Positions 1 to 39,176 of a stretch of DNA of 39,176 nt are shown here, piece after piece (positions within the stretch are counted from its first letter, which is position 1; each line of letters begins with the position of its first letter). Source of the stretch: a virus; the IMG/VR virus record IMGVR_UViG_3300002514_000012, positions 57,297 to 96,472 of that record; one strand, written 5' to 3'. The position numbers were made by a program, and so were the translations under genes. The notes beneath the pieces were generated by a model, which saw only the letters and a list, made by a program, of their open reading frames with translations, was not told where the DNA came from and made no database searches.

Positions 1-830
1 GGGACTTGAACAGCTATAGGCTCGGGAATGTTCACCATTGAGGTTCGGGATACTCCTCCCCATTTCCGAGTAAAATACATAGCCCTCTGCTGAAGATCTC
101 CCCACTCTCCAGCCCAAGATCGGGCACTCCTCCTCCATATTGCTAATTTAATTTTAGGTATATTAGCCATACCTGTTTTATTATTAGGGTTGGTTTCGGA
201 TTGTCCTGCCTTCCAACCTAGTAAATAATCTAATCCTTCCTGTGGCACCCTCGTTACTTGATGATGTTGGAGATAATCATATAATCCATTAGAAGGAAAA
301 GAGGAAGAAGCTTGAACATCATACCCTACCAAAGAAGCTAGTACCTTATCTCTTAACGGGAACCTCCCCACCTCTCGTTGAAGGATAACATTTAAATATT
401 CAGGAGATACATCAATGGACGCGGCTCTTAGTTCATTATAAGTAGTGATACCTTTTCCATATGCATCATTAACTCTACCCAAATAGTTCCCAGGAAGAAC
501 CCGAACCTTTCTATCTGACCCTACCGCATAAGGTTTTAGTTCATTAAAATCTACCCTATCAACCCCAGAAGCTAGGAGGGCTACCTGTAATTGATCTTTA
601 AGCCATTGGCAGTTTTCATGAATTTGTTTAAGAGGGAGGTTATCAATCTTATACCAGTATGGATCATTAGCTTTAAACCAACGAGGAGGGTCAGTCCACT
701 GGAAAGGACTCTCTGCAAATTTCGTAAAGGGTCTAACGGTGGCACCTCCGTAGGATGCGCCAGTATTATCAGCAGCACCGTTACCATTAGAACCACCACC
801 AGCCCCTGCTGCTGTATCATGATAAGACAT
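1..830 (-). CDS. Virion structural protein, probable tail fibre/baseplate appendage (3' end cut by window edge)
   Basis: An open frame starts at ATG 830-828 and runs about 276 codons without a stop to the left edge, so the C-terminus is missing. The start overlaps the stop of the upstream gene as TAATG, typical of translational coupling. The N-terminus is Gly/Ala/Asn-rich (residues 1-30), then comes 'PFTKF' and a Trp/Tyr-rich stretch 'WYKIDNLPLKQI' near residue 60. The same pattern (TKF, then W-x-x-DNLPI-x-x-L) begins the neighbouring 1308-aa protein, so the two probably share an N-terminal attachment domain. The rest is a mixed globular sequence with several Trp, not recognised. From position in the late cluster it is inferred to be a distal tail or baseplate component. 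Function beyond that is unknown. Confidence 0.75.
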   Translation of the reverse strand, partial: MSYHDTAAGAGGGSNGNGAADNTGASYGGATVRPFTKFAESPFQWTDPPRWFKANDPYWYKIDNLPLKQIHENCQWLKDQLQVALLASGVDRVDFNELKPYAVGSDRKVRVLPGNYLGRVNDAYGKGITTYNELRAASIDVSPEYLNVILQREVGRFPLRDKVLASLVGYDVQASSSFPSNGLYDYLQHHQVTRVPQEGLDYLLGWKAGQSETNPNNKTGMANIPKIKLAIWRRSARSWAGEWGDLQQRAMYFTRKWGGVSRTSMVNIPEPIAVQV

Positions 831-3800
831 TAGTTTTCACTCCTTAAATCGAACCCTGTAGTAGGTTTAAATCCTCTTCCTGGAAGATACAAAGTATCAT
901 TATCTATTATTTTTGCCCCATCCCCTCCAGGACTTATTGTAGGTTGTACTATATTTACGAATTGAACCTGATCAGTTACATAATTAACTTCACTACTAAT
1001 GTAAGTATTTCGCATGCCCACAGCATTATGTTTAGCATTTGCAAAAGTGTTTAAAGCTGATTCATCAGCTTTCACGCATATTGCGGTTTGAGAAGGACCC
1101 CCTCTATTGGCTGGGGAGTTGCCTAAATCATATAATTCAGTTTGGAAGAAGACTCCACTGAATGTAACGGGGGCAACTGCGCTAGAGGTGGTATAGGATA
1201 AATACTTCCCTGGATCAATGGAGCTAAAGTTATTTACAGCAGAAGCTGCTCCTGACATGTTATACCCTTGAGCCACATGCTGGTAAGGAGTATTGTCTTC
1301 AATTATCCAGTTACCTACATGATCACTGTTTTGATTAGGAGGCGTAGTATGTGGGCTAGTACCAGATAGATAGCTTAAGGACTTAGCTAAGGGGTTAGGA
1401 TCAAAGTAAAGCCTGAAAGGCCCACGGTTTTCAAAAGTGGGTGTTCCAGCGGTCATAGTATTATAGTCTCTGTACCCCCTTAACCATTGAAGAAGAGTGT
1501 GTCCATAGTTTTCGTTTCCTTTGTTTATACCATAAGTAATCGTATCAGTAGCCCCAGTGTGTTTACCGAAATTATCTAACAGACTTAAGTAACCCGTAAC
1601 ACTGCTATACTTTTCCGTGTCCCCTCCTTCAAGTAAAGATACAAAGGCGTTTGCAGCGGTCCCCCCTACGTCAGAGTTTCCTGACGCAAACACAGAACTA
1701 GGACCGTGCAGGTTAGTTAACTCTCCTGGATAAACCGCACTTACAGAGCAGTAAGTTGCGTTTAACTTAGAGTCCCTATTAACATTCCATATTTTAAGGT
1801 CATGATCACCCCTTCCCGTAGTTCCCCTAGTTACACTAGCATCGTAGTGAGCACCTGAAGTGTTTATAGAGGCTGTAAGGAAGTGTACATTCTTCACATT
1901 GCATTCACTCTGATCTAGAACCCGAACGCATTGCCCACCCTTACTATAGTTGGCACGGAAATAAGAAACGGCTGAAGCTCCTCCCCCATCACCACCACCT
2001 AGATCTCCGTAAGTATGCCATGGTTGTAAGGATAGCATAGTATTCATCTCACATGCTAATGGACCTGACGCTAAGGTATAAATACCAGGGTTATCAGCAG
2101 TAATCATAGTCTGATCCCATTTAGCAGTGTATTGATTTTGGGATTCCAAATGCATGTTATTATCATCAGGATTAGGAAGGAACATGATAGACCCTGCTTT
2201 GTGATACCCAGAAGTACCTAAACCTATATTCTTATAGTCTGCGGAGGTATTATAACCAGTCCCTCTAAAAGCGGTATCTTGTAAAGCAAACACATTATCG
2301 TCACCAGTTTGGTAATCTGCTGCTAAGAAGTTGTTTCCTGCCGCAGTCCTTGTCCATGTAGAATGGTAGTCCCCCAAATCCTTCATATTAATAGTAGAAT
2401 GTTTACTAGCTACCAAACATGCTCGTAAAGAATGAAGCTCTACAGCAGTGTGATTCTCTGAATCGGTTAAGTTAAACCCACTTATATCTAACAGCTTGCC
2501 TCCCGTAAGATGAGGAGTGAAGTTCATTTCTGAATTGTTCTCAGCTAAAACATCAATACCATAACCAACAATTCTTGTTGGACCTTGGAAGTTTACTTTA
2601 GAATTATCTCCTGCATACACCCCTGCCGCTTTTCTTTGCTGAGTGAAATCTACGGGTCCTGTAATGGTAGTAATACCTGATGTCGTACCGTGGAAAGTTG
2701 CTTCGGAGTTATCAGAAACCTTAACTGCTGCTCCGTAACACCCCTGCGTCGATTGGAAAGATGCTTCACCGTACAACTCATTAGGATTTCTAGTGGGGTT
2801 AGTAATAGAGGCCACTCGCTGCTTCCCCGCTTCTATTCGTGTGTTGAGGAAGTTAGCTTTTGAATTATTTAAAACCTCCACCCCAGGTAAGGTTGTCTTA
2901 CGATTGTTCGTAGGGATTTTAAAGTTAACCCCGTGGTTATAGTATATTCCGATAGTTCCAAACTTAGTGTATACATCAGGCTCATGCTTGAAATCCAATA
3001 CAGAATTATTTAAAACCATGTGTTGAGCGTTTTTGTAGAATTCGAATTGCCGTTTCTTTCTTCCTTTTTGTAGGAAAGTTTCGTAATAAGCTCCACTTGC
3101 TTGATCTGTCCTAATAGAGTTTTTATTGTATTTAATATGAGAGTTGTAAGCGTCTAACCCTGTAGAGTTAGAGTACTCTACAGTGAGTTCATCTACCAAA
3201 AGCTTAGAGCTATCCAAGCCAATACCTATTTCATTATTATAACAATCTAAACGCCCATCCAGATCAACTGTAGAGTTAACTGCTTTAAGACCGTGCTCAC
3301 TGTTATAAAAAAGGCTTACAAAAGTAGGGGCCGAAGCATCTGCGAAAGGCGGGTTAGCTTCTTTAATCCTGGCGTCTCCACCCTGAAGGGTAGAGTTCAG
3401 TAAATCCATCCCTACAGGGTTTCTAGTGGACCAGAACAAGAAATCCACCCCACTAGCATAAGAGGAAGAGCTTACCGTTAACTCACTATTAACAGCCCTA
3501 ATTCCCGCACTACCCTTTTTCCTCGCTAAACGAGGAAGTGTAGCTGTATTGTTGAGTATTTCATAATTTCTAAAGGCAATAATTCCCCGACTAATGTTTA
3601 CCTTAGAGTCCTGGAAATTGAACCCTGAATCAGGGCATCTGGTAGCCGCGCAATTTTCTACCACTACATTTGAATTTATAATATCGAAGCCGTTATTGGT
3701 TACATAACTCCCCATCGTGTTTGCTGCGGCTCCAGTATCACCGTCTACGCAAAGCCCTCTAAGATAAATAGGACCTGTGCAGTTACTTACTTTTACAGAT

Positions 3801-4756
3801 TTAAATCTATTACCATAAGCTAAACCTACTAAACTAGGTTTGGACACTAGCCCAGGGACGGTTCTATATAAATCAATATCCTTTAATGGGGTTCTAAGAG
3901 ACCCATCTGCGTTTAACCCTTTCACAAACAAAGTTTGGTGGAAGGTACTTACATCTAAACCACTAGGAGTATAACCTGCGGTATAAATAGACGAAGTGGT
4001 TTGATCCTTTATTTGACCAGTAGATGTAGCCTCATAATTTTGAAGAGCAAACACATTTGAATTTGTTGTCCTAAAGTTTCCCGAATTATTTCTAAAATCT
4101 GTACTTAAAAGGTCAGTTTCATATCGCTGATCTTGATCGGTTCTAACGCCAAAGAAAGCCCTAATTTGATTACCTCCTGCGGCCCCTGTGCTACCCCACA
4201 GATCAACAGTGGCTGTGCTCACGGACAACGCAGAAGTCTCGGCCATGGTATTAGATAAATCTAAAGAAGAGAAGGTAGCAACTTGTCTTGTTCTTATAGC
4301 ATCATAAGTTTGTGTAACAGAACTCGCAGTCTCCACCCCTGCATAGTTTTTAGCAAAAACTCGGTTAACAATCTCCAATGCGCCTCCATCTTCTATTTTA
4401 ATATTCTCTAAAGATAAATGACCTAAATCTCCTGAGGTTGCAAGCTCAATCATTATGGGGAAGCTAATGGGATTAGGTAATGCCTTAATAGCAGAGCCTA
4501 CATCAGAAAATACATTTTTAGCAGAGAAATAATTAGTAGAGGACACTACAAGAGCCATTCCTGCTACCGAAGAAGTGGGGTATCCCGTCTTAGACCAGAG
4601 ATACTCAGTCCTCTCATCTAGATCGTATATAGGAAGATTGTCTTGCTCCCAGTTATAGAACGAACTTGTATCAAATTTGGTTACAAAAGGAGTCCATAAA
4701 GTGTTACAATTAATTCCTCCACTTACAGTATAATAATCATTTGGGTAAAAAGGCAT
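830..4756 (-). CDS. Giant beta-helix tail fibre/adhesin-like virion protein (1308 aa)
   Basis: Residues 1-60 carry a 'TKFDTSSFYNWEQDNLPIYD' segment resembling the N-terminus of the next gene, probably the virion anchor. From about residue 355 to 1000 the protein is a ladder of short strands with the pattern [NDHQ]-S-x-hydrophobic-x-hydrophobic (for example NSELTV, NSTVDL, NSKANF, NSEATF, NSKVNF, NSEMNF, DSKLNA), about 15 copies at irregular spacing, many followed by a Gly turn. Such ladders are characteristic of right-handed parallel beta-helix proteins (pectate-lyase-like fold) used in phage fibres and tailspikes. No catalytic triad or pair can be assigned by eye, so enzymatic activity on polysaccharide is possible but unsupported. 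It lies 1 nt after the upstream gene and overlaps the downstream one (TAATG). No Shine-Dalgarno is seen before ATG 4756, so translation is probably coupled. Confidence 0.8.
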   Translation of the reverse strand: MPFYPNDYYTVSGGINCNTLWTPFVTKFDTSSFYNWEQDNLPIYDLDERTEYLWSKTGYPTSSVAGMALVVSSTNYFSAKNVFSDVGSAIKALPNPISFPIMIELATSGDLGHLSLENIKIEDGGALEIVNRVFAKNYAGVETASSVTQTYDAIRTRQVATFSSLDLSNTMAETSALSVSTATVDLWGSTGAAGGNQIRAFFGVRTDQDQRYETDLLSTDFRNNSGNFRTTNSNVFALQNYEATSTGQIKDQTTSSIYTAGYTPSGLDVSTFHQTLFVKGLNADGSLRTPLKDIDLYRTVPGLVSKPSLVGLAYGNRFKSVKVSNCTGPIYLRGLCVDGDTGAAANTMGSYVTNNGFDIINSNVVVENCAATRCPDSGFNFQDSKVNISRGIIAFRNYEILNNTATLPRLARKKGSAGIRAVNSELTVSSSSYASGVDFLFWSTRNPVGMDLLNSTLQGGDARIKEANPPFADASAPTFVSLFYNSEHGLKAVNSTVDLDGRLDCYNNEIGIGLDSSKLLVDELTVEYSNSTGLDAYNSHIKYNKNSIRTDQASGAYYETFLQKGRKKRQFEFYKNAQHMVLNNSVLDFKHEPDVYTKFGTIGIYYNHGVNFKIPTNNRKTTLPGVEVLNNSKANFLNTRIEAGKQRVASITNPTRNPNELYGEASFQSTQGCYGAAVKVSDNSEATFHGTTSGITTITGPVDFTQQRKAAGVYAGDNSKVNFQGPTRIVGYGIDVLAENNSEMNFTPHLTGGKLLDISGFNLTDSENHTAVELHSLRACLVASKHSTINMKDLGDYHSTWTRTAAGNNFLAADYQTGDDNVFALQDTAFRGTGYNTSADYKNIGLGTSGYHKAGSIMFLPNPDDNNMHLESQNQYTAKWDQTMITADNPGIYTLASGPLACEMNTMLSLQPWHTYGDLGGGDGGGASAVSYFRANYSKGGQCVRVLDQSECNVKNVHFLTASINTSGAHYDASVTRGTTGRGDHDLKIWNVNRDSKLNATYCSVSAVYPGELTNLHGPSSVFASGNSDVGGTAANAFVSLLEGGDTEKYSSVTGYLSLLDNFGKHTGATDTITYGINKGNENYGHTLLQWLRGYRDYNTMTAGTPTFENRGPFRLYFDPNPLAKSLSYLSGTSPHTTPPNQNSDHVGNWIIEDNTPYQHVAQGYNMSGAASAVNNFSSIDPGKYLSYTTSSAVAPVTFSGVFFQTELYDLGNSPANRGGPSQTAICVKADESALNTFANAKHNAVGMRNTYISSEVNYVTDQVQFVNIVQPTISPGGDGAKIIDNDTLYLPGRGFKPTTGFDLRSEN
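1748..3690 (-). repeat. Degenerate N-S-x-phi-x-phi beta-helix repeat ladder within the 1308-aa gene
   Basis: About 15 protein-level copies of [N/D/H/Q]-S-x-[V/L/I/A/M]-x-[F/V/L/I/M] occur between residues ~355 and ~1000. Spacing is irregular, and no obvious DNA-level repetition accompanies them, so the repeats look old and diverged. The pattern suits stacked coils of a beta-helix, with Asn/Ser at turns. The limits given are approximate. Confidence 0.55.
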
Positions 4757-4757
4757 G

Positions 4758-5381
4758 TCAGAATGTTAGGGTCCATTTAATAACTAAAGCAAAACTTCCC
4801 GTTTTGTATATAGGAGTGAACGGTCTATAAGCTACCAGCACCGAAGTTGTAGGGTTAATATTTAAAGGGTTATACATTAATAAACCAACCTCATTCAGTT
4901 CAGCTTTAAGTCCTTCCGTATCCGTTAACCCTAGACAGCTATTTTTATCTATCACTAAAGTATATCTTACTGAAGTAGGGGTTACTCGTTGTATATTACT
5001 ATACGGTATGGACACAAAGCCAACTTGCTGTTGTGCCGTACTCACACCATTAATCAAAATATTTCTCTCCTCCACCACTAACTGAGATCCCGCAGTTACA
5101 TACTGAGAAGTCTTTAAGGGATTTATAAGTTGTGTAGAGGAGGTCCCATACGAATATGGGTTAGTTATAGCTCCACTATAACCTAATTGGTAGCTGAGAA
5201 TCTGGTAATCGGAGATAGTCTGAGACCCTGATCCAGAGTAAAGGGAAGCAAGAGCTACCCCCATCCCAGAGGTAATAACATTGTGATCCGAAAAATGAAG
5301 CTCTGGCTCTCGCCCATCTTCGTACATCTTCCATACCTCAATTTCACCTACAGGATTAAAAGTGTCTTTGTTTTTTATCAT
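4758..5381 (-). CDS. Small baseplate/tail accessory protein, paralogue A (207 aa)
   Basis: Family not recognised by name, but it is clearly paralogous to the two genes upstream. All three share an N-terminal strand pattern (here 'EIEVWKMYEDGREPELHF' followed by 'SGMGVALASLYSG'), a central 'YQLGYSG'-like segment, and a C-terminal '[NQ]E[VI]GL' motif (here NEVGLLMYNPL) with a final aromatic strand (LVIKWTLTF). No transmembrane segment, signal peptide or Cys-rich module is seen. The protein is beta-rich, and tandem placement among tail genes suggests a small structural subunit or fibre adaptor at the baseplate. It starts 9 nt after paralogue B with a short AGG just before ATG 5381, and ends 1 nt before the 1308-aa gene. 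It represents the compact form of a fold that is hugely expanded in the 1525-aa paralogue. Confidence 0.72.
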   Translation of the reverse strand: MIKNKDTFNPVGEIEVWKMYEDGREPELHFSDHNVITSGMGVALASLYSGSGSQTISDYQILSYQLGYSGAITNPYSYGTSSTQLINPLKTSQYVTAGSQLVVEERNILINGVSTAQQQVGFVSIPYSNIQRVTPTSVRYTLVIDKNSCLGLTDTEGLKAELNEVGLLMYNPLNINPTTSVLVAYRPFTPIYKTGSFALVIKWTLTF

Positions 5382-5390
5382 ACCTACTAA

Positions 5391-6020
5391 TTATATACTA
5401 CTTATATCGTCTATCGTGATTTCCCAATCTAAAATAAAAGTGAATTCCGCATTCTTATTTATTATACCAGCGGGAGGAAATTTTTTATAAGCCACTAAGA
5501 TAGGGTTATCCTTAGTGGGTGAAGTGTTAGGATTACACGCGAAGAGCCCTATCTCATTTATAGCAATACCATTGGCTACAGTCTCATCTAGCATTATTTG
5601 ATGATGAATCGAGTTAGCTGTTAGTTTAGTAATAGAATCCCCCGTGATATCCCCAAAATATTGAGAAGTACTAGTGCTAAAGGAGGTATTCTTAATAGCT
5701 GCCCCAGTAGGAGTACCACTAATAGGGTATAATCTAACCACAGGAATTGTAGGTGATGCTCCATACTCAGACTTATCTAACGGATTAGCTAACCCCCATA
5801 TCCCTAGCCTATCATCTCCTGGGACGGAAGAAAGGGCGTTACCTTTACCTAATTGGAAGTAGCGACAGAAGTAATTATTGCGATCACTGTTGGGGTCACC
5901 CGCAAGAATACTTGCAATCGTATAACCAAAGCCGCGCAAAGTAAAGTTGGATTCTTCAAAAACCTTTTCCGTAATTCCCGTTTTATAGATTTTGGTGGCT
6001 GTTATTTTCCCATGGATCAT
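5391..6020 (-). CDS. Small baseplate/tail accessory protein, paralogue B (209 aa)
   Basis: Second compact member of the tandem family: 'GKITATKIYKTGITEKVF' at the N-terminus, 'YFQLGKGNAL' in the middle, 'NEIGLFACNP' and the closing strand 'FILDWEITI' match paralogue A and the ends of the 1525-aa protein. The reading frame is open from ATG 6038, but I chose ATG 6020. It overlaps the upstream stop as ATGA, and the protein then begins at the same point as the other two paralogues (MIHGKIT versus MKGKLEV). The codons between 6038 and 6020 include GGAGG, about 11 nt before ATG 6020, which could serve as a ribosome binding site. Probably a minor virion component; exact role unknown. 'LGIWGLANPLDKSEYG' in mid-protein has a partner in paralogue A (INPLKTSQY). 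Confidence 0.72.
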   Translation of the reverse strand: MIHGKITATKIYKTGITEKVFEESNFTLRGFGYTIASILAGDPNSDRNNYFCRYFQLGKGNALSSVPGDDRLGIWGLANPLDKSEYGASPTIPVVRLYPISGTPTGAAIKNTSFSTSTSQYFGDITGDSITKLTANSIHHQIMLDETVANGIAINEIGLFACNPNTSPTKDNPILVAYKKFPPAGIINKNAEFTFILDWEITIDDISSI

Positions 6021-9000
6021 AAGAAATTTAACCTCCACACTAAAGTTAGATCGTTATAACGATGGGCTCCTGGTCCTGATCCATCTAATATATTTGTAAT
6101 ATTTTGGTTAAGAACTTTCTTACATATTAATCTATATGCAAGATTATTACCTACTGCGTCATTAGCATCTTGAGCATCAAAATAATAAGGAGGCAAGCGT
6201 CCTTCCTTAACCATCCTAGGAACATCAAATCCCCACAAGCCTAACTGGGTAATACCTCCATATAAATTAGCTAATCCTAAATCACCCGAAGCCACAGTAG
6301 TTATATAACTAACCTCCCCAGTGCTACTAAAGTCTGGGTTAGATGAGGTAACTAATCCTGAAGTGGTCTCTATCCCCCCATAATCAACCGAAGAAGGGTG
6401 ATACGCTCTTAAGAAACCTGAAGGATCCATAGATTTCACTTGGTTAAAGTACCCTCCGTAAGTACCTTCTACAGTAGGATAGGTAAGTCCTTCAGAAGTA
6501 TCTAAGGATGAAACAATGGCATAGCTAATGGGCGAAGCACTTCCTGGGGGGAAACTCCCCAAGTAATAAGAGTTTAATCCGAAGGCTCCTGAAAGATCGT
6601 TGCTAGGATCCTCAGAAAGAGTATTATGAGGAAGAATCTCGACAGCTTTAAACTGATTAATATTTACCGTTGAGGTATCCTTATAACCTATGAAGTTCAT
6701 ATTTTGGTTGAACCCCGTACTTAACTCTAACGATTGAGCCATAGGGCTCATATAATCATCCACCAAGGAAGTGTCATAGGGGGTGGGATAATCAGGAAGA
6801 ATAGGGTTAGGCGTATAACAAGAAGTATCTACAGGCTGTAACGAGGGGTACGCGACCCATCCTGCGTAAGTGTTAGAGGTAGGAATTCTAGTTAAGGGAA
6901 CTATCTCACATTTTAAATTCCCATTTCCATCATTTTTGTCGTAAGGGAAGACACAGGTTAATTTCCACCACGGCATATTAGTATTTTTACCGACCGTTCG
7001 ATACTGCTGGCGTGAGAAACTTCCCACTCGTTGGAAGCCACTGTCAAGAGGTCCACCAGAAGCGGAACTGGTCGCCCAATCAAAATGAAGAACACTTTCT
7101 CTAGTGCCGTTTACATTTCTAATGTTCATCCTGAACACTTTCCCATTAGCGGGTATGGCTGCTCCCCTCCTTCTTAAGTAAAGGGTGTAAGCGTATGTTT
7201 TACCATGCTCCAATGCACTCGCATCAACTATTTGATATATGGCCCCTAGACCTGTATTATAAGAGTAAAAAACCTGCGCTGTAGGTTCGGTATTAGGCAC
7301 TACTGAAGTAGTTTGCGCGGTAGCTAAATAAGTAGAATCAGCAGGGACAACCCAATCCTCAGAGGAAAGCTGGTAGTAACTCTTAAGAACATTAGCTGCC
7401 ACAGGAGGCTTCTCGGAGTTCTTTCTAGCATAAGGCTGTTCAGCATAGATAGTACTTGTAGCTAAAGTACCGCTCCAATCAAAATCATCCCTGGGTTTAT
7501 AAGCGTCCAAGGTGGTCCCGCTTATCTCCGTATAACTGGGAGTACTAAAGAAATCATCCGTGTCTTGATAAGAGGTAGCAAGATCCCCTAATTCTAATTG
7601 AGCCCCATAAACATAAAGACCACCTGAAGCGGCATTAGGAGATCCACCCATATCAGGATAGTGCCTAGCCACAGGGTAAACAGAAAAGACTACCGAGCTA
7701 GTATTTGCAACAGTAAAACCATCTAAGGTGTTAGTTACCGAAGCCCTGTACCACCCATTTCGTATGTATTCTAGTGTCCCATCGGCGCGTCTTCCTGCTG
7801 CAATTTTATTATCTATCGTAGCACTACCTGCTCCTGGACTCTGAGCACCATCTACATCCGTCCATCGCAGAATCAGTCTTCCCCCCTTATCGTAGCCCCC
7901 TTCTGAATTTAATGAAGTTACTCCATAAGTAGCAATGCCAGGATACAATGCGATCTCACTTCTTCTGGCTAATCCTGTAGTAGAACCTGAAGCGTCTGGG
8001 GATACCCCAGGGGGGTTAGTAAAGGGATACTTTAAGTAAACAGAAGCCGTCATTTTCCTATTATAAAAAGGAGTAGTAGAGTAAGTGTTAACTCCTGCCT
8101 TTAAATTTCGGCCCACAATTCTTTGCTGTAGACTTAAAGTGCTCACATCACTATCGTTTAAAATTAAGGTTCCTTTAGTACCAGGAAAAGGACCATCTAT
8201 ACTATCAGAGTATACTGTAGAAACTGCGGTACTAATTCCGTGAAGTACATTACCACTATTCCAAGACGAAACGGAACTAACACCTATACTACTCACCCAA
8301 GGTGTAGGAGTAGAAGTGTAATGGGGATCATGTGCTTCAGGTAATTTAAAGTTACCGTCATACTCTAGTTGTGCATGAGCAAGGTGGCAGTGATTACCTG
8401 CACTAACACCTGACATCTCCATAGCAATACCTATATGGGTGGATTCATATGAACTAAAGTTAGGAGAAGCGGTCTGCCTAGTATAAGAATCAACGCCTGG
8501 AGTGCCCATGGAGACAAGAGTAGTGTTAGGTGTTGCTAAAGCATTTCCAATATCCATAAACCTAAAGGTGGTTCCAGCCGAACTTGCTCCATACAGACCA
8601 CTGGGATTAGCATAAATACTATAGGTTAAATTTTTATCTAAAACACCTAACCCGTTTTCTATATCTGTAGGTAAGGCATCTGGAGTAAGACCTAATCCAT
8701 CCTCATCTATACCTTTATAAACACAAATAGTGCTGCTATCACTCCACAAAGAAGCGGGGGATCCTTTTTCTATTTGAGGATGAGAAAGAACTACGCTTGT
8801 CATAGCCTCTGTATAACCAGTCCCTATATAAGCCTTAAATAGATCTGGTGTGGAGGAGAAGGTGGATTCATGGGAAATCCGTCTCCACGAACTTGCGTCC
8901 TCAACCCCTGATACTGGCGCGATATTGCGTATTTGATTATCGAAAGTAAGTCTTTCCCCTGTATTTTGAATGAAATGGCTCTCATAAGTATCTCCGTAAG

Positions 9001-10594
9001 TGCGAGGTACACTTATACCAGCAGGGGAATATTGCGCCCTACTAATAGCATACATATCAAAATTTACTACATACAGAGCACCGTTGCCTCCTGGCTGAGG
9101 CTCTACAACAACTTTAACATCTCGGTAAGTAGAGGAGTTTTTTCTAGGTATAACTAAGGCTATTTGATACCACCCACCAACTGATTCGCTTACTTTTGCG
9201 AAACCCTCTAAGTTGCTACCTGTACCCCCAGGAGCAGCAAGGGTATAATTGGTCATAGTGCTTCCGTCCCAAGTAAAGCGAATTTTAATACCAGCACCCT
9301 CTTTATTGCCAGCAGCCTTAGCATTACGAATCTGTATATCACTATAGTTGGAAGCAGGAGGGGTGGATAAAGATTTTTTAATGTACATACTCATGCCATA
9401 AAAATCACCCTCCACCAAACCCAGATCAGAATTAATAAAATCTATATAAGCTAGTCTATTACCACCTGTAACTTTCATTTCGGTAGCAGTGTTGGGACCC
9501 CATGGGGAGCTAGACGCAGCCCCTGTTATTGAAGCTCCGTCTGATGTCCAGGGTGAAAAATTATTAGGTGAAGTAGCGTATTGTGTGTTGTATAGGTTTA
9601 AATATGCTTCAGGATTAAAGAACGAAGAAGCATCCATTGCTAAGGCGATCCTAGCTGGAGCAACAGCAGAAAACTCAGGACCCGCTGTTATATCGGCAGG
9701 GTATCCATCATTTAGGGCACTTATATTATAATATACACTAAAAGTGGCAGTCTTTTCCTTGCCTAATTTCCGAGATTGTATACCAGAAAGGAAAAATCCA
9801 GACGCAGTTATATAAGCATCTCCAGCGTTTGGCCCAGTTCTGTAATTACCTTTTGCTTGAAGAGTATTAGTAGTCGCGGTGGCGCGAGGAGTTGCGTTGT
9901 AAGTATTAGCTGTGCTAAAGAGTGCCTGAGCAGCGTAACCCGCTTTATAGTCTTCGTGTTGAGAAGTAAGAACTTTTCCTGCGGTAACTTTCCAAGCATG
10001 AAAATCTGTAGCACAAACAGAATTATGGCCCATATATTCATGCCCTCCGTCTGCACTGGTCCCCTCTACAAGAACATTAGGCTGCTCATTAGGAATCATA
10101 TACAAAGTGTTTCCTTCATACTGACCCGCAGGGTCCGTGGCTCCACTTGCATAGGAACTTACTCCCTTAGATACTAACCACCCTCCACTAGTTTCATTAA
10201 AGTAAGCAGCCCCAGAGGCCTCTCCTGATATAGGATTTACATTTCTAGATAATAAATTCCTGTTCCACTCTACTAAATCTACACCTTCATCCACAAAATT
10301 GTTAGAGTTACTCAGTAGGTTCTTAGGCTTTATTGGGAATTTGTACGCATTTAATTGGTATTGGGGTTTAGCCTTACCGAAAGACAGTGCTTGCACTCGA
10401 TAGTTGGAAGCATCATATAGGGTATTTGCTGGATTAGTGCTCTGAGTAGGACTATAAACTCGCGTACCTGATGGAGTAGTAAGTAAGTCTACGAACATTT
10501 CAGCCGCAGAATCTACGACTAAATTATTCTCTTCTAAGATTAACTCTTCCTCAGGAGAACCGTAGTTTTTGTAAACTTCTAACTTACCTTTCAT
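6017..10594 (-). CDS. Giant virion protein: baseplate accessory fold split by ~1200 aa of carbohydrate-binding-type modules (1525 aa)
   Basis: Residues 1-90 ('GKLEVYKNYGSPEEELIL', then 'QALSFGKAK') match the N-terminal half of the two ~210-aa genes downstream. Residues ~1290-1525 ('TQLGLWGFD', final strand 'LVWRLNF') match their C-terminal half. Between them lie at least five copies of a beta-sandwich module known from many phage and prophage fibres and resembling CBM_4_9-type carbohydrate-binding domains. Signatures are 'NLLSNSNNF' near 92 and Phe/Tyr-rich strands 'TFSVYYN' (~283), 'GMSMYIKK' (~401), 'TYSIYAN' (~660), 'TASVYLKY' (~850) and 'AYTLYLRR' (~1138). They are paired with 'GWYQIAL', 'GWYRASV' or 'PWWKLTC' strands and a terminal 'LYVYGAQLELG' (~1000). 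Likely role: surface glycan recognition while anchored in the baseplate. It follows the 2277-aa gene by 1 nt and overlaps the next start (ATGA). No ribosome binding site is visible. Confidence 0.78.
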   Translation of the reverse strand: MKGKLEVYKNYGSPEEELILEENNLVVDSAAEMFVDLLTTPSGTRVYSPTQSTNPANTLYDASNYRVQALSFGKAKPQYQLNAYKFPIKPKNLLSNSNNFVDEGVDLVEWNRNLLSRNVNPISGEASGAAYFNETSGGWLVSKGVSSYASGATDPAGQYEGNTLYMIPNEQPNVLVEGTSADGGHEYMGHNSVCATDFHAWKVTAGKVLTSQHEDYKAGYAAQALFSTANTYNATPRATATTNTLQAKGNYRTGPNAGDAYITASGFFLSGIQSRKLGKEKTATFSVYYNISALNDGYPADITAGPEFSAVAPARIALAMDASSFFNPEAYLNLYNTQYATSPNNFSPWTSDGASITGAASSSPWGPNTATEMKVTGGNRLAYIDFINSDLGLVEGDFYGMSMYIKKSLSTPPASNYSDIQIRNAKAAGNKEGAGIKIRFTWDGSTMTNYTLAAPGGTGSNLEGFAKVSESVGGWYQIALVIPRKNSSTYRDVKVVVEPQPGGNGALYVVNFDMYAISRAQYSPAGISVPRTYGDTYESHFIQNTGERLTFDNQIRNIAPVSGVEDASSWRRISHESTFSSTPDLFKAYIGTGYTEAMTSVVLSHPQIEKGSPASLWSDSSTICVYKGIDEDGLGLTPDALPTDIENGLGVLDKNLTYSIYANPSGLYGASSAGTTFRFMDIGNALATPNTTLVSMGTPGVDSYTRQTASPNFSSYESTHIGIAMEMSGVSAGNHCHLAHAQLEYDGNFKLPEAHDPHYTSTPTPWVSSIGVSSVSSWNSGNVLHGISTAVSTVYSDSIDGPFPGTKGTLILNDSDVSTLSLQQRIVGRNLKAGVNTYSTTPFYNRKMTASVYLKYPFTNPPGVSPDASGSTTGLARRSEIALYPGIATYGVTSLNSEGGYDKGGRLILRWTDVDGAQSPGAGSATIDNKIAAGRRADGTLEYIRNGWYRASVTNTLDGFTVANTSSVVFSVYPVARHYPDMGGSPNAASGGLYVYGAQLELGDLATSYQDTDDFFSTPSYTEISGTTLDAYKPRDDFDWSGTLATSTIYAEQPYARKNSEKPPVAANVLKSYYQLSSEDWVVPADSTYLATAQTTSVVPNTEPTAQVFYSYNTGLGAIYQIVDASALEHGKTYAYTLYLRRRGAAIPANGKVFRMNIRNVNGTRESVLHFDWATSSASGGPLDSGFQRVGSFSRQQYRTVGKNTNMPWWKLTCVFPYDKNDGNGNLKCEIVPLTRIPTSNTYAGWVAYPSLQPVDTSCYTPNPILPDYPTPYDTSLVDDYMSPMAQSLELSTGFNQNMNFIGYKDTSTVNINQFKAVEILPHNTLSEDPSNDLSGAFGLNSYYLGSFPPGSASPISYAIVSSLDTSEGLTYPTVEGTYGGYFNQVKSMDPSGFLRAYHPSSVDYGGIETTSGLVTSSNPDFSSTGEVSYITTVASGDLGLANLYGGITQLGLWGFDVPRMVKEGRLPPYYFDAQDANDAVGNNLAYRLICKKVLNQNITNILDGSGPGAHRYNDLTLVWRLNFL

Positions 10595-10595
10595 A

Positions 10596-13500
10596 TTAAT
10601 TATTTATATCTATCGAAGTGTATTGATCCGTCTCTACTATTATACCACTACCATCCCAGAAAGGATGCGTTCTATAGCTTTCTCTACTTCCACCAGAGAA
10701 TTCAAACGAAGTTCCATTCTGCAACTGACGGGGGTTCCATCCACTAGTATCCGTAGCTACACGGGACGCTTTCCCTTCGGCTATTGAATTAAAGTATCTA
10801 AATATATTTAGTAACTCACCAGGATCTACTTGTATTGAGGAAAGATAATTCTTCTTAATATGGGTTCCATGCGTTAACCCTATTAAAGCTATAGAGGAAG
10901 GGGTAAGGGTACTTTGATCTTCTTGCATAAACCACCCCTGCGGGAACCCTAATTGAGGGGCTGAAGATGCGTCATTATAATAACCTGACATCTGGTAGGA
11001 TGAAACCTGCGTATACATACCCTGCTCAACCCCTTGAGGTTTCCCTATACCTACTGTAATGGCACCTATATCTTCATTAGTTACAACCCCGCTGGTGTCT
11101 ACTATAAAGGGAGTACCGTAGGGAAGCTCCTCCCCCGTACTGTCGTAAAAAGAGTACTTTTTACTGTTAGTAAAAGAGGGTGAGAAATCTGGAACTGAGA
11201 AAGAGTATGGGATATTTACTCTCTCATTTTCGATCAAATCAACCACGGAGATACCATCTAAAAGCATATACTTATCTAACTGCTTGCTTGGGAAAGAGAA
11301 TACCTCAATAATATAATCCTGATCAGTTCGGTGGACCTGATTATGCGCCTCATAATATTCAAACGGCACTTTTATATCCCTATTTAAAGTATTAAAAGGT
11401 ATTTTAGTAGTATTGAAATCCTCCTTCTTTAAGATAGACATAAGGTATGCAGCCGTATCGTCATAAGAATTTTGGGGCTCAGGGTGATTATCGAGAGAAT
11501 AAACCTCCTTAAAATCTATGATGTGAGAGTAGGTATCTCTAACCTTAAATACGCCTTTTGGACCTGTTACCTCAGAGACTTTATTGTGTTCCCATTTACC
11601 CTCCCTAGACCAGTTCCAGAAAACAAGCTCATTATGGTGGTTATACTCTGCTTTGGTATGAATCCATATACCTACTTTACCTCCTCCAAACTGGTTAAGC
11701 TTTTCTCTCCCAAACAAAGTCTCTACAGATAGCATGTAATCATGATCAGGCACTAATAGTCCCTTCTTATTCTCAGCGTCTTTGGTTTGGTCGTAATCCT
11801 TTAAACTAAATCTAACCCTCGGTAATCCTCCTCGGCTTTTTTGCTTAAGAACCGTATTAAGGTTGTAGAATTGATTACCGTATTTTTTAGAACTATTTTT
11901 ATTTAACTTGAAAAGCGAGAATTCGTTTTCGCCTCCTATGGGGAAGTACGCCCCCGAAGTATCTACAAGCTCTACTGCGCTTATGATGTAGGGGTTACGG
12001 AATTCTCGCCCTTGTACATAGAGAGAGGTTGTGTCACTAGCCACATAAGTTCCAATAGGAGATTCATTTAACTCAACATCTATATCTTTTGCACTAGCAT
12101 TAAAGTTAATAGTATACTCCGTGTCAAACGAAGATGCTACTAGAGAGGGGTTTGTTACATCAACAGCACTACCATTATAAGAAAGATTGGCATTAAAATA
12201 AGTGGGTCCGTAAATTAAAGATAAGATATTGGGTCCCCCATCCGAATACTCAGTAGCTAAGTACTGACCTAATCCGTGCTTCTCAAACTTGGTTACATAG
12301 TCTCTATATAGCCTATGGAATTCATCACTAAATGCGAAGTTAGTGTAGTCTACTATGGATTCTCCATAAGTTAATGATCCTTTAGCGATAGCTGAAGCAC
12401 TCATATAAGACCCAGACATATCAAAGTTAGGCTTATTTCTAAGTACTGCGGTCGTAGCCTCTAGATTCTTCTTCTTCTCTATAAGACTGGCTATAGTCTG
12501 GAGGTACTCAGGGAGTAAATTTCTACTTTGGTAGTAACTCATTAAACCGTAAACCAACTCTTGTGTTCCCCTACAAGGGAAACAGTTATTCGTTTTTATC
12601 CCGAAGAAGATATCAGTGGATTCTGCGGTTTGGCACGAACCCCAAACATCGTGATAAGTATGTAAGGCGCTAATGTCTTGGTACTCTTGAGACGAAGCGA
12701 CATACCCCAAAACATTAAAGGCAGTATCACTAGCATTTAAGAAGCTAGGCATATCAAAGCCGTTTCGTCTATACCAGCTATCCGTAGGGATAATATTAGA
12801 GTAGTTCCTTCGTCTAAAAGAGTTCCTTTTTACATCTATTGCTGACGCTCCAGAGGTATTAGTTAACGAAGATAATCCAAATGAGTCTTTTGTTTTAGGA
12901 ATGGGTCCTGAAGACACACTATAGTTGGGTTGGTACAGCGCACTTGTCCCTTGGATTAAAGAGTCTTCTAATCTACTTACTTGATCTCTATTGAATACTG
13001 GTAGAAGCCTGTGATTGTTTCGACCTCCATAGCCCTCAAAATCAAAGGTAGGATCAATAACTCCACCAATACCTCCAAGAGAAGAAACACGCATATCTGC
13101 TGCGGAGATACTGTACCCCCCTAATCCACTAGAGAGATCGTGGATAAGATCCTGATTAGCATAAGATATCTTTATACCTGGGGTGTCTAAGCCCACTGCT
13201 TCATCCGTATCTGACATTTGCACATTTACTCTAGGGTCACTCTTAGCGGGAGAGAAATCAGGTACAACCTGTAAGGAATCAAAGAAATCATCTGCGTGAT
13301 AAGGTTGATCCCTAAAGAATGATCCGTCAAATGGTCCCGAAGAGACATCCAAATTAAAGATAGAAGATTTACCGCTCCATAAGCTTAAGTAATCAAAACT
13401 GTCTTTCTCAAAAGTAGAAATAATCTCCTCATAGTTTGGAGGTACTTCAAGAGAAGAAGTTAAGAAAAGGAAAGAGTTATTATAAATCTTTGAATCTCCG

Positions 13501-16500
13501 CTTAACCGTAAAGTGTTATCTAGGATATAACTCTCAAACTGTTGAGAGAGGGTTTCTGGCACACCGAAAGTTCTAAGCTGCTCCGCAAGGAAATCTATTA
13601 AATCCTCCGAGACATCACAGTTCACGAAAAACTTCTCTTCATCCCATGGGGGGATTGGGTAATTTCGTCCTCTATAGTTGAAGGACATTCCATACACCAA
13701 CACATCCTCCTCATTAACATAAGAAGTATTAGCTAACCTCTTAAGATAAACTCCATGAGAGGTATGCTCCACTCCTGTCATCCACTCCCCATTTCGCATT
13801 TGATGGGCGGGTCCCAAATATAAATTATTATCCTCAGTAATACTCACATCAAACTTATAACTCCCCATGTAGAAGTAATCAGGGAATCTAGCTACTGTTT
13901 GTGCTAGTATGTGATCTACAATGTATTTTACATTTGTCTCTTTCTCATCTACGCTAAAATTATCTATATTTAATTTACTTGCTATAGTCGAGTCCCAGTC
14001 CCCTTCTTCGGTGAAGAATTTACTAGATGTTAAGAGCATATAATAAATTAGCCGAGGTATATATGATTCATAATATTCTTGAATAGGGCTTTTAACCTCA
14101 GGATTTAAATCATCTAAAGACGCAGGGGTATTCCCCTCATTAACTACTGGATTCCATACATAAGCTGCGCCTATTTCTCCTCTGGGTGGGAAAGAGTTTA
14201 GGTTTACAATACCTTCTGTGCTAGGCAGGATCTCCGTAAGGTCTCCAGGGGGTCCTCCTCCCCATGAAGAAGATCGGCTTTGATGTAAAGCACCAAACAT
14301 GGAGAAATCGCCAGCCACAAGGCGATCATCGTGGACATAGTTTGGGAGTGGTCCATCCGTCCTCGCGATATCGCACCGTAAAAAGCCCTCATCCGTCAAG
14401 AAACCGCACCGATAATCAGGATGGGTGGGTAGCAAACCATCAATATGAATACCGCTTGCATCCAACACATTATCAAGAGCTTCTAAAGTAGTAAAGTATA
14501 ATCTTTCTCCGAGGTCGGATGTCTTGTAATTCCAGCCAGCGTTTGCCCCAGGTACAACATCTTCATGTTCTTCTTGCCATACTCCATTCGTATTATTAGG
14601 CAACTCGTACTCAGTGTCTTCGGGACCTACGGATAACCAGACTCGTATCCATCCACCTCTTTCTACGGTATACCCCCAATCATGGAAGGTTCCTATTTTA
14701 CCTGTGTTTGGTGGTAGTTCGCTCTGAGATAGAGCCCCATTCTGTAATAAAGTAGTGGCTGCATCATAATCCCAATTATGAGTAGAGGGGATAATAGCTT
14801 TTAATCGTGGATGTAAGTAAGGCTGCTCAGGTTTTTCGTAAATTATGTATAATTGAAGCTGGGCATGATTAGTTACAACGGCTTCGTCTGTGTCGGTGGG
14901 GTAGTGTTCAGGACTAACAAAGCCTTGAGGATCATTGTTTTGAAGATAAGCAGATCTATTAGAAATAGTAGCTCTAAAAATTCTAATCATGCTATCCACT
15001 TCTGAATCCCCAGCAATATTCGTTAAGGTCCAGCCTTGCTGGTTCCCAGTGCCGAAAACATTATCAGGATCCATCCACATCTCATCATTCGTACCCCCAA
15101 TAAGTGCCCCACCCCATTTGTTTTCTGTCCAACGCTCATATGGGGTGCCAACGCCCCCAGGCCATATAGTCCTTCGCCCTTGACCAAAAAGCGTACTGTG
15201 TGAGAAAGGCTTTAAGTAAAAACTCCACTGCTGTTTTCTATCCAATTGCTGAGAGTCCCATTCGGGAAGGGGTGGGTCTGTAGAAGCACCTGAGTGTTGA
15301 TTCACAGTAGGATCTCTGTATAGATGCGTAATAGTAGGAACAACTTTATATTCAGGAGTCCAATCCCCATAAGGATCCCACTCCTGCGCAATGCCCACAA
15401 CATATTCAGTCGTTCTAGGCATAAAGATAGGCAATCCTCTAGCGGGTTCATTAAATAGATACTCTGTTTCCATTTTTTGAATTTCAGGACAAGGATGGAA
15501 AATATTGTTTATATCTATACCGTCTTTCCAGTAATGGGTTACTCGTCCACCCTGCTTACTGTGGAAACCTCCGTTTATGCGGGTGTCCATATCCCAGGTT
15601 TCGTTGCTCCAAGAATTCCCAACGGGGTCAGATAAGAAACCAAACCCTCCAGTAAGCATAGTCCTGTCAAACTCCGCGAACTGGTTCCCACCTCTTATAG
15701 TCTCTGCCATCCAAGATAACGCACTAGCATCAACATTATGCTCTCTAGACATCCAAGGTAACTGCCCTTTAGCGATACTGAGACTGTGCCACCTATCGTA
15801 ATCGCCCTGACCTGCCCCATAAAGGTTACTTCCCTCAGACTCCCAATCAACATGGTAAGTACCCGCCTGGGGGTCAGAATGTGGGGTATCTGATTCTAGA
15901 TATATATTTCTCAGACTAGGCGTAAAGGGATGATCAGGGAAGTTGCTCCCTCCAAAAACGGGATCAATGTAAGGACCTTCAATATCTATCCAAACATTTG
16001 CGTCTCCACCAATTTCACATATATACTCACAACAGTTAAATCCAAAAATAATAGGACAGGTCTTAGTTGCTAGTGGGTCAAAGTTGGTAGCATCCTCATC
16101 CATACACCCTTCTATCCAGGTGTTTCCACCACCACCTCCAGTATCATCACATCCGAAGCAGCAGTCCTCACATGGGATAGTAGCGTTAGGTTCATACGAA
16201 TGGCAGGTGGGGTCCATACACCCAACAAAGTCCCCACAGTCCCCAGTCTCTTCTGGGGCATACCAACAACTTCCATCATCTACCGTGACAGCAGGTTTAT
16301 AGTTACATGCATAAGGATCAGCGCATCCATATACATCTTCTTCGTCACAAATACCATCTCCATTAAAATCATTAACGCAGTTGCCTTCACAATCTCTATT
16401 AATTAGATCCCCGTATCCTGCATACTCACATCTACCTGTAGCAGCATTAGGAGGCCAAACTGCATTTAAATCATAATTACATGCTGGTTGCCCAGGGTGA

Positions 16501-17429
16501 GGACTCCACAGTTGCTCTCCGTCATCCATGCAACCCCAGCAAGTCTCCCAGCTTCCAAGCTCACAACTGCCATCATCTATTGTAGCATCAGGGTTATAAT
16601 TACATGCGGTTGAATTGGTGCAGCCGTACACTGAGCCGTCGCCACCCCCTCCAGGGTCTACACAAACTCCATCAGCACACACCCACCCTGTAGGGCAGTC
16701 CGTGTCTTGATTACATTCACCCTCTCCACCACCGTTGCCATCTCCATCTCCCGCTCCCCCCTGCCCAGCAGGGCACTGATCCACGCTAGGTAAAGCTCCA
16801 GGTCCTTCTACTCCTCCTGGGCGAATCATCACGGTCGCTAACCTCTGCTCTCCTTGTACCCCTAGAGGGTTAAAGTTCATAGTAACCCAGACACGCCACC
16901 AGTCATCCTTATCCCTACTATACCCTTGATCGGTAAATAAGCCTGGGCTACTCTGATACCCTTGATAAGGATCGGTATCTACCCACACCCCAGAAACATC
17001 CCCAGCGTTTAAGGTAGAGTTGGGATCAGGCAAAGCCCACTTAACCCCTAAATGTACTTGGTCGTGATAAATACCGTTTACAGCAGGGAACCTAATCTTT
17101 ACCGTGGTGGTTTGTGTATAATCCAATGGGGATGCCGCAATAGCATCTACCATCGCATCACTCCATTTTACATACACGCTAAAGGTATAGGTTTCTCTAT
17201 TCTTTAAGGCAATATTTTGAAGGATGACCGCACTATCCCCAGGGGTATTAGCATTATAAGAGAACTCCTCTTTTGCGAAATAGCTAGGAACCAAACTTCC
17301 ATCAGGCGCGGTGGTGGGATCGTCTAATATCTTTAACGAATTATTTAGAGAGTGCCAACTGCGCGTGACGGGGGAATTGAGCCCGTTCCAGCAGTGGGGG
17401 CTGTATAAGGATCCAGGGGTGGGGGTCAT
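10596..17429 (-). CDS. Giant multidomain tail/baseplate adhesin with Cys-rich repeats and binding modules (2277 aa)
   Basis: The largest gene here. Order seen: N-terminal carbohydrate-binding-type module (residues ~78-205; 'TYTFSVYVKW', 'DDWWRVWVTM'); a Gly/Asp-rich linker; a Cys-rich segment (~235-475) with a 'DCPTGWVCADGVCV' knot, about five 'GC-x-D-x-x-AC-N-Y-x-P-x-A-x-x-DDGSC'-like repeats and an EF-hand-like loop DFNGDGICDEED (~354-365); another binding module ('QWSFYLKPF' ~731, 'GGWIRVWLSV' ~923); and from ~1130 a long mixed region starting 'YYESYIPRLIYYMLL', which reads as the conserved structural part. The Cys-rich repeats resemble those of secreted Bacteroidetes proteins. Inferred role: host-surface or matrix binding from the distal tail. 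It overlaps the gpI-like gene by ATGA (17426-17429), so the two are translationally coupled. I cannot name the C-terminal family. Confidence 0.78.
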   Translation of the reverse strand: MTPTPGSLYSPHCWNGLNSPVTRSWHSLNNSLKILDDPTTAPDGSLVPSYFAKEEFSYNANTPGDSAVILQNIALKNRETYTFSVYVKWSDAMVDAIAASPLDYTQTTTVKIRFPAVNGIYHDQVHLGVKWALPDPNSTLNAGDVSGVWVDTDPYQGYQSSPGLFTDQGYSRDKDDWWRVWVTMNFNPLGVQGEQRLATVMIRPGGVEGPGALPSVDQCPAGQGGAGDGDGNGGGEGECNQDTDCPTGWVCADGVCVDPGGGGDGSVYGCTNSTACNYNPDATIDDGSCELGSWETCWGCMDDGEQLWSPHPGQPACNYDLNAVWPPNAATGRCEYAGYGDLINRDCEGNCVNDFNGDGICDEEDVYGCADPYACNYKPAVTVDDGSCWYAPEETGDCGDFVGCMDPTCHSYEPNATIPCEDCCFGCDDTGGGGGNTWIEGCMDEDATNFDPLATKTCPIIFGFNCCEYICEIGGDANVWIDIEGPYIDPVFGGSNFPDHPFTPSLRNIYLESDTPHSDPQAGTYHVDWESEGSNLYGAGQGDYDRWHSLSIAKGQLPWMSREHNVDASALSWMAETIRGGNQFAEFDRTMLTGGFGFLSDPVGNSWSNETWDMDTRINGGFHSKQGGRVTHYWKDGIDINNIFHPCPEIQKMETEYLFNEPARGLPIFMPRTTEYVVGIAQEWDPYGDWTPEYKVVPTITHLYRDPTVNQHSGASTDPPLPEWDSQQLDRKQQWSFYLKPFSHSTLFGQGRRTIWPGGVGTPYERWTENKWGGALIGGTNDEMWMDPDNVFGTGNQQGWTLTNIAGDSEVDSMIRIFRATISNRSAYLQNNDPQGFVSPEHYPTDTDEAVVTNHAQLQLYIIYEKPEQPYLHPRLKAIIPSTHNWDYDAATTLLQNGALSQSELPPNTGKIGTFHDWGYTVERGGWIRVWLSVGPEDTEYELPNNTNGVWQEEHEDVVPGANAGWNYKTSDLGERLYFTTLEALDNVLDASGIHIDGLLPTHPDYRCGFLTDEGFLRCDIARTDGPLPNYVHDDRLVAGDFSMFGALHQSRSSSWGGGPPGDLTEILPSTEGIVNLNSFPPRGEIGAAYVWNPVVNEGNTPASLDDLNPEVKSPIQEYYESYIPRLIYYMLLTSSKFFTEEGDWDSTIASKLNIDNFSVDEKETNVKYIVDHILAQTVARFPDYFYMGSYKFDVSITEDNNLYLGPAHQMRNGEWMTGVEHTSHGVYLKRLANTSYVNEEDVLVYGMSFNYRGRNYPIPPWDEEKFFVNCDVSEDLIDFLAEQLRTFGVPETLSQQFESYILDNTLRLSGDSKIYNNSFLFLTSSLEVPPNYEEIISTFEKDSFDYLSLWSGKSSIFNLDVSSGPFDGSFFRDQPYHADDFFDSLQVVPDFSPAKSDPRVNVQMSDTDEAVGLDTPGIKISYANQDLIHDLSSGLGGYSISAADMRVSSLGGIGGVIDPTFDFEGYGGRNNHRLLPVFNRDQVSRLEDSLIQGTSALYQPNYSVSSGPIPKTKDSFGLSSLTNTSGASAIDVKRNSFRRRNYSNIIPTDSWYRRNGFDMPSFLNASDTAFNVLGYVASSQEYQDISALHTYHDVWGSCQTAESTDIFFGIKTNNCFPCRGTQELVYGLMSYYQSRNLLPEYLQTIASLIEKKKNLEATTAVLRNKPNFDMSGSYMSASAIAKGSLTYGESIVDYTNFAFSDEFHRLYRDYVTKFEKHGLGQYLATEYSDGGPNILSLIYGPTYFNANLSYNGSAVDVTNPSLVASSFDTEYTINFNASAKDIDVELNESPIGTYVASDTTSLYVQGREFRNPYIISAVELVDTSGAYFPIGGENEFSLFKLNKNSSKKYGNQFYNLNTVLKQKSRGGLPRVRFSLKDYDQTKDAENKKGLLVPDHDYMLSVETLFGREKLNQFGGGKVGIWIHTKAEYNHHNELVFWNWSREGKWEHNKVSEVTGPKGVFKVRDTYSHIIDFKEVYSLDNHPEPQNSYDDTAAYLMSILKKEDFNTTKIPFNTLNRDIKVPFEYYEAHNQVHRTDQDYIIEVFSFPSKQLDKYMLLDGISVVDLIENERVNIPYSFSVPDFSPSFTNSKKYSFYDSTGEELPYGTPFIVDTSGVVTNEDIGAITVGIGKPQGVEQGMYTQVSSYQMSGYYNDASSAPQLGFPQGWFMQEDQSTLTPSSIALIGLTHGTHIKKNYLSSIQVDPGELLNIFRYFNSIAEGKASRVATDTSGWNPRQLQNGTSFEFSGGSRESYRTHPFWDGSGIIVETDQYTSIDINN
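16010..16725 (-). repeat. Cys-rich 'ACNY-x-P-x-A-x-x-DDGSC' repeats plus EF-hand-like loop inside the 2277-aa gene
   Basis: Five successive copies of a ~35-65-residue unit begin with [YWVE]GC-[TMA]-[ND] and end with a Cys pair. The clearest contain 'ACNYNPDATIDDGSC', 'ACNYDLNAVWPP', 'ACNYKPAVTVDDGSC' and 'ATNFDPLATKTC'. Between copies 2 and 3 lies D-F-N-G-D-G-I-C-D-E-E-D (16335-16370), with ligand positions 1, 3, 5 and 12 of an EF-hand/dockerin calcium loop filled by D, N, D and D. A 'CPTGWVCADGVCV' motif precedes the array. The copies are diverged and joined by Gly/Asp-rich linkers. Confidence 0.75.
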
Positions 17430-20400
17430 TCGCCATCTCCTAGCAGATTTACTGCGCTTTCGTCCTCAAAAAACTCCCCATTTACGAGAAGTGGGTGATT
17501 AGGGAGCACAACCTCAAGTGCTTTTTCGAGCCCATACACGGAGCCTTTTGCGTTATAAAGAGCTACCGCATTCCAAAGTTGTCTTCTCCATGAGTTAACA
17601 TTATACCCATATAGTTTCCACCCAATAATGTCTGCAAGGTAAGGCAGCAGTTCATCAGGGCAATCCTTAATACTTATTAACTGCTGTAGTCTTTCTACTT
17701 GATCATTGATATCAAATGTTATATATCCGATAGCCTGAAGAAGTTTAAACAATGGACCTAACTGCTTTTTATCAGTAACATACTTACCCAATACGAAGTA
17801 ATTATTTATAGCTTGTTTAACGCGAAGATCATCTCTATCCGCGTAAAGAGGAGAGTACATTATATCGTTTAAGGTATACAGCTTAGATAGATTTTGATTA
17901 CCTGACGCATACAAGCTGTTTTCCCGTAAGAACTTCTTAGGTAGATAATCATCATTGATTGAGGAAAGACCTCTATTAACACCATAGTTAGGATCGACAG
18001 CATAAGGGTTATTACCTACTGGATCCTGATTATACATACTGTGAGATCCATAATAATTATCCCAGATGTATTCCTGATACGCATTAACAGCGTCATTAGT
18101 ATTTATGGTTTCTCCGTGATATAACTTTAGCAAATTACTTACAACTCCCGCACTTGGGTCCGCGCCGAAGCGGGAGATGTACGGTCCTTCCCACTCCTTA
18201 TAGGACACATTTCTTTTAGCCATAGAGAAGGTAAAAACCTCCCCAGAAGCGGAAAAATCATCAGGTAAAGTGTAACTTGCGTCTGTTACATAGGTTCTAC
18301 CAAGCCCCATAAGGGCATTTGGCACGGTAGGGGTCGTAATAGGGTCCTGAGGAGATCTAGAGAAGTTCATCCCAGGCTTATAATGCCTCGTTGGGTATAT
18401 TGTAAGGATGCCGTAGGGATCCCCCATTGGTACACCTTGGGAATTAAGGGCGTTTTTATCATGCGTACCTGAAGGGTCGATAGTTAAATTAAGAGAAACT
18501 TTATACCACCCTGTAACTCCAATATCTTCTACTTCATAAGAATGGTCTGGGGTATTACCGAAATCGCTGTACACGCTACTTACTGTATTAGCGTCTTTAC
18601 TCCAGTTTAACCATAATCTATGATAAGAGAAGTTATCAGGAATAATAGTATTTCCATTGGGATCGAAACAGTAAGCTTCTCCACAATCTATAATGCTTGC
18701 AGGAGATGTAGGGTAATCGCCACAATAAGCAAACTCTATTAAAGAAACGACATCAGCGGTTTCATCCTCAAACCCTTGATTCACTATGCGATCCCCTTGC
18801 TTGGCAATGTACACCGTAAATTTATAGCTCTTCTTAGATTCTAAGGCTAGGTGATGAGTGACTCCCCCCATAGAAAACTCATTGGAATTATGTATTTTAG
18901 TTACAGAAGCAGCGGTCCCTCCTAGTAATAACTCAGGGTCGGTAGCGTTCCCCCCTGTACCTGTGATAAACTGAGCGTTCCCAGCACATGCTGGCAGAGT
19001 ATATTCGGATAAGGAGAAGCGATAATTAAAGTGAGAGCCTACCCAAAAAGCTTTAACAGCATCGACCAAGGTGTAGAATCCTTCTTCTGTTTCTACGGAC
19101 TCATACCACCCCATCTCAGTATCTTTCCAGGTTAGAAAGTCTACAAACCTCCAAGCATCAGGAGTATTAGCTCCCCCATGAATTACTAAAGGCTTTATCG
19201 AATCAGCATACCCTTGAGCGGCATTATACCCACCACTTGGAGAGCATTTAAGATAGTCTTCAGGGGAAATATCAGGAGCCAGTTTCTGCTTACCTACTGT
19301 AGGGCTGCTATAGGATCTAGCTCCTATACCATGCTCACATGTATCAATGTAAATCGCAGGATAGGCGTACTCGATTTCATCTCCATCTTGCCAATACTCA
19401 GGCCAAGCGGGACCCTGCCACCACCCTACATCAGGATGTCCGTGCCCTACGGCAGACCATTTAGGTTTAATGTAGTATTTAATAAACCTCTTGTTGTTTA
19501 GTAGCTCATACTCTGCTTGGGTGTACTGTTCCGCTGCGCGTAAAATGCATTGTTGCCAATGCGAGGTAACGGGATAAATTCTATTAGGTCCTGCATGACC
19601 GTGCCCCATGTGAGTAGTCCTTACCCATTTACCCGTTAAAGCAGGGTTTGTGTAGTCCATGCTCCCTGTAAACTTTTTAGCTCTAACCCAAAAGGACCAA
19701 TAAATGTTACCTGAGGTGCCGAACCCAGCATTCTTTACCCTAAGCCTAATGGTGGCTCCAGTTTTATCGGGGATAACAGGCCAACTCTCCTCTGTAGGAG
19801 TTTGTAACTTACACCTAGTCGCATTATTCTCCCCAAAGGGGTCAGGGCCGATACCAGAAGTGTACTTGCTAATAGTAGAGGAATCATTATCCCAATTAAA
19901 TCGCATAGGATTATTATATTCTATGGTATCAGGTATGCCAAATTTAGGTGGACCTTCACCTGGACCCCACTCTTGGTTTTGCTGGAAATTAATATTAGTA
20001 CCCCAAAAGCGTTGGTCTAAAATATGGTTAAGTGGGGGTGGGTATCCTCTATTAAGCATATAAAAGAGACCTAAATTTTCCATCAAGTGAAGATGCACAC
20101 TAGAGCAGGTGTTTCCATACTGATACAGAAGCTTCCGTCTGGGGTGAGTATATGTTTCGTAGTAAGCCCCAGGAAAACCCATCGAGCTAACAGATAAAGC
20201 AGGTAGAAGAGTTTCCTCTAAGTAGTATTTAAAGTCTGCGGAAGTACTAAAATCAACATACTCTAACCCTAAAGGCTTAAGAATGTTGTACTCAAAAGAA
20301 TGGGGGGTAATTTTAGTAAGATTATTCTGCTTAACGAAAAACTTCGATAAAGACTCAGGATCATTAATATCCTGCGCTATTGTGTTGTCGATGGCAGATG

Positions 20401-20581
20401 TAGGACCAACCAATTTAACAAAATCTTGCATAAGATTAAGGTGCGAATTTATGATATCTGATTCGATGCTTGTTTCTTGGGTTACTACTTCATCGTCTCG
20501 GTTCTTATGGACGCTAGGAATCAGAGGCTCCATAGCGTCTACATAATTTCGCTTAAAAAATTGTTGCTTGTTTTGTGTCAT
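17426..20581 (-). CDS. Tail protein I-like baseplate protein with large central insertion of binding modules (1051 aa)
   Basis: The C-terminus (residues ~930-1045) reads as the P2 gpI / Tail_P2_I family: 'LLPYLADIIGWKLYGYN', then an Arg/Trp-rich helix, 'YNAKGSVYGLEKALEVV' and 'HPLLVNGEFF'. gpI links the baseplate wedge to fibres. Residues 1-195 are helical structural sequence ending 'LMENLGLFYMLNRG'. From ~200 to ~785 there are beta-rich carbohydrate-binding-type modules ('IYWSFWVRAKKF' ~294, 'YKFTVYIAKQGD' ~585, 'TGWYKVSLNLTID' ~690). At ~810 helical sequence resumes ('VSNLLKLYHGETI'). gpI itself is under 200 aa in P2, so this one is several times larger. The gene directly follows baseplate J, as gpI follows gpJ in P2, and is followed by fibre-type genes. 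Its start immediately follows the upstream stop with no clear ribosome binding site. Confidence 0.8.
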   Translation of the reverse strand: MTQNKQQFFKRNYVDAMEPLIPSVHKNRDDEVVTQETSIESDIINSHLNLMQDFVKLVGPTSAIDNTIAQDINDPESLSKFFVKQNNLTKITPHSFEYNILKPLGLEYVDFSTSADFKYYLEETLLPALSVSSMGFPGAYYETYTHPRRKLLYQYGNTCSSVHLHLMENLGLFYMLNRGYPPPLNHILDQRFWGTNINFQQNQEWGPGEGPPKFGIPDTIEYNNPMRFNWDNDSSTISKYTSGIGPDPFGENNATRCKLQTPTEESWPVIPDKTGATIRLRVKNAGFGTSGNIYWSFWVRAKKFTGSMDYTNPALTGKWVRTTHMGHGHAGPNRIYPVTSHWQQCILRAAEQYTQAEYELLNNKRFIKYYIKPKWSAVGHGHPDVGWWQGPAWPEYWQDGDEIEYAYPAIYIDTCEHGIGARSYSSPTVGKQKLAPDISPEDYLKCSPSGGYNAAQGYADSIKPLVIHGGANTPDAWRFVDFLTWKDTEMGWYESVETEEGFYTLVDAVKAFWVGSHFNYRFSLSEYTLPACAGNAQFITGTGGNATDPELLLGGTAASVTKIHNSNEFSMGGVTHHLALESKKSYKFTVYIAKQGDRIVNQGFEDETADVVSLIEFAYCGDYPTSPASIIDCGEAYCFDPNGNTIIPDNFSYHRLWLNWSKDANTVSSVYSDFGNTPDHSYEVEDIGVTGWYKVSLNLTIDPSGTHDKNALNSQGVPMGDPYGILTIYPTRHYKPGMNFSRSPQDPITTPTVPNALMGLGRTYVTDASYTLPDDFSASGEVFTFSMAKRNVSYKEWEGPYISRFGADPSAGVVSNLLKLYHGETINTNDAVNAYQEYIWDNYYGSHSMYNQDPVGNNPYAVDPNYGVNRGLSSINDDYLPKKFLRENSLYASGNQNLSKLYTLNDIMYSPLYADRDDLRVKQAINNYFVLGKYVTDKKQLGPLFKLLQAIGYITFDINDQVERLQQLISIKDCPDELLPYLADIIGWKLYGYNVNSWRRQLWNAVALYNAKGSVYGLEKALEVVLPNHPLLVNGEFFEDESAVNLLGDGE

Positions 20582-22222
20582 TTAAATATAAGCTACATTG
20601 ATTACCAAGTTATTTAATTGAATTATTGCATTAAAATCTACTTGTACCGTATCGGATAGGTTATCTACAGTAGAGAAACGAATTTCTCTTAAGTTGTATA
20701 ATTGCTGCAACAAATCAGAAGGGATAAAAGGCTCCCCAAACCCCCTATTGACCGCAGCGAAGTACTGAGTAATGATATTCTGAACTTTTCCTTTAATAGC
20801 CCCTTCTCTAGTTTTGTTAATAGTGTCTAATCTAATCGTAACTACTAAATCTAAGGAAGCAATATACCCATCATTAATTACAACTTCGTCAGTAATCATC
20901 TTTTTGGGCTTCATAGCATGTAATAAAGAATTCTTATAACTCAAAGTAGCCTTCTGTAATTGATAAGGACTTGCCACCTCTAGTACATAAATATCAATAA
21001 TATTCGCAGAGGAGTACGATTGTCTAGTAGCAGCTATACCCTTTCCTACTTTACCGAAAGGTCCAACATAAGCCATTACAAATGCTACATAATCATCCAA
21101 GGTAACAATTCTATCTTGCCTCCTGAAGGTTTGGGGGGCAGTAGCTTTGGCTTCGCCAACCGTTTCAGCATTTGCACCCCCAGTTGCTAGGCTAGTATTG
21201 GTTAGTCTTCCTTTGTAGGGTGTTCCAGAATCCCCTGTTGCCTGAAATAAGGTGTTAATAGCTTGCTCGGGTAGGTTCCCCCTAGTCCCACCCCCTACTC
21301 TATAAGCTAAAAAGTAGTCTGACTGTGCGGGTGGGGAAACTCCGTTAGTGCCGTCCCCGAAAATAATAGTGCCACCCCCATCTAAAGAAGGTAGAACTTC
21401 AAAAATTTTAGCATCTAAAGAGGAAGCCATAAAAAGGTTCTCTACTTCACTATAAACCCCAGACGCTGTAGGGTCCGCGCTATCCACAAAAACCTCAATA
21501 CTTCCCTGTACTACAGGATTTTCGTCCAATTCGATTGTTTTTATCCCATCACTATTTAAAAAAGTCCCCTGTTGGGTAACTAACGCACCCTCTAACAAAA
21601 TAAGATTATTCCAGACCCGTTCTCCCCCACCAGTAGGGGTAGCTTCAGCATTTTCAAGATGGATGGACCCATCAGGCGACATATTTTCTAAAACACCGTT
21701 AGACACCTTACTTAGAGTAAATGTTAAAGGTAAATTGTCTTCGGGAGAAACAATCCCCACTATCCTATTTCTTGGTTCAATTACTAAACCTGAATCAGGA
21801 TAAATAAGATCGGTAAATAGTGTAAGTTCTGCATTTGCCGCTGAAGAAATAGGACCTTTCATGGATACACCGATCAAATTCAGTATTTTTGCTACATTAT
21901 TTCTATTTTTGGCAGTAGCTAAGAAGCTTTCGTTAGCTAACATGTCAGCTTTCATAGATAAGACGGCTCCCATGTAGGCTACAACCTCTATCAACATAAT
22001 TGAGAGGTCAGATTCGTTAAAATTTGTAAATTCTGTGGGATAAACCACCTTAATATAGTTAATTAAAGATTCCTTAAGCGTAATAAAATCAGTAGCTCCG
22101 TAATCTATCTCCTGTAGCTTTCTATTATCAGAAAGAGTAGCTAATTTTACAAAATCAGACGCTGCTGTAGTAAAGGGGATCTCTATATTTGATCCTAGTC
22201 CCGTTGTACCTTCATATGCCAT
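20582..22222 (-). CDS. Baseplate J-like / T4 gp6-like baseplate wedge protein (546 aa)
   Basis: This is the wedge subunit forming the ring around the baseplate hub. The hallmark of the Baseplate_J family is present: 'GGGTIIFGDGTNGVSPP' near residue 287, then 'YRVGGGTRGNLPEQAI'. It is followed by 'APQTFRRQDRIVTLDDY' near 350-365, the usual crossing into the C-terminal domain. The N-terminal part ('FNESDLSIMLIEVVAYMGAV', ~60-85) is the helical region shared by gp6-type proteins. Length fits a gp6-like protein rather than the shorter P2 gpJ. A good ribosome binding site, GGAG seven bases before ATG (22230-22233), sits in the end of the gp25-like gene. Order gp25-like, J, I is the classic contractile-tail arrangement, as in P2 W-J-I. 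Identification is firm at family level; T4 gp6 orthology is likely but not proven. Confidence 0.9.
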   Translation of the reverse strand: MAYEGTTGLGSNIEIPFTTAASDFVKLATLSDNRKLQEIDYGATDFITLKESLINYIKVVYPTEFTNFNESDLSIMLIEVVAYMGAVLSMKADMLANESFLATAKNRNNVAKILNLIGVSMKGPISSAANAELTLFTDLIYPDSGLVIEPRNRIVGIVSPEDNLPLTFTLSKVSNGVLENMSPDGSIHLENAEATPTGGGERVWNNLILLEGALVTQQGTFLNSDGIKTIELDENPVVQGSIEVFVDSADPTASGVYSEVENLFMASSLDAKIFEVLPSLDGGGTIIFGDGTNGVSPPAQSDYFLAYRVGGGTRGNLPEQAINTLFQATGDSGTPYKGRLTNTSLATGGANAETVGEAKATAPQTFRRQDRIVTLDDYVAFVMAYVGPFGKVGKGIAATRQSYSSANIIDIYVLEVASPYQLQKATLSYKNSLLHAMKPKKMITDEVVINDGYIASLDLVVTIRLDTINKTREGAIKGKVQNIITQYFAAVNRGFGEPFIPSDLLQQLYNLREIRFSTVDNLSDTVQVDFNAIIQLNNLVINVAYI

Positions 22223-22223
22223 T

Positions 22224-22709
22224 TTATAGCTCCACCGTTGTTACAAACATATCGCTTATATTTAAGTTAGGGTCAGGATCTAAGATTTTTAGTAGAAGAC
22301 TTATCACAATCCCAGGAACCCCTTGGTATTTAGTTTTATCACTAAACTCAATTTTAACATCCATTATTTTTACTACCTCTCCAAAATAACTACTTATAGC
22401 AGTAATTACCGCTTCTCTCATCTCATACGCAGTAGTATCATCTAACGGCTCAAAAAGATAAGGAATCAAATCTACCCCATAATCCATAAGCATTAATCTT
22501 TCTCCTGGTGATGTAGACAAGACATCTTTAATACCCTTTTCAACAAGAATTCGACCGCTTTGAGAATTAAAAAAAGCATTTTGTTGATTATCCCCCACAG
22601 ATTCTCCAGGCCAATGGTTTGTACCCTTCACTGTAGTAAAGGGGGCTTGTAGAACTTCTACAGTTGATGTTTTGGTGGGGATCAACCCATAAATATTGGT
22701 GGTGCTCAT
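22224..22709 (-). CDS. gp25-like baseplate wedge protein (161 aa)
   Basis: Small wedge protein of the GPW/gp25 family, which joins baseplate to sheath and initiates sheath assembly. Seen: a Gly/Pro-rich N-terminus, then 'EKGIKDVLSTSPGERLMLMD' and 'YGVDLIPYLFEPLDDTTAYE', which is the family core (I-x-x-x-L-x-T-x-x-GER-x-M, then a YG-x-x-L-x-x-x-x-F-x-P sequence). It continues with a 'REAVITAISSYFGEVVKIMD' segment. The older name 'acidic lysozyme' for gp25 is not supported by any catalytic pattern here. Length is normal for the family. It directly abuts the upstream 927-aa gene (TAA immediately followed by ATG) and lies 1 nt before baseplate J. Confidence 0.9.
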   Translation of the reverse strand: MSTTNIYGLIPTKTSTVEVLQAPFTTVKGTNHWPGESVGDNQQNAFFNSQSGRILVEKGIKDVLSTSPGERLMLMDYGVDLIPYLFEPLDDTTAYEMREAVITAISSYFGEVVKIMDVKIEFSDKTKYQGVPGIVISLLLKILDPDPNLNISDMFVTTVEL

Positions 22710-25493
22710 TTATAGTTTAATATTCTTGAAAAAATCTTTTTGAGTGTTATAATTTTGTTTAACCTCATTTATATTTAGGGGACGAGAGTAGAATTTAAGA
22801 CTTCCGATATAGCCATCCAACCCTGACCGTAACCCGTGGTTAGAGGACATAAATCCTCCCTCTGTAGAAGTAAATCTAGAGTTGTATGCTTTGGGAATAC
22901 CGTCTGTCCAACCCCCTCCTACTATCCAAGGAGTGAAATGACCACCTATAAGGGGTCCCTGGTCGAAACTATGGGTTCCTTCTTGGGTCACAGTGTCTTT
23001 CGCGTACTGGAAACTACTCGTTGTAACTGAGGATGGGGCATAAAAAGTAGGAAGTTGAATAGGTTTACCTACTTCGCTCCCAAAGGTAGCCGTTACTCTA
23101 GCGGTAGAATGAAGTTTTCCATCCAAGTAGACACTAATGAGGTCCTTTTCTATATCAAAAGAGATATTTAGGTGTATAAAAGAAGTTTTAGCGTCATCGA
23201 ATTTCACTCCATTTATCTCCTCAGCAGTTTCTATAGCAAAAATGTTTTGACCCTCATCAGGATTGTAACATTCTCCTCTGTTAAGGAACTCAACATCTTT
23301 GGTATTGACGGATTGGGTAGGAGCTATGTAAAATACGGAAAGAGCTTTTTTGCTTGCGCCCTCTCCCGTAGAAACAGCCTCATTTTCATCAAAATCCTCT
23401 ATCGGAGCGAACTCTAACCCTGGTCTGTATAGTTGTTTTTCCCTACTAAACCCAATAACCAACCCTCTTACCGTTTGAGACCCTTTAATAGCCGTTATCT
23501 CAGTGGATACCTGATCTAAATCATCACCACCAGTATTCTCACAAGCTAATAAAAGTTTATGGTATTGGAAAGTAGAGTACTTTCCGTCCCCACTATCCGT
23601 TACCGCTGAATTAAGGGAATAAGGTAGAACTAATTCATTAAAGTTAGGCAAGTGTAACCATAAATCTATAGAGGCTCCTGCCTGATTATAAAATAAATTC
23701 TGGAACTCAGGGGTAGAGGGCATCTTTAAGTAGTTTCCTGTGCTGGAAATACTGGGAGTCCTACTTATAGGATTAAACCCTACTTGAGGGATACCTCGTA
23801 AGAAGGGAATGCCTACCCCCTTTCTGAATATGTCTTGAGCACTTACAGACACTAGCTGACAGTTATTGTAATTATCAGGGGTAGCACAATTAAGAACTTG
23901 GTATAAGGAGGACTCGGGAGTTGCAACCTTCCCGTCTAAGAAGTTATAAACAGCAAACAATCCATTGCTGGCTATATTATCCGTGATAGAGACTACCTCT
24001 ACTGTAGAACTCGCCTCAGGGTTGGTAGATGAATTTCTGTAAGTTATAGCCCCTTTACCAACCCTAGGGACAGTTAGGTGGCTTACCAAGGGCTGGGACT
24101 CAGAATCAACGGCTCGTACAAATTTAGGGTTTAGGGGAAGGACCACCGAACTAACTTCCCCTTGCACAAAGGTAAGTTTTCTCTGTTTTTTAATATCAAC
24201 AGCTAAATTTATATTTTTTAAGAAGCTAAAATCATTGATAGGAACCTTCCCTGGCTCAAAAGACTCACTCCCAAACAAATCAGGAGCTTTTGCTGCTACC
24301 TCTAATTGTTTTTTGCGTTTATTAATTTTAATATTATGATTACTTATCGTAGAGTATAAAGATTGTCTTAGGTTTACCACCATAGCGGAGTCTGTGGTAT
24401 ATCCCGAAACAACTAAATCATTTATCTGCGAAGAAACATCATAAACATCTTTTGTTTTTTGATTTATTAAAACATTCAGGAAGTGATCAGCGTCATAATA
24501 AGGGAGGATATCCTTCCCGTTGTAAACTTGATCGGGGTCAAATAGGGTATCTACATATTCACCTAATTCAGTGATAGAATAGGATTCCCCTCTTCCACCC
24601 AAACTAGCGAAGTGATTAAGTTTCCACTTCTCAGGGTCTGGGACAAAGCCAATGTCGGAAGCCTGAGGAACAGGATGCCCCCCGTAATCCGCAGTTTGTG
24701 AGTTATAATAAAGCCCGTCAGTAGAGTATAGAAGTTGCCCCTTTTTCATTACAGGAGGACCATACACTAAATCAAAGATTGGGGCTTCCGATACTGCGCT
24801 TGCGTCTACCAGTCTAGGAATTAAGGACGGGTCATGCAGCCTTTCGTTTAAAACCTCTGCAATTATATTTTGTAAGTTTTGAGCTTGCTCGATCCACTCT
24901 CTGGAATCTTTTACTGCTCGCTCCGCAGCACCTACATAAGGATTATCTCCAGAGGAAAAAGGAAGTACGCAAACACCATTCTCACATACATACCCATCGG
25001 GGCACACAACACCTTCACATGAGTCATCATCATCCTCTATCCACTCCTCAAACTCATCCCAACATGCTTCTAGCTTATCCCAGGTCTCCGTCATTATCTG
25101 GTAATTTTCATAAAGCGTAGCACCTGCACCCATTATTGCTCCTAAGGCATTCCCAAGCTCCCCTAAAAGCCCAGCCGCTCCTGCTGCTCCAAATTTTCTC
25201 TGTAGTTCACTTTGTAAAACAAAAAGGCCCGATTGCTCATCAAAAATTTTAATACCCCACTTCTCAAGTAACGCATTTAATATGTCAGCAATAAATGCGC
25301 GAGCATCCCCGACCCCCTGCTCTAGCCCTGAGTTAAGCCCTAACAGCAAATCGCTAGGAAGCAAAGCCATAACAGTTTTCTCCCACTGTAGGATACATTC
25401 AGGCATTCCAAATTTGGTTGCCACTGTAAGCGGAGAGTCCGCAATAGTGGAAACATTATAACTAAAAATATTGTCGGGATCAAATGTAGGCAT
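22710..25493 (-). CDS. Baseplate-associated virion protein with C-terminal LamG-like domain and Cys knot (927 aa)
   Basis: Unusual large protein between the spike and gp25-like genes. Residues ~90-150 are helical with an Ala/Gly-rich stretch and an acidic tail. Residues ~158-175 form a small disulphide-type motif 'CEGVVCPDGYVCENGVCV'. The middle (~190-580) is mixed and unrecognised. Residues ~590-920 read as a concanavalin/LamG-type jelly roll: 'ASIDLWLHLPNF', 'SFIHLNISFDIEKDLISVYL', 'DGKLHSTARV' and the usual last strand 'LDGYIGSLKFYSRPLNINEV'. LamG folds commonly bind glycans, so a host-attachment or capsid-decoration role is inferred; placement next to gp25 argues that it is baseplate-bound. 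The N-terminus may be the ancestral structural part. No ribosome binding site is seen before ATG 25493. Confidence 0.72.
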   Translation of the reverse strand: MPTFDPDNIFSYNVSTIADSPLTVATKFGMPECILQWEKTVMALLPSDLLLGLNSGLEQGVGDARAFIADILNALLEKWGIKIFDEQSGLFVLQSELQRKFGAAGAAGLLGELGNALGAIMGAGATLYENYQIMTETWDKLEACWDEFEEWIEDDDDSCEGVVCPDGYVCENGVCVLPFSSGDNPYVGAAERAVKDSREWIEQAQNLQNIIAEVLNERLHDPSLIPRLVDASAVSEAPIFDLVYGPPVMKKGQLLYSTDGLYYNSQTADYGGHPVPQASDIGFVPDPEKWKLNHFASLGGRGESYSITELGEYVDTLFDPDQVYNGKDILPYYDADHFLNVLINQKTKDVYDVSSQINDLVVSGYTTDSAMVVNLRQSLYSTISNHNIKINKRKKQLEVAAKAPDLFGSESFEPGKVPINDFSFLKNINLAVDIKKQRKLTFVQGEVSSVVLPLNPKFVRAVDSESQPLVSHLTVPRVGKGAITYRNSSTNPEASSTVEVVSITDNIASNGLFAVYNFLDGKVATPESSLYQVLNCATPDNYNNCQLVSVSAQDIFRKGVGIPFLRGIPQVGFNPISRTPSISSTGNYLKMPSTPEFQNLFYNQAGASIDLWLHLPNFNELVLPYSLNSAVTDSGDGKYSTFQYHKLLLACENTGGDDLDQVSTEITAIKGSQTVRGLVIGFSREKQLYRPGLEFAPIEDFDENEAVSTGEGASKKALSVFYIAPTQSVNTKDVEFLNRGECYNPDEGQNIFAIETAEEINGVKFDDAKTSFIHLNISFDIEKDLISVYLDGKLHSTARVTATFGSEVGKPIQLPTFYAPSSVTTSSFQYAKDTVTQEGTHSFDQGPLIGGHFTPWIVGGGWTDGIPKAYNSRFTSTEGGFMSSNHGLRSGLDGYIGSLKFYSRPLNINEVKQNYNTQKDFFKNIKL

Positions 25494-25502
25494 ATCTAAA
25501 AA

Positions 25503-26648
25503 TTACTGATTCATGAGAATGTCATTAAAAAACTCTTTAACAACAGGTAGGCTTGAGAAGCTTCCTGGAATTATCTTATTTAGGTGGATAACGCCACCCC
25601 CTCCAGACTGTAAGGCTATATCTTTTTGGCCTGACTCTATATTTACCCCTCCAGTTAAAGCCTTTAAATTAATGTCGCCTTCCCTACTTTGAAGGTTTAT
25701 GTCACCAGTCGCTAATACATTCACATGACTGTCGCTTTCAATTTGGCACGGCTGGCTTGTCTTAATAAGAAGCCTTCCCTCTAATGAAAGGATCTCAATA
25801 TCATTATGATCAGACTGAATAGTTATGGACCCATTACCTTCGAACTTCCCTACCCCTAGAGAATTTTGAGAAAAAGGTCCTTCAGCCAAAGAGCAGTTCT
25901 GTATAACTAATTTTCTACCGTTTGCCGCAGCTTCTTGTGGGCTTCCTCGTAACCCTACTTGAACACGCAGGTTTGCCGCTCTTGATTTTACTGCCACATT
26001 TCCTCCCGTATCTACAGTGGCCCCCCTAGGTCCTATAGGGCGTGTACTATTACTACCAGTAAGAGTAATATTATCTTGATTGGTTTCATTAGAAATAATA
26101 ATAGCGTCATTAGTATTATTAGGGTTATAAGATTGAAGGCGTATAGATTTATTATCGTTAGAAGTTAGAAAAACTCCTTTATTACTAGTTCCCGTGGGTT
26201 CACTAGCAGCTACATCAGATAAAACAATCCGATTTCGTTGCTTTGTGCATAGTCCGTATGCATTGGATGTAGGTCCAGTTGAGTAAGCTTCCCGTATAGG
26301 GGGAGCTATACCCTTGATACCCTTCCCGTAAAAATCTATAGGGTGTTTTTGATCAGGATCTACTATGCCCCCTGTTTCATACACTGAGCCCAGGTAAACC
26401 CAAAAACTCTCATTTGCATTATCAGGTTGGCCTATCACGGCTCTTGCATACTTTTCTGGTATTGCCCAAAACCCATAATATTGGTTCATCCCTACAGGAG
26501 CCATATAGTTTACAGTATATTGAAAGGCCATCCAATTATAAGCATTATTGGCAAGCCATAAAGAGTATACCGAATCTTCTACAAAAGACATAGTTCCGTC
26601 TCCCATAGTGGAGGCTGTCCTCATTATTCTTCCTAGTAAAGTTTTCAT
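25503..26648 (-). CDS. Baseplate spike / gp5-gpV-like puncturing protein (381 aa)
   Basis: Residues ~1-110 look like a small OB-type barrel ('GRIMRTASTMGDGTMSFVED', 'EKYARAVIGQPDN', 'WVYLGSVYETGG'), as at the base of gpV/gp5 spikes. From ~175 the sequence turns into short alternating strands ('AIIISNETNQDNITLTGSN', 'GSITIQSDHNDIEILSLEG', 'HVNVLATGDINLQSREGDIN', 'GGVNIESGQKDIALQSGGGG'), the repeating VNxxxxGDIxL pattern of a trimeric beta-helical needle. No lysozyme domain is present, unlike T4 gp5. The gene sits where a spike is expected, after hub candidates and before gp25/J/I. The start overlaps the upstream stop (ATGA, 26645-26648). Assigned by pattern and context. Confidence 0.72.
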   Translation of the reverse strand: MKTLLGRIMRTASTMGDGTMSFVEDSVYSLWLANNAYNWMAFQYTVNYMAPVGMNQYYGFWAIPEKYARAVIGQPDNANESFWVYLGSVYETGGIVDPDQKHPIDFYGKGIKGIAPPIREAYSTGPTSNAYGLCTKQRNRIVLSDVAASEPTGTSNKGVFLTSNDNKSIRLQSYNPNNTNDAIIISNETNQDNITLTGSNSTRPIGPRGATVDTGGNVAVKSRAANLRVQVGLRGSPQEAAANGRKLVIQNCSLAEGPFSQNSLGVGKFEGNGSITIQSDHNDIEILSLEGRLLIKTSQPCQIESDSHVNVLATGDINLQSREGDINLKALTGGVNIESGQKDIALQSGGGGVIHLNKIIPGSFSSLPVVKEFFNDILMNQ

Positions 26649-27286
26649 GCGAAATTATCTATCCTAAAGCTATCGGCTTCTATATGCATATCAATATCCG
26701 AAGCATATGAATCGGTGTCATCTTGTAAAAAATGTATAAAATCGAACGGATCTCGATACATAACAAATTGGGATACAGCCTTTGATTTAGAAATAGTATG
26801 CTTGTATCCAGTTATAACATACACTCCAGATAACACCCTATCGAAAGCTTTAGATCTCTTATGTTTACTACCTCCTTTTATTAACGACTGGGAATTTATA
26901 AGAACGACTGCCTTTTTAAGAAATAAACTAGCTTGGCTTAAGTTATACATAGGAGGGGTGGTAATTTTTAGCACGATAGGGGCCTTCAATAGCTCAATCA
27001 AAAGAGAAAAGTATCGAATAGCGGCTTCTTCAGATTCCCACCCCCGTACCTCCCCTACCCAAGTAGAAGGTAGAATGCCAGCAGCTACCGCTGCATCTAA
27101 AGAGACTTTCATTTTCTGTATTATGGCACCAGCATGACTACTTCTCTGAAAAGATTTAATGTTAGGGTACACAAAAGCGTACACTTTTGCTAACTGCCAT
27201 GCTCCCGCTTCGCTCTTAGCTAACTGCTCAACTATGTCAGAAGCTATTATTGGGTCTTGTCTGGATTTGTTTACTAATGTTGGCAT
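26645..27286 (-). CDS. Candidate baseplate hub component (213 aa)
   Basis: Family not recognised with certainty. Near residues 148-180 there is 'SGVYVITGYKHTISKSKAVS' followed by 'QFVMYRDPF', which resembles the closing strands of many phage hub/late-control proteins (G-x-Y-x-V-x-x-x-x-H-x-I ... x-x-x-R). The N-terminal half is helical and mixed ('GAWQLAKVYAFVYPNIKSFQ'). Lying between the larger hub candidate and the spike gene, it could be a second hub subunit or hub-spike adaptor. A good ribosome binding site GGAG lies 5 nt before ATG 27286. It overlaps the spike gene by 4 nt (ATGA). Confidence 0.6.
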   Translation of the reverse strand: MPTLVNKSRQDPIIASDIVEQLAKSEAGAWQLAKVYAFVYPNIKSFQRSSHAGAIIQKMKVSLDAAVAAGILPSTWVGEVRGWESEEAAIRYFSLLIELLKAPIVLKITTPPMYNLSQASLFLKKAVVLINSQSLIKGGSKHKRSKAFDRVLSGVYVITGYKHTISKSKAVSQFVMYRDPFDFIHFLQDDTDSYASDIDMHIEADSFRIDNFA

Positions 27287-27288
27287 TA

Positions 27289-29310
27289 TTACTCCAATAA
27301 ATCTTTTAATGCTGATGATTTAGATATTCTGTATATATTAGCTAGAATATATTTTGAAATATCTTGCTCGAATGATATAATGTTCGAATCTTTATATCCT
27401 GATCTAAATTCTGCTGTCATATTTCGAAGAAGTGCCTGAAATAGAAGGGCTGCATCCTCTGTCCACTTAAATCCTTGGGCTAACATGTTATCTGTAGTTT
27501 GCTGGAGATTTGTAAAAGTATCAAAAAAGAATTTTTGGTAGCTCTCCTCGTTTATTGCAGTCCAAAAACTAAACACAGACCCTTCACCTGTAGGGAGCGT
27601 TTTTTCGGCAACACTTATATACTCCTCTAAAGCATTTTTTATTTGCCTTAGTTGATTCGCCTTTGAGGGATGGGTTCCAGGATGGGGAGTATTGGCTAGT
27701 AGATACTTATACCCATATATCTCCCCATAAAGATAATTATGAATAGTTTTGGAATCACCTACTACTAAAACCGATTCCTCATCATTAGCTATATAAAAAG
27801 CTGGCTTACGAGTACTATCACCTGCGGCTATGGATGCGGCAGTAGGGGCAACTGTCAGAGACTTCCAGTAATCAATTATAAGTTTATTTGATTCGTAGGC
27901 CCAATAAGGTTCCCCAAGGTAATAGCTTGGAAGTAATATTTGCAACCCAGCAAAAAATTTACTTAAAAACTTTTGGATATCCCTATTTTCTGAGGTGTCA
28001 GATATTCTAAATACAAAGTTACGCCCTGTCTCTTCTAGGGCTATTTCAAGACCCTCAAATTCTTCACTCTCTTCATAAAAACTAAACTCAGTTTTGTCGC
28101 TTAAGCCAAGGTAAGTAGGTATCTTCTTGTTAACCAATTCTTGAATATCAGCTTTTAGCGTTTCCCATTGCCTATAGTCGTAAGGGTTGACTCCAGCAAG
28201 TACCCCTCGACCAAGTGATAGATCGGCCTTAAGATTTGTTCCAACGGTGGTTCCAGCAGGATACTCGAAAGGGCCTCCCTTGATCGAGAAACCTTTAAAC
28301 GGTTCTGGTGTATCTACTCTTTGGACTATGGGAATCTCCCCAGTTTGGATCCCCATAACCCCCATAATAACTCTCCAAACCTCCCTATCTACATCTACCC
28401 CAAAAGTTGCACCTACTGGTTCAACTCGCCCAGCCATCTTGGCTCCAAGGCTATGATCTTTTATAAATTTTTCAATAGGGGCTTTTATTTTTTCAAAAAC
28501 AGGCTTTAGCATCTCACTTAAATTTGGAAGAACGATTAGTACATTCTCCATCCCTAGGCTATCCCTGAAATACGAATCTAATAAAGGCTCCAACCATCGT
28601 AAGACCTCCCCGTTGCTTACACCCGTCCGACTCATTGGTATCTCCGTAACGAAAGGTGCAGTATTTGAAATTGCTGTGTTCGTTTGAGTATCATCTGCTC
28701 TTGTCAGAGTGGGAGTTATGGTAAGCGAATACTCCCGAACATTCCCAGAATCATACTTTAGGGATAATGCTGTTATGTACCCTAAGTAGGGACCTCCCCA
28801 GTTTGCGGGGTTTTCTCCTTGCCCATACATAATCCAAACCGCAGTCATTGGGGGCATGTAATTAACTTTAAAACTTACCTTGTCGCTATCATCAAGACTC
28901 ATTAATGCTTTAAACTCATCGACGCTTTTGGGCCGAGCAGGGGTGGTAGAGGTAAAAGTTTTCCTACCTGTTGCGGTAGAACAGAATTGTATGTCTAAAT
29001 CATCATCATTAGGGAGTATAGTGAAATCAAGAAATTTATCTAAAGCCTTGTCATCTAAATCGACACACTTTACTTTGTAAATTGGAGCTTCCTTCTTCCC
29101 GTCAAAATTAAAAGAATGCTCGAATGTTAAAATATTATATCCAGTAGATGCGATCAAGCTTTCGGTCATTCTAAGGTCAGCTATCATATCAGCAAAAGAG
29201 TACTCCTCAACCTTAGTAATGCCCTTTCTACGCTTTTCGAGAATATCATCCATATCTTCGGTTTCATAACCAATCAAGACATTTGGGGTTATAATAGGAG
29301 ACTTAATCAT
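27289..29310 (-). CDS. Candidate baseplate hub protein, gp27/gpD-like by position (673 aa)
   Basis: Large soluble protein with no membrane segments. Residues ~60-100 ('GYNILTFEHSFNFDGKKEAP', 'YKVKCVDLD') and ~155-200 ('VWIMYGQGENPANWGGPYLG', then 'YITALSLKYDSGNVREYSLT') are beta-rich, of the kind found in tail-tube-derived hub domains. The remainder is alpha/beta ('FSFYEESEEFEGLEIALEE', 'NRDIQKFLSKFFAGLQILLP') with a helical C-terminus. It lies after the tape measure and gp53-like genes and upstream of the spike, the usual place for the hub that caps the tube and carries the spike. Assignment rests on context and general pattern, not on a diagnostic motif. It follows the gp53-like gene by 5 nt with no obvious ribosome binding site. 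Confidence 0.65.
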   Translation of the reverse strand: MIKSPIITPNVLIGYETEDMDDILEKRRKGITKVEEYSFADMIADLRMTESLIASTGYNILTFEHSFNFDGKKEAPIYKVKCVDLDDKALDKFLDFTILPNDDDLDIQFCSTATGRKTFTSTTPARPKSVDEFKALMSLDDSDKVSFKVNYMPPMTAVWIMYGQGENPANWGGPYLGYITALSLKYDSGNVREYSLTITPTLTRADDTQTNTAISNTAPFVTEIPMSRTGVSNGEVLRWLEPLLDSYFRDSLGMENVLIVLPNLSEMLKPVFEKIKAPIEKFIKDHSLGAKMAGRVEPVGATFGVDVDREVWRVIMGVMGIQTGEIPIVQRVDTPEPFKGFSIKGGPFEYPAGTTVGTNLKADLSLGRGVLAGVNPYDYRQWETLKADIQELVNKKIPTYLGLSDKTEFSFYEESEEFEGLEIALEETGRNFVFRISDTSENRDIQKFLSKFFAGLQILLPSYYLGEPYWAYESNKLIIDYWKSLTVAPTAASIAAGDSTRKPAFYIANDEESVLVVGDSKTIHNYLYGEIYGYKYLLANTPHPGTHPSKANQLRQIKNALEEYISVAEKTLPTGEGSVFSFWTAINEESYQKFFFDTFTNLQQTTDNMLAQGFKWTEDAALLFQALLRNMTAEFRSGYKDSNIISFEQDISKYILANIYRISKSSALKDLLE

Positions 29311-29315
29311 AAGAT

Positions 29316-29633
29316 TTATTTGGGTAAGATAATGCTATCCCCTACATTAAATCCTTCCATAGGATCCCATACATTATTAACTAACATTACCTGCCACCAA
29401 TAACCAGGAGTCTTATAGAAAAGATAAGCAATTACATCAGGTCTGTGGGCAAAGCTTGCTGGTATAGTGCCTCTTTTATATTGCCCTCTATAAATTTCGG
29501 TTGGATGCACATAATCAAAAGTAGGGTCCCCTACTGAAGTAGTAACATCCACTCCTTTATGCCTTACTGTGACTACACCGTAGTTGTATCTAGTAAGGGA
29601 TTTATTTCCACTATATTTATTTACAAAAGCCAT
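29316..29633 (-). CDS. gp53-like baseplate wedge protein (105 aa)
   Basis: Short wedge protein. The core 'RPDVIAYLFYKTPGYWWQVM' followed by 'LVNNVWDPMEGFNVGDSIIL' is the T4 gp53-type signature (RPD-x-I-x-Y-x-F-Y-x-T-x-x-x-WW-x-x-M-x-x-N-x-x-x-P). The ending GD-x-I-x-x-P is shared with LysM-like domains. gp53 bridges wedge subunits and contacts the hub/tube during baseplate ring closure. It is close to the minimum family length, with a short N-terminal strand region ('LTRYNYGVVTVRHKG'). It follows the upstream stop by 1 nt; AAGGA lies about 11 nt before ATG 29633. Confidence 0.85.
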   Translation of the reverse strand: MAFVNKYSGNKSLTRYNYGVVTVRHKGVDVTTSVGDPTFDYVHPTEIYRGQYKRGTIPASFAHRPDVIAYLFYKTPGYWWQVMLVNNVWDPMEGFNVGDSIILPK

Positions 29634-29634
29634 A

Positions 29635-30561
29635 TTAAACTGAGTCCTTTACATAGCTGGCGTCTGCAAGCCCCAAAACTCCAGGATCCATGCTGAAGTG
29701 TTTGTTATCATCTCCTGTCATAACCACAGACTCCCACCCTGCTAAGACATCCCGATTCTCAGGATCCTGATGTACAAAGGGATTGAGACTGCTACGACGA
29801 TACTCATTCAATTTCATAGATACTTTAATAACTCTAGGTAGTAAAGTGTTTCGATCATAACCTGCTTTCTCGTCATGTGCTATATTATAGCTCTCGCACA
29901 CACAAGGAACATCTTGATAAAGTGCTCCATGTCTTAAACGAATTATAGGTGGAGATAAAGTAGGGTCTTGTGCGCTGTTTACAACGCTAGACCTAATAAG
30001 GTTTACCCAAAACTGAAGAACATCTAACGCGCCTCTACGCCCTTTAGTCGCTGCGCCTCTCCCTGCGATAGCAGCCTCTACATCACCTCCAAACGCTCTC
30101 TTTGCTGCTTCGGGGTTTACTGCGGAAGCGGTATACATAAAGTTTGTATCATATTGAAGCGTGGGGCTGTTCTCTCCACTGTCTTGGAAAACTCCTTTTG
30201 GAATCCCCTCACCGTCTACGGTGTTAACCGAATCATACACAAAGAAATCCCCCCTTTTCTCCACTAATTTTTTATTGGAGCCTATTGCTCGTTTAGATAC
30301 ATGTAAAATATTAGGAATGGTTAGATTAAAGTTAACAGAAAAAGTTCTCGATTTAGATCCTGCATATCCGTACAAGGATCCTCCTCTAGAGATAGGATTA
30401 TAAGTAATAAGATTAGCTTTTTGAGACTCTTTAACCATGATATTCTCAAAGAAATCTAGTACTCGAATAATCTTACTACCTCCTTTATAGAACTCAAAAA
30501 TAAGTTTAGAACGACCTTGCTCTTGAAGACCGTAAAGCTTATTATCCAGGGGAATAGTCAT
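29635..30561 (-). CDS. Tail tube cap/initiator-like baseplate protein (308 aa)
   Basis: Not identified by a unique motif. Residues ~25-90 ('RVLDFFENIMVKESQKANLI' and 'YAGSKSRTFSVNFNLTIPNI') and the C-terminal part ('RLRHGALYQDVPCVCESYNI', then a strand with 'RVIKVSMKLNEYR') resemble tube-fold proteins that cap the distal tube, such as T4 gp54/gp48. In those proteins a strand pair near the C-terminus reads as 'x-R-x-G-x-x-x-x-x-x-x-C-x-x-x-S'. Placement immediately after the tape measure and before gp53 is consistent. A central Gly/Ala-rich loop (~155-185) is probably disordered. Start overlaps the tape-measure stop (TAATG), implying coupled translation. Confidence 0.55.
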   Translation of the reverse strand: MTIPLDNKLYGLQEQGRSKLIFEFYKGGSKIIRVLDFFENIMVKESQKANLITYNPISRGGSLYGYAGSKSRTFSVNFNLTIPNILHVSKRAIGSNKKLVEKRGDFFVYDSVNTVDGEGIPKGVFQDSGENSPTLQYDTNFMYTASAVNPEAAKRAFGGDVEAAIAGRGAATKGRRGALDVLQFWVNLIRSSVVNSAQDPTLSPPIIRLRHGALYQDVPCVCESYNIAHDEKAGYDRNTLLPRVIKVSMKLNEYRRSSLNPFVHQDPENRDVLAGWESVVMTGDDNKHFSMDPGVLGLADASYVKDSV

Positions 30562-32201
30562 TAAGGACCTCCTAGGGCTGGAACGGAGCCTCGATCTGTA
30601 CTCTCCAAGAAGAAAGTGAGCAATTGCCCCATTTGCGAGGCTTGCTCTTCGGTAGAAGTATTGATTGCAGCTAATAACTCATTACCACCAAAAATAGTGG
30701 TAGCAACTCCTTGCTTTATTAACTCACTAGTGCGATCAGCAAACATACTAGTAAACTTATGAGGGTCTAAAGTCTTTCGGTTAATCTCCGAAATGTCCTC
30801 AGCCATCATTGAATCTTGCACGATAGCGGCCACGAGAGAGCCTACGACTGTGATAGCTGCCCAATGGGGTGACAGGGCACCGACTCCTGCAAATTTCCCT
30901 AGACCACCCCCATGTGCTTTCTTAAGTTGTACCATAGTGTTCTGTTTAATAGCAGCGGTGAGTCGTTTAAAATTCCAATCTTCCCTTATCGCTTTTTGCT
31001 TCTCCCAAGCCCATATTAGGCCCTGCACAGTCTTGGTTAACATCAAGGTCTTGATTAAAATTCTAATTGGAGTAGCTAAAAATGTTAAAGTTGCTATAAG
31101 GCCAGTGAAAACCTTAGTAAATATTATTTGAAGAGGTCGAAGTACTTCATTGGAAAATTCTTCAAAGGTTTTCCTATACTGCTCATTAGCCTCAGCCTGT
31201 CTTATATCTAACGCAGACATATTATCTCTAAAGCTAATAATCATTGAAGCTAAATTTCCAAACCCCTCAAATCCCCCCCACGGCTCTAGGATAGCCGCTC
31301 TCATTTGAAGAGGTACATTCTGCAAGGTTTGGTTAACTCTTTCGAAGCTGGCAGCGGCTGTCTCTAGTACACCCATACCCCCTCCTGCTGTGGGTCCTCT
31401 TCTGAAGGCTTGCATCTTATCAAAGATACCTAACATCGCTTCACTCGCCATGGATGAGTTTGCATCAAATGCCTTAGTCATCATCTCAGTAATTAGACTA
31501 TCAGACCCAGCCCCAAGTTTACCTATTAGTGCCATCTGAGTTTTAAGCGCATCTCCAGTTACCCCTAAGGCTCCAGTAATACGCATCGTTTCAGTCATCT
31601 TATCCATAGCTCCTATTAAACGATTAAACGATACACCCGTCTTACTAGTAGTATCTAGAATTGCTTTATTAAGATCTTCAACCCCCCCAACTGACATGCG
31701 ACCAACGGTTAAAGCTGATTTATTAAGCTGTAATAATTGTTTTATATCCAACCCCAAGCTCTTCATGGTAGTCCCTAATTTTAAAGAGGCTGTTGATGCT
31801 CCATGAAGACCAGTCTCTAAGAATTGGAACATCGTCTCACCAGCTTTCATAAAGCTTCCAGGCATCTTGGCTAATGCCATAGTGTTGCCCTTTGTTACTT
31901 GGCCTACAGTTCTATTAACTTGAAGTGTGGTTCTTTGGAGAGTGTTCGCCTCGGCTAATGCTTTTCTTAATGCCTTCTGAGCCTCATTAAGAAGCCCCAT
32001 CTTAAGCCCTAAGTTCTTGGTGTGTTCACCGAAATCTAATACATTCTCCCCAAAGGCTTGAAGTGCTTGGGTGGTAAGATCTAACCTATCTCCAAGAGTG
32101 GCAACTTCAGGTCCAGGCTTTGCCGCGCCACCTGGTTGCTCCACCGAGATCTTGACCTCTTTTTGATAAGTGTAGTTGTATATTAGCTTATCCCAATGCA
32201 T
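30561..32201 (-). CDS. Tape measure protein (546 aa)
   Basis: The sequence is mostly helical with long amphipathic stretches (residues ~35-110, 'LTTQALQAFGENVLDFGEHT', 'LNEAQKALRKALAEANTLQR') and Gly/Ala/Met-rich repeated segments (~110-270). There are two hydrophobic segments, one near 365-385 ('FTGLIATLTFLATPIRILIK') and one near 453-468 ('WAAITVVGSLVAAIV'), as usual for tape measures that insert into the host inner membrane. Length is similar to T4 gp29, so a tail in the size range of T4 is expected if the usual length-per-residue rule holds. Upstream lies the gp26-like chaperone candidate (with an intervening island), downstream the tube cap. Overlaps both neighbours as TAATG. Confidence 0.78.
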   Translation of the reverse strand: MHWDKLIYNYTYQKEVKISVEQPGGAAKPGPEVATLGDRLDLTTQALQAFGENVLDFGEHTKNLGLKMGLLNEAQKALRKALAEANTLQRTTLQVNRTVGQVTKGNTMALAKMPGSFMKAGETMFQFLETGLHGASTASLKLGTTMKSLGLDIKQLLQLNKSALTVGRMSVGGVEDLNKAILDTTSKTGVSFNRLIGAMDKMTETMRITGALGVTGDALKTQMALIGKLGAGSDSLITEMMTKAFDANSSMASEAMLGIFDKMQAFRRGPTAGGGMGVLETAAASFERVNQTLQNVPLQMRAAILEPWGGFEGFGNLASMIISFRDNMSALDIRQAEANEQYRKTFEEFSNEVLRPLQIIFTKVFTGLIATLTFLATPIRILIKTLMLTKTVQGLIWAWEKQKAIREDWNFKRLTAAIKQNTMVQLKKAHGGGLGKFAGVGALSPHWAAITVVGSLVAAIVQDSMMAEDISEINRKTLDPHKFTSMFADRTSELIKQGVATTIFGGNELLAAINTSTEEQASQMGQLLTFFLESTDRGSVPALGGP

Positions 32202-32734
32202 TAGAATTCGACCTCATTAAAATTAGACATATAGTTTCGATTGGTTAGATAGGTTCTGTAGTTCTCAGATCCCAATAGATCCTTAGTATCTACAATGTCC
32301 CTATAGGTAATCTCCCTCTTTTTATATAGATTCCTTACAGCCGCTGTGGAATTTTCAATGTCTGCGGAATCTAACTTAAACGCAGATAAAAGCATGTTCT
32401 CCCTAACTCCTGAGCGGTTTAATGCGCTACTTCTAAAGATGCCTGTCGAAGTCCTCTCATTGCCTACTACAAGAACTAGGTGGGTCTCTGTGGTAGGGCG
32501 AGAATAGTTAAAAAGGATTAAGTCTCCTGGCTGAACCCAAGAAGTGGAAATAGGGGATGGCTTGATTATCTCCTCAACATTTTCTTGAGTTACAGGATTA
32601 TTTTGTAAATAATTTTTTGCCTCTGGTGATCTTTCGGATAACCCCATAGTAGATACAGCGTTAACAAGCCTTACTAAAAAATCTACAACAATATTTTGAA
32701 TTCGTGTTGAAGCCATGCTATTAATATATAGCAT
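32201..32734 (-). CDS. Conserved-type phage protein of unknown function (177 aa)
   Basis: First gene of the long minus-strand tail block. Middle part 'WVQPGDLILFNYSRPTTETH' followed by 'LVLVVGNERTSTGIF' gives a beta-barrel impression. The C-terminus contains 'NLYKKREITYRDI' and 'SENYRTYLTNRN', a Y-R-T-Y ending I associate with small proteins of T4-like marine phages, though I cannot name the family. The GDL-x-x-F phrase recalls NlpC/P60 enzymes, but no Cys/His catalytic pair is present. Two starts are possible: ATG 32734, or ATG 32716 (residue 7, MASTRIQ); neither has a clear Shine-Dalgarno. The stop overlaps the tape-measure start (TAATG), so it may be a tail-completion or assembly factor, but that is inference. 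Confidence 0.6.
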   Translation of the reverse strand: MLYINSMASTRIQNIVVDFLVRLVNAVSTMGLSERSPEAKNYLQNNPVTQENVEEIIKPSPISTSWVQPGDLILFNYSRPTTETHLVLVVGNERTSTGIFRSSALNRSGVRENMLLSAFKLDSADIENSTAAVRNLYKKREITYRDIVDTKDLLGSENYRTYLTNRNYMSNFNEVEF

Positions 32735-32743
32735 CTTAATTAA

Positions 32744-32749
32744 AGAAGG
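32744..32749 (+). promoter_or_regulatory. Ribosome binding site of the 97-aa gene
   Basis: AGAAGG five bases before ATG 32755. It is the only clear Shine-Dalgarno in the short divergent gap 32735-32754 and supports this small plus-strand gene as real. Confidence 0.6.
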
Positions 32750-32754
32750 TATTA

Positions 32755-33048
32755 ATGGATGATAATGTAGATATTGAAATTGTAGATTTTATGGATTTGA
32801 TCAACCATACTTTAAGTAATGATTTTGTGAATAAGTGGAAATTTAAGTACTCTGAAAAGTTTATTAAACACTTTCAGTTAAAACTTCTAGAGTACTTAAA
32901 TAAACAAAGACCTTTAAAGCTTAATACTTTATATCTTTACCTTACTAAAAAGTGTAGGTATTCTAAAGAAGTAGTAGATAACTTCTTTGAAACTATTGAT
33001 ATAGATCTTTATTACCCTTTCATCTTTTCTAAGACGAAGACTTCTTAG
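32755..33048 (+). CDS. Small acidic/helical protein of unknown function (97 aa)
   Basis: Not recognised. It is a small, largely helical protein rich in Asp, Lys, Tyr and Phe ('MDDNVDIEIVDFMDLINHTL', 'SEKFIKHFQLKLLEYLNKQR'), without Cys motif, signal peptide or membrane segment. A good ribosome binding site and codon usage like its neighbours argue that it is a gene. It is transcribed away from the tail block and toward the nuclease gene, whose end it overlaps by 20 nt, with both stop codons inside one inverted repeat. Being in the same island as a nuclease and a primase, a link to DNA replication or recombination is possible but unproven. Confidence 0.62.
   Translation: MDDNVDIEIVDFMDLINHTLSNDFVNKWKFKYSEKFIKHFQLKLLEYLNKQRPLKLNTLYLYLTKKCRYSKEVVDNFFETIDIDLYYPFIFSKTKTS
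33029..33048. repeat. Inverted repeat holding both stop codons of two convergent genes
   Basis: CTAAGA (33029-33034) and TCTTAG (33043-33048) form a 6-bp stem with an 8-base loop. The plus gene ends with TCT TAG in the right arm and the minus gene ends with TCT TAG in the left arm. It could fold as a weak bidirectional terminator, but no strong T-run follows on either strand, so this is only a possibility. Confidence 0.35.
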
Positions 33049-33802
33049 CTTTAGCTTCTTCAATAATTTTATTGATTGAACAAGCATCATTGAATAAGGT
33101 GCATATATTCTTGTACCCACACCAATTGCAAAACTCGTTTTGTTGGGGTGGGAACTGGTCCTTTTTTAATTTTCGTATTTTCCACACATCTTCAATAACG
33201 CTCCGAACATGCGAAAGTACTTGCCCTTCTGAATATTTCACCGAAACGAAATTATCTGTGACAGGGTAGTAATGAGATGCTACTATCTTTTCGAGAGGAA
33301 CATTGTAAATCTTGTGGACTGCGTAAACATACCCTTTCAACTGAGTGTCCTGAAAAAGCTCAACTTTGTCCTTTTCTCGCCTCCCAGTCTTATAGTCTAT
33401 AACTAAAACTCCACCCTCTTTTCCTTGGATTATGCGGTCGATGTAGCCTATAATGGATATATCGTTATCCATGTCTAGTTCAAAGTATTCTTCAACTGAC
33501 CTCGTTTCTTCTAGACTGGCGTTAAAGCGAAGGAAATTCTTCAGACATGGTTCAATCTTCTTATGGTAAGCTTTTGAGAAAGAGTAATCATCAATGTACT
33601 TTTCTCCTATTTGAGCTAATTCACTGTAAGAAGTAGCTTTATACCCTTCTTCGAATATTTTATGGATATAAGACCCAAAATGCAAAGCGTCCGTATTATT
33701 ATTGCCTGTCTCATCCAGCCGATCAGTGTACCTGTATTGGTATTTTAAGCGGCATTGATTAAATGTATTGCGTTTCGATTCAGAAATTTTATTTATAAAC
33801 AT
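33029..33802 (-). CDS. PD-(D/E)XK nuclease with Fe-S-type cysteines, Cas4/RecB/AddB-like (257 aa)
   Basis: The catalytic core of a RecB/Cas4-type nuclease is visible: 'SKRNTFNQC' (C17), H47 in 'FGSYIHKIFE', D122 in 'GYIDRI', D136-Y-K138 in 'VIDYKTG', and a trailing 'QLKGYVYAV' helix. Cysteines C17, C225, C228 and C234 (CNWCGYKNIC) give the one-plus-three pattern that binds a 4Fe-4S cluster in Cas4 and AddB. Expected role: processing DNA ends in phage recombination-dependent replication, possibly with the uvsW-like helicase nearby. I chose ATG 33802 over ATG 33817 because AGGTGA lies four bases before it (33807-33812). That ATG overlaps the primase ATG on the other strand within CATG. No helicase domain is attached. 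No CRISPR genes are seen, so a Cas4 role in spacer acquisition is unlikely. Confidence 0.85.
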   Translation of the reverse strand: MFINKISESKRNTFNQCRLKYQYRYTDRLDETGNNNTDALHFGSYIHKIFEEGYKATSYSELAQIGEKYIDDYSFSKAYHKKIEPCLKNFLRFNASLEETRSVEEYFELDMDNDISIIGYIDRIIQGKEGGVLVIDYKTGRREKDKVELFQDTQLKGYVYAVHKIYNVPLEKIVASHYYPVTDNFVSVKYSEGQVLSHVRSVIEDVWKIRKLKKDQFPPQQNEFCNWCGYKNICTLFNDACSINKIIEEAKAKKSSS

Positions 33803-34796
33803 GAGTTCACCTACCATTATTAGAGCCTACTTAGAGGAGAAATTCAAAAAGGATTGCAAAATCTCTTCTAACGGTGTAGAGTATATAGTTCCCTCTATCT
33901 TTGTCCAAAACGACTATAAACGCCACATGAGCATTAACGCTGAGACGGGTCTATGGCAGTGCTTTAAATCAGGAGAGCAGGGTAACTTTATTAAGCTGTA
34001 CTCTATTATAGAAAATAAGACTTATGCTAGATCTTCTGCTGAAATGCTCCTAAAGGAGTTGAATGAGGAGCCTAATGCTAAATTCGTCCTCTCAGGCATT
34101 AATGTTCAAGAAGACCCCTTCCCTAGCACCAGTGAGCTTATTCCTGTAAACATAAACTCCTACGCCTCTCCCAATGAGAAAGTGGTTTCTGCGTGGAAAT
34201 TTCTAATGGATCGTGATGTTTTTGATAAGGAAACCTTCGACCCTGAACCGTATTATCTGGCTACAGAAGGTAAATATAAAGATCGTATCCTAATCCCCTT
34301 TAAGGACCCAGAGGGAGGTATGTTCTTTTTCCAAGCTCGCTCCTTAGATCCTTACTCTAACCCTAAATATCTTAACCCTCCCTCTACTGCGGGGGTTCAA
34401 GCCAGAAATGTTCTATACCCTTTCGATGAAGAGGCAGATCACTTATGCATCTGCGAGGGACCTATGGATGCGATATCCTTACAGCTTCAAGGGGTAAACG
34501 CCACCTGCACAGTTGGGAGCAAAATTTCAACTAATCAGATGAGCTATCTTAGAGAATTTGAGGGTACTGTTATTATCGCTTATGATAATGACGAGGCAGG
34601 GAAGAAAGGAGTCTTGCATTATGACAGCATACGCCGCTGCCTTATGATGCCAACATTTGAGGTCGTTAGCCCTCCTCCCTCATACAAAGATTGGAATGAG
34701 GCCCATATAAAAGGCATAGACCTAAAAGGGTGGATCAATAAAACCAGAGTAGAGTATACCTATGAATTAGGTATTTTAAAGGACCTAGGGTATTAA
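33801..34796 (+). CDS. DnaG-type (Toprim) DNA primase with degenerate zinc-finger region (331 aa)
   Basis: The Toprim catalytic centre is clear: E219 in 'LCICEGPMDAISL' and D262-x-D264 in 'VIIAYDNDEAGKKG', which bind the metals used in primer synthesis. The region at residues ~25-70 aligns with the CHC2 zinc-binding domain of primases ('WQCFKSGEQGNFI' versus the usual Y-x-C-F-G-C-G-E-G-G-D-x-I). Only one of the expected metal ligands remains, so zinc may not be bound. No helicase motor follows; a separate helicase is expected elsewhere in the genome. ATG 33801 is preferred to the in-frame ATG 33768 because it gives a normal N-terminus and shares CATG with the nuclease start. No Shine-Dalgarno is seen. 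The stop shares TTAA (34793-34796) with the stop of the convergent 457-aa gene. Confidence 0.85.
   Translation: MSSPTIIRAYLEEKFKKDCKISSNGVEYIVPSIFVQNDYKRHMSINAETGLWQCFKSGEQGNFIKLYSIIENKTYARSSAEMLLKELNEEPNAKFVLSGINVQEDPFPSTSELIPVNINSYASPNEKVVSAWKFLMDRDVFDKETFDPEPYYLATEGKYKDRILIPFKDPEGGMFFFQARSLDPYSNPKYLNPPSTAGVQARNVLYPFDEEADHLCICEGPMDAISLQLQGVNATCTVGSKISTNQMSYLREFEGTVIIAYDNDEAGKKGVLHYDSIRRCLMMPTFEVVSPPPSYKDWNEAHIKGIDLKGWINKTRVEYTYELGILKDLGY
33807..33812 (-). promoter_or_regulatory. Ribosome binding site deciding the nuclease start
   Basis: AGGTGA on the minus strand, four bases before ATG 33802-33800. It favours this start over the in-frame ATG at 33817, which has no comparable site. Confidence 0.6.
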
Positions 34797-36166
34797 GGCT
34801 TCCAGTCTTTAGCATTATGGCTACCCGTCCAAACATTAGTAGTTACATCTGCTAAGTAACCATTAGGATCTAAACCTAGTACCTCAAAGAAATGATTTCC
34901 CCCAGGCCAAGTCCCCGCAGGAAAAGCGTATTTAGGGACCCCAAAAGCATCTCTAGGCTTATAGTATTTACTTAGAGGATTTCTGTCATTTAATATATTA
35001 TGCGCCTCGTCTGTTTTTTGTAACTCTAAAAAGCCTATCATCCACGGATCGAACTCGAAAATGGCTGGCATATGAGGGTGGATTAAATCGCTCATTCTTC
35101 GTTTTTTCGCAATTGTTCGTTGTATGATTTTACTCCAATCAGAGTAGTCGGTGTTCCACCCATGCCTTCTCATATCACCGCCTCCTAACGCAGATTGAGG
35201 TCCAGTATTACCTCCCTGATTAGATATTATTAGATTTGAATTTCCGTCTCCTCCTGGCAACCCCCAATTTATGTCAGCAAGGCTATCCCCTGCTCCGCGC
35301 ACCTCTTCCAAGTAGCTGTCCAGTTCGGCCCACTCAAGAGCATCACTTCGATCCCTAACCCCATCACCCGTAGGACCAAGCTCCAAAGGTATATAAGGGC
35401 CGTTCTCTAATTCTTCTATATAAACAGTATCCTTCATTGCCTCATACCAGTTACGCTCTGTCCCAGGGGGGCAAGGTTTATTTGGATCATGAGGATGATA
35501 GTGAGGGGTACAAGGTCTAAAATGTACCGTAGGACCAAACCATTGCTTAAATTGATTCGCAGTCCCGCAATCATACATAATGTAGTGACCAGCATGTGCG
35601 CCCAAAGATTCTACCAAGCCTTGTTTCATTTCCTCTAAAATCGGTTCCTGCTCGAAAGGATCCATATTCTCCCAGTCATCACACCAACCATCCCATAAGT
35701 GGTTCCTGGCCCCCCAATCCCAATATCTTCCGTTATTCCATCCAGGAGGCAGACCTGCGGCCCCAGGGTTTTGGGCACCCCAACCCCAATTAAGAGCAAA
35801 ACCACAGGACCAGTTTCTATCATTTTCAATCTTCATATCGTCACCAATATAAAGATTAGAACCAATAAAAACTTCTGCCTCAAAGCCTCCACCACCTAGA
35901 TTTCCACGCCCTTCCCACTGAAACCCTCCTGGACCCGCTCCAAGCTCTCCTCCGAACAGATCTTCTGTGATCCAATCCCGATCAAGAACATGACTTCTTA
36001 TTTCTTTTTTTATAAGATCCTTAAGCTTATCTCCTATCGCTACCATTATGGCATTGGGTTTAGCGACTATACCCCTAGAAGTAGCATATGTTGTTGACCA
36101 CTTTATAATGGGGTATCCCCCTGCTCCAGCAGTATTTGGAGTAGTATTTCCTTCGTTGGTTAGCAT
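34793..36166 (-). CDS. Trp/Gly-rich virion-type protein of unknown function (457 aa)
   Basis: Not recognised. Residues 18-75 ('YPIIKWSTTYATSRGIVAKP', 'MVAIGDKLKDLIKKEIRSHV') look like a normal folded domain. From ~80 to ~250 the sequence is rich in Trp, Gly, Asn and Asp, with clusters such as 'FALNWGWGAQNPG', 'NNGRYWDWGARNHLWDGW' and His/Pro-rich 'PHYHPHDPNKPCPPG'. The C-terminal third contains 'HPHMPAIFEFDPWMIGFLEL'. The low-complexity, aromatic middle could be an insertion for binding, in keeping with expanded tail genes elsewhere in the window, but this is inference. It follows the 337-aa gene by 1 nt with no ribosome binding site, so translation is likely coupled. It overlaps the primase stop by 4 nt. 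Confidence 0.6.
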   Translation of the reverse strand: MLTNEGNTTPNTAGAGGYPIIKWSTTYATSRGIVAKPNAIMVAIGDKLKDLIKKEIRSHVLDRDWITEDLFGGELGAGPGGFQWEGRGNLGGGGFEAEVFIGSNLYIGDDMKIENDRNWSCGFALNWGWGAQNPGAAGLPPGWNNGRYWDWGARNHLWDGWCDDWENMDPFEQEPILEEMKQGLVESLGAHAGHYIMYDCGTANQFKQWFGPTVHFRPCTPHYHPHDPNKPCPPGTERNWYEAMKDTVYIEELENGPYIPLELGPTGDGVRDRSDALEWAELDSYLEEVRGAGDSLADINWGLPGGDGNSNLIISNQGGNTGPQSALGGGDMRRHGWNTDYSDWSKIIQRTIAKKRRMSDLIHPHMPAIFEFDPWMIGFLELQKTDEAHNILNDRNPLSKYYKPRDAFGVPKYAFPAGTWPGGNHFFEVLGLDPNGYLADVTTNVWTGSHNAKDWKP

Positions 36167-36167
36167 G

Positions 36168-37181
36168 TTATTTAATATTTAAATACATGGGAGGACTAAT
36201 AATAGTTTCTTTTAGAAGATTATATCTAACTTGAATAGCATAGGGTCCTATAGGGTTACCTAGCGCGGTCGCCTCCAGTGATGCTGTATTCCATAATAAG
36301 GTTAAAGTATTTTCGGAGGTAATATCTATATCCTGAACATCAAGAAAGTCTAGCACTGTAACTCTTGACGGTAGAGAAGGGCTTGGGTGAGAGTTTATCT
36401 TTACTATTCTAAAAGAAGCCGCCCTAAGAGCTACATTCTTCATCAAATTCTTAATATCGTCATCAATATCTCTATTATTAACCGTAATATTTGTAGTAAC
36501 TTTTAAATTTATTTGAGATCCCAAAGTTACCTCTTTATTCATTAAAGAATTTCTTGCTGTGAGGAGAGTAGGTTGGGTAGTAGTATAGAAAGATCCATCA
36601 AAAAGCTCAAAATAGTTTATGAAAGTTTTCCATGCTGAATTTTGTGTTAACTTTACCGTCCAAATATCTGCGTACTGTACCCCTGCTGTGGCTGTGTTAT
36701 ACACATTCCCCCAGGCATCAGGATCACCTTCGGGGACAAAGTTAACGCTTGAAACAGAACTGCCTTGTATCCCGTCTAAGACCGAACAGTACTCCCCTGT
36801 CCCTAGTCTATAAACTCCACTCACCCCTGAACAAGGCATCCCAAAACCAGCCTCGATAGAGGATACTGGGGTTACAACCCCTGTATAATTATCAGTATTA
36901 AATGCAGGATTAATGGATCCGTCTTCCGTTCTAACTTTTCCGTCCCCAGAGGGCTGGAAGAACATTTTGGCTGCGGAGTTTTGCCCAGGGGCAATTAAAT
37001 TATCGGCTCCTAAAAAACTGCTAGGGGAAGTACCTGCGGGTAGAGCAAAAATACCAACCCCACTTATTTGGAAGGGGTCTGCTAGACCCCCATCATTTAT
37101 AAAAAAGGTCCTTAGTAACACTCTATTTAATACATTTGGCCTAGAGTGTCGATCAATAACTTCAATAGTGTTTAACTGCAT
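36168..37181 (-). CDS. Virion structural protein of unknown function (337 aa)
   Basis: Family not recognised. The composition is that of a phage structural protein: beta-rich, many Ser/Thr/Asn/Gly, few charged clusters. Features seen are 'IDRHSRPNVLNRVLLRTFFI' at the start, 'QINLKVTTNITVNNRDIDDD' around residue 230, and a final beta strand region 'AIQVRYNLLKETIISPPMYL'. No Cys-rich or membrane element is present. It has the best ribosome binding site of the block (AAGGAG, 37189-37194, seven bases before ATG 37181), so it can be translated on its own even though the frameshift extension of the upstream gene runs 20 nt into it. Position between the gp26-like gene and the tape measure hints at a tail or head-tail component. 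Confidence 0.62.
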   Translation of the reverse strand: MQLNTIEVIDRHSRPNVLNRVLLRTFFINDGGLADPFQISGVGIFALPAGTSPSSFLGADNLIAPGQNSAAKMFFQPSGDGKVRTEDGSINPAFNTDNYTGVVTPVSSIEAGFGMPCSGVSGVYRLGTGEYCSVLDGIQGSSVSSVNFVPEGDPDAWGNVYNTATAGVQYADIWTVKLTQNSAWKTFINYFELFDGSFYTTTQPTLLTARNSLMNKEVTLGSQINLKVTTNITVNNRDIDDDIKNLMKNVALRAASFRIVKINSHPSPSLPSRVTVLDFLDVQDIDITSENTLTLLWNTASLEATALGNPIGPYAIQVRYNLLKETIISPPMYLNIK

Positions 37182-37344
37182 CTTCTTGCTCCTTCAATTC
37201 TTGTTGATAAAGACGCAAAAACGCTAACCGCTCAGTTCTAGTAAGTGTTTTTACATCCGAATATGAAAAATGTAACTTGCTTACTAGTATATAGGCTTCT
37301 TGAAGTAAGTCTTCTAGTTCAAAACCTTGAATTAGCTCACTGAA
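37162..37344 (-). CDS. Probable -1 frameshift extension of the gp26-like protein (60 codons)
   Basis: An open frame of 60 codons (FSELIQGFELEDLLQEAYIL to KEQEDAVKHY) ends at TGA 37164-37162. Going upstream in this frame there is no ATG, GTG or TTG before the in-frame TGA just ahead of the slip site, so it has no ordinary start of its own. It is exactly in the -1 phase relative to the gp26-like frame and begins at a T TTT TTT heptamer. The peptide is a compact helical sequence (for example 'TRTERLAFLRLYQQELKEQE') and not random-looking. A slip at the heptamer gives a 308-aa product (248 residues of the gp26-like protein plus 60), analogous to lambda gpGT. Possible alternative: start at a rare codon such as ATT, which lacks a ribosome binding site. 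Confidence 0.6.
   Translation of the reverse strand, partial: FSELIQGFELEDLLQEAYILVSKLHFSYSDVKTLTRTERLAFLRLYQQELKEQEDAVKHY
37189..37194 (-). promoter_or_regulatory. Ribosome binding site of the 337-aa gene
   Basis: AAGGAG on the minus strand, seven bases before ATG 37181-37179. It lies inside the -1 frame extension of the upstream gene, so frameshifted ribosomes pass over it. Confidence 0.7.
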
Positions 37345-38087
37345 AAAAAATTTTCAGTAATGGGTAGAGCAATTCGGTTCTTAGTTTTACAGTTATGGCA
37401 TCCGTAGTCTACTTCTGTGTCTATGCCATAATCGCCCATTGTCATTCCTTGAATAAGGGTATGTACATCAGCAGAAGGAAGTTTAGGGATTACTTTAGAT
37501 ATAACGGTTGATTGAGTGCTTCCACCTATCTCAACAACAAATCTCCACAAATTATCTAATACTCCTGTATCTGCATTAAGGTATTTCTCATCCCTAACCC
37601 TGGGAAAGCGGATCTTAGCCTTCTTTTTAATCATCGGCAGATCTACTTCTACAGGATCCACCACCTCTTCACTTAGCCCTGTTACCTTTAACGATGCAAT
37701 ATCTAAAGTTAGAGGGTTAACAAAGTTACACTGTGGACAAGTTACGGAAAAACTATAAGATTTACCATATGACAACTCTCGAATTTTCATAATGATAAAC
37801 ATCTTATCCATCATAAGTAAATCATTTATATCCACACCCTTAACACATCTATGTAGAATAGAATTTACAGGATCGTAAGATGGATCATTTTTAGCAGAAA
37901 GGAGGAACTTCTCATCTTCGAAAGATAGGGGTCTAACAGTCACCGCTTCCGTTTTATTAGCATAAAGAAGACCCTTAGAGGGGAGATCGAATGCTGTTTC
38001 AACCTCAGAGGGAAGCTCAGAGAGGATATCCTCTACCTCTGTATTAATACTATCAACATCAGGCTCTGGCGTGTGAGTTTGTTTCAT
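37332..38087 (-). CDS. T4 gp26-like baseplate/tail assembly protein (251 aa)
   Basis: Pattern matches T4 gp26-type baseplate proteins: 'FDLPSKGLLYANK' then 'VTVRPLSFEDEKFLLSAKND', a D-x-x-x-x-x-x-x-I-R-E-x-SYG segment ('FIIMKIRELSYGKSYSF'), and a Cys pair 'CPQCNFVNPLTLD'. A second Cys pair 'CHNCKTKNRIALP' near the C-terminus completes a possible four-Cys zinc site. In T4 gp26 acts in assembly of the central baseplate hub. Here it is the first gene of its minus-strand block and lies upstream of the tape measure, with two structural genes and a replication island in between. A slippery T TTT TTT close to the stop allows a second, longer product. AAGG lies nine bases before ATG 38087. Divergent from the uvsW-like gene. 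Confidence 0.82.
   Translation of the reverse strand: MKQTHTPEPDVDSINTEVEDILSELPSEVETAFDLPSKGLLYANKTEAVTVRPLSFEDEKFLLSAKNDPSYDPVNSILHRCVKGVDINDLLMMDKMFIIMKIRELSYGKSYSFSVTCPQCNFVNPLTLDIASLKVTGLSEEVVDPVEVDLPMIKKKAKIRFPRVRDEKYLNADTGVLDNLWRFVVEIGGSTQSTVISKVIPKLPSADVHTLIQGMTMGDYGIDTEVDYGCHNCKTKNRIALPITENFFSVS
37344..37350 (-). other. Candidate -1 ribosomal slippery heptamer T TTT TTT
   Basis: In the zero frame the mRNA reads GAA AAT TTT TTT TCA GTG AGC TAA, so the last T of AAT plus two TTT codons make a perfect X XXX XXX heptamer three sense codons before the stop. Starting about 13 nt downstream a 5-bp stem TTCAA/TTGAA with loop GGTT (37318-37331) is possible but weak, so any stimulator may be something else. 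Confidence 0.55.
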
Positions 38088-38118
38088 AGAGAAAGACCTT
38101 CATACTATAATAGTATAA
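38088..38118. promoter_or_regulatory. Divergent promoter/operator region with a 15-base palindrome
   Basis: The 31-base gap between two divergent genes contains ATACTA-TAA-TAGTAT (38102-38116), a perfect inverted repeat. On the plus strand it includes TATAAT (38106-38111) and then TATAAAT (38114-38120), close to a T4-type late -10 box. On the minus strand it offers TATACT and TATAGT before the AAGG of the gp26-like gene. A minus-strand promoter fits the spacing well. A plus-strand transcript from here would be nearly leaderless, so uvsW may use another promoter inside the opposite gene. Confidence 0.4.
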
Positions 38119-39176
38119 ATGAGAATAGAAGTAGATACTTTAAAGTCTAAAATACATACGGACAACCCAAAACTACTTGATGCCCTAATCTCTTTATATA
38201 GTTTTAATGTCCCAGGAAGGGAATTTTCTCCTGCATACAAGAATCGGCACTGGGACGGTAAACAACATTTTATAAATAAAGCTGGAGTGTTTCGCACAGG
38301 GCTTCTTCAGCAACTGTGTACTGATCTTAAAAAAATTGATTGCGTTCCCGAGATAGAGTATACAGTCCCTACTGAAGACATAACACTCTCTGAGTACGGC
38401 ATCGAAAAGTTCACTCTTTACGATTACCAGGAAGAGTTAATTCAGATTGCTTTAAAGGAGAAGCGTGGTGTAGTAAAATCTCCCACGGGTTCAGGGAAAA
38501 CTTTAATTATGGCTGCGATCATTAAAGCTTTAAGTCCTCGAAAAATGGTAGTGCTGTTTAACTCAAAACAACTTCTAACCCAAACATACGAGTTTCTTAC
38601 TGAAACTTGTGATATGCAAGATATTGGGCTGTGCTTCGGGGAAGGATACATTTATGGTGATATCATGCTATGTACCGTTCAGAGTATCGAGAAGATTTTA
38701 GATACTCACTTAGATGGAACTGAAGTTCTTATGATTGATGAGTGCCATGAATTCTGCCAAGGGAAAACCACTCTCGCTGCCATAAACTCTTTTCCTAAAG
38801 CAACATACCGCATCGGATTTAGTGCCACCCCGCCAGAGGATCCCATAAGACTATATAACCTACAAGGAGCATTAGGACAAATCTGGGAAGTGGTTAAAAC
38901 GAAAAACTTAGTAGATCAAGGCACATTAGCTAAACCTATTATTCAACTAATTAGAATGCCATACACAGCATCAGGAGTAGACATGGATATGCCATACTTA
39001 GATGTTTATGAGGAGTTCATCGTACATAACGAGGGTAGAAATAATAAAATTAAGGAACTTGTAAATGAGATTAAAAAAAACACCCCAAAAGCTCGCATAC
39101 TTATACTTACCAAATCACTTGATCACGGAAGATCCTTGGAAAACTTACTTGGAGGCAGCACCCAATTTCTTGAGGG
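38119..39176 (+). CDS. uvsW: UvsW-like DNA/RNA helicase, superfamily 2 (3' end cut by window edge)
   Basis: 352 codons are open to the right edge; the C-terminal helicase lobe is missing. The N-terminal accessory domain (residues ~1-100) has 'NRHWDGKQHFINKAGVFRTG', the W-D-G-(K/R) pattern of T4 UvsW. Then come Walker A 'SPTGSGKT' (121-128), motif II D-E-C-H (207-210) and motif III 'SATP' (235-238). In T4, UvsW unwinds R-loops and recombination intermediates, shifting replication from origin- to recombination-dependent mode. The start at 38119 is the natural one for the domain, but no Shine-Dalgarno precedes it; the bases before it are very AT-rich. Divergent from the gp26-like gene. Identification as UvsW-type is strong; orthology is inferred. 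Confidence 0.88.
   Translation, partial: MRIEVDTLKSKIHTDNPKLLDALISLYSFNVPGREFSPAYKNRHWDGKQHFINKAGVFRTGLLQQLCTDLKKIDCVPEIEYTVPTEDITLSEYGIEKFTLYDYQEELIQIALKEKRGVVKSPTGSGKTLIMAAIIKALSPRKMVVLFNSKQLLTQTYEFLTETCDMQDIGLCFGEGYIYGDIMLCTVQSIEKILDTHLDGTEVLMIDECHEFCQGKTTLAAINSFPKATYRIGFSATPPEDPIRLYNLQGALGQIWEVVKTKNLVDQGTLAKPIIQLIRMPYTASGVDMDMPYLDVYEEFIVHNEGRNNKIKELVNEIKKNTPKARILILTKSLDHGRSLENLLGGSTQFLE

Follow-up and report, generated by a model that had tools for sequence, protein, structure and literature searches.

The gp26-like gene of an uncultivated T4-like phage ends in a run of eight T residues, beyond which an open reading frame continues in the -1 frame, and the question that this locus raises is whether it yields one protein or two. 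The window analysed here is the whole stretch of 39,176 nucleotides taken from IMG/VR virus record IMGVR_UViG_3300002514_000012 (positions 57,297 to 96,472 of that record). The locus is very probably the tail assembly chaperone (TAC) pair of a T4-like myovirus, predicted from sequence comparison to encode a 251-aa short form (TAC-N) and, by -1 ribosomal frameshifting, a minority 308-aa long form (TAC-NC). The region comprises:

37332 to 38087, minus strand: gp26-like protein of 251 aa, predicted short tail assembly chaperone, TAC-N (PF12322, phrog_150)
37344 to 37353, minus strand: putative slippery site A AAT TTT TTT, made of the overlapping zero-frame heptamers A AAT TTT and T TTT TTT (read directly from the sequence)
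37162 to 37353, minus strand: -1 frame ORF of 63 codons, putative gp51-like C-terminal domain, TAC-C (phrog_634 and a profile of relatives)
36168 to 37181, minus strand: next gene, 337 aa, no family match, overlapping the end of the -1 ORF by 20 nt
38119 to 39174, plus strand: UvsW-like helicase running off the window end (phrog_16, ResIII, UvsW_N)

The 251-aa protein belongs to the gp26 family, matching PF12322 (T4_baseplate) at 66.4 bits against a cut-off of 24.5 and phrog_150 with an E-value of 7.9e-21, and its gene is the sole PF12322 match across the 110-kb record. The T4-like assignment is supported by the UvsW-like helicase (phrog_16, E 1e-50; ResIII, E 1.8e-23; UvsW_N, E 5.8e-5, just under its cut-off), which adjoins gp26 and faces the opposite way. 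Directly downstream of the chaperone locus lie the 337-aa gene and a 457-aa gene rich in Trp and Gly (34793-37181, minus strand), neither of which gave a clear family match in Pfam or PHROGs. A candidate tape measure gene of 546 aa (32201-30561), with no PHROGs match, is found on the same strand about 5 kb downstream.

Read in frame, the 3' end of the gp26-like gene is GAA AAT TTT TTT TCA GTG AGC TAA, with the whole T run at 37350-37343 on the minus strand. The two zero-frame heptamers start 19 nt (A AAT TTT) and 16 nt (T TTT TTT) before the stop, and the second ends three codons ahead of TAA, as the preliminary description of this DNA had stated. Immediately ahead of the T run a TGA interrupts the -1 frame, the overlap joining the two frames is only 19 nt long, and both canonical heptamers fall inside it. 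The ORF of about 60 codons announced in that description proves to be open for 63 codons (37353-37162) and does stop 20 nt inside the next gene, at 37162 against an ATG at 37181. Slippage at either heptamer would add 60-61 residues (248+60 or 247+61), and the lengths originally given, 251 aa for the protein and 308 aa for the fusion, are borne out by the frames. When 100 ORFs of at least 120 aa were surveyed over the whole record, with the gp26-like gene counted twice owing to a 3-kb overlap between pieces, three distinct genes combined an X XXY YYZ heptamer at most 20 codons from the stop with a reachable -1 frame of at least 30 codons; in the other two that frame is 208 and 322 codons long, as though it entered the following gene. 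Enrichment of T8 runs was considered as evidence and dropped, since the window holds fewer such runs than expected (2, against an expectation of 5.06).

Homopolymer runs are error-prone, and one extra T would join the frames, so that the true gene might be a single fused ORF with T9, split by a sequencing or assembly error. This danger had been recognised from the start. Over 6.7 kb, the T8 run included, the sequence agrees completely with another IMG/VR contig (L001), and chance assembly error is therefore unlikely, with the proviso that the two assemblies may share a sample; moreover, the split recurs in more than 150 relatives, where the run is a different and shorter one. An error in the run is thus extremely improbable.

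The identity of the -1 ORF was addressed by profile comparison. In all six frames of the 110,937-base record it is the single match to phrog_634, the 'baseplate hub assembly catalyst' (gp51), with an E-value of 0.0025. A profile built from 142 distinct -1 extensions, taken from other loci, scores it at 19.4 bits, the best of 2,000 shuffles reaching 13.0. The ORF can be aligned to the gp51 parts found in cyanophages as well as to the C-terminal end of T4 gp51 (YSLNSISKMIPAER vs FSYSDVKTLTRTER). Because pairwise identity to gp51 is weak, at about 20%, the assignment rests jointly on profile, position and frame; on these grounds the -1 ORF is taken to be the gp51 C-terminal domain, its match being weak but unique in the record. 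T4 itself offers the key to this arrangement: T4 gp26 is a PF12322 protein, and T4 gp51 consists of a PF12322 domain followed by a phrog_634 domain, i.e., it is the fused form, from which it follows that in T4 the short and the long form each have a gene of their own. A single comparison of T4 gp26 with T4 gp51 shows them to be related (E 2e-6).

Relatives were gathered as 160 IMG/VR loci retrieved with two cyanophage gp26 queries, plus named phages, and 182 loci were examined. A T TTT TTN heptamer stands just before the gp26 stop in 174 of them (T TTT TTC in 171, T TTT TTT in 2, one of which is the identical contig L001, and T TTT TTG in 1). It normally begins 10 nt before the stop, and the A AAT TTT TTT of the window corresponds to it. 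Of 155 non-redundant heptamer loci, three are truncated by the contig end; in all 152 that can be evaluated, the -1 frame runs for 50 or more codons without a stop. Both the run and the -1 ORF, whose fate in homologous loci was the check proposed initially, have accordingly been kept, in marine T4-like phages as well as in other T4-like relatives and in jumbo phages. The Phe-Phe pair of the site is spelled TTT TTC in 158 of 163 loci, against about 20% expected from the other Phe codons in these genes (27% TTC), and in 160 of 163 a T stands directly in front of it. Together, these figures point to selection acting in the relatives on the nucleotide string of the site, beyond the protein alone, with a binomial p-value for the codon pair overstating independence because the loci are related by descent. 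The gp26 of the window is at most 29% identical to those of its relatives. Closer ones were sought via gp25, which returned the one identical contig and two distant ones and no close non-identical relative; a scan of genome contigs found no relative, and comparing the window region with named phages at the nucleotide level found no match.

The same loci bear on a different explanation, in which the gp51 part is a separate small gene translated by coupled re-initiation at the gp26 stop, with no frameshift. About 60 of the 155 relatives do have an ATG, GTG or TTG in the -1 frame no more than 8 nt from the stop, some as TAATG or TGATG, and databases list gp51 as its own gene in Syn1, S-RIM8, phiM9 and P-HM1. 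In Vibrio phage D533 (L178), gp26 ends CTT TTC AAG TAATGG, without the T6 heptamer and with a -1 frame ATG that overlaps the stop, and this phage has perhaps switched to coupled re-initiation. However, the heptamer and its codon choice are conserved with or without a nearby start codon, and T4 makes the fused form from one gene. The -1 ORF of the window, for its part, has no plausible start, since no ATG, GTG or TTG precedes codon 46; the initial statement that the ORF has no ATG, GTG or TTG start holds up to that point, and TTG occurs at codons 46 and 53 of 63. At the gp26-like stop the -1 frame offers only ATT. Coupled re-initiation is thus highly improbable in the window phage, while it may operate in relatives whose gp26 stop has a start codon beside it.

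Frameshifting in the relatives appears to be assisted by further signals. In 74 of 155 relatives, most relatives being marine, GAGGG precedes the heptamer by 9 nt; the 50 nt downstream of the heptamer fold better than shuffles (mean z -2.67, 60 loci), and the best single downstream helix averages 17.5 versus 12.5 after codon shuffling. The stems, located 5-60 nt 3' of the heptamer (loci L013-L172), are strong and lineage-specific, with up to 16 consecutive paired bases in L104 and L110. RNAalifold on 40 aligned relatives returned no common structure because the helix register differs between lineages, and the evidence therefore speaks for some stem in most lineages but not for a single conserved one, with no covariation claimed. 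Downstream of the window site no significant stem was detected (z about -0.2; best helix 13.8 versus 12.5 ± 2.1 shuffled), and no GAGGG is visible upstream of its T run. Stimulators of this kind are not obligatory for -1 frameshifting. The slippery run of the window is enclosed by a predicted structure:

37337 to 37360, minus strand: 10-bp hairpin with a UUUU loop (UUACUGAAAA UUUU UUUUCAGUGA), -9.7 kcal/mol

This hairpin, spotted after the fact and possibly fortuitous, has a z of -3.2, with 0 of 200 shuffles as good, and the T8 run sits in its loop and 3' arm. A run 8 T long and an RNA hairpin able to enclose it are also what would favour stuttering of RNA polymerase, which would add one U to some transcripts and give the same 308-aa protein by normal translation. 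Yet the relatives keep only T6C at this position, beside stimulators of a ribosomal kind (the downstream stem-loop and GAGGG), and T6C is too short for efficient polymerase slippage. The ancestral mechanism is therefore most likely ribosomal, and transcriptional slippage as the source of the fusion is improbable. A mixed scenario can also be envisaged, in which this lineage has kept the chaperone pair and swapped the usual signals (GAGGG, T TTT TTC and the downstream stem) for a longer run, T8, embedded in a hairpin. Recoding would then rely in part on slippage of the polymerase, or else on the tandem slippery positions alone; we regard this scenario as doubtful.

Some phages have the gp51-like extension in frame +1 (or -2) and not in -1: LIS04 (L004), SP-15 (L006), Streptococcus phage GXN1 (L008) and four Streptomyces phages (L184, L199, L200 and L201). 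The first three share NCC CGA TTY near the stop, and the Streptomyces phages have TTT CGC/CAG GAA CTC TGA/TAA with a +1 ORF of 71-76 codons. Profile matches of the tested +1-frame extensions are weak, about 11 to 17 bits, some of them within the shuffle range. If these cases are confirmed, the same chaperone pair changed its shift direction between host groups.

For the window phage, conservation of the site and frame, the gp51 domain and the T4 pair strongly favour the frameshift put forward in the preliminary description, a -1 event joining the gp26-like protein to a C-terminal domain in the manner of lambda G/GT. In this -1 ribosomal frameshift, most ribosomes would end at the zero-frame stop and release the 251-aa gp26-like TAC-N, and a minority would slip back one base on A AAT TTT TTT, bypass the stop and append the gp51-like helical domain, giving the 308-aa TAC-NC. 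If the pair works as lambda G/GT does, its N part would coat the tape measure protein, and tail tube subunits would be recruited by the C domain, which is rare. We infer the slippage in the window phage, its frequency and the chaperone role, the last of these following from the lambda G/GT model and the literature on T4-like TACs. The AlphaFold model is of modest confidence (pLDDT 69), and its named viral fold matches are mostly gp26 and baseplate-hub proteins. Neither sequence nor fold searches of the PDB returned a significant match; the HK97 tail chaperone 2ob9 has the highest TM-score by target length (0.55) among the fold matches listed, at a non-significant E-value of 5.3, and is only a hint in favour of a tail chaperone.

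The hint of novelty for gp26-like genes that accompanied the initial proposal is not supported. As cited in the PRFect paper (PMC10885494) and the phage Adele paper (PMC12846349), the TAC genes of T4-like phages were treated by Vladimirov, Gautam and Davidson (2022, Virology 566:9-15). The former cites this work for some T4-like phages that, in place of frameshifting, have a short TAC gene and a fused long one, and the latter for poly-T -1 signals in T4-like TAC-N genes; the present finding is, in view of these citations, a divergent addition to the known TAC-N/TAC-NC kind. The identification of gp26 and gp51 as TACs rests on the T4 gene and domain comparison made here. The abstract of the Vladimirov study is said to describe frameshifting as apparently conserved in several T4-like groups, with T4's own group using separate genes. 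What the window adds is a divergent uncultivated T4-like member without the stimulators of its marine relatives, and the frameshift device looks ancient in the T4-like phage group. There are consequences for annotation, as hundreds of cyanophage and T4-like genomes list gp51 as a stand-alone 'baseplate hub assembly catalyst', an entry that most likely represents the C-terminal part of a frameshifted tail chaperone. The catalogue of sites and stimulators, together with the apparent change of shift direction, is now directly testable.

Among known systems, the nearest are the T4-like TAC-N/TAC-NC pairs of Vladimirov (2022), which, as cited in PMC12846349 and PMC10885494, likewise comprise short and long chaperone forms, with a poly-T -1 site ending the short gene in some groups; the window phage differs from them as a divergent uncultivated member with A AAT TTT TTT rather than T TTT TTC and with no clear downstream stem. 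The TACs of Vandenendeviridae and Andersonviridae, as described in the phage Adele paper (PMC12846349), also use a -1 frameshift, with an invariant GTTTTT ending TAC-N and an open -1 frame of more than 200 bp, although these are different phage families, likened to the window by description. In lambda, too, a shift into the -1 frame shortly before the short gene ends (G/GT) adds a C-terminal domain, and the two forms serve the tape measure and the tail tube, but lambda is a siphovirus whose pair lies directly before the tape measure gene, and the likeness is drawn with no claim of sequence similarity. Finally, T4 and the window phage share both domain architectures, PF12322 alone and PF12322 followed by phrog_634, which T4 encodes as two separate genes on opposite strands with no frameshift, whereas the record of the window phage shows a single gp26, with a -1 ORF at its end.
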